The notes under the pieces: generated by a model
The model's database searches: none
The model's input: the letters and a program-made list of their open reading frames with translations, nothing else
What the model was told of the DNA's origin: nothing
Part shown: one piece after another, positions 1 through 64,000 of the stretch
How the letters are laid out: each line of letters opens with the position of its first letter
How positions within the stretch are numbered: the stretch's first letter is position 1
Position numbers and translations under genes: made by a program
NCBI RefSeq assembly: GCF_900104815.1
Contig: NZ_FNTD01000004.1
Coordinates: 4,108,501-4,172,500, forward strand
Length of the DNA stretch: 64,000 nucleotides
Source of the DNA: Streptomyces misionensis
GTDB taxonomy: Bacteria; Actinomycetota; Actinomycetes; Streptomycetales; Streptomycetaceae
Direction: 5' to 3'

Positions 1-725
1 GCCTGCCGCCGGACGTCTCGGCCACCGAGTTCGTCGTGCACATGGCGCGGATGTCGGGGCTGCCGCCCACCGCCGCGCGCGAGCGCACCGCGGACATCCT
101 GCGCCACGTCGGCCTCTACGAGGAGCGCTACCGCCCCATCGGCGGTTACTCCACCGGCATGAAGCAGCGTGTGAAGCTCGCGCAGGCCCTGGTGCACGAC
201 CCCAAGCTGGTCTTCCTGGACGAGCCGACCAACGGCCTCGACCCGGTCGGCCGGGACGAGATGCTCGGCCTGATCCGCCGGGTCCACTCCGACTTCGGCA
301 TCTCCGTCCTGGTCACCTCGCACCTGCTGGGCGAGCTGGAGCGGACCTGCGAGCACGTGGTCGTCATCGACGGCGGCAAACTGCTGCGCTCCAGCTCCAC
401 CACCGACTTCACCCAGACCACGACCACTCTCGCGATCGAGGTCACCGACAGCGACGCCCACCCCGACGGCACCCGGGCGGTGCGCGAGGCGCTGGCCGCG
501 CGCGGGGTGGAGGTCGCCCACGAGGGCGCGGGCCTGCCCGGCGCGGGCCACATCCTGCTGCTCACCGCGGCCGGCGAGCAGACGTACGACCTGGTGCGCG
601 ACGTGGTCGCCGACCTCGGGCTCGGACTGATCCGGATGGAGCAGCGCCGGCACCACATCGCCGAGGTGTTCACGGCCGGCGGCGCCGACGAGCAGCGGAA
701 GGAGGCCGTCGGTCATGGCGGTTGA
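1..725 (+). CDS. ABC transporter ATP-binding protein (5' end outside the window)
   Basis: This is the C-terminal three quarters of an ABC-2 type ATPase that energises the permease encoded immediately downstream. The reading frame is already open at base 3, so the start codon and the Walker A loop lie before the window. Visible are the signature loop (YSTGMKQR, a common variant of LSGGQ), Walker B (VFLDEPTNGLDP) and the switch histidine (VTSHLLGELE). After it comes an accessory C-terminal domain of about 100 residues. The stop overlaps the start of the next gene, whose AAGGAGG site lies inside this frame, so the two are translationally coupled. The substrate cannot be told. Confidence 0.9.
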   Translation, partial: LPPDVSATEFVVHMARMSGLPPTAARERTADILRHVGLYEERYRPIGGYSTGMKQRVKLAQALVHDPKLVFLDEPTNGLDPVGRDEMLGLIRRVHSDFGISVLVTSHLLGELERTCEHVVVIDGGKLLRSSSTTDFTQTTTTLAIEVTDSDAHPDGTRAVREALAARGVEVAHEGAGLPGAGHILLLTAAGEQTYDLVRDVVADLGLGLIRMEQRRHHIAEVFTAGGADEQRKEAVGHGG

Positions 726-1614
726 GCAGCCCCTCACGGGCGAGACGACCCGTATCCACGACATCGGCTACCGCGGTTACGACGGCCCGCGCCTCGGCCG
801 CGCCTACGCCCGCCGCTCCCTGTACTCGCAGTCCCTGCGCGGCGCCTACGGCCTCGGCCGCTCGGTGAAGTCCAAGGTGCTGCCGATGCTGCTGTTCGCG
901 GTGATGTGCGTGCCCGCCGCCATCATGGTGGCCGTCGCCGTCGCCACCAAGGCGCACGAACTGCCGGTCGGCTACACCCGCTACGCGATCATGATGCAGG
1001 CCGTGATCAGCCTGTACGTCGCCTCGCAGGCGCCCCAGGCCGTCTCGCGCGACCTGCGCTTCAAGACGGTGCCGCTGTACTTCTCGCGGCCCATCGAGAC
1101 CGCCGACTACGTCCGCGCCAAGTTCGCCGCGCTCGCCTCGGCGATCTTCATCCTCACCGCCGCCCCCCTGCTGGTGATGTACGTGGGGGCGCTGCTGTCC
1201 AAGCTGGGCTTCGCCCACCAGACGAAGGAATTCGCCGAGGGACTGGTCTCCGTGGCCCTGCTCTCCCTGCTCTTCGCCGGCATCGGCCTGGTCATCGCCG
1301 CCGTCACCCCGCGCCGCGGCTTCGGCATCGCCGCCGTGATCGCCGTACTGGTCATCTCCTACGGGGCGGTGTCCACCCTCCAGGCCATCGCCAGCACGCA
1401 GGGGCATGACGGCGCCGTCCCGTGGATCGGCCTGTTCTCGCCGGTCACCCTGATCGACGGCGTCCAGTCCGCCTTCCTGGGCGCGACCACCCGGGCCCCC
1501 GGCGGGGTCGCCCCCTCGACCGGGGAGGGCGCGGTCGCCGCCCTCGTCACCCTCGCACTGATCGCCGGCAGCTACGGCCTGCTGCTGCGCCGCTACAAGA
1601 AGGTGGGACTGTGA
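715..1614 (+). CDS. ABC-2 type transporter permease
   Basis: A 299-residue membrane subunit that partners the preceding ATPase. It opens with a cytoplasmic segment containing IHDIGYRGYDGPRLGR, a motif I associate with actinobacterial ABC-2 permeases, followed by about six hydrophobic segments from residue 60 to the end. The ATG is preceded by AAGGAGG at nine bases. The start lies 11 bp inside the upstream gene and the TGA overlaps the next gene's GTG (GTGA), so the operon is tightly packed. Family knowledge says export or membrane remodelling; the cargo is unknown. Confidence 0.85.
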   Translation: MAVEQPLTGETTRIHDIGYRGYDGPRLGRAYARRSLYSQSLRGAYGLGRSVKSKVLPMLLFAVMCVPAAIMVAVAVATKAHELPVGYTRYAIMMQAVISLYVASQAPQAVSRDLRFKTVPLYFSRPIETADYVRAKFAALASAIFILTAAPLLVMYVGALLSKLGFAHQTKEFAEGLVSVALLSLLFAGIGLVIAAVTPRRGFGIAAVIAVLVISYGAVSTLQAIASTQGHDGAVPWIGLFSPVTLIDGVQSAFLGATTRAPGGVAPSTGEGAVAALVTLALIAGSYGLLLRRYKKVGL

Positions 1615-2522
1615 CGACCCTCAGCATCGACCACGTCTCGCGCTGGTTCGGCAACGTGGTCGCCGTCAACGACATCACCATGACCATCGGCCCCGGGGTG
1701 ACCGGTCTGCTCGGCCCGAACGGCGCCGGGAAGTCCACCCTGATCAACATGATGGGCGGCTTCCTCGCCCCGTCCACGGGCACCGTCACCCTCGACGGGC
1801 AGCCGGTGTGGCGCAACGAGCAGATCTACCGGCACATCGGCATCGTCCCCGAGCGGGAGGCGATGTACGACTTCCTCACCGGACGCGAGTTCGTCGTCGC
1901 CAACGCCGAGCTGCACGGCCTCGGCGACAAGGCCGCCCAGCGGGCCCTCGCCACGGTCGAGATGGAGTACGCCCAGGACCGCAGGATCGCCACCTACTCC
2001 AAGGGCATGCGCCAGCGCGTGAAGATGGCGAGCGCCCTGGTGCACGACCCGTCGCTGCTGCTGCTGGACGAGCCGTTCAACGGCATGGACCCGCGCCAGC
2101 GCATGCAGCTGATGGACCTGCTGCGCAGGATGGGCGACGAGGGCCGCACCGTGCTGTTCTCCTCGCACATCCTCGAAGAGGTCGAGCAGCTCGCCCGGCA
2201 CATCGAGGTCGTCGTCGCCGGACGGCACGCGGCCAGCGGCGACTACCGCAAGATCCGCCGGCTGATGACCGACCGGCCGCACCGCTACCTGGTGCGCTCC
2301 AGCGACGACCGCGCCCTCGCGGCCGCGCTGATCGCCGATCCGTCCACCTCCGGCATCGAGGTCGACCACGCCGAGGGCGCGCTGCGCGTCCAGGCCGTCG
2401 ACTTCGGCCGCTTCACCACCCTGCTGCCGAAGGTCGCCAGGGACCACGGCATCCGGCTGCTCACGGTCTCGCCGTCGGACGAGTCCCTGGAGTCCGTCTT
2501 CTCGTACCTGGTCGCGGCGTAG
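1611..2522 (+). CDS. ABC transporter ATP-binding protein, second pair
   Basis: A complete ABC-2 ATPase of 303 residues. Walker A is GPNGAGKST (about residue 38), the signature loop is YSKGMRQR, Walker B is LLLLDEPFNGMDP and the H-loop is FSSHILEEVE. A regulatory domain of about 90 residues follows. I chose the GTG at 1611 because it overlaps the permease stop as GTGA and begins the conserved fold; an open frame upstream of it is only the shadow of the permease. It most likely drives the next permease, so the locus holds two ATPase-permease pairs in series. Confidence 0.9.
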   Translation: MTTLSIDHVSRWFGNVVAVNDITMTIGPGVTGLLGPNGAGKSTLINMMGGFLAPSTGTVTLDGQPVWRNEQIYRHIGIVPEREAMYDFLTGREFVVANAELHGLGDKAAQRALATVEMEYAQDRRIATYSKGMRQRVKMASALVHDPSLLLLDEPFNGMDPRQRMQLMDLLRRMGDEGRTVLFSSHILEEVEQLARHIEVVVAGRHAASGDYRKIRRLMTDRPHRYLVRSSDDRALAAALIADPSTSGIEVDHAEGALRVQAVDFGRFTTLLPKVARDHGIRLLTVSPSDESLESVFSYLVAA

Positions 2523-2532
2523 GAGGCCGAAG

Positions 2533-3252
2533 ATGTACGACCCCACCGTCGCCCGGCTCACCTACCGGGCCCTGCTCGGCCGTCGCCGGGCCCTCATCCT
2601 CGGCGCGCTGCCGCTGCTGCTCATCGTGATCTCCGTGGCCGTCCGCGCCCTCAGCGGCGCCGACGACCAGACGGCCGCCGACGTGCTCGGCGGGTTCGCC
2701 ATCGCCACGATGGTGCCGATCATCGGCGTCATCGCGGGCACGGGCGCCATCGGCCCGGAGATCGACGACGGCTCCGTCGTCTACCTGCTGGCCAAGCCGC
2801 TGAAGCGGCCGACGATCATCTTCACCAAGCTGATCGTGGCCATCGCCGTGACCATGGTGTTCTCGGCGGTGCCGACGATGATCGCCGGGCTGATCCTGAA
2901 CGGCAACGGCCAGCAGGTCGCCGTCGCCTACACGATCGCCGCGCTGGTCGCCTCCATCGCCTACTCGGCGCTGTTCCTGCTGCTCGGCACGGTCTCGCGG
3001 CACGCCGTGGTCTTCGGCCTGGTGTACGCGCTGGTCTGGGAGGCGCTGTTCGGCTCCCTGGTGCCCGGGGCGCGCACGCTGAGCGTCCAGCAGTGGTCGC
3101 TGGCCGTCGCGCACAAGGTGGCCGGGGGCGACCTGATCACGTCCGACGTCGGCCTGACCACGGCCGTCGTGCTGCTGGTGGCGGTGACGGTGCTGGCCAC
3201 CTGGTACGCCGGCCAGAAGCTGCGGTCGCTGAAGCTCGCCGGGGAGGAGTGA
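2533..3252 (+). CDS. ABC-2 type transporter permease, second pair
   Basis: A 239-residue integral membrane protein with about six hydrophobic helices. The first covers residues 20-37 and the last ends near residue 227, followed by a short basic cytoplasmic tail. GGAGG lies six bases before the ATG and the gap to the upstream ATPase stop is ten bases, so it belongs to the same transcript. The motif IGPEIDDGSVVYLLAKPL resembles the conserved region of ABC-2 exporters that follows the second helix. It is the last transporter gene of the operon. The substrate is not predictable from sequence. Confidence 0.85.
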   Translation: MYDPTVARLTYRALLGRRRALILGALPLLLIVISVAVRALSGADDQTAADVLGGFAIATMVPIIGVIAGTGAIGPEIDDGSVVYLLAKPLKRPTIIFTKLIVAIAVTMVFSAVPTMIAGLILNGNGQQVAVAYTIAALVASIAYSALFLLLGTVSRHAVVFGLVYALVWEALFGSLVPGARTLSVQQWSLAVAHKVAGGDLITSDVGLTTAVVLLVAVTVLATWYAGQKLRSLKLAGEE

Positions 3253-3333
3253 GTACCCCGCCGCCCTCTTGACGGGGACTTCATCCCCGTCCGGGCACAC
3301 TGGGCAAACCGGACGTATGTGAGGAGGCCGGGG

Positions 3334-3576
3334 ATGGCGGAGGAGACGCCGGGCGGGGGCGGGGGGTTCGAGGGGGACGCCTTTGAGGGGCTGGTCCTGG
3401 ACGAGGCCTTCGTCCGTGCCGCGGAGGCCTCCGAGCCGTCCGCCCGGGCGCGGATGCTGGCCGCGCGTTGGCGCGCCGAGGCCCCCGAGCCCCAGCCGTG
3501 GCGCTCGGACCAGCCGCCCGCGGGGTGGTTCTTCAGCAAGGCGAGGCGTCGGCGCAGGCGCAGAAGGGGCGACTGA
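3334..3576 (+). CDS. small conserved hypothetical protein
   Basis: An 80-residue soluble protein with an acidic, glycine-rich N-terminus and a strongly basic C-terminus (a run of nine basic residues out of ten before the final Gly-Asp). The ATG at 3334 is preferred over the GTG at 3319 because GAGGAG sits eight bases upstream of the ATG. It lies 81 bp after the ABC operon and faces the HAD gene tail to tail. I recognise no domain. The many tryptophans (RWRAEAPEPQPW, GWFF) suggest a real short protein, and codon bias matches the neighbours. Confidence 0.6.
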   Translation: MAEETPGGGGGFEGDAFEGLVLDEAFVRAAEASEPSARARMLAARWRAEAPEPQPWRSDQPPAGWFFSKARRRRRRRRGD

Positions 3577-3652
3577 GGCGCCCCGCGGATGACGCGAGGC
3601 GCATCGCCGTGCGCGACCGGCCGTGGCGGCGGCCCCTGTGGGGGCCGGGCCG

Positions 3653-4450
3653 TCATCCCAGCAGGGTCTCCAGGACCGCCGCGATGCCGTCCTCCTCGTT
3701 GGAGGTCGTCACCTCGTCGGCCACCGCCTTGACCTCCTCGTGGGCGTTGGCCATGGCCACGCCCCGGGATGCCCAGGCGAACATGGGGATGTCGTTCGGC
3801 ATGTCGCCGAAGGCGATCGTGTCCGCGGCCCGCAGGCCGAGACGGCGCGCGGCCAGCGAGAGACCCGTGGCCTTGGACAGGCCGAGCGGCAGGAGTTCCA
3901 CGATCCCCGCGCCGGCCATGGCGACGCTGACGAACCCGCCCGCCGCCTGGCGCGCGGCCTGGGCCAGCTCGTCGTCCCCGAGCGTCGGATGCTGTATGTA
4001 GATCTTGTTCAGCGGGGCGGCCCAGAGATCGGACGCGTCCGTGAAGGGTACGGCGGGCAGCGGGCCCGCGACCGCGTACCCCGGGCCCACGAGCACCTCG
4101 CCGTCCAGCCCGTCCCGGCTGGCCGCCAGATGCAGCGGGCCGACCTCCGCCTCGATCTTGGCGAGGGCGACCCCGGCCAGCTGCCGGTCCAGGGTGACCG
4201 AGGTCAGCAGGCGGTGCGCGCCCGCGTCGTAGACCTGAGCGCCCTGGCCGCAGACGGCGAGGCCGTCGTAGCCGAGGTCGTCCAGGACGTGCCGGGTCCA
4301 GGGGACGGCCCGGCCGGTGACGACGATGTGGGCCGCGCCCGCCGCGGTGGCCGCGGCGAGCGCGTCACGGGTGCGCTGGGAGACGGATCCGTCGGAGCGC
4401 AGCAGCGTCCCGTCGAGGTCGGTGGCGACGATCCCGTAGGGGAAGCTCAC
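3653..4450 (-). CDS. HAD-superfamily (Cof-type) phosphatase
   Basis: A 265-residue HAD hydrolase of the type IIB (Cof/YbiV-like) group, which dephosphorylates small phosphorylated metabolites such as sugar phosphates or cofactor intermediates. Motif I is ATDLDGTLL, with the nucleophile and acid aspartates at residues 11 and 13. The late motif is [12 protein letters not shown], holding the metal-binding aspartates, and a cap domain lies between. The GTG start overlaps the serS stop by four bases (GTGA), so it is translationally coupled to serS. Coupling to a synthetase gene suggests constitutive expression. The exact substrate cannot be read from sequence. Confidence 0.88.
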
Positions 4451-5724
4451 TTGGCCACCGGCTCCAGGACCTCCCGGCCGCCCAGGTAGGGGCGCAGCAC
4501 CTCGGGGACCCGGACGGAGCCGTCGGCCTGCTGGTGGTTCTCCAGGATCGCCACGATGGTGCGCGGTACGGCGCACAGCGTGCCGTTGAGCGTGGCGAGC
4601 GGCTTGACCTGCTTGCCGTCGCGGACCCGGATGGACAGCCGGCGGGACTGGAACTCGGTGCAGTCCGAGGTCGAGGTCAGCTCGCGGTACTTGCCCTGGG
4701 TCGGGATCCACGCCTCGCAGTCGAACTTGCGGGCGGCCGAGGAGCCGAGGTCACCGGAGGCGACGTCGATCACCCGGAACGGCAGCTCCAGCGAGGTCAG
4801 CCACTGCTTCTCCCAGTCCAGCAGGCGCTGGTGCTCCGCCTGGGAGTCCTCCGGGGCGACGTACGAGAACATCTCGACCTTGTCGAACTGGTGGACGCGG
4901 AAGATGCCCCGGGTGTCCTTGCCGTGCGAGCCGGCCTCGCGGCGGAAGCAGGGCGAGAAGCCCGCGTACCGCAGCGGCAGCTTGTCGGCGTCGATGATCT
5001 CGTCCATGTGGTAGGCCGCGAGCGCCACCTCGGAGGTGCCGACCAGGTACAGGTCGTCCTTGTCCAGGTGGTAGACGTCCTGCGCGGCCTGGCCGAGGAA
5101 GCCGGTGCCGGCCATGGACTGCGGGCGGACCAGCGCCGGGGTGAGCATCGGGGTGAAGCCGGCCGCGGTGGCCTGGGCCATCGCCGCGTTCACCAGGGCC
5201 AGCTCCAGCAGGGCGCCGACGCCGGTGAGGAAGTAGAAGCGGGAGCCGGAGACCTTGGCGCCGCGCTCGACGTCGATCGCGCCGAGCCGCTGGCCCAGCT
5301 CCAGGTGGTCCTTGGGCTCGAAGCCCTCGGCGCCGAAGTCGCGGATGGTGCCGTGCGTCTCCAGGGTGACGAAGTCCTCCTCGCCGCCGACCGGGACGTC
5401 GGGGTGGACGAGGTTGCCGAGCCGGAGCAGCAGCTCCTGGGTCTCGGCGTCGGCCGCGTCGCGCTCGGCGTCGGCGGCCTTGACGTCGGCCTTCAGCTGC
5501 TCGGCGCGCTTGAGCAGTTCGGCCTTCTCGTCACCGGTGGCCTTGGGGATCTGCTTGCCGAGCTGCTTCTGCTCGGCGCGCAGTTCGTCGAAGCGGACGC
5601 CGGAGGACCTGCGCCGCTCGTCGGCAGACAGGAGGGAGTCGACGAGCGCGACGTCCTCTCCACGGGCGCGCTGGGACGCGCGCACACGGTCGGGGTCCTC
5701 ACGGAGCAGGCGAAGGTCAATCAC
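4447..5724 (-). CDS. serS: seryl-tRNA synthetase
   Basis: Charges tRNA-Ser with serine in the cytoplasm; four seryl or arginyl tRNA genes also lie in this window. The 425-residue length is normal. The N-terminal tRNA-binding coiled-coil arm covers about residues 30-105. Class II motif 2 is [18 protein letters not shown] and motif 3 lies in [20 protein letters not shown] near the C-terminus. The GTG at 5724 begins the canonical [15 protein letters not shown], so an in-frame extension of 14 codons upstream is not used. It is the first gene of a two-gene unit with the HAD gene. Its promoter must lie in the DnaA-box intergenic region. Confidence 0.97.
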
Positions 5725-5891
5725 AGGGCCAAGGCTACCGGTGCCGGGTTGTCGCTCACGAATCACTATTCCGGCGCGCTTGGATTTGCGGCTTACGGTG
5801 CGTTATGCGCTAATTGCCAGCCGTGTCAAGGGAAAGTGTCTCACTCCCTGGGACGGGGCAGGCCACGGGCGCCCTGTTGACCGGATTTCCT

Positions 5892-6241
5892 TGTGGAGAA
5901 CGGGATTTGGGGGCCCGGTTGTCCACAGAAATCCACACCCTCGGAAGAGTTATCCACAGGGTGTGGGGAAGAGCTGTGGATGCTGGAATTGATCACTCCG
6001 GAACTCTCCGGGGCGATGAGTGGGCGTGCAGAATTCCTCGGTCAAAGTGGATCGAGACCCACTTTCGGGTGGAAAACGGTCGTCCTAAAAGATGAACCGA
6101 AGGAAACGGGTGGACGAAGAGCGAGTCAGGTGATGGTTGCCCCGTCTGGGCGCCGTGGGGCGATTTGTCGACTGGATCACCCCGTGCTGTCGACTTGTCC
6201 CCAGGTCGAGAAGGGTACCTGTGGATAACTCCTGTGGATAA
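5892..6241. promoter_or_regulatory. cluster of DnaA boxes between serS and pheA (D78-like)
   Basis: The 540 bp between serS and pheA holds no convincing gene but many DnaA-box sequences. Strong boxes are TTGTCCACA at 5919-5927 (+), TTATCCACA at 5950-5958 (+), and TTATCCACA on the minus strand at 6220-6228 and 6233-6241. Weaker ones are TTCTCCACA (-) at 5892-5900, AAATCCACA (+) at 5929-5937, TTCCCCACA (-) at 5962-5970, GCATCCACA (-) at 5975-5983 and TTGTCCCCA (+) at 6195-6203. Established: S. coelicolor carries a high-affinity DnaA-binding cluster called D78 outside oriC that restrains replication initiation. Identity with D78 is inferred from box content and from my memory that serS lies on that cosmid. 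The region must also hold the serS promoter. Confidence 0.8.
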
Positions 6242-6264
6242 CGATGATACGCAGGTAGGACTGG

Positions 6265-7197
6265 CTAGAAGCGACCGTCCTGGCAGCGCGCCACCCAGTC
6301 CGCCGCTCGCATGAACTCCTCGTCCGAGGTCCCGGTCTGCGCGGGCCCGGCCTCCCCCGGCTCCATGTCGGCGCGCGGGTACGAGCCGAGGAAGCGCACA
6401 TCGCGGCAGATCCGCTTCAGGCCGGTCAGCGCCTCCGCCATCCGCCGGTCCGAGATGTGGCCCTCGGCGTCCACGCAGAAGCAGTAGTTGCCGATCCCGG
6501 CGCCGGTCGGCCGGGACTGGAGCAGCATCAGGTTGATGCCGCGCGAGGCGAACTCGCCGAGCAGGTCGCGCAGTCCGCCGGGGTGGTCGGCGCGCTGCCA
6601 GAGCACCACCGAGGTCTTGTCGGCGCCGGTCCGGGCGGCGGGCCGGGCCGGGCGGCCGACCAGCACGAACCGGGTCTGCGCGTTCTCCGCGTCGTGGATC
6701 CCGGTCTCCAGGGCCTCGAGGCCGTACCGGGCGGCGGCGAACTCGCCGGCGAAGGCGGCGTCGTAGCGGCCCTCCTGGACCAGCCGGGCGGCGTCCGCGT
6801 TGGAGGCCGCCGACTCCCAGACGGCGTCCGGGAGGTTGGCCTTGAGCCAGTTGCGCACCTGCGGCTGGGCCGCGGGGTGGGCGGAGACCGTCTTGATGTC
6901 CGCGAGCTGCGTACCCGGCCGGACCAGCAGCGCGAAGGTGATGGAGAGCAGCACCTCGCGGTAGATCGTCAGCGGCTCGCCCGCGACCAGACCGTCCAGG
7001 GTGGCGGTGATGCCGCCCTCGACCGAGTTCTCGATCGGCACGAACGCCGCCTCGGCCTCGCCGGCCCGCACCGCGTCCAGCGCGGACTGCACCGACACGT
7101 ACGGGGTCAGCTCCCGGGTGGCCGCCTCCGGCAGCGTCCGCAGGGCCACCTCGGTGAAGGTGCCCTCCGGGCCGAGATACGCATAGCTCGCTGGCAT
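6265..7197 (-). CDS. pheA: prephenate dehydratase
   Basis: Converts prephenate to phenylpyruvate in phenylalanine synthesis. The 310-residue protein begins ASYAYLGPEGTFTEVAL, the typical first strand of the catalytic domain. It carries the catalytic TRF motif in NAQTRFVLVG (about residue 170). A C-terminal ACT domain (about 190-280) includes GGLRDLLGEFASRGINL and LQSRP, the phenylalanine-binding site for feedback inhibition; the usual ESRP reads QSRP here. I prefer the ATG at 7197 over a GTG three codons upstream because AGGG lies eight bases before it. The gene stands alone between the DnaA-box region and the copper operon. Confidence 0.95.
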   Translation of the reverse strand: MPASYAYLGPEGTFTEVALRTLPEAATRELTPYVSVQSALDAVRAGEAEAAFVPIENSVEGGITATLDGLVAGEPLTIYREVLLSITFALLVRPGTQLADIKTVSAHPAAQPQVRNWLKANLPDAVWESAASNADAARLVQEGRYDAAFAGEFAAARYGLEALETGIHDAENAQTRFVLVGRPARPAARTGADKTSVVLWQRADHPGGLRDLLGEFASRGINLMLLQSRPTGAGIGNYCFCVDAEGHISDRRMAEALTGLKRICRDVRFLGSYPRADMEPGEAGPAQTGTSDEEFMRAADWVARCQDGRF

Positions 7198-7342
7198 GGT
7201 CCTCACCCTAATGGCCGTCGGCCGTCCTGGCTCAGCCGTCTCATGACAGCCACTCGACCGGGTGGTTTGATCCCGGAAAGTCCGCAGAGCGCACAGGGCG
7301 TCGGCTAAAGGGTCGGGTCCGCCGGCAGCCCGGTGTCCGGCC

Positions 7343-8623
7343 TCAGCCCTCCAGCAGCCGCTGCCCCACGTACTCGCCCTTCGCGGCCCCGCCCGGCACC
7401 GCGAACAGCGCGCTCGCCTCGTGCCGGATGAACCGCGACAGCGCGTCGCCGCGGTCGAGCTTGCGCTGCACCGGCACGAAGCCCCGCAGCGGATCGGCCT
7501 GCCAGCAGACGAAGAGCAGACCGGCGTCCGGCGTACCGTCCGCGTCGAAGCCGTCGTGGTACGAGAACGGGCGCCGCAGCATGGCCGCCCCGCCGTTCTT
7601 GTCCGGCCGGGTGATCCGCGCGTGCGCGGTGAGCGGGATCACGTACTCGCCCCGGGCGTCGGTCTTGTCCAGCTCCATCGGGCTGGTCTCCCCGCCCCCG
7701 GTCAGCGGCGCCCCGTCCGCCTTGCGGCGCCCGATGACCTGCTCCTGGGCGGTCTGCGACAGCTTCTCCCAGTCGTCCAGCAGCATCCGGATCCGGCGTA
7801 CGACGGCGTAGGAGCCGTGCGCCATCCACGCGGGCTCCCCCGAGGCGGGCACGAAGACCTGCTGCTCGAAGGCGGCGTCCGTCGGCTTCGGATTGCCGGT
7901 GCCGTCGATCTGGCCCATCAGGTTGCGGGCCGTCATCGGGTGGGCGGTGGCGCCCGGGGTGCGGTTGAAGCCGTTCATCTGCCAGCGCACCCGCGCGGCC
8001 GAACCGGCGTCCTTCTGGATCGCGCGCAGGGCGTGGAAGGCGACCAGGGCGTCGTTCGCGCCGATCTGCACGAACAGCTGGCCGTCGCTGCGCGCCTTGT
8101 CGAGGCGGTCGGAGGAGAAGGCCGGCAGCGGGTCGAGCGCGGTGGGCCGCTGCTTCTCCAGGCCGGTGCGGGAGAAGAAGTCGTGGCCGAAGCCGAAGGT
8201 GACGGTCAGCGAGGAGGGGCCCGCGTCGCGTGCCACGGCGGTGTCGTCGTGCGGCGCCGGCTCGCCCGCCATCAGCCGCTCGGCCGTCGCCGACCAGCGG
8301 CGCAGCAGGGCCGCCGCCTCCGTGCGGCCCGCGCCCGCCACCAGGTCGAAGGCGACGAGATGGCCGCACGCCTGGAGCCCCTCGGTGATGCCGGGCTGAT
8401 GTTTCCCGTGAAACATCGCCCGGTCGGAGCCGACGGAGGTGAGCGGGGTGGCCTGGGCGGGCGCGGTGGCACGGCCGATGGCGCCGCCCGCCGCGCCGAG
8501 CACCAGTCCGGTGGCCCCCGCGGTGCCGAGCAGGGTGCGCCGGGAGACGCCGCCCGCCTCGGCGCGGGCCGCGTTCGCCGGGGCCTCGGGGGTGCGGGCC
8601 GCCGGGATGGACTGTTCGGTCAT
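7343..8623 (-). CDS. dtpA: Tat-exported DyP-type haem peroxidase
   Basis: A 426-residue dye-decolourising peroxidase. The N-terminus has a twin-arginine signal (SRRTLLGTAGATG, arginines 28-29) followed by an Ala-rich cleavage region, so it is exported folded with haem. The DyP fingerprint GQIDGTGNP supplies the distal aspartate. The likely proximal haem histidine is in AWMAHGSYAVVRRIRM. Established: the S. lividans orthologue DtpA is a Tat substrate needed for maturation of the copper oxidase GlxA and for hyphal morphogenesis. It is the last gene of the copper operon, eight bases after copCD. EfeB-type iron function is less likely because no efeUO genes are present. Confidence 0.92.
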   Translation of the reverse strand: MTEQSIPAARTPEAPANAARAEAGGVSRRTLLGTAGATGLVLGAAGGAIGRATAPAQATPLTSVGSDRAMFHGKHQPGITEGLQACGHLVAFDLVAGAGRTEAAALLRRWSATAERLMAGEPAPHDDTAVARDAGPSSLTVTFGFGHDFFSRTGLEKQRPTALDPLPAFSSDRLDKARSDGQLFVQIGANDALVAFHALRAIQKDAGSAARVRWQMNGFNRTPGATAHPMTARNLMGQIDGTGNPKPTDAAFEQQVFVPASGEPAWMAHGSYAVVRRIRMLLDDWEKLSQTAQEQVIGRRKADGAPLTGGGETSPMELDKTDARGEYVIPLTAHARITRPDKNGGAAMLRRPFSYHDGFDADGTPDAGLLFVCWQADPLRGFVPVQRKLDRGDALSRFIRHEASALFAVPGGAAKGEYVGQRLLEG

Positions 8624-8631
8624 GGTCTGGT

Positions 8632-10554
8632 TCAGCCGATCTGCGCGTTCTTGGAGACGGTCACTTCGTCGATGTCGGAGGTGCGTACGGTGACGGCGAC
8701 CTTCCAGTCGCCGGCCATCGGGATCTGCACCGAGTCCGCGGACCAGTGACCGGTGGTGATGTGCTCGGCGGTCACGGCGAGCGGGCCGATCTTCTTCGCC
8801 TCCAGGGTGAGGGCGACCTTCACCTCGGGGACGTCGAAGGGGCGGCCGTCGGGCTTGCGGACGAAGAGGTGCAGCTGGTTGGTGCCCGCGCGGGCGGGGT
8901 CGAGGTCGAGGGAGACCACGCCCTTGCCGTCGGCGCCGCCCGTGTCGAAGGGCAGGGTCAGGGAGCCGTTCGGGGCCGTCGTGGCGGTGCCGGCCGAGGT
9001 GGCGGCCCTGGCCTCCTGCTCGGTGCGGCCGGACTCGGTCTGCGTCAGCGCGGTGGTGACGGCGAGCAGGACGACGGCGACGGCGGCCTCGGCGAGCACC
9101 GAGCGGCGCAGCCCGTGGCGTCCCGTGTCCCCGTCGCGCAGCCGCTTGCGCCGGGCGGTGTCCATCGCGGCCCGCTGCCGGGCGAGCTGGGCGGCGCGCC
9201 GGGCGTCGCCGGGGTCCGCCGGGTGGTCCTCCGCCACGTTCGCGTCCTGTCCGGCGGCCGTCGAGGCGGCGACGCTCTCCTTCTCGGTCTCCGCCTCCTC
9301 GGCCGCCGCGCCGCCCGCGGCCCGGTCGGTGAGCCGTCCGGTCCAGCGCCGGGACGCCGAGGCGATGCCGACCATGAGCGCCACCAGGGCGATCTTGGCC
9401 AGCAGCAGCTGACCGTAGCGGGTGCCGGTGAAGGCGGACCAGGAGCCGAGCTGGCGCCAGGACTGGTAGACGCCGGTGACGACGAGGACGAGGACGGAGC
9501 CGAAGGCCAGCCGGGAGAAGCGCCGCACGGCCGCGGCCTCGACCGGCATCCCGGCGGGCGCCCGGTACAGGGCGACCAGGAGCGCGGTGAGCCCGCCCAG
9601 CCAGGCGGCGACGGCGAGCAGGTGGACGACGTCGACCGGCATGGCGATGCCCGGCTGGAGCCCCACCGAGGCGTGCTCGGACACCGCCCAGCTGGTCGCG
9701 AGTCCGGCCGCCACGACCACGCCCCCGATCCCCAGCCCGAAGGTCAGGTCCCGCTTCTCCGCGCCCTCCTCGCGCCGCTGGTAGGAGCCGAAGAGCACGG
9801 CGATGAACAGCGCGGCGGCGGCGAGCAGGAGCAGCCGGGAGACCAGCGCGGCGCCCGGCTTGGTCTGGAGCACCTGGCCGAGCAGTCCGAGATCGAAGAC
9901 GTCGGCGAGCTTGCCGGTGGTGGTGTAGGAGCCGCGCAGCAGCAGCAGCCACAGGGTGGCCGCGGTCAGCGCCAGCCAGCCGCCGACCACCAGCCGTTGC
10001 AGGGCCCGAACGCCCGCGCCGCGCCGCCAGCAGACCAGTACGAAGGCGGTACCGCCCGCGAGCACGATGAAGCCGGCGTACGACACGTACCGCCCGAAGG
10101 CGTAGAGGCCGCCGACGATCCCGCCGCCCACGGCCGTCGCGGCGTCGGGGACCACGGTCTTCGAGGGTGCCCCGACGGAGAAGGTGTAGGCGCCGGCCAC
10201 GGGGTGGCTGTCGGCGGAGACGACCTGGTAGGTGACCGTGTAGGTGCCCTGGCCCAGGCCGCTTTCGAGGTTCACGGCGTAGGTCGTGCCGCGCACGTTG
10301 GCGGGCGCGCCGGTCTGCACCGGTCTGCCCTTGGGGTCGAGGACCCGCAGGGAGCCCTCGTTCATCGCCACCTTCTCGGAGAAGGTGAGCGACACCCGGG
10401 CGGGCGGCTGTGCGACCACCACCCCCTGCGCGGGGTCGCTGCCGGTCAGCGCCGCGTGCGCGGAGGCCGGGCCGGCCCCCGCGAGCAGCGTGCCGGTGAC
10501 GGCGAGGAGCAGCAGCAACAGGTTCCGCAGTCGGGGGGTGATGGTCCGGGTCAC
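8632..10554 (-). CDS. CopC-CopD fusion copper resistance protein
   Basis: A 640-residue fusion. Residues 1-33 form a Sec signal ending in ASA. The mature protein then starts HAALTGSDPA, where the N-terminal histidine belongs to the CopC copper site, and SADSHPVAGAYTF carries the second ligand region. About eight transmembrane helices (150-400) form the CopD domain. A long charged cytoplasmic loop (410-470), another helix and a C-terminal extracytoplasmic beta domain (about 530-640, YtkA-like) follow. It probably moves or stores copper at the membrane. It sits between the PCuAC gene (13 bp) and dtpA. Confidence 0.9.
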   Translation of the reverse strand: MTRTITPRLRNLLLLLLAVTGTLLAGAGPASAHAALTGSDPAQGVVVAQPPARVSLTFSEKVAMNEGSLRVLDPKGRPVQTGAPANVRGTTYAVNLESGLGQGTYTVTYQVVSADSHPVAGAYTFSVGAPSKTVVPDAATAVGGGIVGGLYAFGRYVSYAGFIVLAGGTAFVLVCWRRGAGVRALQRLVVGGWLALTAATLWLLLLRGSYTTTGKLADVFDLGLLGQVLQTKPGAALVSRLLLLAAAALFIAVLFGSYQRREEGAEKRDLTFGLGIGGVVVAAGLATSWAVSEHASVGLQPGIAMPVDVVHLLAVAAWLGGLTALLVALYRAPAGMPVEAAAVRRFSRLAFGSVLVLVVTGVYQSWRQLGSWSAFTGTRYGQLLLAKIALVALMVGIASASRRWTGRLTDRAAGGAAAEEAETEKESVAASTAAGQDANVAEDHPADPGDARRAAQLARQRAAMDTARRKRLRDGDTGRHGLRRSVLAEAAVAVVLLAVTTALTQTESGRTEQEARAATSAGTATTAPNGSLTLPFDTGGADGKGVVSLDLDPARAGTNQLHLFVRKPDGRPFDVPEVKVALTLEAKKIGPLAVTAEHITTGHWSADSVQIPMAGDWKVAVTVRTSDIDEVTVSKNAQIG

Positions 10555-10567
10555 GGTGTCCCTTCCC

Positions 10568-11029
10568 TCAGTGGCCGGTCGACGGGTGGTACGTGGCGGA
10601 CTCCACCGGCATCCGGACCGTGAGCGGCGCGGACGTGGCGAAGGTGAGCTTCAGGGTGACCGTCTGGCCCTGCTTCGGCTGGTGCCGGAGCTGCTCGAAC
10701 ATCAAGTGGTTGCCACCGCTCTTGAAGACGAGCCGGCCGTGGGCGGGTATGGGGAAGGAGGACTTCTCCCGCATCTCGCCGCCCACGGTGCTGTGCATGG
10801 TGATCCGACCGGCGGCGGCACTGGTCACCGAGGTCAGTTCGTCCTTCGCGGCGCCCTTGTTGGTGATCGTCAGGAAGCCGGCGGCCATGTCGGCGGAGAC
10901 CGGCTGCGGCATGTACGACCCGCTCACCGACAGCTCGGCCTTCGCCGGCGCCGGCTTCGAGCAGCCCACGAGGGTGAGCGCGCCGGCGAGCGCGGCGGCC
11001 GTGGCGAGCACCGCGGGGCGACGGCTCAC
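10568..11029 (-). CDS. PCuAC-type periplasmic copper chaperone lipoprotein
   Basis: A 153-residue lipoprotein with lipobox LVGC near residue 20. The PCuAC copper-binding pattern is present: M-H in GRITMHS, M in GGEMREK, then H and M in GGNHLMFEQL. The family delivers Cu(I) to cytochrome oxidase and other cuproproteins. The GTG start overlaps the stop of the sco gene by four bases (GTGA), so production is coupled. The S. lividans orthologue is known as ECuC and works with Sco in copper trafficking linked to morphology (established knowledge; orthology inferred from operon order). Confidence 0.9.
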   Translation of the reverse strand: MSRRPAVLATAAALAGALTLVGCSKPAPAKAELSVSGSYMPQPVSADMAAGFLTITNKGAAKDELTSVTSAAAGRITMHSTVGGEMREKSSFPIPAHGRLVFKSGGNHLMFEQLRHQPKQGQTVTLKLTFATSAPLTVRMPVESATYHPSTGH

Positions 11030-11685
11030 GGCTTGGCCCCCTCGACGAGCTTGGGCAGGTCCTTGATGTAGTCGTCGACCGTGGCTTCCTCGCCGATGAG
11101 CACGTAACCGCCGTTCGTCTTCGGCGAGAAGGCGACGACCTGGGTGCCGTGCACGGAGACGAGCTTGCCGTTCTTGTCCTTCGTCGTCGGCTCCACCGAG
11201 ATGCCGACGGAGCGGGCGCCCGCCTGGACGGTCTTGAAGTCGCCGGTCAGGCCGATGAACCGGGGGTCGATGCCCTTGAGCCAGCTGCCGAGCGCGGCCG
11301 GCGTGTCCCGGCCGGGGTCGGTGGTGACGAAGACGACCCGCAGGTCGTCGCGCTGGGCCGGGGTCAGCGACTTCTGGGCGGCGACGGCGATGTTGCTCAT
11401 CGTCGTCGGGCAGATGTCGGGGCAGTGCGTGTAGCCGAAGTAGAGCAGGGTCGGGTGGCCCTGGGTCTCCTTGCGGAGGTCGTACTTCTTGCCGTGGGTG
11501 TCGGTGAGCACCAGGCCGGGCTTGTCCCAGGGCTGGTCGAGGACGGTGGCGGGGCCGCTCTGGCCGGACTCCTGGGAGACCGCGGCGACCGGCGACCGGC
11601 CGTCGGAGTCCTGGCTGCCGCAGGCGGAGAGGGTCAGGGTGGCGGCGGCGAGCAGTGCGGCCGCGGCGAACGTCTTCTTGCGCAT
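11026..11685 (-). CDS. sco: SCO1/SenC copper chaperone lipoprotein
   Basis: A 219-residue thioredoxin-fold protein anchored as a lipoprotein (LSACG lipobox at about residue 20). Copper ligands are the CxxxC in THCPDICPTTM and the histidine in VSVHGTQVVAF. The ATG at 11685 is chosen because it starts the signal peptide MRKKTFAAAALL; an upstream extension in the same frame has no signal logic. The family inserts copper into the CuA site of cytochrome oxidase, and in S. lividans Sco supplies copper for development. It lies 102 bp after ycnI and is coupled to the PCuAC gene. Confidence 0.93.
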   Translation of the reverse strand: MRKKTFAAAALLAAATLTLSACGSQDSDGRSPVAAVSQESGQSGPATVLDQPWDKPGLVLTDTHGKKYDLRKETQGHPTLLYFGYTHCPDICPTTMSNIAVAAQKSLTPAQRDDLRVVFVTTDPGRDTPAALGSWLKGIDPRFIGLTGDFKTVQAGARSVGISVEPTTKDKNGKLVSVHGTQVVAFSPKTNGGYVLIGEEATVDDYIKDLPKLVEGAKP

Positions 11686-11787
11686 AGAAAAATGTCCCAG
11701 ATGTGAGATCTCCGGCGCGCACCGGGGTCGTGCGGGGGCTTGCGAGAAGCCTGGCACGGCCCCGGCGCGCGCTGCGGAACGGTGGGC

Positions 11788-12531
11788 TCAGGCGGTGCGG
11801 CGGCGTCCGGCGAAGACGCCGTAGGCCACGCCCGCGGCGCCGACGACGATGCCGGCCACGCCGAGCACCCGGGCGGTGGTGTCACTGCCGCCGCCGGAGC
11901 CGGTGGCGGCGGTGCCGTCGGTCTTGTCGGCGGCGGCGCTCGCCGTGCCGTGCTCGCCGGCCGGGGCGGTCAGCTGGAGCACCGGGGCGGGGTTCTGCGG
12001 CTCGTCCTGGCCGGGCCGCGGTACCTCGATCCAGCGCACGACCTGCTTGTCGGAGTACGTCTGGAGCGCCTTGAACACCAGCTGGTCGGTGTTGTCGGGC
12101 AGGGCGCCGACGGAGAGCGGGAACTTCTGGAAGTAGCCGGGCTCGATGCCCTTGCCGTCGGCGGTCCAGGTGACCTTGGTGACGGCCTGGTCGATCGTCT
12201 CGCCGTGCACGGTCAGCGGCTTGGCCAGCTTGGCCTTGGTGACCTGGACGTGCCAGCCCGGCACCGGCTCGGCCATCACGGAGGCCAGCGGGTGGTCGGC
12301 CGGGAGACTGACCTCGACCTTGGTGGTCGAGGCGTCGTCCCGCTCGTTGGGGACCTTGAAGTCGACGACCGCGTAGCCGCCCTTGGCCGCGGCGCCCTCG
12401 GGCTGCACGGTCACGTGCGCGAAGGCGGGTGCGGACAGGGCGAGCACGGCGGTGCCGGCGACGGCGGCACCCGCGGCGAGCCGGGCGGCGGTACGACGGG
12501 TCGCGAGGGACGCGATGGGGAAAGCCTGCAT
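11788..12531 (-). CDS. YcnI-like copper-binding envelope protein
   Basis: A 247-residue protein with a Sec signal (residues 1-38, ending AFA) so that the mature chain starts HVTVQPEGA. This terminal histidine forms the mono-histidine brace copper site of the YcnI family. The beta-sandwich domain runs to about residue 175. An Ala/Gly/Thr-rich stalk and a single C-terminal helix (VLGVAGIVVGAAGVAYGVF) with RRR anchor it in the membrane. YcnI proteins usually neighbour copC/copD genes, as here, and are thought to be copper chaperones. It is the second gene of the copper operon, or the first if the upstream membrane protein has its own transcript. Confidence 0.9.
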   Translation of the reverse strand: MQAFPIASLATRRTAARLAAGAAVAGTAVLALSAPAFAHVTVQPEGAAAKGGYAVVDFKVPNERDDASTTKVEVSLPADHPLASVMAEPVPGWHVQVTKAKLAKPLTVHGETIDQAVTKVTWTADGKGIEPGYFQKFPLSVGALPDNTDQLVFKALQTYSDKQVVRWIEVPRPGQDEPQNPAPVLQLTAPAGEHGTASAAADKTDGTAATGSGGGSDTTARVLGVAGIVVGAAGVAYGVFAGRRRTA

Positions 12532-12658
12532 GGCAGGAGCGCTCCATGGTGAGAGTTCCGGTGAGGAGAAACGGCGCGCGAGCGCGCGCGGACCGCGCGA
12601 CGGCGGCCGCCTCCTCGGTTCCCGGAGCTGTCCCGGGGCATGGGGCGGGCGCGTCGCG

Positions 12659-13504
12659 TCAGGCGGCGAGTCGCAGGTCGGCGGCGGGCGGGCCGCGCCG
12701 GATCACCGTGTGCTGGAGCGCGAGGGTGTGCGGGGCGGGCGGTTCGTCCCGGTCGCCGCGCCGGCCGCGCGGCCAGGGCTCGGCGGCGGGCAGCAGCCCG
12801 GCGCACAGGGCGTGCGCCAGCGCGAGCGCCGCGCGCAGGGAACGGACGAGGGCCGTCTCGGCGACTCCGTGCGCCGACAGTTCGAGCAGCCGCCCCACGG
12901 CCAGGTCGCCGCGGCGCAGCAGCCAGCCGACGGCGACGGCCGCGAGGACGTGCCCGAGCAGCATCGGCAGCGAGGGCAGCAGGCCCCCGAGGGCGCCGGT
13001 GGCCTCGGCCGGGTGCGGCGCGGGCGGAGCGGCCGGGGTGCCCACGGGCCGGCCCGAGCGGTCGATGAGTCGGGCGGCGAGCAGCAGGTGGAAGGAGTGG
13101 CCCGGGGTGAGCGCCGAGGCGTTCGCCCCGCACAGCAGCCGTGAGGCCTGCTCCACCAGCGCGGTGTCGGTGAGCGTTCCCGCCGGAGCGGACCGCCCGG
13201 CCGGCGCCCCCGCCATGACCATGGCCCCGTGCTGGCCCAGACCGAACAGCGCGTGCAGCGCGGTCTGGCCGAGCGCCAGGAGCGCGGCGGTGCCCGGCAG
13301 CGAGCGGGTCCGCCCGGTCAGCGGGGCCACCAGCAGCAGACAGCCGAGGAAGCCCACACCGAGGGTCCACGGCGGCACGCTCGCGCAGGAGGCCAGCGCG
13401 TGCCCGGCCGCGGCCAGCACGACGCAGACCGCGGCGAAGACCGCGGCCCGCGGCATCCGGAGCCCGGCTCCGGGACGCGCCGTGCGCGCGTGGGGGGCAG
13501 ACAT
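12659..13504 (-). CDS. integral membrane protein of unknown function at the head of the copper operon
   Basis: A 281-residue protein with about five hydrophobic segments (residues 15-38, 42-58, 68-90, 170-195, 222-245) and a basic C-terminal tail. Histidines lie within or beside the helices (GHALASC, LHALFGLGQHGAM, GHSFHLLL), which might bind metal. The ATG at 13504 starts just before the first helix; an ATG 30 codons upstream is possible but adds only a polar stretch. It lies 127 bp upstream of ycnI on the same strand, hence the suggestion that it belongs to the copper operon. I recognise no named family. Confidence 0.6.
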   Translation of the reverse strand: MSAPHARTARPGAGLRMPRAAVFAAVCVVLAAAGHALASCASVPPWTLGVGFLGCLLLVAPLTGRTRSLPGTAALLALGQTALHALFGLGQHGAMVMAGAPAGRSAPAGTLTDTALVEQASRLLCGANASALTPGHSFHLLLAARLIDRSGRPVGTPAAPPAPHPAEATGALGGLLPSLPMLLGHVLAAVAVGWLLRRGDLAVGRLLELSAHGVAETALVRSLRAALALAHALCAGLLPAAEPWPRGRRGDRDEPPAPHTLALQHTVIRRGPPAADLRLAA

Positions 13505-13715
13505 GGCGGGCACATCATCCCACTGCGCTCCCGGCCGTCCTACGCCAGGGCCGGGAGATTCGTCCGACGGCCGCCGATCGGGTACGTCCCTCATACACCG
13601 TTTCCTCCCGGGGCGCGTCGGCTGTATGGGCGCAGTCACGTAGACCGTGCGCTTATGGCCGTGCACGGGCGGCAATACGTAACGGTATGTCGAGCCGCGG
13701 CCGGGAGGCTGGAGC

Positions 13716-14153
13716 ATGAGCATCTGGTGGTCACTCCATCTGCGGCGGGAGGCGGCGAGCGTGCCGCTCGCACGGCGGCTGCTGCTCGGCAGCATGGAGA
13801 CGGCCGGGGTGGACCCGGAGATCTCCTACGACCTGGCCGTCGCCCTCGGGGAGGCCTGCGCGAACGCCGTCGAGCACGGCGGGGCCGGCGGCACCCCGCA
13901 GGGGTACCGGGTGACCGCGTACCTCGACGGCGAGAGGTGCCGTATCGAGGTGGCCGACTCCGGGCCCGGCTTCGCGCACACCCGGGGATCGCTGCCCGCC
14001 CGCCCGGACGCCGAGCACGGCCGGGGCCTGTGCCTGATCCGGGAACTCGCCGACCACGTCCACATCGGCCCCGAGCCCGGCCGCCGCGGCACGGTGGTCA
14101 GCTTCGACAAGATCCTCAAGCGGTGCGACGACTCCCCGCTGCCGGCGGTGTAG
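13716..14153 (+). CDS. SpoIIAB/RsbW-like ATP-binding protein
   Basis: A 145-residue single-domain GHKL ATPase of the anti-sigma factor/serine kinase type. The N box is EACANAVEHG, the G1 box DSGPGF and the G2 box HGRGLCLI. Proteins of this kind bind SigB-family sigma factors or phosphorylate anti-sigma antagonists, and Streptomyces has dozens of them. No antagonist or sigma gene is adjacent, so the partner is unknown. The start is an ATG preceded by GGAGG with a short spacer of five bases (GGAGGCTGGAGC). The next gene, a GNAT enzyme, follows after 15 bp and is probably co-transcribed. Confidence 0.85.
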   Translation: MSIWWSLHLRREAASVPLARRLLLGSMETAGVDPEISYDLAVALGEACANAVEHGGAGGTPQGYRVTAYLDGERCRIEVADSGPGFAHTRGSLPARPDAEHGRGLCLIRELADHVHIGPEPGRRGTVVSFDKILKRCDDSPLPAV

Positions 14154-14168
14154 CGCCATAGTGGTGGG

Positions 14169-14732
14169 ATGCAGACCGACGACGGGGAACTGACGGCCGG
14201 GGTGAAACTCCGGCTGCTCACGGCCGGGGACGCGGAGGCGCTGGCGGCCGCGTACACCGCCAACCGCGCCCACCTGGCGCCATGGGATCCGGTGCGTCCG
14301 GAGGCCTTCTTCACCCCCGAGGGCCAGCGGCAGCGGATCCACGGGCTGCTGCGGCAGCACGCCGAGGACTCGTTGGTGCCCTGGGTGTTCGAGGAGGCGG
14401 ACGGGCGGATCGTCGGGGCCATCACCCTGACGGGGATCTCCCGGGGGCCCTTCTGCAGCGCGCACCTGGGCTACTGGGTCGCCGCCGACCGGCAGGGCCG
14501 GGGGCTGGCCGGCGCGGCCGTGGCGCGGGTGTGCGCGCTCGCCCGGGACGAGGTGGGGCTGCACCGCATCGAGGCGTCCACGCTGGTGGAGAACGCCGGA
14601 TCGCAGCGGGTGCTGGCGAAGTCCGGGTTCCAGGAGATCGGCACGGCCCCCGACTACCTGCACATCAACGGCCGGTGGCGCGACTGCCGGCTCTTCCAGC
14701 GGATCCTGCACGACAGGGATCCCGCGTTCTAG
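14169..14732 (+). CDS. GNAT family N-acetyltransferase (RimJ/RimL-like)
   Basis: A 187-residue acetyl-CoA-dependent acetyltransferase. The RimJ/RimL pattern is clear: an N-terminal strand LRLLTAGDAEAL, the central WVFEEADGRIVGAITL, the acetyl-CoA loop DRQGRGLAGAAV (about residues 105-116) and the C-terminal ENAGSQRVLAKSGF. The substrate may be a protein N-terminus or a small amine; nothing here decides. It sits 15 bp after the anti-sigma-like gene and ends at a strong hairpin terminator shared with the convergent pepP. Confidence 0.85.
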   Translation: MQTDDGELTAGVKLRLLTAGDAEALAAAYTANRAHLAPWDPVRPEAFFTPEGQRQRIHGLLRQHAEDSLVPWVFEEADGRIVGAITLTGISRGPFCSAHLGYWVAADRQGRGLAGAAVARVCALARDEVGLHRIEASTLVENAGSQRVLAKSGFQEIGTAPDYLHINGRWRDCRLFQRILHDRDPAF

Positions 14733-14745
14733 GGGGAAAGGCGAA

Positions 14746-14776
14746 ACGGCCGGGCACCTTCCCGGTGCCCGGCCGT
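14746..14776. terminator. bidirectional terminator between the GNAT gene and pepP
   Basis: A perfect 13-bp stem (ACGGCCGGGCACC paired with GGTGCCCGGCCGT) with a five-base loop lies between two convergent genes, 14 bp after the GNAT stop and 12 bp before the pepP stop. There is no long T run, as is usual for Streptomyces terminators. Confidence 0.85.
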
Positions 14777-14787
14777 CCCGGAGCGGA

Positions 14788-16248
14788 TCAGCCCTTCAGG
14801 GCGGCCATCCACGCCTCGACCTCGTCGGAGCGCCGCGGCAGACCGGCCGAGAGGTTCCGGTTGCCGGTCTCCGTCACCAGGATGTCGTCCTCGATCCGGA
14901 CGCCGATCCCCCGGTACTCCTCCGGCACGGTGAGGTCGTCGGCCTGGAAGTACAGACCCGGCTCGACGGTGAGCACCATGCCCGGCTCCAGCACGCCGTC
15001 CACGTACGTCTCGGTCCGCGCGGCGGCGCAGTCGTGGACGTCCATGCCGAGCATGTGCCCGGTGCCGTGCAGGGTCCAGCGGCGCTGCAGGCCCAGCTCC
15101 AGCACGCGCTCGACCGGGCCCTCGACCAGGCCCCACTCGACCAGCTTCTCGGCCAGCACCCGCTGCGCGGCGTCGTGGAAGTCGCGGTACTTGGCGCCCG
15201 GCTGCACCGCCGCGATGCCGGCCTCCTGGGCCTCGTACACGGCGTCGTAGATCTTCTTCTGGAGCTCGCTGTACGTGCCGTTGATCGGCAGGGTGCGCGT
15301 GACGTCGGCGGTGTAGAGGGTGTGCGTCTCCACGCCGGCGTCGAGCAGCAGCAGGTCGCCGGAGCGGACGGCGCCGTCGTTGCGGACCCAGTGCAGGGTG
15401 CAGGCGTGCGGGCCGGCGGCGCAGATGGAGCCGTAGCCGACGTCGTTGCCCTCGACGCGGGCGCGCAGGAAGAAGGTGCCCTCGATGTAGCGCTCGCTGG
15501 TGGCCTCGGCCTTGTCGAGGACCTTCACCACGTCCTCGAAGCCGCGCACCGTGGAGTCCACGGCCTTCTGCAGCTCGCCGATCTCGAACTCGTCCTTGAT
15601 CAGCCGCATCTCGGAGAGGAAGACGCGCAGTTCCTCGTCGCGCTCGGCGGTGACCTTGTCGGTCAGCGCCGCCTCGATGCCGGCGTCGTGGCCGCGCACG
15701 ACGCGCACCGGGCCGGTGGCCTCGCGCAGCGTGTCGGCCAGCTCGCGCACATCGGCGGCCGGGATGCCGTACAGCGCCTCCGACTCGGCCAGGGAGTGGC
15801 GGCGGCCGACCCACAGCTCGCCCTGGCCGTCGAGCCAGAACTCGCCGTTCTCGCGGTTGGAGCGCGGCAGCAGGTAGACCGTGGCCTCGTGGCCCTCGCC
15901 CTTGGGCTCCATGACCAGGACGCCGTCCTCGGTCTGGTTGCCGGTGAGGTACGCGTACTCGACCGACGAGCGGAAGGAGTACTCGGTGTCGTTCGAGCGG
16001 GTCTTCAGGTTGCCCGCGGGGACGACCAGGCGCTCGCCCGGGAAGCGCGCGGAGAGCGCGGCGCGGCGCCGGGCGGTCTCGGCGGCCTGCGGGATCGGCT
16101 GGAGATCGCGCAGTTCGGTGTCGGCCCAGCCGGACTGCATGTTCTCGGCAAGCTCGTCGGACACGCCCGGGTACAGGCCGTTCTTCCGCTGCTTGATGGG
16201 CTCTTCGGACTCGGTCTCCGGGGTCGCCGGGTTGAGCTCGTCGGCCAC
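14788..16248 (-). CDS. pepP: Xaa-Pro aminopeptidase (aminopeptidase P)
   Basis: A 486-residue M24-family metallopeptidase that removes the N-terminal residue before proline. The N-terminal creatinase-like domain spans about residues 50-210. The catalytic pita-bread fold follows, with metal ligands in LLLDAGVETHTLYTADVTR (two Asp), LHGTGHMLGMDVHD (His), TVEPGLYF (Glu) and IEDDILVTETG (Glu). The GTG at 16248 is preferred because GAGGAGG lies five bases upstream; longer frames read through non-coding sequence. It is a single gene with its own promoter region of about 180 bp, shared with no other gene. Confidence 0.93.
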   Translation of the reverse strand: MADELNPATPETESEEPIKQRKNGLYPGVSDELAENMQSGWADTELRDLQPIPQAAETARRRAALSARFPGERLVVPAGNLKTRSNDTEYSFRSSVEYAYLTGNQTEDGVLVMEPKGEGHEATVYLLPRSNRENGEFWLDGQGELWVGRRHSLAESEALYGIPAADVRELADTLREATGPVRVVRGHDAGIEAALTDKVTAERDEELRVFLSEMRLIKDEFEIGELQKAVDSTVRGFEDVVKVLDKAEATSERYIEGTFFLRARVEGNDVGYGSICAAGPHACTLHWVRNDGAVRSGDLLLLDAGVETHTLYTADVTRTLPINGTYSELQKKIYDAVYEAQEAGIAAVQPGAKYRDFHDAAQRVLAEKLVEWGLVEGPVERVLELGLQRRWTLHGTGHMLGMDVHDCAAARTETYVDGVLEPGMVLTVEPGLYFQADDLTVPEEYRGIGVRIEDDILVTETGNRNLSAGLPRRSDEVEAWMAALKG

Positions 16249-16425
16249 GTGATCCTCCTCGGTACGGCGTGTGATCTTCCCCCGGCGGCCCCCGGCGCTC
16301 GCCATGGTGGGCCACGGCGTCGGGGTGGGGGACCCCCACCATCGTACGGTCGTACCGGCAGGGGAACGGGGCGGATGACCTGATATGCCTGGTCGCACCC
16401 TGCCGGGGACGGGATCGGGGCCCGC

Positions 16426-17844
16426 TCAGTCGAAGCGGGCCGCCAGCAGCACGACGTCCTCCTCGCCCTCGGCCGCGTCCCGGCCGTCCGGCAGCACCGC
16501 GCGCAGCACGTGGTCGGCGACGGCCCCCGGGTCGCCGCGCAGCGCCCGGGGAACGCTCGCCGCGGCCGTGTGCAGCCGGGCGAAGGCACGGTCCATCGGG
16601 TCGCCGGTGCGGTGCAGCAGCCCGTCGGTGTACAGCAGCACCGTCTCCCCGGCCTCGGCCTGGATCTCCACGCTGGGCGCCTCCCAGCAGGAGAGCATGC
16701 CGAGCGGGGCGGAGACGGAGGTCTCGGCGAACTCGGTGCGCCGCTCCCCGGTCAGCAGCGGCGGGCTGTGCCCGGCACCGGCCAGGGTGACCCGGCGCAG
16801 CGCCGGCTCGCAGTAGGCGAACAGGGCGGTGGCGCAGCGGGCGGGCTCGGTCAGCCGCAGCAGCAGTTCCAGGTCGGACAGGACGGCGACCGGGTCCTCG
16901 CCCTCCATCACCGCGTAGGCGCGCAGCGAGGCGCGCAGCCGGCCCATGGCGGCCACCGCGCCCGGCCCGGAGCCGGTGACCGAGCCCACGGACAGGCCGA
17001 GCCCCGCGTCCGGCAGCGGCAGCGCGTCGTACCAGTCGCCGCCGCCGCGCCGCCCGGTGCGGTGCCGGGCGGCGAGCCGCACGCCGGTCACCCGGGGCAG
17101 CCGGGAGGGCAGCAGTTCCTCGGTGATGGCCGCCATGCAGGCGCGGGTCCGCTCCAACTCGCCCAGCCTGGCCAGGTGTTCCGCGGCGTGCCGGACGTAG
17201 AGGCCGGCCAGGTGGCGCTGGCGCTCATGGGGTTCGGCGGGCTCGTCGTAGAGCCAGACGGCGGCGCCGAGGGGGCCGGCGCCGTCGGTGGTGAGCGGCA
17301 GGGCGTAGCTGGCGGCGTAACCGAGGCGGGCGGCGACCTCCCGGTGCCGGGGGTCGAGGCCCTCCTCGGCGAACAGGTCGGGGTGGACGGCCTCGCCGCC
17401 GGGGGCGGTGTCGTACGGCAGCGCGGCGCGCGGGACGGTCTCCAGATGGCCGAGGTCGGCGCGGCCGAGGCCGAGGCCGGTGGCGGGGCGGGGGCCGAGT
17501 CCGTCGCCCGGGTCCAGGACGACGAGGCCGCGGCGGGCGCCGACGAGGGCGGCTCCGGCGCGCAGCAGTTCGTCGAGGGCGGACTCCAGGGCGTCGGTGC
17601 GGGTGAGCCGCTCGGTGAGTTCGTGGAGCGTGGTGAGGTCCGAGACCCAGCCGGCCAGCCGGTCCTGGAGGAGGGCGCCGGGCGCGGGGCCGTGCGGGGC
17701 GGGGACGGCGGGGGCCGCGGGGGCGGGGCCGAAGGCGGTGCCCGAGGTGGCTGCCGAGGTGGGGGTGGCGGCCGCGACAGTGTGGCCGGAGGTGGGAACG
17801 GTGGGATCGATTCCGGCCACTTTCGGGGGGTGCGGGGCGTTCAT
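16426..17844 (-). CDS. GAF-PP2C (RsbU/SpoIIE-like) phosphatase with altered metal-site motifs
   Basis: A 472-residue regulator. Residues 1-55 are Ala/Pro/Thr-rich. A GAF domain (about 60-225) is followed by a SpoIIE-type PP2C domain (about 240-470). The first metal motif is intact (GGDWYDALPL). The second, normally VGDVTGHG, reads VGSVTGSGPG, replacing the metal-binding Asp with Ser. The last motif, normally DD(I/V)xLL, reads EEDVVLLAARF. Activity may therefore be reduced or lost. The ATG at 17844 is favoured by an AAGG nine bases upstream; a second ATG at 17898 is possible. The partner anti-sigma antagonist is not adjacent. Confidence 0.85.
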   Translation of the reverse strand: MNAPHPPKVAGIDPTVPTSGHTVAAATPTSAATSGTAFGPAPAAPAVPAPHGPAPGALLQDRLAGWVSDLTTLHELTERLTRTDALESALDELLRAGAALVGARRGLVVLDPGDGLGPRPATGLGLGRADLGHLETVPRAALPYDTAPGGEAVHPDLFAEEGLDPRHREVAARLGYAASYALPLTTDGAGPLGAAVWLYDEPAEPHERQRHLAGLYVRHAAEHLARLGELERTRACMAAITEELLPSRLPRVTGVRLAARHRTGRRGGGDWYDALPLPDAGLGLSVGSVTGSGPGAVAAMGRLRASLRAYAVMEGEDPVAVLSDLELLLRLTEPARCATALFAYCEPALRRVTLAGAGHSPPLLTGERRTEFAETSVSAPLGMLSCWEAPSVEIQAEAGETVLLYTDGLLHRTGDPMDRAFARLHTAAASVPRALRGDPGAVADHVLRAVLPDGRDAAEGEEDVVLLAARFD

Positions 17845-18454
17845 CGCGCGCGGCCTTCGGACCGGTGCGTAGTGCTCAAAAGCATCGCAAACCCCCATGT
17901 GATTCTGCGCCGCTAGCAGTGTCTCCACATGTACACGCACTCGTGAGGGGATGTCCAGCATTGTCCTGCTGGGATTCCTGGTGTCCGAGGGACTGCCGGG
18001 TGATTTCTCCGAACCCCTTGCCTTACTGCCAAGTTGGCTCAAAACTGCCTGAGGGAACGGTCCATTGCGATCGACTGGGCTCGCTCCACGGAGCGTCACA
18101 ACGGTCGTGATGGGTACGTACTCGGAGAAGGCCAGGGGTGGTTGGGGGCCACCCGGAACCTGGCGACGGACCCGGGCGTCATAACCACCGACGGCCGAGC
18201 CCCATCCTCCCGTGGCGGAGGCGGAGAGAACCACGCGCGACGGCAAAACGCCATGCTTCGCCACCCTCACGCCGCAACCGCGTCCTGCCTCACGCGCCAC
18301 GGACGCGGCCGCGGCCGACGTTCGACCCCCTGGGGATCCCCTGCCGTGCGCGGGGATGTGATGCGCCACCAGGTACGCACAGTGAAGTGATCGACTCATG
18401 TTGTGATGTGGACCACGGTGTTGCCAGCGGTGCAACGGAAAGGAACGAGCGCTC
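17845..18454. other. 610-bp intergenic region between divergent genes
   Basis: No gene with Streptomyces codon bias is visible, and GC is lower than in the neighbours. It must hold the divergent promoters of the PP2C gene (minus) and the Prim-Pol gene (plus). I could not assign -10/-35 boxes with confidence. An interrupted dyad TCAC-N7-GTGA lies near 18096-18110. Confidence 0.5.
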
Positions 18455-19123
18455 ATGCGCGAGATCCTCGGAAGGCGACGCAGGCTCCTGTCCAGGCGAC
18501 GGAACGACGGAAGGCCCGAGCTGCTCGGCACGGCCCTCACCGTCGCGACGGAGTGGCAGTGGCCCGTACTCCCGGGCGTGGCCCCGGACCCGCAGGGCCG
18601 GGCCCGCTGCGGCTGCCCCGACCCGGAGTGCACGGTGCCCGGCGCCCACCCCTTCGACCCGGGCCTGCTCGCGGCCACCACCGACGCGCGCATGGTGCGC
18701 TGGTGGTGGACCAACCGGCCGAGCGCGCCCATCATCCTCGCGACCGGCGGCAGCGCGCCGTGCGCGGTCAGCCTGCCGGCGCTGGCCGCCTCCCGCGCCC
18801 TCGCCCTGCTCGACCGGCGGGGCATGCGCCTCGGCCCGGTGATCGCCTCGCCCACCCGCTGGGCGCTGCTCGTCAAGCCGTACTCCATGGAGCAGTTGGG
18901 CGAGCTGCTGTACGCCAAGGACTTCGTCCCCGGCTCCCTGCGCTTCCACGGTGAGGGCGGCTACGTCGCGCTTCCCCCGTCCGAGACCGGCGCCGGCGCG
19001 GTGCGCTGGGAGCGGGAACCGCTGCCCGGCTCGGCGGCGCCCTGGGTGCCGGACGTGGAGGCCGTGGTGGACGCGGTGGTCGACGCCCTCACTCGTACGG
19101 GTGTGAGCGCGCCCGAGATGTAG
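18455..19123 (+). CDS. Prim-Pol domain protein (bifunctional DNA primase/polymerase, N-terminal type)
   Basis: A 222-residue protein with the compact N-terminal Prim-Pol domain found in actinobacterial proteins of this name. Visible are a Cys-rich segment (CGCPDPECTVPGAHPFDPG) that could bind zinc, the WWWTNRPSAPIILATGG region, and a C-terminal alpha/beta part ending in a helix with VVDAVVDAL. The basic start (RRRRLLSRRR) may contact nucleic acid. No helicase domain follows, so this is a stand-alone domain rather than a replicon primase. The ATG is preceded by GGAACGAGCGCTC, a weak ribosome site. A second Prim-Pol gene occurs at 27323-28180. Confidence 0.75.
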   Translation: MREILGRRRRLLSRRRNDGRPELLGTALTVATEWQWPVLPGVAPDPQGRARCGCPDPECTVPGAHPFDPGLLAATTDARMVRWWWTNRPSAPIILATGGSAPCAVSLPALAASRALALLDRRGMRLGPVIASPTRWALLVKPYSMEQLGELLYAKDFVPGSLRFHGEGGYVALPPSETGAGAVRWEREPLPGSAAPWVPDVEAVVDAVVDALTRTGVSAPEM

Positions 19124-19178
19124 GGGCCGCCCGGCGCGCACGGCCCGGTCGGCGCCCCGCGCTCGTTATCTTCCGCCC

Positions 19179-19895
19179 ATGCTGCGATTTTCTGGGGGAT
19201 TCGGTACTCGGTGGCGGGGGCGCGGGGGCCCGGCCGCGCCCGGCCCCTCGACGGGGGACCGGGCCCACGAAGCGGGCCCGGCGCCCGGTGCGGGGACACA
19301 GCCGCCTCCTGCGGGCGGGCGCAAGCCCGCCTTTCGCAGGGCCCGTTACGGCAGGTCCGAACCCCGGCGGACGCATCTGGTCGGGCTGGCGTTCGTGGTG
19401 ACGGCCGCCGTCGTGCTGCCGCTGACCGTGGCGTCCGCGGGCCAGGTCGGGGACGTGGGCGAGGCGCTGGTGCCCGGGGTGCTCCGGCACGGTGACGCCA
19501 AGGACCCGTCGGCTGCCCCGAACGACTCGCTGCTCGGCCTCGGCCTGGCCACCGCCGCCCGCTGCGGTCCCCAGCTCTCCTCGCCGGCCGGCGTCGAGGC
19601 GCAGACCTGTGTGCTGACGCAGGGCGCGGACACCTGGGCGCGCACCTACTACCGCAACGCCACCGGGTCGTCGCTGGACGCGGAGCTCAGCCTCATGGGA
19701 CCGCGCGGCCGTACCGTGCGGACGCGCTGCGAGACGGGGACCGACGACGAGCCCGCGACCTGTGAGACGCCCCGGGAGCGCAGCCAGGGCGGACCGGACG
19801 ACTACACGGCCGTCGCCGAGTTCGCCGAGCGGGGGTCCGAGGGCCGGCTGCTGTTGCGTTCGGGCAGCAACTCCGGTGACGGGGACGGCGGTTGA
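19179..19895 (+). CDS. putative single-pass membrane or secreted protein
   Basis: A 238-residue protein of unknown function. The first 65 residues are Gly/Pro/Arg-rich and cytoplasmic. One hydrophobic helix (about residues 67-88, LVGLAFVVTAAVVLPLTVAS) follows, then an extracytoplasmic domain with four cysteines (AARCGPQL, AQTCVLTQ, TRCETG, ATCETP) that could form two disulphides. It ends in a Ser/Gly/Asp-rich tail. Start: ATG, 55 bp after the Prim-Pol gene, so co-transcription is possible. No family recognised. Confidence 0.6.
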   Translation: MLRFSGGFGTRWRGRGGPAAPGPSTGDRAHEAGPAPGAGTQPPPAGGRKPAFRRARYGRSEPRRTHLVGLAFVVTAAVVLPLTVASAGQVGDVGEALVPGVLRHGDAKDPSAAPNDSLLGLGLATAARCGPQLSSPAGVEAQTCVLTQGADTWARTYYRNATGSSLDAELSLMGPRGRTVRTRCETGTDDEPATCETPRERSQGGPDDYTAVAEFAERGSEGRLLLRSGSNSGDGDGG

Positions 19896-19937
19896 CGCCG
19901 TGCGACGCTTCGATCACCGAGCGCGGACATGGAAAGA

Positions 19938-19975
19938 CCCGGTTGCTGGCGACGGGGGATGCACCAGCAACCGGG
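19938..19975. other. perfect 12-bp hairpin between convergent genes
   Basis: CCCGGTTGCTGG at 19938-19949 pairs with CCAGCAACCGGG at 19964-19975 across a 14-base loop. It lies 43 bp after the stop of the upstream plus-strand gene and could be its terminator. The loop is long for a terminator and contains GGGGGATG, so a small RNA or a leader peptide of about 51 codons (ATG at 19959) are alternatives. Confidence 0.5.
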
Positions 19976-20111
19976 CTACTGGAACGGTAACAAGAGATCG
20001 GCCGTTCGCAAATTCCGACTCAGTCATTCGGCCACCGATTTCTCGCGGATTTCCCTGTCGGGACCGGGAGTTGTGACCGGAGTCACCTGTCCGGCGGCCC
20101 GGTGTCATCAC

Positions 20112-20129
20112 TGACCGACCGGTCGGTCA
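20112..20129. promoter_or_regulatory. 18-bp perfect palindrome resembling a TetR-family operator
   Basis: TGACCGACC immediately followed by GGTCGGTCA forms a palindrome with no spacer. GGTGTCA (20101-20107) and TGACACC (20130-20136) flank it as a further imperfect repeat. The form is typical of TetR-type operators, but it lies at the 3' side of both flanking convergent genes and no regulator gene is adjacent. Confidence 0.45.
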
Positions 20130-20149
20130 TGACACCCGCGGCGCCCGCG

Positions 20150-21130
20150 TCAGCTCAGCGTGACCTGCCGGTTGGTCAGTCCGCCGCGTGCCCGCCGCTC
20201 CTCCGCGGTGAGCGGTTCCTCCACCGCCAGGGCGGCGGCCAGTCGCTCGGCGAACTCCGCCGCCGGCTTCTCCACGTCCTGCGCGCCGACCCCGCTCGGC
20301 AGGTCCCAGACCGGGACGGTGAGCCCGTGAGCACGGAAGGAGCCCACGAGCCGGGTGCCCTCGCCGAGGCTGGAGCGGCCCGCCGCGTGCAGCCGCGCGA
20401 GAGCGTCCAGAAGCCGCTCCTCCGGGTGGGGCATCACCCAGCGCAGGTGGTTCTTCTCCGGGGTCTCGCACCAGTACGCGGCGTCCACCCCGGACAGCCG
20501 CACCGTCGGGATCGCGGCCGCGTTGGCCCGCTCCAGGGAGGCGGCGACCTCCGGCGTGGCGTTCTCCGCGTCCGGCACCCAGAACTCGAAGCCGCTGTGC
20601 ACCACCGGCTCGAACGGGCCCTCGGGGTCAATCAGTTCCTGCAGCCGGGGGCCGTCGGCGGGGGCGCGCCGCCCCTGCACCGGGGTGCCCGGCTCCGCCA
20701 CCAGCGCGCGCTGGAGCGTGTCGGCCAGGTCGCGGCTGATGTCGCCGGAGGCCGTGTCGTTCTGGAGGCCGAGCAGGACCGAGCCGTCGTCGCGGCGCAG
20801 GGCCGGCCAGGCCATCGGCAGCACCGTGGCGAGGGTGACCGACGGGACGTCCTCGGGCAGGCCGTCCTTGAGGGTCAGCTCGACCGTCGCGGCCGGGACC
20901 AGCTCGCGCAGCGCCACCCAGTCGCACTCGCCGGGCAGGCCCTCGAACGGGCGCCGCACCAGCTCGGTCACGGCGTGCGCGGCCTCCCGGCCGTGGCACG
21001 CCTTGTAGCGCCGGCCGCTGCCGCAGGGGCAGGGCTCACGGCCGCCGACCACCGGAATGGCACCGTCGGCGCCCGCCCCGCCCGCCGGCTGCGGGCGCTT
21101 GGCCTTGGTCTGGGGTCGCTTCTTGGCCAT
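20150..21130 (-). CDS. SEC-C zinc-motif protein (DUF5926-like)
   Basis: A 326-residue soluble protein conserved in streptomycetes. The basic N-terminus (KKRPQTKAKRPQ) is followed by a SEC-C zinc-binding motif, CPCGSGRRYKACHG (about residues 34-47), the same knuckle that ends SecA proteins. The rest is an alpha/beta domain of unknown fold with conserved WCETPEKNHLRWVMPHPE near residue 220. The SEC-C motif suggests contact with the ribosome or the secretion machinery, but that is inference. The family number is from memory. The start ATG lies 82 bp downstream of an isolated DnaA box. Confidence 0.8.
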   Translation of the reverse strand: MAKKRPQTKAKRPQPAGGAGADGAIPVVGGREPCPCGSGRRYKACHGREAAHAVTELVRRPFEGLPGECDWVALRELVPAATVELTLKDGLPEDVPSVTLATVLPMAWPALRRDDGSVLLGLQNDTASGDISRDLADTLQRALVAEPGTPVQGRRAPADGPRLQELIDPEGPFEPVVHSGFEFWVPDAENATPEVAASLERANAAAIPTVRLSGVDAAYWCETPEKNHLRWVMPHPEERLLDALARLHAAGRSSLGEGTRLVGSFRAHGLTVPVWDLPSGVGAQDVEKPAAEFAERLAAALAVEEPLTAEERRARGGLTNRQVTLS

Positions 21131-21204
21131 CGTGGATGTCTCCCGGTTACGGCTCGTCTCGTACGGCGGGAGCCTAGCCGTTCAGGCCCCGGCCGACGGG
21201 AACC

Positions 21205-21213
21205 TGTGGACAA
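21205..21213 (-). promoter_or_regulatory. isolated consensus DnaA box
   Basis: TTGTCCACA on the minus strand, the preferred Streptomyces DnaA box, lies about 75 bp upstream of the SEC-C gene start. A single box can occur by chance, so function is uncertain. Confidence 0.35.
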
Positions 21214-21329
21214 CGCACCCCCGCGCTGCACACGGCGGGCGATCGCGCCCCTCGGGACGGCCCCGGACCCGGCCGGCGGAAGCGGCACGCCCCGCACCGC
21301 CTCCGCCGCCGGGCCGGGCCCGCAAGCCC

Positions 21330-21878
21330 TCAGGCCAGGTCCTCGAACGCCTCCGCGAGATCCAGCCCCGCCAGCTCGGGCAGCGCGGACGCGGTGATCG
21401 CCGCGGCGACGTGGTCGCGCCGGCAGCGGGCGTCCGGGTCGTGCACGTCCCCGTGGACCACCACCCAGACCGTCACCTCGCCGCGCACGTCGTCGCGCAC
21501 GCCCCAGTCGTCGGCGAGCGCCGTGATGATGTTCAGCCCCCGGCCGCCGTGCGCCGTCACCGAGGGGGTGGCCGGCGCCGGGCGGGTCGGGCCCCCGCCG
21601 TCCGTGACCTCCACGATGAGCCGGCCCCGCGGATCGACCCGCCAGGCGGCCCGTACGCCGCCCTCCCCGGCCGTGTCGTCCAGCGGCCGGCCGTGTTTGC
21701 AGGCATTGCTCAGCAGTTCCGAAAGGATCAGTACGGCGTCGTCGACCACCGCTTCCGGCACGCCTCCGTCGCGCAGCTGCGCGCGCATCCGGCGCCTCGC
21801 GTTCCCCACGCCCGCAGGGCCATGGGGTACGGCCATGCACGACGACGTGGGCACCTCCTGTGCCACCACCAACGCCAC
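21330..21878 (-). CDS. SpoIIAB/RsbW-like ATP-binding protein
   Basis: A 182-residue GHKL ATPase of the anti-sigma type, second in this window. The N box is SELLSNACKHG, the G1-like box TDGGGPTRP and the G2 box HGGRGLNIITAL. A variable C-terminal tail of about 45 residues ends in an acidic helix (LAEAFEDLA). The GTG at 21878 is chosen because AAGGAGGT lies seven bases upstream; an open frame continues further but has no ribosome site. It is an isolated gene, so its sigma or antagonist partner is unknown. Confidence 0.82.
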   Translation of the reverse strand: MALVVAQEVPTSSCMAVPHGPAGVGNARRRMRAQLRDGGVPEAVVDDAVLILSELLSNACKHGRPLDDTAGEGGVRAAWRVDPRGRLIVEVTDGGGPTRPAPATPSVTAHGGRGLNIITALADDWGVRDDVRGEVTVWVVVHGDVHDPDARCRRDHVAAAITASALPELAGLDLAEAFEDLA

Positions 21879-22038
21879 CCCCGAGACCTCCTTCGCCCCA
21901 CGCCACGGTGTGGATGCCCCAGCGATCTGTGCCGGAAACCGGCCAATCCTCTTCCGGTGACGCATTCGGCACGGCCGTACACGCAGTGAACGCGCCGGAG
22001 CACTCCCGGTGACGGGCGGCCTCACGGGTGGCGGGACG

Positions 22039-22878
22039 TCAACAGGAGGGGAGGCGGCCGAGCTGGTCCAGCACCGCGCGCGGGCGGTTGGTGATGATGG
22101 CGTCGACACCGAGCCGGACGCAGAGGTCGACGTCCGCGGGCTCGTTCACGGTCCACACGTGCACCTGGTGGCCCGCCCGCTTCAGCCGCTCCACGTACCC
22201 GGGGTGGCTGCGCACGATGCGCACCGAGGGTCCCGCGATGCCCACCCCGGCGGGCAGCCGGCCGTCGCGCAGCCGGGGCGAGAGCCACTGCACCAGGTAG
22301 ACCGTCGGCAGCGTGGGCGCGGCCGTGCGCACCCGGTGCAGCGAGCGCGCCGAGAAGCTCATGATCCGCACCGGGGACTCGGCGGCGGTGGCGGGTGCGT
22401 CGAGGCCGAACCGCTTGAGCAGGGTGAGCAGCCGCTCCTCGACCTGGCCCGCCCAGCGGGTGGGGTGCTTGGTCTCGATGGCCAGCTCGACCCGGCGCCC
22501 GGCGTCCGAGACCAGCTCCAGCAGCCGCTCCAGGGTGAGCACCGAGGTCTCCTCGCGGTCCTCGGGCCGGTGCTCCCAGTCGGGCTCCTCGTCCCGGCCG
22601 CGCCAGGCCTCCCGGTTCTTCCACGAACCGAAGTCCAGCGCGGCGAGGTCGGCCAGTTCCAGGGCGGAGACGGCACCGCGGCCGTTGGAGGTACGGTTCA
22701 CCCGCCGGTCGTGGACGCAGACCAGGTGGCCGTCGGCGGTCAGCCGCACGTCGCACTCGAGGGCGTCCGCGCCGTCCTCGATCGCCTTCCGGTAGGCGGC
22801 CAGGGTGTGCTCGGGCGCGTCCTCGGAGGCGCCCCGGTGGGCGACGACCTGAGGGGAGAACTGTGGTGCGTGGGTCAC
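22039..22878 (-). CDS. glycerophosphodiester phosphodiesterase
   Basis: A 279-residue enzyme of the GDPD/UgpQ family that hydrolyses glycerophosphodiesters to an alcohol and glycerol-3-phosphate. The catalytic fingerprint is complete: HRGASEDAPEHT near residue 14, ECDVRLTADGHLVCVHD with the metal-binding Glu and Asp near 43-45 and the catalytic His near 58, IETKH near 132, and VHVWTVNE near 245. There is no signal peptide, so it is cytoplasmic and should act in phospholipid turnover. The GTG at 22878 is the best start for the conserved fold. Divergent from htrA. Confidence 0.92.
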   Translation of the reverse strand: MTHAPQFSPQVVAHRGASEDAPEHTLAAYRKAIEDGADALECDVRLTADGHLVCVHDRRVNRTSNGRGAVSALELADLAALDFGSWKNREAWRGRDEEPDWEHRPEDREETSVLTLERLLELVSDAGRRVELAIETKHPTRWAGQVEERLLTLLKRFGLDAPATAAESPVRIMSFSARSLHRVRTAAPTLPTVYLVQWLSPRLRDGRLPAGVGIAGPSVRIVRSHPGYVERLKRAGHQVHVWTVNEPADVDLCVRLGVDAIITNRPRAVLDQLGRLPSC

Positions 22879-23199
22879 CGCGTCATGGTGCCACCCCCAC
22901 GGGGTACGCGGGACGGCGCTCGTACATCCGTACGGCGAACGGTGGCGTGCCATGTGCCGGGTTATGTAACTTTTGCCGTTAATGCCCTGTGTAAAGAGTG
23001 GCCCGGGACCCACAGCCACGGCTTATGGTGCTCTGACGGCCCGTGGGAAAAGCTGACTGCATACAAACTGGAACAGTGAACGCAGGACCATGCGCAGCCG
23101 CATCGTGACCGGACACGACCAGCGCGCACGCGCCGCCGAGCGTGCACGAGCGTGTCGAGTGCGACCGAGGACAACAGCCGTGGATCGAGGAGAAGAGCT
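22879..23199. other. 321-bp divergent promoter region between the GDPD gene and the HtrA gene
   Basis: The stretch contains an AT-richer segment (about 22960-23000 and 23045-23075), expected for divergent promoters. I could not fit a confident -35/-10 pair. No gene, RNA or strong hairpin is seen. Confidence 0.5.
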
Positions 23200-24699
23200 G
23201 TGAGCACCGAGAACGAGGGCAACGAGGTACCCCCGGCCCCGTCCGCGCCTCCCGTGCCGGTGGCCTCTCCCGACGCGTCCCCGCAGGCGCAGGGCGGCAC
23301 GCCCGGGACCGAGGGGCCGACGGGCGGACCCGAGCAGGCGGCACACCCGGCCGGGGCCGAGCAGCCGGTGGGGCACCAGGCGACGGCTCCGGGCGCGCCC
23401 GGCGGCAACGAGCCGACGGCTCCGCTGCCGCCCGTCCCCGGCAGCGCTCCCACCCCGTCCCCCGCCGGGGCCTGGCCGCCCCCGCCGTCCGGCATCCCCG
23501 GCTACGGCGACGGCGCCGCCGGCGCGGGTGGCGGTGCCTGGGGGGCGTCGTACCAGCAGCCCGCCCCCAAGCCGCGCGGCCGCGGCGGCCTGGTCGCGGC
23601 GGTCCTGGTGGCCGCGCTGGTCGCGGGCGGACTCGGCGGCGGTCTCGGCTACACGCTGGCCAAGGACAACGACAACGGCGGCTCCACCACCGTCTCCGCC
23701 TCCGACAACGGCGCCGCGCAGATCAAGCGCGCGCCCGGCACCATCGCCAACGTGGCCGCCAAGGCGCTGCCCAGCACGGTCACCATCGAGGCCGAGGGCA
23801 CCAACGGCGACGGCGGTACCGGCACCGGCTTCGTCTTCGACAAGCAGGGCCACATCATCACCAACAACCACGTGGTGGCGGACGCCCTCGACGGCGGCAA
23901 GCTGACCGCGACGTTCCCGGACGGCCGGAAGTACGACGCCGAGGTCGTCGGGCACGCCCAGGGCTACGACGTCGCGGTGGTCAAGCTCAAGAACCCGCCG
24001 TCGGACCTCAAGCCCCTCGTCCTCGGCGACTCCGACAAGGTGGCCGTCGGCGACGAGACCATCGCCATCGGCGCCCCCTTCGGCCTGTCCAACACGGTGA
24101 CCACCGGCATCATCAGCGCCAAGAACCGCCCGGTGGCCTCCAGCGACGGCAGCTCCACGAGCAAGGCGTCGTACATGAGCGCGCTCCAGACCGACGCGTC
24201 CATCAACCCGGGCAACTCCGGCGGCCCGCTGCTGGACGCCTCCGGCGCGGTGATCGGGATCAACTCGGCGATCCAGTCCACCGGCAGCAGCGGCGGCTTC
24301 GGCTCCGGCGGCCAGTCCGGCTCGATCGGCCTCGGCTTCGCCATCCCGATCAACCAGGCCAAGTACGTCGCCCAGCAGCTGATCAAGACCGGCAAGCCGG
24401 TGTACGCCAAGATCGGCGCGTCCGTCTCCCTGGAGGACTCCTCGGACGGCGCGAAGATCACCGACCAGGGCGCGGCCGGCGCCGCCGCGGTCGAGGCGGG
24501 CGGCCCCGCCGACAAGGCGGGCCTGAAGCCCGGGGACGTCATCACCAAGCTCGACGACTCGGTGATCGACAGCGGTCCCACCCTGATCGGCGAGATCTGG
24601 ACGCACCAGCCCGGCGACAAGGTGACGGTCACCTACAAGCGCGGCGGCGAGGAGCACACCGCCGAGCTGACCCTGGGCGCCCGGGTCGGCGACAGCTGA
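23200..24699 (+). CDS. HtrA/DegP-like membrane-anchored serine protease with PDZ domain
   Basis: A 499-residue envelope quality-control protease. A Pro/Ala/Gly-rich cytoplasmic region (1-125) precedes one transmembrane helix (about 128-152, VAAVLVAALVAGGLGGGLGY). The trypsin-like domain has His in ITNNHVV (about 224), Asp in GYDVAVVKL (about 256) and Ser in NPGNSGGPL (about 339). A C-terminal PDZ domain (about 405-495) includes KAGLKPGDVITKLD. The GTG at 23200 is chosen because GAGGAG lies seven bases upstream; an earlier in-frame GTG at 23152 lacks a site. A strong terminator follows. Confidence 0.93.
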   Translation: MSTENEGNEVPPAPSAPPVPVASPDASPQAQGGTPGTEGPTGGPEQAAHPAGAEQPVGHQATAPGAPGGNEPTAPLPPVPGSAPTPSPAGAWPPPPSGIPGYGDGAAGAGGGAWGASYQQPAPKPRGRGGLVAAVLVAALVAGGLGGGLGYTLAKDNDNGGSTTVSASDNGAAQIKRAPGTIANVAAKALPSTVTIEAEGTNGDGGTGTGFVFDKQGHIITNNHVVADALDGGKLTATFPDGRKYDAEVVGHAQGYDVAVVKLKNPPSDLKPLVLGDSDKVAVGDETIAIGAPFGLSNTVTTGIISAKNRPVASSDGSSTSKASYMSALQTDASINPGNSGGPLLDASGAVIGINSAIQSTGSSGGFGSGGQSGSIGLGFAIPINQAKYVAQQLIKTGKPVYAKIGASVSLEDSSDGAKITDQGAAGAAAVEAGGPADKAGLKPGDVITKLDDSVIDSGPTLIGEIWTHQPGDKVTVTYKRGGEEHTAELTLGARVGDS

Positions 24700-24729
24700 T
24701 CCCGCGCCCGGTTCGGGTCCGGCGCCCCA

Positions 24730-24790
24730 GGGCCGGCACACCGCCCGGCCCCGCCCCCTGACGGGCGGCCGGGGGGCGGTGTGCCGGCCC
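24730..24790 (+). terminator. strong terminator hairpin after the HtrA gene
   Basis: GGGCCGGCACACCGCCC at 24730-24746 pairs perfectly with GGGCGGTGTGCCGGCCC at 24774-24790, a 17-bp stem with a GC-rich inner loop that can fold further. It lies 31 bp after the stop codon. The remaining DNA up to the tRNA at 25073 shows no gene. Confidence 0.85.
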
Positions 24791-25072
24791 TCGGCATGCG
24801 GGCGCGCGGCCCGGACCGGTGCGGGAGCGCGCCAGGTGGTGGCGACCAGATCGTCCCGGCGCAGCCGGGACAACAGGGGACAGGTGGTGCCCTGACCGGC
24901 CGCGAGCGCTCCGCTCGCGGCGTCCTGCCTCGCAAGGTAGTGGCGCACGCGACTACCTCCGGCCGCCGTCGCGCCCGGAGCCGGGAGCGGTGGGCCCGGG
25001 GCGGACCGCATACCCGTCCGACGCCCGATCCCGGTACGCTGTACCCCGCTCCGCCCCAGGTGGGCGGCGCGG

Positions 25073-25159
25073 GGAGGTGTGCCCGAGCGGCCTAAGGGAA
25101 CGGTCTTGAAAACCGTCGTGGCAGCGATGTCACCGTGGGTTCAAATCCCACCGCCTCCG
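25073..25159 (+). tRNA. tRNA-Ser (anticodon TGA)
   Basis: An 87-base class II tRNA. The acceptor GGAGGTG pairs with CGCCTCC, the anticodon loop CTTGAAA gives TGA, there is a long variable arm, and the T arm is GTGGG-TTCAAAT-CCCAC. The discriminator is G and the CCA end is not encoded. It reads UCA and other UCN codons. Confidence 0.95.
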
Positions 25160-25326
25160 CAGAGGTCATGGATGTGCCGGTCAGAAGGGGTGTTCCTCGG
25201 TGAGGGACGCTCCTTCTGCATGTGCGCAGGTCTCTTGTCGTGGGCGCCTGCCGATCGAGGCACGGGCGCGAGCGAAGGGCGCCCGGGAAGCCGTACGCCC
25301 TCTCGGGGCGAGGGTGGCACGGTGGA

Positions 25327-25686
25327 TTACCGCGGCAGGAGCTCGATCTTGATGGCGAGCGCGCCGAGCGCTTCCTTCTCCGCCGGGTAGATCTCGCGGA
25401 TGTTGGCGAGCTGCTGCTCGCGGGAGGAGGCCGGGTTGACGTTCGCAGGCCCCTCCCCGTCGAGCAGTTCCGCGAACGTCTTGTACTCCGTGACCCGCTT
25501 GACCAGGACGTCACAGCTCTCGTCCGTGCCCTTGATGCGGAAGCGGATGACGTCTCCAGCGGCCAGGTCTTCGAGGTGGGGATACTTCACCCGCACCTCG
25601 ATCGTCTTCTGACCAGTGGCGACCAGGTCGAAGTACCGGCGGTAGAGGTTCAGTTCGTGGACGCGCGGGGCGGCAGTTTCCGTCAT
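25327..25686 (-). CDS. ASCH domain protein
   Basis: A 119-residue single-domain protein of the ASCH fold, a PUA-like beta barrel that binds RNA or modified nucleosides. Characteristic parts are HELNLYRRYFDLVATGQKTIEVR near the N-terminus, LAAGDVIRFRI, and the C-terminal helix with EIYPAEKEALGALAIKIE. Family members include coactivator-linked RNA binders and an amidohydrolase acting on N4-acetylcytidine, so function is open. It lies 167 bp beyond tRNA-Ser and is followed by a gene with slightly lower GC, which could mark a small accessory insertion next to the tRNA. Confidence 0.85.
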   Translation of the reverse strand: MTETAAPRVHELNLYRRYFDLVATGQKTIEVRVKYPHLEDLAAGDVIRFRIKGTDESCDVLVKRVTEYKTFAELLDGEGPANVNPASSREQQLANIREIYPAEKEALGALAIKIELLPR

Positions 25687-25876
25687 CGGGCGGGAACGCT
25701 CCTGGCAGTTGCGGTGGACATGAGCCGGCCCAGTTCGCCGGCCGAGTACGAGCGGAAGAAGTGGCGGTTCGTCGTCGTCGCTGCCTCTGGCGAGTTAGCC
25801 GGGCGGGAGTCCCCGCACTGGTACAAACTGAAGTGGTGGATCACTTTTGCGGCACCACTCCGGCAACACCCTGGTC

Positions 25877-27115
25877 ATGACGACTGGCGGGAGAGCATCC
25901 GGGGAGAGCGTCCCGGACCGTACCCAGTCCTTCGGGGAAGAAGTGCTGGGCACGTTGCTTGACCGCGCCCATGTGCTGCCGCCTCATCGCATCGGCCCGA
26001 TCGTCGCGGACGCGGTCGGCAGGCTGGGCGGGCGGGACATCTCCGTGCTGCTTCAGGACTACGGACAGTGGCTCCTCGTTCCACTGCCCAGTGACGGCCT
26101 GGTCACCGGGGACCCGCAGTCGATCGACGGATCACACGCCGGCCGGGCATTCCTGGACACCCATTCTGTCGAGGTATCGCTCGGCGACGGTGTGCGTGTC
26201 CACGTCCCCCTCCTGGACGGCGGGGACCAGGTGGGTGTCATGTCCGTCACCCTGAACAGTGTCGATGACGACGTTCGGCGCTTGCTGCGCCGGATCGCCT
26301 GCGTGGTTGCGGACATGTTGGTCACCAAGCACAGCTACACCGACTTGTTCTTTCTCTCCAGGCGACGGGAGCCTATGACCGTGGCGGCGGAGATCCAGTG
26401 GTCACTGCTCCCCCCGCTGGCGATGATCATGCCGCGCGTGGCGGTGGCGGGCATCCTGGAGCCGGCGTACGACGTGGCGGGGGACAGCTTCGACTACGCC
26501 CTGAACGACGACATGCTGCACGTGGCGATGATCGATGCGATGGGGCACGGCCTGAGTGCCGCCGTGATGGCGACCGTCGCCATCGGTGCCTACCGGCACG
26601 CACGCCGCAGTGCCATCAACCTGTCCGAGATCTACTTCTTCATGGACCAGGCCGTGGCGGACCAGTTCGGCCCCGACCACTTCGTCACCGCCCAGATGAT
26701 GCGTCTCGACACCGCGACGGGACGGCTGCAGTGGGTCAACGCCGGACACCCCGCGCCTTTGCTCCTGCGCGGTGACCGGGTTGTCAGCCGTCTCGACAGC
26801 CCCACTACCCTGCCGGTCGGGTTCGGCGGCGAAGAGCCTGTGATCAGCGAACGCGCACTGAAACCGGGCGATCGCATCCTCTGCTTCACGGACGGGCTCA
26901 TCGAGCAGCACGAGCCCGGCGAGCAGCCCTTCGGCGAGCGCCGGCTGATCGACTGGGTCAACCGTGTGGCAAGCGTCAGGATGGGCCCGCGGGCGATGTC
27001 ACGCTCGCTTTCCCACGCCCTCAAGAATGCCCGCGGGGGACGCACCACTGATGACGCGACGATCTTGCTCATCGAGTGGTTGGGGTCTTCGGAGAGCGAT
27101 CACATCGTGCTGTGA
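25877..27115 (+). CDS. PP2C-family (RsbU/SpoIIE-like) protein phosphatase
   Basis: A 412-residue regulator with a GAF-like N-terminal sensor (about 20-160) and a complete SpoIIE-type PP2C domain (about 175-410). Unlike the other PP2C gene of this window, its metal sites are intact: AGDSFDYAL, MIDAMGHGLSAAVM, CFTDGLIEQ and TTDDATILLIEW. It should dephosphorylate an anti-sigma antagonist. The ATG at 25877 is the first ATG but has no good ribosome site; a TTG at 25847 would add ten residues. GC is a little lower than in neighbours, compatible with acquisition beside the tRNA. Confidence 0.87.
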   Translation: MTTGGRASGESVPDRTQSFGEEVLGTLLDRAHVLPPHRIGPIVADAVGRLGGRDISVLLQDYGQWLLVPLPSDGLVTGDPQSIDGSHAGRAFLDTHSVEVSLGDGVRVHVPLLDGGDQVGVMSVTLNSVDDDVRRLLRRIACVVADMLVTKHSYTDLFFLSRRREPMTVAAEIQWSLLPPLAMIMPRVAVAGILEPAYDVAGDSFDYALNDDMLHVAMIDAMGHGLSAAVMATVAIGAYRHARRSAINLSEIYFFMDQAVADQFGPDHFVTAQMMRLDTATGRLQWVNAGHPAPLLLRGDRVVSRLDSPTTLPVGFGGEEPVISERALKPGDRILCFTDGLIEQHEPGEQPFGERRLIDWVNRVASVRMGPRAMSRSLSHALKNARGGRTTDDATILLIEWLGSSESDHIVL

Positions 27116-27322
27116 GGTTGGTTCTCCAGCGCTGCGACAGGGGTGGCCTGGTCAGGCCGGCTCACGGCCGGTGCTCGCAAGGAGAAACGGGGTTGTGGAC
27201 CCCCTGTGGACCACAACCCCCGTACGGCGACGGAGACCGGTCCGCTGTACCCGCTCCCTCCCAGGCGGGACGGGGCCGAGGGGGCGCGTGGGTGCCCGTC
27301 GTTCCCCTTGGGCCCCCGCCCG

Positions 27323-28180
27323 CTACGGTCGGTGGCCGGTCATCCTCGCCGCCGAGGCGATGGTCGCGCGGGCCTCGTGTTCGGGCAGGCCGGTGTGGCG
27401 GGCGGCCTCGGTGAGGGGGGTGGCGAGGGCGGGGCCGATGCCGTTCTCGTAGGCGCGGCAGGCGGCCCAGAACAGCCGGGTGTTGCGCTGGCCCTCGTGC
27501 GCGGTGAGGACGAAGTGGACGAGGCCGTGGCCGGTGTGCGCGGGCGCCGGGTGCCGGGCGGGGCGCGGGGGCGGGAGCAGCAGCCGCAGCAGGGCCGGCG
27601 GGCAGGCGGCCGGGGGCAGGTGGGCGGTGCCGGGAGCGGTGGAGTAGACGCCGTGGTCGGTGCGGGAGCCGGGGCCGACCAGATAGCCGCCGGCGCCGCG
27701 GATGTCGATGCCGGGCGCGAGCCGGCCCGCCGAGTTCGGGACGACGACGTCCGGGGGCCCGGTCAGCCACAGGTGCCGGCCGCCGCTCGGGGTGAGCACC
27801 ACGACGGTCCGCGGGACGGTGAACCGGTGCCGCAGGCCCAGCTCGCGCAGGGCGGCCGGGGCGTCCGTGCCGGACTTGGTGTCCAGGTCGACGCCGATCA
27901 GGTGGTACGGGGGCAGCCCGCAGGCGATGCCGTAGCCGGTGGCCCAGGGCGCGGCGGCGAACATCGCGCGGACGCGCGCCGGGTCGCTGGAGGCGTCGTA
28001 CACCCCGTGGCCGAGGCGGCCGCACGCGCCGTGGCAGACCGGGCCGCGGTCGCCGTGGTGCGGGGAGCGCAGGGCCGGGAGCTTCGTCCGGGACAGCGGG
28101 AGGACGGCCAGGCCGTGTTCGGCGGCGGACAACGCGTGGGCGAGGGCCAGGGTCGTGGCCCGCCGGTCGGTGGTGGCCAT
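27323..28180 (-). CDS. Prim-Pol domain protein (bifunctional DNA primase/polymerase, N-terminal type)
   Basis: A 285-residue protein with a Prim-Pol domain. The possible metal-binding cluster CHGACGRLGHGVYDASSD (about residues 48-65) is followed by IACGLPPYHLIGVDLDTKSGTDAP, where the aspartates of DLD match the catalytic acidic pair of the family, then TPSGGRHLWLTG and GIDIRGAGGYLVGPGS. The Pro-rich stretch near residue 205 links to a small helical end (WAACRAYENGIGPA). There is no helicase and no nearby replicon. It differs in length and sequence from the Prim-Pol protein at 18455-19123. Start ATG after TAAGGGC. Confidence 0.8.
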   Translation of the reverse strand: MATTDRRATTLALAHALSAAEHGLAVLPLSRTKLPALRSPHHGDRGPVCHGACGRLGHGVYDASSDPARVRAMFAAAPWATGYGIACGLPPYHLIGVDLDTKSGTDAPAALRELGLRHRFTVPRTVVVLTPSGGRHLWLTGPPDVVVPNSAGRLAPGIDIRGAGGYLVGPGSRTDHGVYSTAPGTAHLPPAACPPALLRLLLPPPRPARHPAPAHTGHGLVHFVLTAHEGQRNTRLFWAACRAYENGIGPALATPLTEAARHTGLPEHEARATIASAARMTGHRP

Positions 28181-28491
28181 GCCCTTATGGTCGTACTTAC
28201 GTTCGAAAAAGGGAAGTGGGCGAGCGGCCGGTCCGGACCAGGCATCGGACACCGCCCGGACCCTGGGGACGGCCGGCACCCGGGTACCCGCGTCCGGCCC
28301 GGTCCCGGCCGCGGACGGCTGGGACGGCGGGCCGGGCCACGGGGGTTTCTCAGGGTCGACCCGCAGACGGGGCGGACCCCCGCTCCACCCAGAGGAGGTG
28401 GAGCCATCCCCACCCCTACAACCTGAGGCGGACCCCGCTTCGGCACTTGCGGCCGATCCGCCGGTACGGGGAGCGCTCATAGCGTGGAGCC
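28181..28491. other. 311-bp divergent intergenic region
   Basis: It separates the Prim-Pol gene (minus) from the sigma factor gene (plus). The palindrome TTCGAA near 28202-28207 lies just upstream of the Prim-Pol start. I see no gene and no ECF-type autoregulatory promoter (GGAAC then CGT at 16-17 bp) before the sigma gene. Confidence 0.45.
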
Positions 28492-29028
28492 ATGACCACA
28501 CCCGTCTGCACCAGCGCCTCGGCGGCGGCCCCGGCGTACCCGACGTTCTCGTCGTACGTGCGTGCCCGCCGGCCCGTTCTGCTGCGCGCCGCGCGCTCGC
28601 TGACCGCGAATCCCAGCGATGCCGAGGACCTGCTGCAGACCGCGCTCGCCAAGACCTACGCGGCCTGGGAGCGGATCGAGAACCAGCGGGCGCTGGACGG
28701 CTATGTGCGCCGCGCGCTGCTGAACACACGGACCTCGCAGTGGCGCAAGCGCCGGGTGGACGAGTTCTGCTGCGACGAACTGCCCGAGCCGGAGCCGGTG
28801 CCCGGCGACGACCCGGCCGAGCGGCAGGCGCTGCACGACGCGATGTGGCGGGCGATCATGAAGCTGCCGGCGCGGCAGCGGGCCATGGTCGTCCTCAGGT
28901 ACTACGAGGACCTCAGCGAGGTGCAGACCGCCGAGGTGCTCGGGGTCTCGGTCGGCACGGTGAAGTCGGCGGTCTCCCGGGCGCTCGGCAAGCTCCGGGA
29001 GGACCCGGAACTGGACCCCGCGAGATGA
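28492..29028 (+). CDS. SigE-family ECF RNA polymerase sigma factor
   Basis: A 178-residue ECF sigma factor. Region 2 covers about residues 28-95 (LTANPSDAEDLLQTALAKTY, then RRALLNTRTSQWRKRR) and region 4 about 115-170, ending in the helix-turn-helix LSEVQTAEVLGVSVGTVKSAVSRAL. The sequence type matches the actinobacterial SigE family that lacks a fused anti-sigma domain. There is no anti-sigma gene next to it; the next gene is an acyl-CoA ligase 124 bp downstream with its own operator-like site. What activates it is unknown. Confidence 0.88.
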   Translation: MTTPVCTSASAAAPAYPTFSSYVRARRPVLLRAARSLTANPSDAEDLLQTALAKTYAAWERIENQRALDGYVRRALLNTRTSQWRKRRVDEFCCDELPEPEPVPGDDPAERQALHDAMWRAIMKLPARQRAMVVLRYYEDLSEVQTAEVLGVSVGTVKSAVSRALGKLREDPELDPAR

Positions 29029-29077
29029 CCGTCGCGGCCACGGGGTGCCCCGGGCCGCATTTTCCCGCCCCCTAGTG

Positions 29078-29095
29078 ACATACCAAGCGGTATGT
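29078..29095. promoter_or_regulatory. operator-like dyad upstream of the acyl-CoA ligase gene
   Basis: ACATACC and GGTATGT are perfect inverted 7-bp arms around AAGC, 58 bp upstream of the fadD start codon, in an otherwise GC-rich gap. The shape is that of a TetR-family operator such as those of fatty-acid degradation regulators. The regulator is not in the window. Confidence 0.6.
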
Positions 29096-29152
29096 GCGCA
29101 GAATCAGCGCACCCCCCTACCACCGCGTAGGCATCGTCGCCGGGAGGACTCC

Positions 29153-30808
<1,656 letters not shown>

Positions 30809-30814
30809 GACGAA

Positions 30815-30839
30815 GGGGCCGGGCGGCAGGCCCGGCCCC
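30815..30839. terminator. bidirectional terminator between fadD and the PAS gene
   Basis: GGGGCCGGGC at 30815-30824 pairs with GCCCGGCCCC at 30830-30839 around a five-base loop, seven bases after the fadD stop and 15 before the stop of the convergent gene. Confidence 0.8.
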
Positions 30840-30854
30840 CTCGCCGCCGGAGCG

Positions 30855-33800
30855 CTAGTTGGTGCCGATCCGGGACAGCAGGTCCACGATCCGGGACTGC
30901 ACCTCGGTGCTGGTGGACCGCTCCGCGAGGAACAGCACCGTCTCGCCCGAGGTCAGCCGCGGCAGCTCGGCCTGGTCGACGGCGGCCGTGTAGACGACCA
31001 GCGGGGTGCGGTTGAGCTGCCCGTTCGCGCGCAGCCAGTCCACGATCCCGGCCCGCCGCCGGTGCACCTGCATCAGGTCCATCACCACGAGGTTCGGCCG
31101 GAACCGGCCCGCCAGCGCCACCGCGTCGGTGTCGTTCGCGGCCCGCGCCACCTGCATCGCGCGCCGCTCCAGCGTCGCGGTCAGCGCCAGCGCGATCTCC
31201 TCGTGCTCCTCGATCAGCAGCACCCGCGGCGGATGCTGCTCGCTGTCCCGCGGCGCCAGCGCCTTCAGCAGCACGGCGGGATCGGCGCCGTACGCCGCCT
31301 CCCGCGTCGCCTGCCCGAGCCCGGCCGTGACCAGCACCGGCACCTCGGCGGCCACGGCGGCCTGGCGCAGCGACTGGAGGGCGGTACGGGTGATCGGACC
31401 GGTCAGCGGGTCCACGAACAGCGCCGCCGGGAAGGCCGCGATCTGCGCGTCGACCTCCTCGCGCGAGTGCACGATCACCGGCCGGTAGCCGCGGTCGCTC
31501 AGCGCCTGCTGGGTGGTCACGTCCGGCGCGGGCCACACCAGCAGCCGGCGCGGGTTGTCCAGCGGCTCCGGCGGCAGTTCGTCGTCCATCGGCTGCGGGC
31601 GCGGGGTGTCCGCCACCTCGACGGCCCCGCCGGGACCGTCCAGCGGCTCGGGCCCCTCGGCCGCGTTCGCGTCCGGCGCGCCGATCGCGTACGACCGTCC
31701 GGCCCCCTCGGTGCCCGGCGCGAGCCGTGACTGCCCGGGCAGGCCCGGGGACTGCGCGGGCGCCGGCTCGGCCGTCTGCTCCTGCCGGGCGGCCGGGTCG
31801 GGGGGCGTGCCCAGCTTGCGCCGGCGGCCGGAGCCGTTCGGCGTGTGCGGGGGCGGCGTCGGCGTCCCCTGCCGCGTGAACGGCACGCCCTGACCGAGGG
31901 TCCGCACGCTGAAGGCGCGGCCCTGGGTGGAGTCGGGGTCGTACGCCGGGACGCTCCCGGTCGCCGTGGCACCCGCGTTCTCGGCGGGCAGCGGCTGCGC
32001 GGCACGGTGCTCCGCGGGCAGCGGCGTGCCGGCCGCGGGGGTCGGCTGCGGCGCGGGGGCGGCGGGCGCCGCCGGGGGCACCGGAGTACCGGCCGCCGGG
32101 GTCGCGGCGGGCCCGGACCGCGGTGCGGGGGCGCCGGGCGCGGGCGGGGCGGTGGGCGCGGGCCGCGGTACGGCGACGCCCGCGCCGGAGGTGTCGTCGG
32201 CACCGGGCCACCCCGGGGCGGCGGCCGGTGCGGGGGCGGCGGTCACCGGGCCCTGGGCGGGGGCGGGCCCCTGGGGGGCGCCGGCCTCGGCGGGCAGGGG
32301 CAGCGGCTGGGCGCCGGGGGCGGCCGGGGTGCCGTGGGCCGGCGTGGCGGCCGCAGGGGGCTGCTGGGCCGGGGCGGGCTGCCCGGGGGGCACGGGCCGC
32401 GCGGCACCCGGCTGACCCGGGACCGGCGGCACGGCGGCGTGGGGCGCGCCCGCCGCGGCCTGCGGCCCGGGAACACCGGGCGCGGCGGCCGTACCGGGGG
32501 CGGCGGGAGCGGCGGGAGGGGTGACCGTACCCGGGGCGGCCGGGGCGGCCGGCGCGGCCGGCGCGGCGCCCGCGGTCCCGGGCTGTGCCGCGACCGCCTC
32601 CGCCGGTGCCGGCGCGGCGACCGCCGGTCCGGCCTGGAGCGGGACGCCCCGCCCCTCGGTGTCCTCCACCTGCGGCTGCGCGGGCGGTGCGACGGACCGG
32701 CGGCGCCGCCCGGTGGGGGCGCTGGTGGGATGCGGCTGCGGCGGGGTGTGGTCGGCGGCCTGGCTCAGCGGCACGGCGTCGTGCCGTCCCTCCTCGGCGG
32801 GCATGGTCAGCGGCGGCTGCGCGGGCACCCGCACCTGGCCGGGCAGGCCCGGGGCCGGTGCGGCCGGGGCCGCCGCCTCCGGGGCGCGGTCGGCCGTGGC
32901 GGGCGGCAGCGCGAAGACGGTACGGGCGGCCGACTCCTGCGCGGCGGCACGCTCGGCCGCCGCGGCCAGCGCGCGCCGGCGCCGTCCGGTGGGCCGTCCC
33001 TCCTCGTCGGTGTCCTCGCCGTCCCCGGCCGGCAGCGCGGCGGGCAGGGCGGCCTGCGCGGCCGCCTCCGAGCCGTGGCGGGCGCGTCGTCCGGCGGGCG
33101 CGGGCACGCCCTGCGGCGGTACGGCGCCGCCGAGCCCGGTACCGGAGGCGGCGGTCCCCGCGGCATGCTCGGCCGCGGTCACCACGGCGCCCTCGCTCAC
33201 CCCGTCGCCACCGGCGCGGACGGGCAGTTCGGCGGGCCGTCCACGGCGCCGCCCGGTCCCGCCGGAGGTCGCCTGGGGGTCCTCGACCGGAACCGGGCCG
33301 GTCTCGTCGGCGGGCGCGCCCGCGCGCCTGCGCCGCCGCCCGGTCGGCGCGGGCGCCCCGGTCCCGTCACCGCCCGCGTCCGGCAGGTCGCCGCCGTCCA
33401 GGAAGGAGTCGGTGGACCCGCGCCGGGCCCGGCGCCTGCCACCGGCGGCACCGTCCTCGTGCTCCTCCGCGGGCCCGGCGGGCTCGGGCGCCGGCGCGGC
33501 GACGGCCCCGGCGCCCGCCCCGAGCGGCACCTCCAGGACGTACGCGCTGCCGCTCATGCCCGGCACCTCGTGCGTCTGGAGCACACCGCCGTGGGCGCGC
33601 ACGATCCCGCGCACGATCGGCTCGTGCACCGGGTCGCCGCCGGCGTACGGTCCGCGCACCTCGATCCGGGCCACCGCACCGCGCTGGGCGGCGGCGACGA
33701 CCACGGTGTTGTCCAGGTAACCGCCCGTGGAGACGGGCGCGTTGCCGGTCGCGTCGACGCCCGCGACGTCCGCGACCAGATGCGCCAGCGCGGTGGCGAG

Positions 33801-35204
33801 CCGCTGCGGGTCGACCTCGGCCTCGATGGGCGGGGCGTGCACGGCGAACTGCACCCGGCCGGGGCCGATCAGTTCCACCGCGCCGTCGACACCGGCGGCG
33901 ACGACGGCGTCCAGCATCACCTTCGTACGGGTGATGTCCTCGCTGCCCGCGTCGATCCGCTGGTAGCCGAGGACGTTGTCGATGAGGGTGGTGATCCGCG
34001 AGTACCCGGCGGACAGGTGGTGCAGCACCTGGTTGGCCTCGGGCCACAGTTGCCCGGCGTCGTCGGAGGCGAGGGCGGCCAGTTCCCGCCGCAGCTCGTC
34101 CAGGGGCCCGCGCAGCGACCGCCCGAGCAGGGTGAGCAGCTGCTCGTGCCGGCCCGCCAGCGCCTCGTACCGGTCCTTCTCCCGCTCGCCGAGCGCGGCG
34201 TAACGCTCCTCGCCCGCCGCCAGCTCCTCCGCGTGCTTCTCGCGCAGCCCGGCCAGCTCGGCGTCGTACTTCTCGCGCAGCTCCTCCACCTCGGTGGCGT
34301 GCTGCTGGCGCAGGGCGGTGAGGTCGGAGGCGTGCTCCTCGGAGAGCTTCTCCAGCTCCTCGGCGTGCGCCTGCTCCAGCGCCTCCTTCTCCTCCACCAG
34401 GGCGTCGAAGGGCCGCCGGTCGGCGAAGGTCATCACGGCGCCGACGAGCTGGTCCCCGTCACGCACCGGCGCGGTGGTCAGGTCGACCGGCACCTTCTTG
34501 TCGCCCTTGGACCACAGCACCTGCCCGCGCACCCGGTGCTTGCGCCCGGAGCGCAGGGTGTCGGCGAGCGGCGACTCGGCGTACGGGAAGGGGGAGCCGT
34601 CGGCCCGCGAGTGCAGGACGAGGTTGTGCAGCTCCTTGCCGCCCAGCTCGCCCGCCCGGTAGCCGAGGATCTGCGCGGCGGCCGGGTTGACGAGCACGAT
34701 CCGCCCGTCGGTGTCCGTGCCGACGACGCCCTCGGAGGCGGCGCGCAGGATCATCTCGGTCTGCCGCTGCGAGCGGGCCAGCTCCGCCTCGGTGTCGACG
34801 GTCCCGGACAGGTCCCGGACGACGATCATCAGCAGCTCGTCGCCCGTGTAGCCGTAACCGTCGTACGCCTGCTGCCCGTTCTCCAGGTTCGCGCTGGTGA
34901 CCTCGACGGGGAACTCGGTCCCGTCGGTGCGCCGGGCGACCATCCGGGCGGGCTTGGTCCGGCCCCGCGGGTCCCGCTGACCGGGCCGCCGCATGGAGCC
35001 GGGGATCAGCCGGGAGTCGAACTGGGGCAGCAGATCGAGCAGACCGCGCCCCACGAGCGCGGTCCCCGGCGTTTCGAAGGCCTCCAACGCGATGGTGTTG
35101 GCGTTGACGACGGTTCCGTTGGCGTTGACCAGGACCAACGCGTCCGGCAGAGCGTCGAGTATGGCTGCGAGGCGAGCAGCGCCTCGGGATGGCCTGCTGC
35201 TCAC
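30855..35204 (-). CDS. giant PAS-PAS, histidine-kinase-like and double-receiver protein
   Basis: A 1449-residue cytoplasmic signalling protein. Order: PAS (about 8-130), PAS (about 145-265), a charged coiled coil (about 270-360), a kinase-like region (about 360-560), an Ala/Pro-rich linker of about 620 residues, then two receiver-like domains (about 1195-1315 and 1325-1449). The expected phospho-acceptor region (usually SHELRTPL) reads GRSLRGPLDEL without histidine, and I cannot find a proper ATP-binding N box, so it looks like a pseudokinase. The first receiver is divergent (ALFVDPLTG); the second has LVVMDLM, a normal phosphoryl Asp site. The linker repeats GRRRR-type motifs. GTG start with GGAGG upstream. 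Confidence 0.85.
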   Translation of the reverse strand: MSSRPSRGAARLAAILDALPDALVLVNANGTVVNANTIALEAFETPGTALVGRGLLDLLPQFDSRLIPGSMRRPGQRDPRGRTKPARMVARRTDGTEFPVEVTSANLENGQQAYDGYGYTGDELLMIVVRDLSGTVDTEAELARSQRQTEMILRAASEGVVGTDTDGRIVLVNPAAAQILGYRAGELGGKELHNLVLHSRADGSPFPYAESPLADTLRSGRKHRVRGQVLWSKGDKKVPVDLTTAPVRDGDQLVGAVMTFADRRPFDALVEEKEALEQAHAEELEKLSEEHASDLTALRQQHATEVEELREKYDAELAGLREKHAEELAAGEERYAALGEREKDRYEALAGRHEQLLTLLGRSLRGPLDELRRELAALASDDAGQLWPEANQVLHHLSAGYSRITTLIDNVLGYQRIDAGSEDITRTKVMLDAVVAAGVDGAVELIGPGRVQFAVHAPPIEAEVDPQRLATALAHLVADVAGVDATGNAPVSTGGYLDNTVVVAAAQRGAVARIEVRGPYAGGDPVHEPIVRGIVRAHGGVLQTHEVPGMSGSAYVLEVPLGAGAGAVAAPAPEPAGPAEEHEDGAAGGRRRARRGSTDSFLDGGDLPDAGGDGTGAPAPTGRRRRRAGAPADETGPVPVEDPQATSGGTGRRRGRPAELPVRAGGDGVSEGAVVTAAEHAAGTAASGTGLGGAVPPQGVPAPAGRRARHGSEAAAQAALPAALPAGDGEDTDEEGRPTGRRRRALAAAAERAAAQESAARTVFALPPATADRAPEAAAPAAPAPGLPGQVRVPAQPPLTMPAEEGRHDAVPLSQAADHTPPQPHPTSAPTGRRRRSVAPPAQPQVEDTEGRGVPLQAGPAVAAPAPAEAVAAQPGTAGAAPAAPAAPAAPGTVTPPAAPAAPGTAAAPGVPGPQAAAGAPHAAVPPVPGQPGAARPVPPGQPAPAQQPPAAATPAHGTPAAPGAQPLPLPAEAGAPQGPAPAQGPVTAAPAPAAAPGWPGADDTSGAGVAVPRPAPTAPPAPGAPAPRSGPAATPAAGTPVPPAAPAAPAPQPTPAAGTPLPAEHRAAQPLPAENAGATATGSVPAYDPDSTQGRAFSVRTLGQGVPFTRQGTPTPPPHTPNGSGRRRKLGTPPDPAARQEQTAEPAPAQSPGLPGQSRLAPGTEGAGRSYAIGAPDANAAEGPEPLDGPGGAVEVADTPRPQPMDDELPPEPLDNPRRLLVWPAPDVTTQQALSDRGYRPVIVHSREEVDAQIAAFPAALFVDPLTGPITRTALQSLRQAAVAAEVPVLVTAGLGQATREAAYGADPAVLLKALAPRDSEQHPPRVLLIEEHEEIALALTATLERRAMQVARAANDTDAVALAGRFRPNLVVMDLMQVHRRRAGIVDWLRANGQLNRTPLVVYTAAVDQAELPRLTSGETVLFLAERSTSTEVQSRIVDLLSRIGTN

Positions 35205-35383
35205 GAGACGCTTCCTCCCTGTTACCGCACCTTGCCGACCGCTCGGGCCATCTTGCCAACCGGCCCGCGGCGTGTCACGCGAGGGAGTCTATGCGCACGT
35301 GTTGTGCCGGGGGCGCCGGATGAGAGGGAGGTCCCACGAGGAAGTGACGCCGATGCGGTGACGACCGGACCTTTGGCCCAGGC

Positions 35384-35899
35384 TCAGGTGACCTTCGGCA
35401 GCAGCGGCACCAGCCGGTCCCAGCGGGCGATCTCGCACCCGTTCCCGCGCCCGAAGGAGGCGTCGACGGGCCGCCCGGCCCACCGCCCGGTGACCCGCGC
35501 GGTGGCGGGCCCGCCGGAGATCATGCTGCACACGCTCCCGGGGGGCACCGGCGCGAACACGTCCCGCCCCCACTGGGTCTGCGCGTCAAGCCCGCGACAG
35601 GCACCCTCCACGTCCGGGTGATGCCCGCCGCCGGGATGACAGAACAGTTCGTACGTCCCGTCCCGCCCGGCCCCGGCGTGCCGGACGACGACGGTGAGGT
35701 GATCACCGCCCGGCACGGTGCCGGCCGCCGCGGCGGGCACGGCGGCCAGCGCCACGGCGGACAGGGACGCGGAGACGGACAAGGCCACGGAGGCGGCCAC
35801 GGACACGGACGCGGTGACGGGGACGGCGACGGCGGCGGCGAGCCCCGCCCGGATCCTCCGCCACCCCCCGCCCGGCACTCCCGAGAGAACAGAACCCAT
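35384..35899 (-). CDS. subtilisin inhibitor-like (SSI family) secreted protein
   Basis: A 171-residue secreted serine protease inhibitor candidate. The signal region is unusually long (about 60 residues) and built from repeated Ala-Val-Ser pairs ending AAAAG. The mature domain has the SSI layout with four cysteines (LFCHPGG, GACRGL, VCSMISGG, NGCEIARW) and the conserved VTGRWAGRPV and F-R-N-G-C-E segments. The reactive-site region between the third cysteine and GGPATARV is short and unlike classic SSI (Met-Val-Tyr), so inhibitory specificity may differ. Start ATG at 35899 after GAGGGAGG. Confidence 0.82.
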   Translation of the reverse strand: MGSVLSGVPGGGWRRIRAGLAAAVAVPVTASVSVAASVALSVSASLSAVALAAVPAAAAGTVPGGDHLTVVVRHAGAGRDGTYELFCHPGGGHHPDVEGACRGLDAQTQWGRDVFAPVPPGSVCSMISGGPATARVTGRWAGRPVDASFGRGNGCEIARWDRLVPLLPKVT

Positions 35900-36068
35900 G
35901 CCTCCCTCAACGCCCGACCGCCGCAGACGTTGCGCGCCACCCCGGCACGAGAAGCCCTTTGCCCTGCGGCCCGCCTGCCTAGTACCGTGGGGGTCGATTG
36001 GTGACGGGGCCCTCGGCTGTGTCATCATCTGCACGCACCACTCGCGCGCTCGCGTGAGCGGTTGTGCT

Positions 36069-36159
36069 GGAGGCGTCGCCTAGTCCGGTCTATGGCGCCG
36101 CACTGCTAATGCGGTTTGGGCCTTAAAGCCCATCGAGGGTTCAAATCCCTCCGCCTCCG
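36069..36159 (+). tRNA. tRNA-Ser (anticodon GCT)
   Basis: A 91-base class II tRNA. The acceptor GGAGGCG pairs with CGCCTCC, the anticodon loop CTGCTAA gives GCT, a long variable arm is present and the T arm is GAGGG-TTCAAAT-CCCTC. The discriminator is G and CCA is not encoded. It reads AGC and AGU. Confidence 0.95.
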
Positions 36160-36167
36160 CCCCAACC

Positions 36168-36197
36168 GAAGCCCCGGTCCCTGTGGACCGGGGCTTC
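36168..36197 (+). terminator. terminator after tRNA-Ser(GCT)
   Basis: GAAGCCCCGGTCC and GGACCGGGGCTTC form a perfect 13-bp stem with a CTGT loop, followed by GTCGTT, eight bases after the tRNA end. Confidence 0.9.
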
Positions 36198-36275
36198 GTC
36201 GTTCCCGCCGTTCACTCCCCCCACCTCCCCCATCCTGGGCGTTTCCGCAGGTCAGAGGGGGTGAGCCAATCGGAT

Positions 36276-36304
36276 TTCACATGACGGCGGCAGTCATGTA
36301 ATGT
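36276..36304 (+). promoter_or_regulatory. likely promoter of tRNA-Arg(ACG)
   Basis: TTCACA at 36276-36281 and TAATGT at 36299-36304 are spaced by 17 bp, close to the vegetative consensus TTGACA-N17-TANNNT, about 60 bp before the tRNA. The spacer and box edges contain the dyad ACATGAC-N7-GTCATGT (36279-36299). Confidence 0.55.
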
Positions 36305-36364
36305 TCTTCCTGTCGCCGGGACGGGCCGAAAGGAACCGAAACGGAGACAAGAACAAAAGAACAA

Positions 36365-36437
36365 GCACTCGTAGCTTAACGGATAGAGCATCTGACTACG
36401 GATCAGAAGGTTGCAGGTTCGAATCCTGCCGAGTGCA
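36365..36437 (+). tRNA. tRNA-Arg (anticodon ACG)
   Basis: A 73-base tRNA. The acceptor GCACTCG pairs with CGAGTGC, the anticodon stem-loop is TCTGA-CTACGGA-TCAGA giving ACG (A34 would be converted to inosine by the tadA product of this window), and the T arm is GCAGG-TTCGAAT-CCTGC. The discriminator is A. Confidence 0.96.
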
Positions 36438-36445
36438 CACAGAAC

Positions 36446-36473
36446 AGAGGCCCCGGAGAGATCCGGGGCCTCT
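36446..36473 (+). terminator. terminator after tRNA-Arg(ACG)
   Basis: AGAGGCCCCGGA and TCCGGGGCCTCT form a perfect 12-bp stem around a GAGA tetraloop, eight bases after the tRNA. Confidence 0.92.
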
Positions 36474-36494
36474 GGCGTTGGTTCGCTTTCGCGC

Positions 36495-36785
36495 TCAGGT
36501 CTCCGACGGACGGATGTCGTCCAGGCTGCCGACGATCGTCACCGGGGTCGGGTGGGCGGGTGTGGGGACCTGGATGAGGATCGGGACGTAGACCACGTCG
36601 CCGTGCCGGTACTCGGCCTTCCATGAATGCCGGTAACACACGGTCGCGTCGGGACTGCGGTGTGTCGCGTAACACCGGACCGCCGACTCCGTGGGTCCGG
36701 GCCGCGGTTCCTGTGCCGGGGAGAATGCCGTGCAACACAGGGCGGCGGCCAGGAGGTTGACGCTCAGTAAGGCTGCTTTCCGCAT
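36495..36785 (-). CDS. small secreted protein with two cysteines
   Basis: A 96-residue protein with a clear Sec signal (MRKAALLSVNLLAAALCC, cleavage near residue 25). The mature part of about 70 residues has two cysteines (VRCYATH, TVCYRH), which could form one disulphide, and ends in a VVYVPILIQVPTP strand and an acidic tail. It is not a lipoprotein, since the cysteines at 17-18 do not fit a lipobox. Co-directional with the LuxR gene, whose stop lies 26 bp upstream, so it may share that transcript. No family recognised. Confidence 0.65.
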   Translation of the reverse strand: MRKAALLSVNLLAAALCCTAFSPAQEPRPGPTESAVRCYATHRSPDATVCYRHSWKAEYRHGDVVYVPILIQVPTPAHPTPVTIVGSLDDIRPSET

Positions 36786-36811
36786 CGGTCCACCCCTTTC
36801 GCGGATACCCG

Positions 36812-39400
36812 TCAGCGTTTCGGATCGTGGAGTTTGCGGGCGGCTTCCTGCCGGGAGTGGACGCCGAGTTTCGCGAGTACCGCGCCCACGTGGTGCCCGG
36901 CGGTCTTGCGCGTGATGTAGAGGCGGGCGGCGATCTCGGCGTCCGACATGCCTTCGTGCAGCAGCTTGAGCACGTCCATCTCCCGGACGGTCAGCCCGTA
37001 CGGATTGGCCAGGGTGGCCGCCCGCGGGCCGCGCCGGATCGGGCGGACGCCGCGGGCACGCATCACGGCGCGGGTACGCGCCACGACCGGCCGGGCGCCG
37101 AGCGCCTCGAAGGCGGCCAGAGCCTGGTGCAGCGCCGGGGCGTCACCGGACAGCCGGACCAGCGCGGCCTGGTACGCGCAGCCGAGCCCGTCCCATTGCT
37201 CCGCCGCACCGGCCCAGTCGCCGGCCAGTTCCAGCGCGTAGGGTCCCGCTGCGGGAACCGGCCGGGGTGTTCCTCCGGCACGGCGGACCCAGCAGGCCAG
37301 GGGCCCGGACAGCCAGGGGTGGTCCCGCTCGGCCAGGGCGTCCAGACCGCGTTGCGCCTCCGTGCGCACCCGGTCGAGGTCGCCGCCCAGCCAGGCCGCC
37401 TCGACTCGGGCCTCCCACCCCAGGCCCGTGTCCAGCAGGCAGCCCGGGTCGACCGAGCCCGCCGCCTGCTCCAGCAGGGGCCATGCCCGGGCCTTGCCCT
37501 GGCGGGCCCGCACCAGGCCCAGGACGGTCAAGGCCAGGGCCCGGGCGACGGGTGGCGGGCCGGGGTGGCAGAGGACTCCCTGCGCGGTGTCGGCGGCCTG
37601 GGCCCACAAGCCCCGGGCCAGCAGTCCCCAGCTGCCCCAGGCCCTCGTGCACAGCAGGTAGGACAGCAGGTCGTGATCGAGGCAGTAGGCCTCCGCCCGG
37701 TTCACGGCCGCGGTGGTCCGGGCGGCATCGCGCCGGAGCGCGGCGAACCAGCACATGGCGAGCGCCAGGAAGCCCGCGTCCTCCGGCAGGTCCTGCGCCA
37801 TCGCGCTGGACATGGCAAGTTCGCATTCCTCCCAGCCGGAGCCGTTGCTCAGCATGTCCGCCGCCGCGGCATGGAAGCGGGCCTGGACGACCACTCCCGC
37901 GTCGCCGAAGCGCTCGCCCAGAGCGATCGCCTTCTCGGCGTACGCGGTGGTCACCCGCGTTTCCTCGTGCCGGTAGCAGGCGAGCTGACAGAGGTTCAGG
38001 TACGCCCGGGCCAGTTCCCGGCCGGGCCCCAGTCCTTCGAGCACCCGTACCGCCTCCAGGCCGGTCCGTCCGGCCTCCGCGGTCAGCCCGAGCGGCCACA
38101 GCCAGCAGGACAGCCGGCGCAGGTCCTCGCCCTCGCGCAGCCGGTCGCCCAGGGCGCGGCGCAGCTCCAACGCCGTACGGCGAGAGGCGATTCCCTCGTC
38201 CAGCCTGCCGGAGAGCCCACACGCGTGCGAATGGCCCTCCAGGAGGGAGGCCCTTCGGTCGAGCGGCAGGGGGTCGGCGTACCGCAGGGCGCGGGCGTAC
38301 TGGGCGGCCGCCTCCCGGTGCGCGCCCGATGCGGCGGCATGCGCGGCCGCGTCGGGCGCGTACTCCAACACGGCGGCCGGGTCCCCGGCGCCCTCGGCGT
38401 GATCGGCCAGCAGCGCCAGATCGTCCGCGGCGACCGGACCGGACCGCATCGCCGCCAGTACCTGCCGGTGCACCCGCAGACGGCAGGCGGCGGGGACGGA
38501 CTCCAGCACCGCCTGCCGGGTCAGCTCATGACGGAACTCGGCCACCTGTCCGTCGGTCCGTACGATCCCGCCGGCCACGGCGTCATCGAGCGCCGCCTCC
38601 GAGGCGGGCAGCAGGTCGGCCAGCAGCGCCAGCGGGACCCGGCGCCCCAGGACCGCCAGCACGTCGACGACTCCGCGCGCCGCGGCGGACAGCCCGGCCA
38701 GGCGGCCGGCGACGGCCTCGCGCACCGTTGCGGGGATGGGCTCCTCAGGGGAGTTCAGCATCGCGGTGACGATGAACGGGTTGCCGGCGGAGTCCTGGTG
38801 CAGCCGCTCGGCGTCGACGGTGTGTCCGCGGGCCAGCCGGGCCACGGCCCGACGGCTCAACGGGGCCAAGTCGTGGCGGTACACCCACGGGTACCCGGCC
38901 AGGGTGCCCAGGAGCGCGGTCACGGTGTGGGTGCGGCCTATCTCGTCGTCGCGGTAGGTGGCCACCACCAGCGCCGGAACGCCGGGCAGACGTCTGGCCA
39001 GATAGCGCAGCAGGTCCATGGTGGTCTCGTCCGCCCAGTGGACGTCCTCCACGACCAGCAGGCTGGGGTAGGAGGTCAGGTCGGCGAGCAGCGCGTCGAA
39101 CACCTCGTCGGGACGACAGGTGCCGACCAGCGCCCCGCTCAGGGCCGTCCGCACCGGCCGGCCCAGACGCGGGGCCAGGTCGGTCAGAGGGCCGAAGGGG
39201 CGGGGGGCGGACAGCGGGTCACAGGCGCCGACCAGTATCCGGATCCGGGGATCGGCGAGCTGGGCCAGGCGGTTGACGACGCTGGTCTTGCCGATGCCGG
39301 CCTCGCCGCGTACGAGTGCCAGTCGTCCAGGGCCGACCGCGGCCGCCCGGAGGTGACCGGTGAGGTCCTGTAGCACGGCCTCTCGCTCTAGCAGGTCCAT
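36812..39400 (-). CDS. LAL-type (large ATP-binding) LuxR family transcriptional regulator
   Basis: An 862-residue regulator. The N-terminal AAA-type ATPase has Walker A GEAGIGKTS (about residue 35) and Walker B LLVVEDVHWADE (about residue 118), followed by the typical YRDDE segment. A long helical TPR-like middle region (about 400-760) comes next. The C-terminal LuxR helix-turn-helix (about 795-855) reads LTVREMDVLKLLHEGMSDAEIAARLYITRKTAGHHVGAVLAKLGV in pieces. The ATG at 39400 starts the usual DLLERE. LAL proteins often control nearby clusters; the divergent polyasparagine gene and the downstream small secreted protein are candidate targets (inference). Confidence 0.92.
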   Translation of the reverse strand: MDLLEREAVLQDLTGHLRAAAVGPGRLALVRGEAGIGKTSVVNRLAQLADPRIRILVGACDPLSAPRPFGPLTDLAPRLGRPVRTALSGALVGTCRPDEVFDALLADLTSYPSLLVVEDVHWADETTMDLLRYLARRLPGVPALVVATYRDDEIGRTHTVTALLGTLAGYPWVYRHDLAPLSRRAVARLARGHTVDAERLHQDSAGNPFIVTAMLNSPEEPIPATVREAVAGRLAGLSAAARGVVDVLAVLGRRVPLALLADLLPASEAALDDAVAGGIVRTDGQVAEFRHELTRQAVLESVPAACRLRVHRQVLAAMRSGPVAADDLALLADHAEGAGDPAAVLEYAPDAAAHAAASGAHREAAAQYARALRYADPLPLDRRASLLEGHSHACGLSGRLDEGIASRRTALELRRALGDRLREGEDLRRLSCWLWPLGLTAEAGRTGLEAVRVLEGLGPGRELARAYLNLCQLACYRHEETRVTTAYAEKAIALGERFGDAGVVVQARFHAAAADMLSNGSGWEECELAMSSAMAQDLPEDAGFLALAMCWFAALRRDAARTTAAVNRAEAYCLDHDLLSYLLCTRAWGSWGLLARGLWAQAADTAQGVLCHPGPPPVARALALTVLGLVRARQGKARAWPLLEQAAGSVDPGCLLDTGLGWEARVEAAWLGGDLDRVRTEAQRGLDALAERDHPWLSGPLACWVRRAGGTPRPVPAAGPYALELAGDWAGAAEQWDGLGCAYQAALVRLSGDAPALHQALAAFEALGARPVVARTRAVMRARGVRPIRRGPRAATLANPYGLTVREMDVLKLLHEGMSDAEIAARLYITRKTAGHHVGAVLAKLGVHSRQEAARKLHDPKR

Positions 39401-39605
39401 CACCACTCATTTTCTCTCCGCGACCGGAGCCGCGCAAAAGATCCAAGCGGATCAAGACGGCTCGACAGGTGGGGTGATGCGGGGAATCCGGACTGGCACG
39501 TGGGGTGTGCCGGGGCGGAACTTGGGGTGCCCGCCCGATGTGTCCCCGACCGCGGCGGATGCATGCTGGCGGAAAGCGCACGCCTTGGTGTTCCGGTTGC
39601 CAATT

Positions 39606-39619
39606 CCCGAGATTTCGGC
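39606..39619. promoter_or_regulatory. dyad upstream of the first polyasparagine gene
   Basis: CCCGAGATTTCGGC contains the perfect inverted arms CCGA and TCGG around GATT, 56 bases before the ATG at 39675. Nearly the same sequence occurs upstream of the second polyasparagine gene at 40814-40826. Confidence 0.4.
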
Positions 39620-39674
39620 GGCTGGTTGCGGGCGAATCGGTGCGACTATCCGGACTCATCGAAAAGAGATCGTG

Positions 39675-40253
39675 ATGCTCAAGAAGGTTGCAAAGCGTAC
39701 GGCGGTGCTGACCGCATCGGCCGCTCTGGCAGCAGGGGGCGCCCTGGTCCCCTCCACCGCGTTCGCGGCTCCGACGCCGACAGTCGCTCACGTGACGACG
39801 CCGAATGACAACGGCGGCGGAAACAACAACAACAATAACAACAACAACGGCCGGGGCAGGCACCACCACAACAACAACAATAACAACAACAACAACAACG
39901 GTCGGGGCGGGAACAACAACAACAACAATAACAACAACGGTCGGGGTGGGAACAACAACAACAACAATAACAACAACGGTCGAGGTGGGAACAACAACAA
40001 TAACAACAACAATAACGGCGGGCGGGGTGGCAACAACAACAATAACAACAACAACAACGGCGGAGGCGGGAACAACAACAATAACAACAACAACAACGGC
40101 CGGGGCGGGAACAACAACAACAATAACAACAACAACGGCGGAGGCGGAAACAACAACAATAACAACAACAACAACGGTGGGGGCGGGAACAACAACAATA
40201 ACAACAACAATGGTGGGGGCGGCAACAACAACAATAACAACAACAACGGCTGA
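39675..40253 (+). CDS. secreted polyasparagine repeat protein
   Basis: A 192-residue protein. Residues 1-32 are a Sec signal (MLKKVAKRTAVLTASAALAAGG, cleavage after AFA). After a linker of about 17 residues the rest is low complexity: eleven runs of 8-10 asparagines separated by GRGG, GGGG, GGRGG or GRGRHHH. By count about 98 of 192 residues are asparagine. The Asn frame is chosen because only it carries the start codon, ribosome site (AAAGAG) and signal peptide. Function is unknown; poly-Asn tracts are prone to beta aggregation, so a surface or matrix amyloid is possible. It is divergent from the LAL gene and converges on a second Asn-rich gene. Confidence 0.8.
   Translation: MLKKVAKRTAVLTASAALAAGGALVPSTAFAAPTPTVAHVTTPNDNGGGNNNNNNNNNGRGRHHHNNNNNNNNNNGRGGNNNNNNNNNGRGGNNNNNNNNNGRGGNNNNNNNNNGGRGGNNNNNNNNNGGGGNNNNNNNNNGRGGNNNNNNNNNGGGGNNNNNNNNNGGGGNNNNNNNNGGGGNNNNNNNNG
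39822..40247 (+). repeat. tandem repeat encoding Asn(8-10)-Gly/Arg units
   Basis: Eleven poly-Asn blocks with a basic period of 39 bp (four spacer codons plus nine Asn codons); variants of 36 and 42 bp occur. Within blocks AAC dominates with usually one AAT whose place is shared between blocks (five AAC, AAT, three AAC; or three AAC, AAT, five AAC). This indicates duplication of whole units rather than slippage of single codons only. Confidence 0.9.
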
Positions 40254-40260
40254 ACTTCAC

Positions 40261-40299
40261 AGCCCGGCGGCCGATGGAAGTCCACTCGGTCGCCGGGCT
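40261..40299. terminator. bidirectional terminator between the two Asn-rich genes
   Basis: AGCCCGGCG at 40261-40269 pairs with CGCCGGGCT at 40291-40299, and CCGA/TCGG extends the stem inside after a one-base mismatch. It starts seven bases after the first gene and serves both convergent genes. Confidence 0.8.
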
Positions 40300-40352
40300 G
40301 TTCCGTGTCGACGCTGCTGAAGAGGCTTCAGCTCCCTATCGGGATCGGCGTC

Positions 40353-40787
40353 TCAGCTCTGGTGGCAGTTGATGTTCTGGTTTCCGGTGAAGGTGTTGCC
40401 CGATCCGACCTGCCCCTTCGGGTAGCAGACCTGGAAGTTGAAGAGGGACTTGCCCAGGAGCGGGAGGAGCCCCGTCACGTTTCCCTGGGTCTGGCTGTCG
40501 CCGTTGTTGTTGTTATTGTTGTTGTTCGTGCCACCCCCGTTGTTGTTATTGTTGTTGTTCGGGCCGCCTGCGTTGTTGTTGTTATTGTTGTTGTTGGTGG
40601 TCTGGGTTCCGGTGGGGGTGTCGCCCTGGCCGGTCGACCCCATCGTGTAGGGCATTCGCAGGAGCGGAATGCTGTCCAGAACCGAGAGGAGACCCCCGTC
40701 GCTTTGGGCCTGGGCGCCGGCGGCGCTGAAGAGAATTGCCGCGGTGGCAGCGGCGCTGATCGTGGCAAAACGCTTGGCGAGCTTCAC
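40353..40787 (-). CDS. secreted Asn-rich protein with C-terminal two-cysteine domain
   Basis: A 144-residue protein. A Sec signal (MKLAKRFATISAAATAAILF, cleavage after AQA) is followed by a hydrophobic segment (GGLLSVLDSIPLLRMPY), three polyasparagine runs (8, 7 and 8 residues) separated by AGGP and GGGT, and a C-terminal domain LLPLLGKSLFNFQVCYPKG...NQNINCHQS with two cysteines 20 residues apart. The C-terminal spacing recalls chaplins but the sequence is not a chaplin. GTG start at 40787 with AAAGG upstream. It converges on the larger polyasparagine gene and shares its upstream dyad, so the two are probably used together on the cell surface (inference). Confidence 0.78.
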   Translation of the reverse strand: MKLAKRFATISAAATAAILFSAAGAQAQSDGGLLSVLDSIPLLRMPYTMGSTGQGDTPTGTQTTNNNNNNNNAGGPNNNNNNNGGGTNNNNNNNNGDSQTQGNVTGLLPLLGKSLFNFQVCYPKGQVGSGNTFTGNQNINCHQS

Positions 40788-40813
40788 TCGGCCGACCTTT
40801 CCTCGTCTCTGGT

Positions 40814-40826
40814 GCCGAATCTCGGG
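40814..40826. promoter_or_regulatory. dyad upstream of the second Asn-rich gene
   Basis: On the minus strand CCCGAGATTCGGC holds the arms CCGA and TCGG around GAT, 27 bases before the GTG start. It matches the site at 39606-39619 except for one T. Confidence 0.4.
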
Positions 40827-40991
40827 CTTTAGTGGTCAGGATGACGAACCGCGGGCGCCGAACGATTACCAGGCACGCTGCGGCGCCCGCGTTTTCCCCC
40901 GTACAGCCCCAGAATTCCTGCTCGGTCCTCGTGGCGCGGCTGAGTACCGCTCCTCATGGCGCCCGTTCGCCCGTTCGGGGAAACTGGCGGC

Positions 40992-41408
40992 ATGGATCTG
41001 CCCGTCGCCCCGCCGGCCTTCGACGCGACCACCGGTCCGGGGGCACACCGCCGTGCCGACCTCGGTGCCGACATCGGGGTCGGCTGCGCGCTGCTGCTCC
41101 TGGAGCTGATCGCCCTGGCGGGGATCTTCTGGCTCTGGTTCCTGACCGGGTTCGACCTCGACCCGGCCGAGACCGCCACCGCCGCCCCGCTGTGGCCCTA
41201 CCTTGCGGCCGTCGGCGGGGTCGGCGTGCTCGCCGTCGTGGCGACCGCGATCGCCGCGCGGGCGGGGGCCCTCGTCACCGTGGTCACCCAGGCGGTCGTG
41301 GTCGTGCTGACCGCGGTCGTCGTGTTCGGCGGCGCCACGGCGCAGTCCCACCAGGACCGGCTGTGCCGTGACACGCCCTCGGCCGCCGGCTGCCGGGACG
41401 ACCGTTAG
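40992..41408 (+). CDS. small integral membrane protein
   Basis: A 138-residue protein with three hydrophobic helices (about residues 27-53, 66-90 and 92-115) and a C-terminal tail with two cysteines (DRLCRDTPSAAGCRDD) that probably faces outside. The N-terminal 25 residues are polar (MDLPVAPPAFDATTG). An upstream in-frame start 12 codons earlier is possible, but the ATG at 40992 matches the protein type I recall from other streptomycetes. No function is known. It stands alone between the Asn-rich gene and a convergent transporter gene. Confidence 0.7.
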   Translation: MDLPVAPPAFDATTGPGAHRRADLGADIGVGCALLLLELIALAGIFWLWFLTGFDLDPAETATAAPLWPYLAAVGGVGVLAVVATAIAARAGALVTVVTQAVVVVLTAVVVFGGATAQSHQDRLCRDTPSAAGCRDDR

Positions 41409-41432
41409 CCGCAGCGGTACCGCCGGGCGTGC

Positions 41433-42608
41433 TCAGGCGGTCACCCGTGCCGATCCGGGGGCGCGCGCCAGGAGCGAGAGGTGGAGGCACCCCGCGAGAA
41501 GGCAGACGGCCGAGACGCCCGCCAGCAGTGCCGGGGCGTGGCGGGCGGGGACGAAGAAGCCCGTCGTGAAGCTGAGGAAGAGGGACGCGTTCAGGATCCA
41601 GTTGAAGGCGGCCCAGGCGTGCGGCTGGGCCTCGGCCGGTATGCCCGACCAGATGACGCGGGTGAGGAGGAGGTTGAAGACGCCGTTGCCGATGCCGCCC
41701 AGGGCGAAGGTGGCGGCGGCGGTCCAGAAGGGCAGGCCGAGGCTCGGGAGACCGAGCGCCAGGGCCACCAGGACGTTGGCGAGGGGGAGGAGGAGGCGGA
41801 CGCCCGTGAGGCGCCTCGGCGTCGCCGCCGCCGTGACCATGGAAGCCACGGCCCAGCAGGCCAGCACCACGCCGAGCCCGTTCGCGTCGTACCCGGGCGT
41901 CCGGGCCAGCATGAAGGGGCCCGACACGCCCTCCAGGCTGGTGGTGAGCAGCATGGTGCTCACGCAGACCAGGCCGAGGGCGCCGAACGCGCCGGGGGAC
42001 AGCAGCCGGCGGAAGCCCGCGGTGGCGCTGCGGTGGGCCGGCGCGCCGTCCTCCGGGATTCTCGGGGACCACGCCACGGCCAGGACGAGCAGGAAGGTCA
42101 GGGCGTCCAGCGCGAAGGCCGGGCCCGGCCCGGAGAAGCCCACCACGACGCCGGCCAGAACCATGCCCAAAGCACCGGCGCCCGCCTTCGACACCGCCCA
42201 CCACTTGGCCAGTTCGGCCTGCCGCCCGTCGCTCAGCGCATGCAGGAGCGAGCGTGAGAACGGCATGGTCAGGGCCTCGCAGGACGCGGCGACGAGGACA
42301 CCGGCCAGGACGACCGTCCGGTCGCCGGCCGTCGCGGCCGCGACGGCGAACGCCGCCACCTGCCCGATCAGCCCGGCCCGCCACGCGGTCCGGGAACGGA
42401 GCCAGCCCCGGGAGCTGACCAGCGGGGTCAGCACCAGGACCGGAACCGTCTGGGCGGCCAGCACGGCGGCGAGGAACGTCGTCGACCCCGTCCGCACCGC
42501 GATGAGCGCGTACGCCACCTGGACCAGCTTGTCGCCGAACTCCGAGGCGGACAGGGCGAGAAGAAGTCTGACGAGCCCGGCTGGACAGGCGCCGGAACGG
42601 GCTGACAA
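41433..42608 (-). CDS. MFS transporter
   Basis: A 391-residue major facilitator with about eleven or twelve transmembrane helices. The first half contains the loop SSRGWLRSRTAWRAG between helices 2 and 3, and the central cytoplasmic loop lies near residue 205. No substrate motif is recognisable; the type is that of small drug or metabolite exporters. There is no ATG near the first helix. The TTG at 42608 is the best start because GGGAGG lies eight bases upstream and the helix begins 11 residues later. It is monocistronic. Confidence 0.82.
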   Translation of the reverse strand: MSARSGACPAGLVRLLLALSASEFGDKLVQVAYALIAVRTGSTTFLAAVLAAQTVPVLVLTPLVSSRGWLRSRTAWRAGLIGQVAAFAVAAATAGDRTVVLAGVLVAASCEALTMPFSRSLLHALSDGRQAELAKWWAVSKAGAGALGMVLAGVVVGFSGPGPAFALDALTFLLVLAVAWSPRIPEDGAPAHRSATAGFRRLLSPGAFGALGLVCVSTMLLTTSLEGVSGPFMLARTPGYDANGLGVVLACWAVASMVTAAATPRRLTGVRLLLPLANVLVALALGLPSLGLPFWTAAATFALGGIGNGVFNLLLTRVIWSGIPAEAQPHAWAAFNWILNASLFLSFTTGFFVPARHAPALLAGVSAVCLLAGCLHLSLLARAPGSARVTA

Positions 42609-42761
42609 CGCTGCCGCCTCCCACCCTCGGAGAAATGACAGGGGAGGCTATCCCGCGCCCGGCCGGCGGCGCTCGGAATTTCCGGCCCCGGTTCGGCACT
42701 CCCGCGCCGGAGGCCCGTCTCCCGGGACCGCTGTCAGACCCACCCCCTACCCTCACGAGTG

Positions 42762-43634
42762 ATGGCAACCATGTGGCGGTGTTCCGGGCTCCGCTGGTCC
42801 GAAGAAGGGCCCGTGCTCGGCTGGGAAGGCGGGCGGAGCAGCCGCCTGACCTGGGGGAAGCGCGTCGCCTTCGGCGTGCCGGAAGGGGGCCTGCGGACCT
42901 GCGTCGGGGCGCGGGGCCATGCCTGCCCGGTGCGGGCACCCGTGTCCCCGCGCGCCACCGGCGCCCGCTGTGAGGAGTGCGCGCGTCTGGACCGGGCGCA
43001 CTCCGTGGCCGCCGACACGATCGCCGACGACCCCCGCCCGTACCGCGTCTACCTCGCCTGGTTCGGGCCCGGCATGGTCAAGGTCGGGATCACCGCCGTG
43101 GAGCGGGGGCCGGCGCGGCTGCTGGAGCAGGGGGCCGTCTGTTTCGGCTGGCTCGGGACCGGCCCGCTGATGGCCGCCCGGCGCACCGAGGAACTGCTGC
43201 GCGCCGCGCTGCGGGTGCCGGACCGGATCCCGTACGCCGACAAGCGCGCGGTGCGGGCGGTGCTGCCGGAGGCGGCGGAAGACCGGGCCGCCGAGGTGCG
43301 GGAACTGCACGAGAGGGCCGTCGCGCTGGCGCAGTGGCCACAGTCGCTGCGGCCCGAGCCCTGCGCGGTCGTCGACCACGTACGGGTCTTCGGGCTCGAC
43401 CGGGGGCCGGGCGCCCGCGGGGAGGTCGAGCGGCTCCTGCCGGGCGCGACCGTCAGCGGTGAGCTGGTCGCTGCCGCCGGGCCCGACCTCCATCTGGAGG
43501 TCCGGCCGGGACGGGTCGTCGTGCTCGACACCCGGCTGGTCAGGGGGTGGGGGCTCGTGCCGGCCGCGCCCGGCGGTGCCGTACGGGACGTTCCCGTACG
43601 GGAGTTCGTCCAGGAGCAGGACGGGCTCTTCTGA
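42762..43634 (+). CDS. DUF2797 family protein with a possible GIY-YIG-like core
   Basis: A 290-residue soluble protein. A zinc-ribbon-like set of cysteines and histidine (LRTCVGARGHACPV, then GARCEECARL) lies near residues 46-75. The following YRVYLAWFGPGMVKVGITAVERGPARLLEQGA (shown here as the run from about residue 92, key residues Y, G, KVGIT and R) resembles a GIY-YIG fold. The family assignment is from memory. Members are conserved in actinobacteria without known function. Start: ATG at 42762 or 42771, both without a strong ribosome site. Confidence 0.7.
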   Translation: MATMWRCSGLRWSEEGPVLGWEGGRSSRLTWGKRVAFGVPEGGLRTCVGARGHACPVRAPVSPRATGARCEECARLDRAHSVAADTIADDPRPYRVYLAWFGPGMVKVGITAVERGPARLLEQGAVCFGWLGTGPLMAARRTEELLRAALRVPDRIPYADKRAVRAVLPEAAEDRAAEVRELHERAVALAQWPQSLRPEPCAVVDHVRVFGLDRGPGARGEVERLLPGATVSGELVAAAGPDLHLEVRPGRVVVLDTRLVRGWGLVPAAPGGAVRDVPVREFVQEQDGLF

Positions 43635-43735
43635 GGGACTTCCCAGGGGTTGGCTGAGCGGTGGCTGTGCGTTTCTCAGGAAAAACCAAGACTCGTGAAA
43701 CGCTCTTCTCAGAGGACCCCGACAGGGTGGCCGCC

Positions 43736-44473
43736 ATGACCACGACCTCGCCCCAGGGGCGCACCGAACTGCTGAAGCCGGACGGTAGCCCGGTCCGCGT
43801 GCTGGTGGTGGACGACGAGACGTCGATCACCGAACTGCTGAGCATGGCCCTGCGCTACGAGGGCTGGCAGATCAGAAGCGCGGGCGACGGACAGGGCGCC
43901 CTGCAGACGGCCCGCGAGTTCCGGCCCGACGCCGTCGTCCTCGACATGATGCTGCCGGACATGGACGGGCTGGCCGTCCTCGGCCGGCTGCGCCGTGAAC
44001 TGCCCGACGTACCAGTGCTGTTCCTGACCGCCAAGGACGCCGTGGAGGACCGGATCGCCGGGCTCACCGCCGGCGGTGACGACTACGTGACCAAGCCGTT
44101 CAGCCTGGAGGAGGTCGTCGCCCGGCTGCGCGGGCTGATCCGCAGGTCCGGGGCGGCCGACCGGCGGTCCGAGTCCGTGCTCGTCGTGGGCGACCTCACG
44201 CTGGACGAGGACAGCCACGAGGTGACCCGGGGCGGCACCTCCATCCACCTGACCGCCACCGAGTTCGAGCTGCTGCGCTTCCTGATGCGCAACCCGCGCC
44301 GCGTGCTCAGCAAGGCGCAGATCCTGGACCGCGTCTGGTCGTACGACTTCGGCGGCCAGGCCAACGTGGTCGAGCTGTACATCTCGTACCTGCGCCGGAA
44401 GATCGACGCCGGACGCGAGCCCATGATCCACACCCGGCGCGGCGCCGGATACCTGATCAAGCCCGCCGTGTGA
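43736..44473 (+). CDS. OmpR-family response regulator
   Basis: A 245-residue regulator with an N-terminal receiver (about 22-135, acidic pocket VVDDE, phosphoryl Asp in VVLDMMLPD near residue 68, Lys in VTKPFS) and a C-terminal winged helix (about 150-243, ending HTRRGAGYLIKP). The stop overlaps the start of the sensor kinase, so the pair is translationally coupled. Two direct repeats TTCTCAG lie upstream at 43673-43679 and 43706-43712 and may belong to an autoregulatory site. The pair probably controls the downstream glycosyltransferase genes, which are on the same transcript. Confidence 0.94.
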   Translation: MTTTSPQGRTELLKPDGSPVRVLVVDDETSITELLSMALRYEGWQIRSAGDGQGALQTAREFRPDAVVLDMMLPDMDGLAVLGRLRRELPDVPVLFLTAKDAVEDRIAGLTAGGDDYVTKPFSLEEVVARLRGLIRRSGAADRRSESVLVVGDLTLDEDSHEVTRGGTSIHLTATEFELLRFLMRNPRRVLSKAQILDRVWSYDFGGQANVVELYISYLRRKIDAGREPMIHTRRGAGYLIKPAV

Positions 44474-46140
44474 TGAGCGGACCTCCCCGGCCCCGGCCGA
44501 AACCACGGTCGAGCCGGGTACGACGGTCCACCTCGCGCCCGCCCCGCGCGCCCCGCACCCTGCGCACCCGCCTCGTCGTCGTCTCCGTCCTGCTGATCGC
44601 CGTGGTCTGCGCGGTGATCGGGACCGTGACCACCCTGGCCCTGCGCTCGCACCTGTACGCCCAGCTCGACGGCCGGCTGGACGAGGTCGGCAAGCGGGCC
44701 TCCGGCGCCTTCGCCCCGCCGGGGCAGGGCAAGGGGCCCGGCATGCCGGACGGCGCCCACGCACCGCCTGGCATCGAGCTGGGCCAGTTCGTCGCCCTGG
44801 GCCCGCAGCCGCAGTACACGGTCGTGGCCGTGGTGGAAGACGGCACCGCCACCGAGGGCAAGGTGGGCCGCAAGGCGAAGTCGGCGCCGTACACCAGCGC
44901 CCAGGACCTCGACGCGGACCAGCTCGCCGCCCTCGGCACCGTGCCCGCGGACGGCCACGCGCACACCCTCGGCCTGCCCGGCCTCGGCAGCTACCGCGCC
45001 CAGTACGTCACCGGCCCCAACGGCTCCTTCTACGTGGGTATCCCGACCGAGGACACCGACGGCATCGTCAACACCCTGATCGTCGTCGAGGTCTGCGTCA
45101 CCGCCGCCGGGCTGCTCGCCGCCTGTCTCGCCGGAACCGTCATCGTCGGCGTGGCCACCCGCCCGCTGCGCAGGGTCGCCGCCACCGCCACCCGGGTCTC
45201 CGAACTGACGCTGCACACCGGCGAGGTGAACCTCAGCGAGCGCGTCCCGGACGCCGAGTGCGATCCGCACACCGAGGTCGGACAGGTCGGCGCCGCGCTG
45301 AACCGGATGCTCGACCACGTCCACGGCGCCCTACAGGCCCGCCAGCTGAGCGAGACGCGGGTACGGCGGTTCGTCGCCGACGCCAGCCATGAACTGCGCA
45401 CCCCCCTCGCCTCCATCCGCGGCTACGCCGAACTGACCCGGCGCGGCCACGAACAGGTCGGACCCGACACCCGGCACGCCCTCGGGCGGATCGAGTCCGA
45501 GGCCGGGCGGATGACCCTGCTGGTGGAGGACCTGCTGCTGCTCGCCCGCCTGGACGCCGGCCGGCCGCTGGAGTTCGGGCGCACCGATCTGGTCCCGCTC
45601 GTCGTGGACACCGTCAGCGACGCCCGCGCGGCCGGCCGGGACCACGACTGGCGGCTCGCCCTGCCCGACGAACCCGCACCGGTGCGCGCGGACCCCGCCC
45701 GGCTCCAGCAGGTCCTGGTCAACCTGCTGGCCAACGCCCAGCGCCACACCCCGCCCGGTACGACCGTCACCGCGCGGGTGCGCCGGCAGGGGTCGTGGGT
45801 GTGCGTGGACGTCGAGGACGACGGGCCGGGCATCCCGGACGCGCTGCTGCCGCACGTCTTCGAGCGGTTCGCCCGCGGGGACTCGGCGCGGTCCCGGGCC
45901 ACCGGCTCGACCGGGCTCGGGCTCGCCATCGTGCAGGCCGTCGCGGCGGCGCACGACGGCGCGGTGAGCGTCGAGAGCGTGCCCGGCAGGACCGTGTTCA
46001 CCGTGCGCCTGCCCGCGCTCGGCACCACGTCCGTCCCCGGACCGGCCCGCGCCGCCGACCCCAACAGCCCGCCGCGGCAAGGCGGTTCACACTCACAGCC
46101 CGACCACAGCGCCACCACATCGGTGCGACAGGGCGCCTGA
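44473..46140 (+). CDS. sensor histidine kinase
   Basis: A 555-residue membrane kinase. Helix 1 lies at about 33-56 and helix 2 at about 200-225, enclosing an extracytoplasmic sensor of about 145 residues with a Pro/Gly-rich patch (FAPPGQGKGPGMPDG). HAMP (225-290), HisKA with the phospho-acceptor His in ADASHELRTPLASIRGY (about 305) and HATPase_c with NLLANAQRHTP, DDGPGIP and GSTGLGLAI follow. The ATG overlaps the response regulator stop (TGATG); a GTG one codon earlier is equivalent. The signal sensed is unknown. A glycosyltransferase gene follows after 14 bp. Confidence 0.94.
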   Translation: MSGPPRPRPKPRSSRVRRSTSRPPRAPRTLRTRLVVVSVLLIAVVCAVIGTVTTLALRSHLYAQLDGRLDEVGKRASGAFAPPGQGKGPGMPDGAHAPPGIELGQFVALGPQPQYTVVAVVEDGTATEGKVGRKAKSAPYTSAQDLDADQLAALGTVPADGHAHTLGLPGLGSYRAQYVTGPNGSFYVGIPTEDTDGIVNTLIVVEVCVTAAGLLAACLAGTVIVGVATRPLRRVAATATRVSELTLHTGEVNLSERVPDAECDPHTEVGQVGAALNRMLDHVHGALQARQLSETRVRRFVADASHELRTPLASIRGYAELTRRGHEQVGPDTRHALGRIESEAGRMTLLVEDLLLLARLDAGRPLEFGRTDLVPLVVDTVSDARAAGRDHDWRLALPDEPAPVRADPARLQQVLVNLLANAQRHTPPGTTVTARVRRQGSWVCVDVEDDGPGIPDALLPHVFERFARGDSARSRATGSTGLGLAIVQAVAAAHDGAVSVESVPGRTVFTVRLPALGTTSVPGPARAADPNSPPRQGGSHSQPDHSATTSVRQGA

Positions 46141-46142
46141 CG

Positions 46143-46169
46143 AGAGTCGGTTCCATGCGAACCGACTCT
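46143..46169 (+). promoter_or_regulatory. hairpin that holds the start codon of the glycosyltransferase gene in its loop
   Basis: AGAGTCGGTT (46143-46152) and AACCGACTCT (46160-46169) form a perfect 10-bp stem. The seven-base loop CCATGCG contains the ATG at 46155, and the only ribosome-site-like bases (GAGAG) are in the stem. It could limit translation of the glycosyltransferases relative to the two-component genes, or be a protein-binding dyad. Confidence 0.5.
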
Positions 46170-47456
46170 TCTCCCGACGCGCCCCCCGGCGCCCTGCCGG
46201 CCCGGGAGCACCTGCCGGCCTCGGCCGCCGGCCCGGCCGTCCTGGACGTGGTGGTCCCCGTCCACAACGAGGAGCAGGACCTCCAGCCGTGCGTCCGCCG
46301 GCTGCACGGGCACCTGACGCGCACCTTCCCCTACGCCTTCCGCATCACCATCGCGGACAACGCCTCCACGGACACCACCCCGCTGGTCGCGGCACGGCTC
46401 GCGGCCGAGCTGCCCGGGGTGGGCGTCGTACGGCTGGAGCAGAAGGGCCGCGGCCGCGCGCTGCGCACCGTGTGGTCCGCGTCCGAGGCGCCGGTCCTCG
46501 CCTACATGGACGTCGATCTGTCCACGGACCTCAACGCCCTGCTGCCGCTGGTCGCGCCGCTGATCTCCGGCCACTCCGACCTCGCGATCGGCTCCCGGCT
46601 GGCCCGTTCCTCCCGGGTCGTGCGCGGGCCCAAGCGCGAGCTGATCAGCCGGGCGTACAACCTGATCCTGCGCAGCTCGCTCCACGCCCGCTTCTCGGAC
46701 GCGCAGTGCGGGTTCAAGGCCATCAGGGGCGACGTCGCGCGGGTGCTGCTGCCGCTGGTGGAGGACAGCGGCTGGTTCTTCGACACCGAGATGCTGGTCC
46801 TGGCCGAGCGGGCCGGGCTCAGGATCCACGAGGTGCCGGTCGACTGGGTGGACGACCCGGACTCCACCGTGCACATCGTGCGCACCGCGGCCGACGACCT
46901 CAAGGGCGTGTGGCGGATCGGCCGGGCGCTCGCCACCGGTTCGCTGCCGCTGGACCGGCTCGCCCGGCCCTTCGGCGACGATCCGCGCGACCGTGAGCTG
47001 ACCGGCGTACCCGGGGGGCTGGCCCGCCAGCTGGCCGGCTTCTGCGTGGTCGGCGTCCTGTCGACCCTCTTCTACCTGCTGCTCTACAGCGGTTTCCGGC
47101 AGTTCTGCGGGCCGCAGGCCGCGAACGCGTTCGCGCTGCTGGTGTCGGCCGTCGGCAACACGGCCGCCAACCGCCGGCTCACCTTCGGGGTGCGCGGCCG
47201 GGGCGGCGCGGTCCGCCACCAGGCCCGGGGCCTGCTGGTCTTCGCCATCGGACTCGCCCTGACCAGCGGTTCCCTGGCCGCCCTCGACGCGGCCGACGGC
47301 CACCCCGCGCACTCCACCGAACTGGCGGTCCTCGTCACCGCCAACCTCGCCGCGACCGTCCTGCGGTTCCTGCTCTTCCGCGCCTGGGTCTTCCCCGACC
47401 AGCGGCGGCCGTACGACGCCGGAACCGGCACCCACTCCTGCGAAGGGCCCCGATGA
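46155..47456 (+). CDS. GT2 glycosyltransferase fused to a GtrA-like membrane domain
   Basis: A 433-residue protein of the dolichol/polyprenyl-phosphate mannose synthase type. The GT2 domain (about 30-265) has the nucleotide-sugar motifs VVVPVHNEEQDL, ADNASTD, and the metal-binding YMDVDLSTD. The C-terminal GtrA domain (about 295-420) has four helices. Such proteins make a polyprenyl-linked sugar and help it cross the membrane, feeding GT-C transferases like the next gene, with which it overlaps by four bases (ATGA). It is in one operon with the two-component system, implying regulated envelope glycosylation. Confidence 0.9.
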   Translation: MRTDSSPDAPPGALPAREHLPASAAGPAVLDVVVPVHNEEQDLQPCVRRLHGHLTRTFPYAFRITIADNASTDTTPLVAARLAAELPGVGVVRLEQKGRGRALRTVWSASEAPVLAYMDVDLSTDLNALLPLVAPLISGHSDLAIGSRLARSSRVVRGPKRELISRAYNLILRSSLHARFSDAQCGFKAIRGDVARVLLPLVEDSGWFFDTEMLVLAERAGLRIHEVPVDWVDDPDSTVHIVRTAADDLKGVWRIGRALATGSLPLDRLARPFGDDPRDRELTGVPGGLARQLAGFCVVGVLSTLFYLLLYSGFRQFCGPQAANAFALLVSAVGNTAANRRLTFGVRGRGGAVRHQARGLLVFAIGLALTSGSLAALDAADGHPAHSTELAVLVTANLAATVLRFLLFRAWVFPDQRRPYDAGTGTHSCEGPR

Positions 47457-49642
47457 GCACCTCCCACGACCGCCCGCTCGACGCGTCACCGGGGCCGGCC
47501 GGCACGGCCGTGCCGGGGCCGCCGCCGGCCGCCGCGCCCCGGCCGTCCCTGCCGCACCGGCTCTGGCGCGGCCGTCCGGAGGACCCCCGCTGGGCACGCC
47601 CCGCCCTCCTCGGGCTGCTCGCCGCCACCCTCCTGCTCTACCTGTACGACCTGAGCGCCTCCGGCTACGCCAACTCCTTCTACTCGGCGGCCGTCCAGGC
47701 GGGCAGCAAGTCCTGGAAGGCACTGTTCTTCGGCTCGCTGGACGCGGGCAACGCCATCACCGTCGACAAGCCCCCGGCCTCGCTGTGGCCGATGGAACTG
47801 TCGGTGCGGCTCTTCGGCCTGAACTCCTGGGCGATCCTCACGCCCGAGGTGCTGATGGGCGTGGCGACCGTGGCCGTGGTGTACGCCGCGGTGCGCCGCC
47901 GGTCCGGTCCCGCGGCCGGTCTGATCGCGGGCGCCGTGCTCGCGCTGACCCCGGTCGCGGCGCTGATGTTCCGGTTCGACAACCCGGACGCCATGCTGGC
48001 CCTGCTGATGTCGGTGGCCTGCTACCTCGTCGTACGGGCGCTGGAGGACGGCCGGACGCGATGGCTGGTGTGGGCCGGGGCCGCGATCGGCCTCGCGTTC
48101 CTCGCCAAGACGCTCCAGGCGTTCCTGATCCTGCCGCCGCTCGCGCTGGTGTACGCGGTGTGCGCACCGGTGCCGCTGAAGAAGCGCCTCGGGCAACTGG
48201 CCGCCGCGGCCGTCGCGTTGGTGGTGTCCGGGGGCTGGTGGGTCGCCGTCGTCGAGCTGTGGCCTGCCTCCTCCCGCCCGTACATCGGCGGCTCGCAGCA
48301 CAACAGCTTCCTGGAACTGACCTTCGGCTACAACGGGTTCGGCCGGCTCAACGGCGAGGAGACCGGCAGCGTCGGCGGCGGTGGCGCTCCCGGCGGCGGT
48401 GGCGGCGGGATGTGGGGGACGACCGGCTGGGACCGGATGTTCGGCTCCGAGGTCGGCGGCCAGGTCTCCTGGCTGCTGCCCGCCGCGCTGATCCTGCTGG
48501 CCGCGGGTCTGGTGGCGGCCCGCGGGCGGGGGCGCACGTCGGTCACCCGCTCCGCGCTGCTGGTCTGGGGCGGGTCCCTGCTGACGACCATGGCGGTGTT
48601 CAGCTACATGGCGGGCATCTTCCACCAGTACTACACCGTGGCCCTCGCCCCCTACGCGGCGGCCGTCGTCGGCACGGGCGCCGGGCTGCTGTGGGAGCGG
48701 CGCCGCGAGACGTGGGCGGCACTCGCGCTCGCCGCGTCCGCGGTGGCGGCCGCGACCTGGGGGTACGTGCTGCTCAACCGCACTCCGGACTACCTGCCCT
48801 GGCTGAAGTGGCCGGTTCTGGTGGGCGGTCTGCTGGCGGCCCTCGGCCTGGTCTTCGCGGGGCGTCTCGTGCGGCGGGCCGCCCTCGGCGCGGCGGCCCT
48901 GGCCGTCGTCGCCGCGCTGGCGGGTCCCACCGCCTACACCCTGAGCACGGTGGCCTCCGGGCACGAGGGCTCGATCCCCACGGCGGGTCCGGCGGGCGCG
49001 AGCACGATGGGCTTCGGCGGCGGCCGGCCCGGCGGCGCGAAGGGCGGCTTCGGCAGCGGGGGCAGGCCGGGGGGACAAGGCATGCCGGGCGGTCCGGGAA
49101 TGCCCGGAGGTCAAGGGATGCCCGGCGGTCAGGGGATGCCGGGCGGAGGGAGCGGGAACGGGTTCCCCGGTCCCGGCGGCGACCTCGCCGGCGGTTTCCC
49201 GGGCGGCGCGCGCACCGGCGAGGGCGGGGGCCCCGGCGGCTTCGGCGGGCTGCTGAACGGCACGGACGTCGGCTCGGCGGCCAAGGCGCTGCTGGAGAAG
49301 GACGCCTCCCGCTACACCTGGGTCGCCGCGTCCATCGGTTCACAGAACGCGGCGAGCTACCAACTCGCCACCGGCGACCCGGTCATGGCGATCGGCGGCT
49401 TCAACGGCACCGACCCGTCGCCGACGCTCGCCCGGTTCGAGAAGTACGTGGCCGACGGCAGGATCCACTACTTCATCGCCGGCGGCGCCATGGGCGGCGG
49501 CATGGGCCGGGGCGCGGAGGGCGCCGGGGGCGGCGGCAGCGGCACCGGCTCGCAGATCAGCTCCTGGGTCCAGAGCACCTTCAAGAAGGTGACCGTGGGC
49601 TCGGCCACCTTCTACGATCTCACCCAGCGCGCGAAGGGCTAG
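47453..49642 (+). CDS. GT39-type (ArnT/PMT-like) membrane glycosyltransferase
   Basis: A 729-residue GT-C transferase. About twelve helices (50-500) carry the catalytic region after helix 1 (AITVDKPPASLWPMELS, with the Asp of DKPP) and FRFDNPDAML. An insert rich in Gly (GGGGAPGGGGGG) follows the FGYNGFGRL motif. The extracytoplasmic C-terminus contains tandem GGxGMP repeats (about 540-570) and an alpha/beta domain (about 610-725). It should transfer a sugar from a polyprenyl-phosphate donor, probably made by the preceding gene, to a cell-envelope acceptor. Its start overlaps the upstream stop. Confidence 0.9.
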   Translation: MSTSHDRPLDASPGPAGTAVPGPPPAAAPRPSLPHRLWRGRPEDPRWARPALLGLLAATLLLYLYDLSASGYANSFYSAAVQAGSKSWKALFFGSLDAGNAITVDKPPASLWPMELSVRLFGLNSWAILTPEVLMGVATVAVVYAAVRRRSGPAAGLIAGAVLALTPVAALMFRFDNPDAMLALLMSVACYLVVRALEDGRTRWLVWAGAAIGLAFLAKTLQAFLILPPLALVYAVCAPVPLKKRLGQLAAAAVALVVSGGWWVAVVELWPASSRPYIGGSQHNSFLELTFGYNGFGRLNGEETGSVGGGGAPGGGGGGMWGTTGWDRMFGSEVGGQVSWLLPAALILLAAGLVAARGRGRTSVTRSALLVWGGSLLTTMAVFSYMAGIFHQYYTVALAPYAAAVVGTGAGLLWERRRETWAALALAASAVAAATWGYVLLNRTPDYLPWLKWPVLVGGLLAALGLVFAGRLVRRAALGAAALAVVAALAGPTAYTLSTVASGHEGSIPTAGPAGASTMGFGGGRPGGAKGGFGSGGRPGGQGMPGGPGMPGGQGMPGGQGMPGGGSGNGFPGPGGDLAGGFPGGARTGEGGGPGGFGGLLNGTDVGSAAKALLEKDASRYTWVAASIGSQNAASYQLATGDPVMAIGGFNGTDPSPTLARFEKYVADGRIHYFIAGGAMGGGMGRGAEGAGGGGSGTGSQISSWVQSTFKKVTVGSATFYDLTQRAKG

Positions 49643-49712
49643 CGGAAACGGCAGCGCGGGCAGCGGGGCCGTGCGGGGCCCCGACCGGCCGGAGACAGAG
49701 GAAGGTGTGCCG

Positions 49713-50468
49713 GTGGCGAAGTCGGCGGGGCGGTCGGCGCGGGACAGCGTGTGGCTGCGGGAGACGCCGCGGCGCGGCGGGCGCGCCGGGCAGCCCTCCG
49801 GACTGGACCGGGAGCGGATCACCGCGGTGTCCGTACGGCTCCTGGACGCCGAGGGCCTGGCCAGGTTCTCCATGCGGCGCCTGGCCGGCGAGCTGAACGT
49901 CACCGCGATGTCCCTGTACTGGTACGTCGACACCAAGGACGACCTGTTCGAACTCGCCCTCGACGCGGCCTTCGGCGAACTGCGGCTGCCCGGCGAGGAC
50001 GACCCCTCCGACTGGCGGGAGCAACTCCGGGCGCTGGCCGCCGAGTACCGGCGGCTGCTGGTGCGTCACCCCTGGCTGTCCCGGCTGGCCGGCCAGTATC
50101 TGAACATCGGGCCCCACGCGCTGGACTTCTCCCGCAGCATGCAGCGCGTCCTCGGCGGCTCCGGGCTGCCCGCGCACCGGGTGATGAGCGCGATCTCGGC
50201 CGTCTTCCAGTTCGTCTACGGCTACGGCACGACGGAGGCCCAGTTCATGTCCCGGATCGCCGACAGCGGCCTGACCCCGGACGACTACCACGAGCAGGCC
50301 CTGGACTCGGTGCGGCAGGACCCCGGCATCGCGCAGTTCCTCAAGGACTCCGTGCCCCTCATGGACGCCCGCGGCGGGGGCACGGTCGCCGAGCTGATGG
50401 ACCGTGACTTCACGTTCGCCCTGGACCTGCTGATCGCCGGGATCGAGGTGATGGTCGAACGGGGATGA
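49713..50468 (+). CDS. TetR-family transcriptional regulator
   Basis: A 251-residue repressor. The helix-turn-helix (about 40-85) reads AVSVRLLDAEGLARFSMRRLAGELNV and SLYWYVDTKDDLFEL. The ligand-binding part (95-250) resembles the TetR_C class that binds tetracycline-like compounds. The GTG at 49713 is supported by AGGAAGG seven bases upstream. The gene follows the glycosyltransferase by 70 bp and converges on a PPOX gene. Its target is not evident; no matching operator was found in its own upstream gap. Confidence 0.87.
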   Translation: MAKSAGRSARDSVWLRETPRRGGRAGQPSGLDRERITAVSVRLLDAEGLARFSMRRLAGELNVTAMSLYWYVDTKDDLFELALDAAFGELRLPGEDDPSDWREQLRALAAEYRRLLVRHPWLSRLAGQYLNIGPHALDFSRSMQRVLGGSGLPAHRVMSAISAVFQFVYGYGTTEAQFMSRIADSGLTPDDYHEQALDSVRQDPGIAQFLKDSVPLMDARGGGTVAELMDRDFTFALDLLIAGIEVMVERG

Positions 50469-50490
50469 CGGGGTGCCCCCCCGTCAGGCC

Positions 50491-50961
50491 TCACTCCCCG
50501 CTGGCCAGCCGCGCCGGGAAGCCGCCGGTGGCCACCGGCCCCCAGCGCTCGGGCGTGACCCGGATGATCGACTTGCCCTGCTTGAGCATGGCCGCCCGGT
50601 ACTCGTCCCAGTCGGGGTGCTCACCGGCGATGTTGCGGTAGTACTCGACCAGCGGTTCCACCGAGTCGGGGGAGTCGATCACCTCGGCGGTGCCGTCGAT
50701 CTGCACCCAGGGGCCGTTCCAGTCGTCGCTGAGCACGACCAGGGCGACCCGCGGGTCCCGCTGGGCGTTGCGGGTCTTGGCCCGCTCCGGGTAGGTCGAG
50801 ACCACGATCCGGCCGGAGTCGTCCACCCCGCAGGTCAGCGGAGAGGCCTGCGGGGCGCCGTCGGCGCGGCGGGTGATCAGCAGCGCGCGGTGGCGGGGCC
50901 GTACGAAGTCCAGCAGTTCGTCCAGGGAGACACGGGTGTTGGTCGCGATGTTCGGTGCCAT
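50491..50961 (-). CDS. PPOX-class (F420- or FMN-dependent) oxidoreductase
   Basis: A 156-residue split-barrel flavin/deazaflavin protein of the Rv1155 type. The pattern FVRPRHRALLITRRADGAPQASPL followed by STYPERAKTRNAQRDPRVALVV is characteristic (given here in parts), and the C-terminus has IIRVTPERWGPV. Members reduce small substrates with F420H2 in actinobacteria. The substrate is unknown. ATG start; transcribed convergently to the TetR gene and divergently from the GAF-ANTAR gene. Confidence 0.88.
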   Translation of the reverse strand: MAPNIATNTRVSLDELLDFVRPRHRALLITRRADGAPQASPLTCGVDDSGRIVVSTYPERAKTRNAQRDPRVALVVLSDDWNGPWVQIDGTAEVIDSPDSVEPLVEYYRNIAGEHPDWDEYRAAMLKQGKSIIRVTPERWGPVATGGFPARLASGE

Positions 50962-51177
50962 GGCCGCAGCCTAGAACGCGAAGCGGTGCGCGAGCCTGAC
51001 CCTGCTGGGCACAGGCTCGGCGCGCCGGACCGACGGCCGGTGCGGGCGGCACCGGTGCAAGGTCACTTCACCGCAATGGAGCAGCTAGAGTTCTTCTGTC
51101 CTGTGCTCGCAGTCGGGAATGTGCTGCGGAGCTCTCCTGCGCATGGCCGTACGGTCATGTCAACCGAGAGGTTCGTG

Positions 51178-51882
51178 GTGGCCGCGTCCGACTTTCCCGT
51201 GTACGACTTTTCCGCGTATGACGTCTCCGAAGCGACCCGTTCCCCGGGCGGTCTCGACCTGGCCGAGGCCCTGACGGCGGCGGCGCGCGAACTGCACGGG
51301 AGCCCTACGCCCGGTGCCACGCTGGACACCGCCGTACGGCTCGCGGTGCGCCTGCTGCCCGGCGCCGAACACGCCGGGGTCTGCGAGCTGGAGCGCGGGG
51401 AGGCGCGGCGCGCCCTCGCCTGGACCGACGACCTCGTGCGCGACGCCGAGGTCCCCGAACCGCCGCACTGGGAGCGGCTGTGGACCTCGCCGGTGGTGCG
51501 GGTGGCGGACAGCGGCGGCGCGGACGGCGAGGGCCAGGAGCTGCGCTCGGTGCTGTCCATGCGGCTGCGCGCCGACAAGCGCCGGCTGACCGTGCTGACG
51601 GCCTACTCCCGGGAACCGGGCGCCTTCGACGAGACGGCCGCCCGGCTCGGCCGGCTGTTCACCGCGCATGTGAGCCTCGCCCTCAACTCGGTCACCGTGC
51701 GCGAGCAGTTGACGGAGGCCATGCACACCCGCGACCTGATCGGACAGGCCACCGGCATCCTGATGGAGCGCCTGGAGATCGACGCCCAGGCGGCCTTCGA
51801 CAGCCTGGTGCGCGCCTCCCAGCGGGAGAACGTCAAACTGCGCGACCTGGCCCGGCGCATCGTGGGCGCGACGGAGAACTGA
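51178..51882 (+). CDS. GAF-ANTAR antitermination regulator
   Basis: A 234-residue protein with a GAF-like sensor (about 30-165) and a C-terminal ANTAR RNA-binding domain (about 170-230) containing AMHTRDLIGQATGILMERL and AFDSLVRASQRENVKLRDLARR. ANTAR proteins prevent transcription termination by binding paired hexaloop RNA hairpins. The GTG at 51178 is preferred because GAGAGG lies six bases upstream; an ATG seven codons earlier (51157) is the alternative. I did not find the target two-hairpin motif in the window. A strong terminator follows directly after the stop. Confidence 0.85.
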   Translation: MAASDFPVYDFSAYDVSEATRSPGGLDLAEALTAAARELHGSPTPGATLDTAVRLAVRLLPGAEHAGVCELERGEARRALAWTDDLVRDAEVPEPPHWERLWTSPVVRVADSGGADGEGQELRSVLSMRLRADKRRLTVLTAYSREPGAFDETAARLGRLFTAHVSLALNSVTVREQLTEAMHTRDLIGQATGILMERLEIDAQAAFDSLVRASQRENVKLRDLARRIVGATEN

Positions 51883-51920
51883 CAGGGCCCGCCGACCGTC
51901 CAACGGTCGGCGGGCCCCTG
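51883..51920. terminator. bidirectional terminator between the ANTAR gene and yceI
   Basis: CAGGG-CCCGCCGACCGT pairs with ACGGTCGGCGGG-CCC(C)TG around a CCA loop, a stem of about 17 bp with one bulged C. It starts at the base after the ANTAR stop codon and ends ten bases before the stop of the convergent gene. Confidence 0.9.
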
Positions 51921-51930
51921 TGCGGGAGGG

Positions 51931-52752
51931 TCAGGCCGCGGGCAGGCTGTCCCCCTGCACCGCCTGGATGTCCAGCTGCACCTTCAGCGTGGTGCCGATG
52001 GCGGCGATGCCCGCCTGGAGGACCTGGTTGTAGTTCATCGCGAAGTCCTCGCGGTGCAGCTCCGCCGTGGCGCGGAAGGCAGCGCGGGTGCCGCCCCACG
52101 GGTCGGCGCCGGTGCCGAGGTAGGCGAGGTCCAGGTCGACCTGGCGGACCACGCCGTGCAGCGACAGCTCGCCGTGCACGGTCCAGCGGTCCGGGCCCGC
52201 CTGGGTCAGCCCGGTGGACCGGTAGGTGATCTCCGGGTGGGTCTCGACGTCGAGGAAGTCACCGGAGCGCAGGTGCGTGTCGCGCATGCCGTTGCCGGTG
52301 TCGATGGACCCGGCCTTGATCACCGCCTCCACCCGGGACTTGGCGACGTCGTCCGGCGCGATCTCGATGGTGCCGCCGAAGTCGGTGAACCGGCCGTGCA
52401 CGCTGGAGATCCCCAGGTGCTGGGCGACCGCGGCGACCGAGGAGTGCGCCGGGTCGATGGTCCAGGGGCCGGGCGGGGGCAGCTCGGTGCCGCCCTGCCG
52501 GGCCAGGGTCACGGCGCCGATCTCGGCCCGTCCGCTCGCGGTGACGATCGCGCTGGAGGCGGCCGGCGCGTAGCCGACGGCCGTCACGATCACGGTGTAC
52601 GCCCCCGGCGCCAGTTCGGTGGTGTCCCTTACGGCCCCCTCGGCGTCCGCCTCGGCCCGCAGCACCTGCGTACCGGTCATGTCGGTCACCGTGACGACCG
52701 CGTGCGACACGGCCCACCCGTCCCGCGTACGGATCTTCGCGGTCAGTCCCAT
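51931..52752 (-). CDS. YceI-family protein with N-terminal transthyretin-like domain
   Basis: A 273-residue protein. Residues 1-90 form a carboxypeptidase-regulatory (transthyretin-like) beta domain (AVVTVTDMTGTQV, GAYTVIVTAVGYAPA). Residues 98-270 form a YceI lipocalin-like domain (WTIDPAHSSVAAVAQHLG, VHGRFTDFGGTIEI, VHGELSLHG) that usually binds a polyisoprenoid or similar lipid. There is no signal peptide, unlike many YceI proteins. ATG start with GGGAG eight bases upstream. It is the third gene of the MarR operon, 99 bp after the transporter, whose C-terminus carries three copies of the same beta domain. Confidence 0.88.
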   Translation of the reverse strand: MGLTAKIRTRDGWAVSHAVVTVTDMTGTQVLRAEADAEGAVRDTTELAPGAYTVIVTAVGYAPAASSAIVTASGRAEIGAVTLARQGGTELPPPGPWTIDPAHSSVAAVAQHLGISSVHGRFTDFGGTIEIAPDDVAKSRVEAVIKAGSIDTGNGMRDTHLRSGDFLDVETHPEITYRSTGLTQAGPDRWTVHGELSLHGVVRQVDLDLAYLGTGADPWGGTRAAFRATAELHREDFAMNYNQVLQAGIAAIGTTLKVQLDIQAVQGDSLPAA

Positions 52753-52851
52753 CCCGTTTTCTCCCTGCAAAGCCTTACAAATCGGTCGTGAGAAACCGGC
52801 CCGTGGCGGGCACCTCCGGTCGGAGCGTGCCCCGCCACGGGCCGGGTGGAA

Positions 52852-55428
52852 CTACTCGCCGGGGTGGGCGAGTTCGATGTCGTGACCGTCGGCCCCGGTG
52901 CCGGTGACGGTCAGCGCGGTCGCCACCGGCGGGTAGCCGGTCGCGATGACGGTGTACTCACCGCTGTCCAGGTCGGTGAAGGCGTACGCGCCGTCCTCAC
53001 CGGTGGTGGCGGTGCCGACCACGTTGCCCGCCTGGTCGACCAGGGTCACCCGGGCGTCGGCCAGCGGACCGTGCGGGGCCCGGACCACGCCCTGGAGCTG
53101 GGCGCCGGCGTCGAGGTCGACGCCGATCCGGGTGATGCCGGTGGTGGCCACCTCGACCGGCAGCGCCCGCGGCCGGAAGCCGGCCGCGTTGACGGCCACG
53201 GTCACCGGACCGGGCACCAGGTCGGTGAAGGCGAAGTCGCCTTGCTCCCCGGTGGCGGCGGTGGCCAGCAGGTCACCGCGCACGTCGGTGACGATCACCA
53301 TGGCGTCCTTGACCGGCTGCGCGCTCCCGGCGGCCCGCACCACACCGGTCAGCCCGCTGGTGCCGCTGAGCAGGATGTCGTACGACAGCGGTTCCTCGCC
53401 CACCACGATGGTGGAGGCCTGCGGCTGGTAGCCGTCGGCGGAGGCGATCAGGACGTACGAGCCGGTGCCGGGGGCGGCCAGCGCGTAGGAACCGTCGCCC
53501 TGGGCGACCGCGCGGCCGAGCTGACGGCCGGCCAGCGAGATCAGGGTGACCGCGGCCTGCGGGACCGGGGCGCTCTCGGCGCCGCGGACGAAGCCGTGCA
53601 CCGGGGTGCCGTCCCCGCCCGAGCCGGGCTCGGCGACGGTCGCCACGGCGGTCATCGGCGCGGCGGAGGCGGTCGCGGTCGCCAGCGCCTCGGCGGCGCC
53701 GACCACCGGAGCGGCTGCGGTCAGGCTGGGTACCTTCTCCTCGGCGGGCTCACCCGGCACGTTCTGCATGGTGGCGTTCTCCATCGTGGTCTCGACGGGC
53801 GCGGCGGCCTCGGCCGTCGTCCCGCTCTTCTCCTGCGCGGCCTGGGCCAGCGCGCCGGTCGTCCGCAGCGGGACCTCCTTGATGAAGATCACCAGGATGA
53901 AGGCGACCAGGGCGCAGGGCGCCGCATAGAGGAAGACGTCGGCGATGCCGTGACCGTAGGCGCCTTCCAGCCAATGCCGGATCGGCAGGGGCAGGCTGTT
54001 CATGTCGGGCAGGTCGCTGCCGCCCATGGCCTTGGCCGCGGCCATCCGGGCCTTCGGGCTCAGCTCGCCGATGGTGCTGGTGGCGTAGTGGGTGATCCGG
54101 CCGGACATGACCGAGCCGAGCACACCGACGCCGACCGCGCCACCGAGGGAGCGGAAGAAGCTCACCGTGGAGGAGGCGGAACCGAGGTCCTTCGGGGCGA
54201 CCTGGTTCTGCGTGGACAGCACCAGGTTCTGCATCATCATGCCGACGCCGATGCCCAGCAGCGCCATGTAGATGGCCAGCTGCCAGTAGGGGGTGTCGTA
54301 GCGCATCAGGCCGAGCAGGGCCAGACCGGCCGTGAGCAGCAGACCGCCGGTGACCAGCCAGTTCTTCCAGCGTCCGGTGTTGGAGATGATCCGCCCGGAG
54401 ACCATGGAGGAGATGAACAGACCACCGATCATCGGGATGGTCATCACACCGGACATGGTCGGGGACTTGTCCCGCGCCAGCTGGAAGTACTGCGAGAAGA
54501 AGACGGTGCCCGAGTACATGCCGACACCGACGAACAGCGAGGCCGCCGAGGCCAGCGAGATCGTGGGGTTGCGGAACAGGCGCAGCGGGATGATCGGCTC
54601 GGACGCCTTGGACTCGGTGAGGACGAACAGCAGGCCGAGCACGATGGTGCCGCCCACCATCACGTAGGTCTGCCACGACAGCCACTCGTACTTGTCGTTG
54701 GCGAAGGTCACCCAGAGCAGCAGCAGCGAGGCGCCCGCGGTGATGAAGAAGGCGCCGAGCCAGTCGACCTTGACCTTGCGCTTGACGACCGGCAGGTGCA
54801 GCGTCTTCTGGAGGACGATCAGCGCGATCACCGCGAACGGGATGCCGACGAACAGGCAGTAGCGCCAGCCGAGCCAGCTGGTGTCGGTGATGACACCGCC
54901 GAGCAGCGGACCGCCGACGGTGGCGACGGCGAAGGTGGCGCCGGTGTAGCCGGAGTAGCGCCCGCGCTCACGCGGGGAGATCATCGCGGCCAGGATGACC
55001 TGCACCAGGGCGGAGAGACCGCCGGCGCCGAGGCCCTGGATCGCACGGGCGGTGATCAGCATCGCCGGGTTCTGCGCGAGACCGGCGATGACCGAACCGG
55101 CCACGTAGATGACCAGGGCTATCTGGACGAGCGCCTTCTTGCTGAACAGGTCGGACAGCTTGCCCCACAGGGGCACCGAGGCGGTCATCGTCAGCAGGGC
55201 CGCGGTGACGACCCAGGTGTAGGCGGACTGGCCGCCACCGAGGTCCTTGATGATCGTCGGCAGTGCGTTGGTGACGATCGTCGAGGACAGGATGGCGGCG
55301 AACAGGCCCACCAGGAGGCCGGAGAGGGCCTCCATGATCTGCCGGTGGGACATCGGGGCGTCGCCCGCCGAGGAGCCTCCCCCGTGCTTGGCGTGAGCCC
55401 GCACACCGGCTGGTGTGGTCGTTGCCAT
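52852..55428 (-). CDS. DHA2-type MFS exporter fused to three transthyretin-like domains
   Basis: An 858-residue protein. The N-terminal transporter (about 25-525) has 14 helices of the EmrB/QacA group, with LPTIIKDLGGGQSAYTWVVTAY-like helix 1-2 features, GKLSDLFSKK, the antiporter motif ARAIQGLGAGGLSALVQ and GPLLGGVI. A linker (530-600) leads to three tandem carboxypeptidase-regulatory beta domains (about 600-675, 685-760, 770-850), each with a GxYxLxA/GDFAFTDL/GAYAFTDL core. They probably lie on one face of the membrane as a binding platform. The gene is 13 bp after marR and is surely co-regulated with it. Confidence 0.92.
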   Translation of the reverse strand: MATTTPAGVRAHAKHGGGSSAGDAPMSHRQIMEALSGLLVGLFAAILSSTIVTNALPTIIKDLGGGQSAYTWVVTAALLTMTASVPLWGKLSDLFSKKALVQIALVIYVAGSVIAGLAQNPAMLITARAIQGLGAGGLSALVQVILAAMISPRERGRYSGYTGATFAVATVGGPLLGGVITDTSWLGWRYCLFVGIPFAVIALIVLQKTLHLPVVKRKVKVDWLGAFFITAGASLLLLWVTFANDKYEWLSWQTYVMVGGTIVLGLLFVLTESKASEPIIPLRLFRNPTISLASAASLFVGVGMYSGTVFFSQYFQLARDKSPTMSGVMTIPMIGGLFISSMVSGRIISNTGRWKNWLVTGGLLLTAGLALLGLMRYDTPYWQLAIYMALLGIGVGMMMQNLVLSTQNQVAPKDLGSASSTVSFFRSLGGAVGVGVLGSVMSGRITHYATSTIGELSPKARMAAAKAMGGSDLPDMNSLPLPIRHWLEGAYGHGIADVFLYAAPCALVAFILVIFIKEVPLRTTGALAQAAQEKSGTTAEAAAPVETTMENATMQNVPGEPAEEKVPSLTAAAPVVGAAEALATATASAAPMTAVATVAEPGSGGDGTPVHGFVRGAESAPVPQAAVTLISLAGRQLGRAVAQGDGSYALAAPGTGSYVLIASADGYQPQASTIVVGEEPLSYDILLSGTSGLTGVVRAAGSAQPVKDAMVIVTDVRGDLLATAATGEQGDFAFTDLVPGPVTVAVNAAGFRPRALPVEVATTGITRIGVDLDAGAQLQGVVRAPHGPLADARVTLVDQAGNVVGTATTGEDGAYAFTDLDSGEYTVIATGYPPVATALTVTGTGADGHDIELAHPGE

Positions 55429-55441
55429 GGGCTTCCTTTAC

Positions 55442-55936
55442 TTACGTGCTTGCGGGTGTACGGGTGGTCTTTTCGACTACGGGGGTGGGCGGCCGGGCCG
55501 AGGGCGGCCGGCAGTCGCCGAAGGACGAGCGCAGGCGGGTCATCAACCCGATCAGCTGGCCGACCTCGTCGTCGGTCCAGTCGCTGAGCCGCTCGGCGAG
55601 CACCTGCGTGGTGCGCCGGGACAACTCGTCGAGCTGCTCCAGACCCGCGGGCGTCAGGCGCAGGATGCGCGAGCGCTTGTCCGCCGGGTCCGGGTCCCGC
55701 TCGATCCAGCCGCGCGCGGCGACGTGCGCGACATGCCGGCTGGTCACCGACAGATCCACGGCGAGCAGCTCTGCCAGCTTGCTCATGCGCATGTCTCCGT
55801 GGCGGCCGAGCAAGGTCAGCACGGCCGCCGAGCCGCCCGGGCAGTCCGTCGGCAGCACCCGCACGAGGTCCCGTTTCACGGCGCCGACGGCGCTGAGCTG
55901 ACGCGCCAGCTCTTCAAACTGCGCCTGCTCGGCCAT
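55442..55936 (-). CDS. MarR-family repressor
   Basis: A 164-residue winged-helix regulator with the MarR core LTLLGRHGDMRMSKLAELL, SVTSRHVAHVAARGWIERD and the wing DPADKRSRILRLTPAG. GGGAGG lies just upstream of the ATG at 55936. It is the first gene of an operon with the DHA2 exporter and yceI. Two TTGC-N5-GCAA sites in its own promoter (55953-55995) suggest autoregulation relieved by an exported compound. Confidence 0.92.
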   Translation of the reverse strand: MAEQAQFEELARQLSAVGAVKRDLVRVLPTDCPGGSAAVLTLLGRHGDMRMSKLAELLAVDLSVTSRHVAHVAARGWIERDPDPADKRSRILRLTPAGLEQLDELSRRTTQVLAERLSDWTDDEVGQLIGLMTRLRSSFGDCRPPSARPPTPVVEKTTRTPAST

Positions 55937-55952
55937 CACACCTCCCGTATTC

Positions 55953-55995
55953 GTTGCTTGGGGCAACCATAAATGGGATTGGTTGCTACAGGCAA
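55953..55995. promoter_or_regulatory. paired MarR operator candidates
   Basis: TTGC-TTGGG-GCAA at 55954-55966 (extended to GTTGC/GCAAC) and TTGC-TACAG-GCAA at 55983-55995 are two identical-arm dyads with centres 29 bp apart, starting 17 bp upstream of the marR start codon in an AT-rich promoter. Confidence 0.7.
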
Positions 55996-56142
55996 ATAAC
56001 TGGGGGGCCTTCCGCGTAAAACCTTGGCAAAGGCAAGCGTTGCGGTCGTGAATATGCAGGTCGGAGCGGGGGGCCTGTCCCCGTCTGTCCCGGTGGCCCC
56101 CCACTTGGGCGGCAGGGGCCGTCTTCGCTAAGGTCTCGGGCC

Positions 56143-56340
56143 ATGGCTAACACCCAGGGCCCCCAGGGCAATTACGACCCTGCCGGCAGCACTCAGATGT
56201 TCCGCGCGTTCGTCGACGAGGCTCCGCAGGGGCGCCAGCAGCAGGCGGCCGCCCCCTCCGGCCCGCGCATCGGTCTGATCATCGGCGTCGTCGTGGCGCT
56301 CGTGGTGGTGGCCGGGGTCGCCTGGCTGGCGCTGAAGTAG
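56143..56340 (+). CDS. small single-pass membrane protein
   Basis: A 65-residue protein with a polar N-terminus (QGNYDPAGSTQMFRAFVDEAPQ) and one C-terminal helix (residues 44-64, IGLIIGVVVALVVVAGVAWLAL) ending in Lys. The orientation is probably N-terminus inside. It is conserved in type among streptomycetes but I know no function. It is divergent from the MarR operon. The following 295 bp to the sigN stop hold no gene that I can support. Confidence 0.7.
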   Translation: MANTQGPQGNYDPAGSTQMFRAFVDEAPQGRQQQAAAPSGPRIGLIIGVVVALVVVAGVAWLALK

Positions 56341-56635
56341 CACACCCCTTCCGCAGGGCCCGCGGGTCCCGCGGTGATCCGTTCCACCGGACGGAGGCGT
56401 TCCGCGTCTCGGTGTGCGTGCCCCGGCGGCACGCCAGGCGTCGGCGCGGACCGTCCAGGTGTGGTCCGGGCGCCCGCCCGGACCGGCGCACGCCCCCGAC
56501 ACCGTCCCCGGACAGACGCCGGCCGCCGACGCTCCCGCGAGGGCGCGTCGGCGGCCGGCGATCCGGGCGTCGTACGGAGCATCCCGTGACGAAGCATCCG
56601 GCCAACGTGGCCGACGCCTCGTCAAGGGAGAGGGA

Positions 56636-57550
56636 TCAGTCCGAGATCAGACCCTCGCGCAGCTGGGACAGGGTCCGGGTGAGCAGGCGCGAGACGTGCA
56701 TCTGGGAGATGCCGACCTCCTCGCCGATCTGCGACTGGGTCATGTTGGCGAAGAAGCGCAGCATGATGATCCGCCGCTCCCGGGGCGGGAGCTTGGCCAG
56801 CAGCGGCTTGAGGGACTCGCGGTACTCGACGCCCTCCAGGGCCGTGTCCTCGTAGCCGAGCCGGTCGGCCAGGGAGCCCTCGCCGCCGTCGTCCTCCGGG
56901 GCCGGGGAGTCCAGCGAGGAGGCGGTGTACGCGTTGCCGACCGCGAGGCCGTCGACCACGTCCTCCTCGGAGACGCCGAGCACGGCGGCCAGTTCGGTGA
57001 CCGTCGGGGAGCGGTCCAGCTTCTGCGACAGCTCGTCGCTGGCCTTGGTGAGGGCCAGGCGCAGCTCCTGGAGGCGGCGCGGGACCCGCACCGACCAGGA
57101 GGTGTCCCGGAAGAAGCGCTTGATCTCGCCGACCACCGTGGGCATCGCGAACGTCGGGAACTCCACGCCCCGTTCGCAGTCGAAGCGGTCGATCGCCTTG
57201 ATCAGGCCGATGGTGCCGACCTGGACGATGTCCTCCATCGGCTCGTTGCGCGAGCGGAACCGCGCCGCCGCGTAGCGGACCAGCGGCAGGTTCAGTTCGA
57301 TCAGGGTGTCCCGGACGTAGGCGCGCTCGGGGCTGTTCTCGTCGAGCGCGGCGAGCCGCAGGAACAGGGAGCGGGACAGGGTGCGGGTGTCGATGGCCTC
57401 GCCCGTGGCGGGGGTGGCCGGAGCCGGCACGGCATCGAGGGCCGTGACGCCCTCGATGCCGTCGAGGACGTCGAGTGCGTCGAGCTCCTTGGGCGCCGCC
57501 TCGCTCTTCGCGGGCGTCAGCACCTTCGAGCTGCCCTGTTCTGCGGACAT
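56636..57550 (-). CDS. sigN: SigB-family RNA polymerase sigma factor SigN
   Basis: A 304-residue stress/development sigma factor. Region 2 has [19 protein letters not shown] and [16 protein letters not shown]. Region 3 has [19 protein letters not shown]. Region 4 ends with [22 protein letters not shown] polar N-terminal extension of about 60 residues precedes region 1.2. The ATG at 57550 follows AAAGGGGGTGGC. The call sigN comes from its place next to sigF, as in S. coelicolor, where SigN acts in a subapical compartment during development (established). sigF lies 367 bp upstream, so it has its own promoter. Confidence 0.88.
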
Positions 57551-57662
57551 GCCACCCCCTTTGGGTCGCGGGACGGTCGCGGCCGCGTCGTCGGTCGAGA
57601 ACGCAGCCTTCACCTGAATACCGGAGCCGGGGCTCCGGCAAACGCGTCTCCCGCAGAATGTC

Positions 57663-57700
57663 ACATGTCGGCAACGCGCTGTAGTGACATGTCGACATGA
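57663..57700. promoter_or_regulatory. repeated ACATGTCG motif upstream of sigN
   Basis: ACATGTCG occurs at 57663-57670 and 57687-57694 (24 bp apart); the second merges into the perfect 12-bp palindrome CATGTCGACATG (57688-57699). The sites lie 113-150 bp upstream of the sigN start. A regulator-binding role is inference. Confidence 0.45.
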
Positions 57701-57917
57701 GAGACGCGAATCACCGCTGGAGAAAAGGGGTCTGACGGACAGTCGGGCCGGAAGTGTCGGCAACGGCCCTGGTGAGCGAATCGCTCGCGGCGGTGAGCGC
57801 TCGATCTGGTTTGCGATGCAGGGCTGTTCGGGTGTGTGCTTCGGTGCGCCCACCATGCTCCCGCCATGTCGTCCGGTATTCGCCCGGAACTCTGTTATAC
57901 GGCGGAGCGGTTATCAG

Positions 57918-58748
57918 TTATGCGTCGATGCGGTTCGCTGAGCGCAGTCTCTGGAAGCTGCGGGCGAGCAGGCGCGAGACGTGCATCTGGGAGACCCCGA
58001 GTTCCGCGCTGATCTGTGACTGGGTCAGATTGCTGTAGTAGCGCAGCAGCAGGATCCGCTGCTCGCGCTCGGGGAGCTGGACGAGGAGGTGGCGGACCAG
58101 GTCGCGGTGTTCCACGCCGTCCAGGGCCGGGTCCTCGTAGCCGATGCGGTCCAGCAGCCCCGGCAGCCCGTCGCCCTCCTGCGCGGCCTCCAGGGAGGTC
58201 GCGTGGTACGAGCGGCCCGCCTCGATGCAGCTGAGCACCTCCTCCTCGCTGATCCGCAGGCGCTCGGCGATCTCGGCGGTGGAGGGGGAGCGGCCGTGCA
58301 GCGTGGTCAGGTCCTCGGTGGCGCTGTTGACCTGCACCCACAGCTCGTGCAGCCGGCGCGGTACGTGCACGGTGCGGACGTTGTCCCGGAAGTACCGCTT
58401 GATCTCGCCGACCACGGTCGGCATGGCGAACGTCGGGAACTGCACGCCCCGGTCCGGGTCGAAGCGGTCGATGGCGTTGATCAGGCCGATGGTGCCGACC
58501 TGGATCACGTCCTCCATCGGCTCGTTGCGGGAGCGGAAGCGGGCGGCGGCGTAGCGCACGAGCGGGAGGTTCGCCTCGATCAGCGCTCCCCGCACCCGGT
58601 TGTGCTCCGGCGTGCCCGGGGCGAGCTGCTTCAGCTCGGTGAAGAGCACCTGGGTCAGGGCGCGGGTGTCTGCGCCACGGCGCTTCCCGGGGTTCACAGA
58701 GGCGGGGACGGGGGCCTCCTCCTGGGGCGGCGCAGTACTGGCCGACAC
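57918..58748 (-). CDS. sigF: SigB-family sporulation sigma factor SigF
   Basis: A 276-residue sigma factor needed late in sporulation. Region 2 has [20 protein letters not shown] and [13 protein letters not shown], region 3 [19 protein letters not shown] and region 4 [21 protein letters not shown], ending [11 protein letters not shown] as I recall for S. coelicolor SigF. The GTG at 58748 corresponds to the known N-terminus (SASTAP); a TTG eight codons upstream is also open. In S. coelicolor it is made in spore compartments and controlled by the partner-switching proteins RsfA/UshX (established). sigN is downstream. Confidence 0.92.
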
Positions 58749-58882
58749 GGTCAACGCCACCTCTTCGGTCAATCATCCGTCAAAAGCGGTCATAGCATCA
58801 CAAGACATGTGCACTGTGTGCAAGCACCTGATAACGCCGTGTTGGTTTCAAACATGGGGGAACCGGGGCGGAAAACGCGGGA

Positions 58883-58911
58883 AAGCCCCCCGCCTGCGCG
58901 GCGGAGGGCTT
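58883..58911 (-). terminator. terminator after the Dabb gene
   Basis: A 12-bp stem with one mismatch (AAGCCCCCCGCC and GGCGGAGGGCTT) and a five-base loop lies 33 bp downstream of the Dabb gene. On the minus strand it is followed by CCCGCGTTTTCC, so it fits the Dabb transcript. Confidence 0.75.
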
Positions 58912-58943
58912 CGGAGCGGAAGGCGCCCTGGAAGGGCGAGGTG

Positions 58944-59237
58944 TCAGAACTCGTAGTCCGCGATCACCCACGTGGCGAACTCACGCCACAGGGCGACACC
59001 CGCCTGGTGGGCGGGGTGGTCCAGATAGCGCTGGAGGGCCTCGGTGTCCTCGACGGCCGAGTTGATCGCGAAGTCGTAGGCGATCGGCCGGTCGGTGATG
59101 TTCCAGGCGCACTCCCAGGCCCGCAGCTCCTTGATCTGCTCGGGGAGCGCCCGGAAGGCCGCCTCGCCCGCCACCACCCGCGGATCGTCGCGCCGTACGC
59201 CCTCGTCGAGCTTGAACAGGACCAGGTGGCGGATCAT
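58944..59237 (-). CDS. Dabb (stress-responsive A/B barrel) protein
   Basis: A 97-residue dimeric alpha-beta barrel protein. MIRHLVLFKLDEGV, the central LRAWECAWNI and the end WREFATWVIADYEF are typical of the Dabb family. Members are small stress-related proteins or polyketide-type cyclases; here there is no biosynthetic context. The gene is co-directional with the small membrane protein gene 11 bp upstream, so both probably share a transcript ending at the terminator 58883-58911. Confidence 0.88.
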   Translation of the reverse strand: MIRHLVLFKLDEGVRRDDPRVVAGEAAFRALPEQIKELRAWECAWNITDRPIAYDFAINSAVEDTEALQRYLDHPAHQAGVALWREFATWVIADYEF

Positions 59238-59247
59238 GCGGAGTACC

Positions 59248-59421
59248 TCAGCTCTTTCCTCCGTTGGCGGCCCAGGTCATGAAGTCCCCGATGGCCCTGG
59301 CCGCGTTGGATATGCCCTCGAAGCCTATCTGGACGTAGTCGGCCGCCCGGGCGGGGTCCGTGATGATCACGTACAGCACGAAGACCACGAGCGCGTACAC
59401 CACGATCTTCTTGGCGTTCAT
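59248..59421 (-). CDS. small membrane protein
   Basis: A 57-residue protein with one N-terminal helix (NAKKIVVYALVVFVLYVII) followed by an amphipathic segment (RAADYVQIGFEGISNAARAIGDFMTW). GGAGG lies upstream; either the ATG at 59421 (11-base spacer) or the GTG two codons before (five-base spacer) may be used. Similar short proteins are common in streptomycetes; function unknown. Co-transcribed with the Dabb gene. Confidence 0.65.
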   Translation of the reverse strand: MNAKKIVVYALVVFVLYVIITDPARAADYVQIGFEGISNAARAIGDFMTWAANGGKS

Positions 59422-59568
59422 CGCCACCGCGGCCTCCCTAGTGTCCGTGTCCATGGCCCGTGAGGCCCCTGTTGCCGGCGGCGAGTGTAACGGTCATGCC
59501 TTTGTCGGGGACCAACGGCCCGCCGGGCAAGGGGTTTTGGGCGCCGCTCCCGCGGGGGCGGGAACGCG

Positions 59569-59600
59569 GAAAGGGCCCCGTCGTGAGACGGGGCCCTTTC
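59569..59600 (-). terminator. terminator after tRNA-Ser(CGA)
   Basis: GAAAGGGCCCCGTC and GACGGGGCCCTTTC form a perfect 14-bp stem with a four-base loop, five bases beyond the 3' end of the minus-strand tRNA. Confidence 0.92.
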
Positions 59601-59605
59601 GAAAG

Positions 59606-59690
59606 CGGTAGCGGAGGGATTTGAACCCTCGGTGACTTGCGCCACACTCGCTTTCGAGGCGAGCTCCTTCGGCCGCTCGGACACGCTACC
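59606..59690 (-). tRNA. tRNA-Ser (anticodon CGA)
   Basis: An 85-base class II tRNA on the minus strand. The acceptor GGTAGCG pairs with CGCTACC, the anticodon loop CTCGAAA gives CGA, the variable arm is long and the T arm is GAGGG-TTCAAAT-CCCTC. It reads UCG. CCA is not encoded. Confidence 0.95.
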
Positions 59691-59735
59691 GAGGGAGACC
59701 TTACAGCACGGTGGGGCATGGTCAGAAATCGGTGT

Positions 59736-60790
<1,055 letters not shown>

Positions 60791-61080
60791 AGGCGTGCCG
60801 GTTGGGGGTCCCCCCGGCGGAGGTTCTTGGGCGGCTCCGAGCCCCACCCACTCGGAATCGTGGCAGAAACTAGGCGTTCAGGGGACGTCTTCGGCTCCCT
60901 GTGTCTGGCGGTTTCGAGCGTGCGTCCCCATCGGGTCGCCAGCGGCTTCGTTGCGGCCACCTGCGGATCGTACGCGGCTTTGGCGGGCGCTCACGCACGC
61001 CCACCTCGGAAACTCCGGCGCGGGCGACGATCTTCCTCACCCACTTCTTGCCGACCGGCCCCCAGCTCAGGGCACCCGCC

Positions 61081-61443
61081 CTACCAGCGGAACGTCTGCA
61101 TCCGCAGCGCGTGGCGGAGCCGGGCCGCCTTGGCGCGTCGCGGCTGCACCCGGGCCCGCAGCGCCCGGGCCTCCGCCAGCTCGCGCAGGAACCGGGCCCG
61201 GCGGCGGCGCCGCTCGGCGTCGGTCTCGGGGGCGTCGGGCGCGCTCCTCCCGCGCTCCGCGGTGGCGGGCCCGGCCGTCGTGTCCCCGGGAAAACCGGGG
61301 CCGTTTGTCCCCCGCTTGGTGGGGCCGGCCTTCCTCCGCCCGGCGGGGCCGGGCTTCCCCGTCCGTATGACGTCGTCGGGGCCGTGCGGCCCCCTCGTTC
61401 CGCTCCCGGTCGCGTCGTCGGGCGTCTCAGGCAGGTCAGACAC
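61081..61443 (-). CDS. conserved basic hypothetical protein
   Basis: A 120-residue protein. The first 70 residues are disordered (Gly/Pro/Asp/Thr-rich). The last 45 form a strongly basic helix (ERRRRRARFLRELAEARAL, then RVQPRRAKAARLRHALR, ending MQTFRW) that may bind nucleic acid or membrane. The end looks conserved in type, supporting a real gene. The GTG at 61443 has GGGG upstream. It is divergent from upp. Confidence 0.6.
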   Translation of the reverse strand: MSDLPETPDDATGSGTRGPHGPDDVIRTGKPGPAGRRKAGPTKRGTNGPGFPGDTTAGPATAERGRSAPDAPETDAERRRRRARFLRELAEARALRARVQPRRAKAARLRHALRMQTFRW

Positions 61444-61538
61444 GTCACACCACCCCAGTCCGTCCTTCCCCGTTTTCCCCCGGCCGGCCGGTTTGACGCC
61501 CGCGCCGACCGGTCCGGGGCGCAGGTACGGTTATGGGC

Positions 61539-62174
61539 ATGCGTCTCCATGTCGTCGACCACCCCCTGGTCGCTCACAAGCTCACCACGCTGCGCGACCA
61601 GCGCACCGACTCCGCCACCTTCCGCCGTCTCGCCGACGAGCTGGTCACCCTGCTCGCCTACGAGGCCACGCGGGACGTGCGCACCGAGAACGTCGACATC
61701 GACACGCCGGTCGCCCGCACCACGGGTGTCAAGCTCGCCCGTCCCCGCCCGCTGGTCGTCCCGATCCTGCGCGCCGGTCTCGGCATGCTGGACGGCATGG
61801 TCCGGCTGCTGCCGACCGCCGAGGTGGGCTTCCTGGGCATGCTCCGCAACGAGGAGACGCTCCAGCCCTCCGCGTACGCCACGCGGATGCCGGAGGACCT
61901 CTCGGGCCGCCAGGTCTACGTCCTCGACCCGATGCTGGCCACGGGCGGCACGCTGGTCGCCTCCATCCGCGAGCTGATCAAGCGCGGCGCCGACGACGTC
62001 ACCGCCGTGGTGCTGCTGGCCGCCCCCGAGGGCGTCGAGCTGATGGAGCGCGAGCTGGCGGGCACCCCGGTCACGGTGGTCACCGCCGCGGTCGACGACC
62101 ACCTCAACGAGCAGGGTTACATCGTCCCGGGCCTCGGCGACGCGGGCGACCGGCTGTACGGCGCGGCCGAGTAA
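61539..62174 (+). CDS. upp: uracil phosphoribosyltransferase
   Basis: A 211-residue pyrimidine salvage enzyme that makes UMP from uracil and PRPP. It starts [16 protein letters not shown], has the substrate-binding [15 protein letters not shown], the PRPP loop [11 protein letters not shown] (about residues 130-140) and the uracil-binding [12 protein letters not shown] at the C-terminus. An ATG two codons upstream is open but the second ATG (61539) matches the known start. It stands alone. Confidence 0.97.
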
Positions 62175-62271
62175 CCGGCGTCCGCGACGCCGTGAGAGGG
62201 CGGCCCGGCATGCGGTCCGGCCGCCGGGGCGTGAATCGGGCGCGGCGGGTGCCCGCCCGAGGAGAAAGGCT

Positions 62272-62928
62272 TCAGCAGCCCTTTTCCGCGGAGCCTGCCG
62301 AAGCCGTGGGCGCGGGTGCCGTGAGGACGGTCAGGGCCCGCGCGGCGTCCGCGGGCTTGGCCAGCCCCTTGAACCCGTCCCCGAGGACGAGGTCCAGGTC
62401 GGCCTTCTTGCGCCCGTCGGCCCGCTGCTCGACGCCCGCGACCTGGGCGCCGAGCACCGGCAGCGAGGTGTGCAGGGCGGCGGCCGGTCCGAGGACCAGT
62501 GCCGTGCCCTTCACCTTCTTGTCGTACTCCGTGGTCGCGTTGCCCACGTCACCGATCTTGAAGCCGCGCTTCTTCAGCTCGTCCGCGGTGTCCTTGGCCA
62601 GCCCCGAGCGCGTGGTGGCGTTGTAGACGTTGACCGTGATCCGGCCGGGCTCGGGCAGCGGGTTCGCCTGGCGCGCGGACGCGGCCCTGGTCCCGCCGGC
62701 CGCGTCCTTGGGCCCGCAGTCCTTCTTCGCGCGGGAGGCGGCCGGATTGCCGCCCGTGAAGACGTCGATGAGCTGGAGCGTGCCCCAGCCGAGCAGGCCG
62801 AGCGCGCACACGGAGGCCAGAACGGCCACGACCAGCCTGCCCCGCCGCCGAGGCGGGCGCATCCGGGGGTATTTCGCCCCCGTGATCCGGTACTTGCCGC
62901 CCATGCCGGGGGGAGTCAGCATGCTCAT
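62272..62928 (-). CDS. membrane-anchored LytR C-terminal domain protein
   Basis: A 218-residue protein. A basic cytoplasmic start (RMRPPRRRGR) and one helix (about residues 31-55) are followed by a linker and an extracytoplasmic LytR_C domain (about 92-205; ITVNVYNATTRSGLAKDTADELKKRGF). This domain accompanies LytR-CpsA-Psr enzymes that attach teichoic acids or glycans to peptidoglycan, but here the catalytic domain is absent. It may modulate envelope assembly (inference). The final residue is a cysteine (EKGC). Confidence 0.85.
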   Translation of the reverse strand: MSMLTPPGMGGKYRITGAKYPRMRPPRRRGRLVVAVLASVCALGLLGWGTLQLIDVFTGGNPAASRAKKDCGPKDAAGGTRAASARQANPLPEPGRITVNVYNATTRSGLAKDTADELKKRGFKIGDVGNATTEYDKKVKGTALVLGPAAALHTSLPVLGAQVAGVEQRADGRKKADLDLVLGDGFKGLAKPADAARALTVLTAPAPTASAGSAEKGC

Positions 62929-63056
62929 GAACGCAGCGTAGTGTGCCCGAGCGGCGATGCCTATTAGATGATCAGTACAGGCCGCCAGTGGAACCCGAAA
63001 GGGTCAATCGGCGGACGCCGCACGGCCGATGAGCGGCCGGCCGCGGGGCCGCCGGG

Positions 63057-63353
63057 TCAGTCCAGTTCGAGCACGCGCGCGTGCAGCACCTGGCGCTGCT
63101 GGAGCGCGGCGCGCACCGCGCGGTGCAGACCGTCCTCCAGGTAGAGGTCGCCCTGCCACTTCACGACATGCGCGAAGAGGTCGCCGTAGAACGTCGAGTC
63201 CTCCGCCAGCAGGGTCTCCAGGTCCAGCTGCTGCTTGGTGGTCACGAGCTGATCGAGGCGGACCGGGCGCGGTGCGACGTCCGCCCACTGCCGGGTGCTT
63301 TCCCGGCCGTGATCGGGGTACGGCCGGCCGTTTCCGATGCGCTTGAAGATCAC
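63057..63353 (-). CDS. small conserved protein, ParB/VapB-like
   Basis: A 98-residue soluble protein, highly conserved in streptomycetes as far as I recall, sometimes labelled a VapB-type antitoxin. Key segments are RLDQLVTTKQQLDLETLL, STFYGDLFAHVVKWQGDLY and EDGLHRAVRAALQQRQVLHARVLEL. The last resembles the DGxHR signature of ParB/sulfiredoxin-fold domains. There is no toxin gene next to it, so the antitoxin label is doubtful. GTG start without a good ribosome site. Confidence 0.7.
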   Translation of the reverse strand: MIFKRIGNGRPYPDHGRESTRQWADVAPRPVRLDQLVTTKQQLDLETLLAEDSTFYGDLFAHVVKWQGDLYLEDGLHRAVRAALQQRQVLHARVLELD

Positions 63354-63570
63354 ACGGAAAGCCTACCGGCCCAGACGTTCCGGGCGCAGCCATGGCGCCC
63401 GAGTGCGGCCCTTGAAAAGGTCGAGCAAAACGGGTGAACGCGTACCTTTCGGGGCGCGGGCTCGGGTCGTTTCCCGCCTCCGCCGGGAACGGCGCCCCCG
63501 GCGCGCCGTCCGCCGCGCACCCGTTGTGCACAGGCTGTGGACCGGGAGCCGGCGCCGGGGCGGCGGGCCT

Positions 63571-64000
63571 TCACACGGTCTGCGGCACCTGCCGCGCCCG
63601 ATGCCGGATGCGGAACGCGGTGATGATCTCGGTGACGCCGACCACCACCAGCCAGATGCCGCCGACGAGGGTCAGCACCGCGACCGACCGGAAGGGCGAG
63701 TCGATCAGCACGATCCCGGCGACGAAGGTGAGGACGCCCAGGAAGGCCTGCCAGCCGCGGGCGGGCATCCGGGGGTCGGAGACCGCGGCCATGGTGTGCG
63801 TGACGCCGCGGATCAGCCAGCCGATGCCGATCCACAGGGCGAGCAGCAGGATCGACTGCATGGGCCCGCGGAAGCAGAGCAGCCCGAGCAGGATCGACAG
63901 CGCGCCGCTGATGAACGCCAGCACCCGCAGCGAGGTCGCCTGGTGCGTGCCGAAGGCGGCGACCAGCTGGAAGACACCGCTGACCAGCAGGTAGAGCCCG
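63571..64000 (-). CDS. HdeD/DUF308-type membrane protein (5' end outside the window)
   Basis: The reading frame is open through the window edge, so the start lies beyond base 64000. About 143 residues are visible with four to five short hydrophobic helices (GLYLLVSGVFQLVAAF, GALSILLGLLCF, SILLLALWIGIGWL, GVLTFVAGIVLI, VGGIWLVVVGVTEII) in the repeat pattern of the HdeD acid-resistance membrane protein family. The tail is short and basic (RIRHRARQVPQTV). Function in Streptomyces is unknown. Confidence 0.8.
   Translation of the reverse strand, partial: GLYLLVSGVFQLVAAFGTHQATSLRVLAFISGALSILLGLLCFRGPMQSILLLALWIGIGWLIRGVTHTMAAVSDPRMPARGWQAFLGVLTFVAGIVLIDSPFRSVAVLTLVGGIWLVVVGVTEIITAFRIRHRARQVPQTV

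Follow-up and report, generated by a model that had tools for sequence, protein, structure and literature searches.

A candidate extracellular polyasparagine module with a linked LAL-type regulator in Streptomyces

Why a high-GC bacterium should export proteins built largely from runs of asparagine is the question raised by two small facing genes of Streptomyces misionensis, here called A and B. They lie in the window, by which we mean the whole 64-kb stretch of DNA that was analysed. The sequence-only reading that preceded this work had proposed a paired extracellular system with export signals, a shared terminator, and a shared upstream motif, located next to a LAL regulator. Comparison with other strains (L numbers denote loci and G numbers genomes) leads to a somewhat different unit, whose features in the window are as follows.

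36812..39406, minus strand: LAL-type regulator divergent from A and third member of the module (864 aa; AAA_16 and GerE/LuxR domains)
39470..39529, plus strand: three TGGGGTG direct repeats starting at 39470, 39501, and 39523, candidate LAL operator
39675..40253, plus strand: gene A, predicted exported polyasparagine protein (192 aa, 11 Asn runs; 13 copies compared)
39822..40247, plus strand: poly-Asn region of A, with an AAT codon in each run
40259..40301, no strand assigned: hairpin between the facing stop codons, probable two-way terminator without a T run (from folding)
40353..40787, minus strand: gene B, predicted exported protein with three Asn runs and a two-cysteine C-terminal domain (144 aa)
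40356..40481, minus strand: C-terminal domain of B, C.P.GQ...GN.F.G.QNINC (from alignments and profile search)
40590..40700, minus strand: apparent worn N-terminal copy of the domain in mature B (second profile match, E 4.1e-7; alignment)
40893..40908, minus strand: conserved box upstream of B, GGCTGTACGGGGGAAA (present in 11 of 11 B loci)

Gene A begins with an ATG at position 39675, and its stop codon ends at 40253. The product is 52% asparagine, arranged in 11 runs that are each 8-10 residues long, which agrees with the original description of a secreted chain that is about half asparagine. When read by eye, the N terminus is a Sec-type signal of 31 amino acids followed by a short linker. 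The runs are separated by spacers such as GRGG, GGGG, and the like, including one GRGRHHH, and the protein ends in NNNNNNNNG. Mature A consists of nearly nothing other than asparagine, glycine, arginine, alanine, and histidine, and hydrophobic residues are scarce. The GC content over the gene is 0.51 versus roughly 0.70-0.79 for adjacent genes. Across the 13 copies, the number of runs is variable (6 in L044, 11 in the window, and 13 in L058 of genome G117), run length is 8-10 in 121 of 125 runs, and 92 of 112 spacers have four residues. Twelve of the 13 copies preserve the reading frame, which speaks against the concern, voiced with the first description, that it might be disrupted in relatives. 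The remaining copy, L055:8095-8628 from a draft genome of S. flaveolus NRRL B-1589, has its Asn frame shifted past the fourth run. The GRGRHHH segment at 39850-39872 is the one His/basic spacer among the A runs of the window; a comparable spacer occurs in 7 of 13 A copies and is absent from L052-L055, and two further copies carry basic stretches ahead of the first run.

Gene B extends from a GTG start codon at 40787 to 40353. Its product likewise carries a Sec-type signal by eye, ending in AQA, so the proposed export signals are found on both proteins by inspection of their sequences, and A and B are read as exported on this basis. The three Asn runs of B are 8, 7, and 8 residues long, and the predicted C-terminal domain holds two cysteines as had been proposed. 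Across B copies, runs contain 6-11 Asn, and 13 of 16 spacers are four residues. Six C-terminal stretches align to C.P.GQ...GN.F.G.QNINC, and both cysteines are kept in 13 aligned stretches of the domain, which is probably closed by a disulfide. The mature N terminus looks like a worn copy of the same domain, such that B would be internally duplicated with the Asn runs between the two copies.

Neither A nor B has a meaningful match in Pfam, NCBIfam, or PHROGs, weak library rows such as Vir1p at 0.057 and Wzz at 0.36 falling far under curated cut-offs. The B domain has no match among PDB sequences, and a plasmid search returned one record with a 25-residue match to it. AlphaFold models were not usable (mean pLDDT 41.9 and 55.8) and gave no confident fold for B. 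A profile of the B domain matches 11 of 392 Streptomyces genomes at E<=0.01, one of them (G189, 0.007) being doubtful; this borderline match was dropped, as its locus L062 lacks a recognisable domain. The scan of named genomes yielded 12 loci, 11 from Streptomyces and one from Actinacidiphila, although some B-domain loci may belong to one strain counted under two labels. The domain also occurs without poly-Asn in nine other loci (L025, L028, L034, L037, L038, L047, L049, L050, and L051), and in L038 and L050 it lies in long overlapping frames that leave protein limits and signals unsure. Three of these nine proteins were scanned against Pfam and gave no match. Eight of the nine, all but L050, bear a downstream motif like CP.GK..TGGG. 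This family (L025, L028, L034, L037, L038, L047, L049, and L051) has one member from Actinacidiphila.

The asparagine runs of A and B are not a product of chance. Six consecutive AAY codons occur only inside these two genes in the 8.47 Mb genome, where they give 51 overlapping matches. Eight consecutive AAY codons are found in 9 of 392 Streptomyces genomes, namely seven with a canonical A, G250, and G191. The G191 match was dropped because its translation resembles a fungal mitochondrial contaminant; by eye, this locus (L061, G191:C34:10500-14500) encodes a mitochondrial protein like ATP synthase subunit a together with AAT repeats. In a sample of 296 genomes from the phylum, of which nine (our own among them) are Streptomyces, eight successive AAY codons occur in our own genome and in 4 of 287 genomes outside Streptomyces. 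In three of these four genomes the match is one run in an unrelated protein, and the fourth gave no such reading frame. The Asn run of G507, which belongs to another genus, is twelve pure AAC codons.

The A and B pair is not an accident of one strain, as 11 Streptomyces strains carry both by sequence comparison. A poly-Asn B gene is present in the window and in L044, L045, L046, L048, L052, L053, L054, L055, L056, and L057, and A accompanies all 11, either adjacent or one gene off. Locus L045 comes from S. griseofuscus DSM 40191. Three of these loci also appear under genome labels (L048 is G077, L053 is G111, and L055 is G020), and each was counted once. The possibility that homologues of the two never occur together, which had been named as fatal to the idea, is thus not borne out. 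Two gene orders are observed. In the first, LAL-A faces B (the window, L044, L045, L046, L048, and L057, as well as L058 with a scar of B); in the second, the order is B-LAL-A (L052-L056). Flanking genes are not alike between locus groups, and a LAL tree requires a single change for each grouped context, the group of the window alone being strongly supported.

Gene A occurs without B in G117 (L058) and in G250 (L060). At L058:6660-7005, beside an intact A of 13 runs, the scar of B consists of a remnant of its start plus its nine final codons (NQNLNCHQT). Because the B site of G117 is reduced to these pieces, B was deleted and A kept. In L060, A is diverged, and 14 kb of this locus contain no B and no LAL. 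Together, these two cases suggest that B is not strictly required.

The third member of the unit is the regulator. Its 864 residues include AAA_16 at residues 5-147 (1.5e-18) and GerE/LuxR at residues 805-857 (1.3e-13), which is the arrangement of the LAL class: proteins of about 900 aa with an AAA-type ATPase at the N terminus and a LuxR HTH at the C terminus. The same LAL gene is divergent from A in 12 of 13 A loci and always accompanies A in the 11 strains with both genes, so a neighbour that the sequence-only reading had mentioned is now counted as part of the module. Its central 434 aa are single-copy in this genome at E<=1e-5. When four candidates were scored in each of the 392 genomes, at least 76% identity to this region was seen only in G000, G020, G077, G111, G117, G255, and G372. 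These seven are exactly the genomes with a canonical A, one of which (G117) is without B; the naive chance of the same seven genomes for LAL and A is 4e-15, a figure that ignores kinship. The next matches are G006 at 48%, with no recognisable A or B alongside within the part read, followed by 13 genomes at 33-37%. A search of 296 relatives from 72 genera gave five matches at E<=1e-100, all of them Streptomyces already counted. On this comparative evidence, the unit is LAL, A, and B together. The earlier notion of a paired system holds in that A and B co-occur; it is qualified by the inclusion of LAL, by the B domain in proteins free of poly-Asn, and by the survival of A after loss of B in G117.

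The spacer between LAL and A contains three TGGGGTG copies, 31 and 22 bp apart, among only six in the whole 64 kb. Of the 12 LAL-linked loci, 10 have copies of TGGGGTG or TGGGGCG at a spacing of 21-22 bp and the other two, L048 and L054, a single copy each; a further copy lies 31-32 bp off in four loci. L060, which lacks LAL, has none. Three TGGGGTG copies arose in 0 of 2000 spacer shuffles, and some heptamer was tripled in 116 of 2000; the argument for TGGGGTG therefore rests on its conservation, which makes these repeats a likely LAL site.

All 11 B loci carry GGCTGTACGGGGGAAA upstream of B with no more than one substitution, and the copy in the window is the sole perfect one in this genome. 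This box was considered as a site common to A and rejected, since a matrix of the 11 boxes gave no convincing site in front of A (L044 scored best, with 0.013 expected hits, and the remaining twelve ranged from 0.08 to 1.6). The proposed shared motif is present in the window (39606 on the plus strand and 40826 on the minus strand) but is not conserved in relatives: with two mismatches allowed, CCCGAGATT(T)CGG lies upstream of 4 of the 13 A copies and 5 of the 11 B copies, and it was dropped. Rather, A and B each have a different conserved upstream box, and without a common one, control of B by LAL is unsupported. A sigma-70 scan gave no match, nor did Rfam at gathering scores in 39300-41100. 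As for the shared terminator, a strong hairpin at 40259-40301 (-38.7 kcal/mol, z -6.9) separates the stops, and inverted repeats lie downstream of A in relatives. However, the hairpin has no T run and was not reported by a simple terminator scan, and its role as a terminator is accordingly likely rather than demonstrated.

The codons of the runs follow a pattern of their own. Asparagine in six other genes of the window is encoded by 54 AAC versus 1 AAT. Among runs of six or more Asn, each of the 125 in A and the 27 in B (152 in total) contains at least one AAT, and run positions 4 and 5 account for 113 of the 164 AAT codons in A and for 27 of the 48 in B. In 5000 codon shuffles of A, an average of 30 runs and never fewer than 19 were left without AAT. 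The average for B was 3.6 and zero was reached, so this measure alone says little for B; the mean longest pure AAC stretch of B is 3.4, under every shuffle (minimum 3.8). As the runs are related by duplication, none of these shuffle figures is a clean probability. Two readings remain, namely a founder unit with AAT that was copied throughout, or selection against the slippage of pure AAC. Genome G117 has a second, unrelated, exported-looking poly-Asn gene at L059:4787-5452, with DRSEARDEAED repeats and IIVVVNNNNNNNN, and both of its runs hold a central AAT as in A and B. The diverged A of L060 has IIVVINNNNNNN, which is similar to IIVVVNNNNNNNN.

Pairwise comparison shows that the A N terminus, B, and LAL are under purifying selection. 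Values of dN/dS are about 0.04-0.21 for the A N terminus (seven pairs, of only 48-49 codons each), 0.16-0.24 for B (six pairs), and 0.24-0.34 for LAL (seven pairs), and thus do not exceed about 0.34 in any pair. Divergence of the three genes is broadly parallel, with a lower dS for LAL.

The explanation that we favour, tentatively and at somewhat less than an even chance, is that A forms an extracellular polyasparagine polymer under LAL control for which B acts as nucleator or anchor. LAL would bind the spaced TGGGGTG repeats and switch A on. Exported A would be the bulk polymer, whose strands, each some nine Asn long and linked by Gly-rich turns mostly of four, might stack through ladders of Asn side chains in a cross-beta assembly. 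B would be exported as a minor partner whose three runs, of like length and spacing, template or cap A, and its two-cysteine domain may anchor or start assembly at the cell surface; this division of labour between polymer and partner is conjectural. In its favour are the co-occurrence of A and B in 11 strains in two orders and always with LAL, the restriction of the LAL orthologue to the seven canonical-A genomes, dN well below dS in all three genes, the regular runs and four-residue spacers of both proteins, and the direct repeats between LAL and A. Linkage and selection are established by sequence comparison, whereas export is read by eye. Published work on amyloid also fits: the available text of PMC10624427 reports that poly-Asn forms amyloid with a large nucleation barrier, and that a template in cells brought about nucleation of N-rich sequences that failed to nucleate on their own. 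Against this explanation, A is kept without B in G117 and G250, the module is rare (seven of 392 Streptomyces genomes), and Gly and Arg in the spacers are not amyloid-favouring by themselves. A more elaborate version, in which a secreted, LAL-controlled polymer is built of Asn9-Gly4-type units, the high nucleation barrier of poly-Asn confines the material to places where B sits, and a synonymous AAT in each AAC run guards against slippage, is rather unlikely in full.

Nearly as likely as the polymer with its nucleator is a close rival in which A makes a non-amyloid coat that holds water or protects, a hydrated and disordered Gly/Asn brush or gel, and B attaches it to the wall. The composition of mature A with its few hydrophobic residues and the lack of a confident fold for B suit such a coat, which draws equally on the linkage evidence, but a mere coat needs neither the narrow range of run lengths nor the exclusion of other polar residues. 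It is improbable, though by no means negligible, that A is instead an ecological effector (a surface decoy, adhesin, or metal-binding chain) with B as a binding protein. The His/basic segments of many A copies and the B domain of other exported proteins would accord with this role, but the four A copies in L052-L055 have no such segment, and no partner or target is known. LAL proteins often control secondary metabolism, which would suit A and B as precursors of modified peptides; this is very unlikely given a Sec-type signal rather than a leader peptide and the absence of a modification gene recurring across the neighbourhoods. The least probable reading takes the Asn runs for a DNA minisatellite without protein function. 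Run number does change fast, and the draft copy in L055 is frame-shifted, but the frame is kept elsewhere, every Asn codon of the A runs is either AAC or AAT and no break by a single other residue was found in them, dN is below dS in the flanking coding parts, and the gene is linked to LAL.

Returning to the polymer and its partner, several known systems offer comparisons. Chaplins and rodlins are, like A and B, small exported Streptomyces proteins. They are genus-wide, whereas the A/B module is present in about 2% of the sampled Streptomyces, and A and B differ further in their poly-Asn runs, a dedicated LAL, and the lack of a Pfam or NCBIfam match. Pfam holds a chaplin model, and no chaplin-named family matched A or B at E<=1. 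With regard to rodlins, the search covered the Pfam and NCBIfam libraries as they stand, in which A and B matched no family. The two rodlins are unequal partners, as amyloid forms readily from RdlB but not from RdlA according to the available text of PMC5314377. The module resembles exported Streptomyces surface proteins in kind, judging from its sequences, and matches no known family. Curli CsgA and CsgB pair a repeat polymer with a partner that has a smaller number of related repeats and a C terminus of its own, a layout that A and B may share. No homology to curli is expected, and no secretion channel or chaperone gene is seen beside A and B. The runs of A and B are themselves alike in length, in mostly four-residue Gly-rich spacers, and in AAC/AAT pattern, although low complexity bars a claim of homology. 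The regulator is similar to MalT and other LAL proteins in its AAA ATPase N terminus, its LuxR-type HTH C terminus, its size of about 860 aa, and, as for MalT, direct repeats as candidate operator; it differs in having structural-looking exported proteins rather than a pathway as neighbours.

Homopolymeric Asn tracts have been tied to aggregation in yeast Azf1p and other proteins and in the proteomes of Plasmodium and Dictyostelium, as far as the available texts of PMC8139511, PMC11132505, and PMC10624427 go. Those eukaryotic proteins are intracellular, whereas A and B are predicted to be exported, with short regular runs and Gly-rich spacers, from a high-GC bacterium. The literature searched, which covered few of the subscription journals, yielded no account of a poly-Asn system secreted by bacteria. 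The module probably makes an extracellular material, and because its three genes lie within about 4 kb, the idea is directly testable. Most work on natural poly-Asn has concerned eukaryotes, in which it is linked to prions and aggregation. If the explanation proves true, a bacterium that exports poly-Asn with its own regulator and partner would provide a compact natural test of such sequences outside cells, and would offer a material of very regular repeat unit in which a synonymous interruption of the repeat is kept across species.
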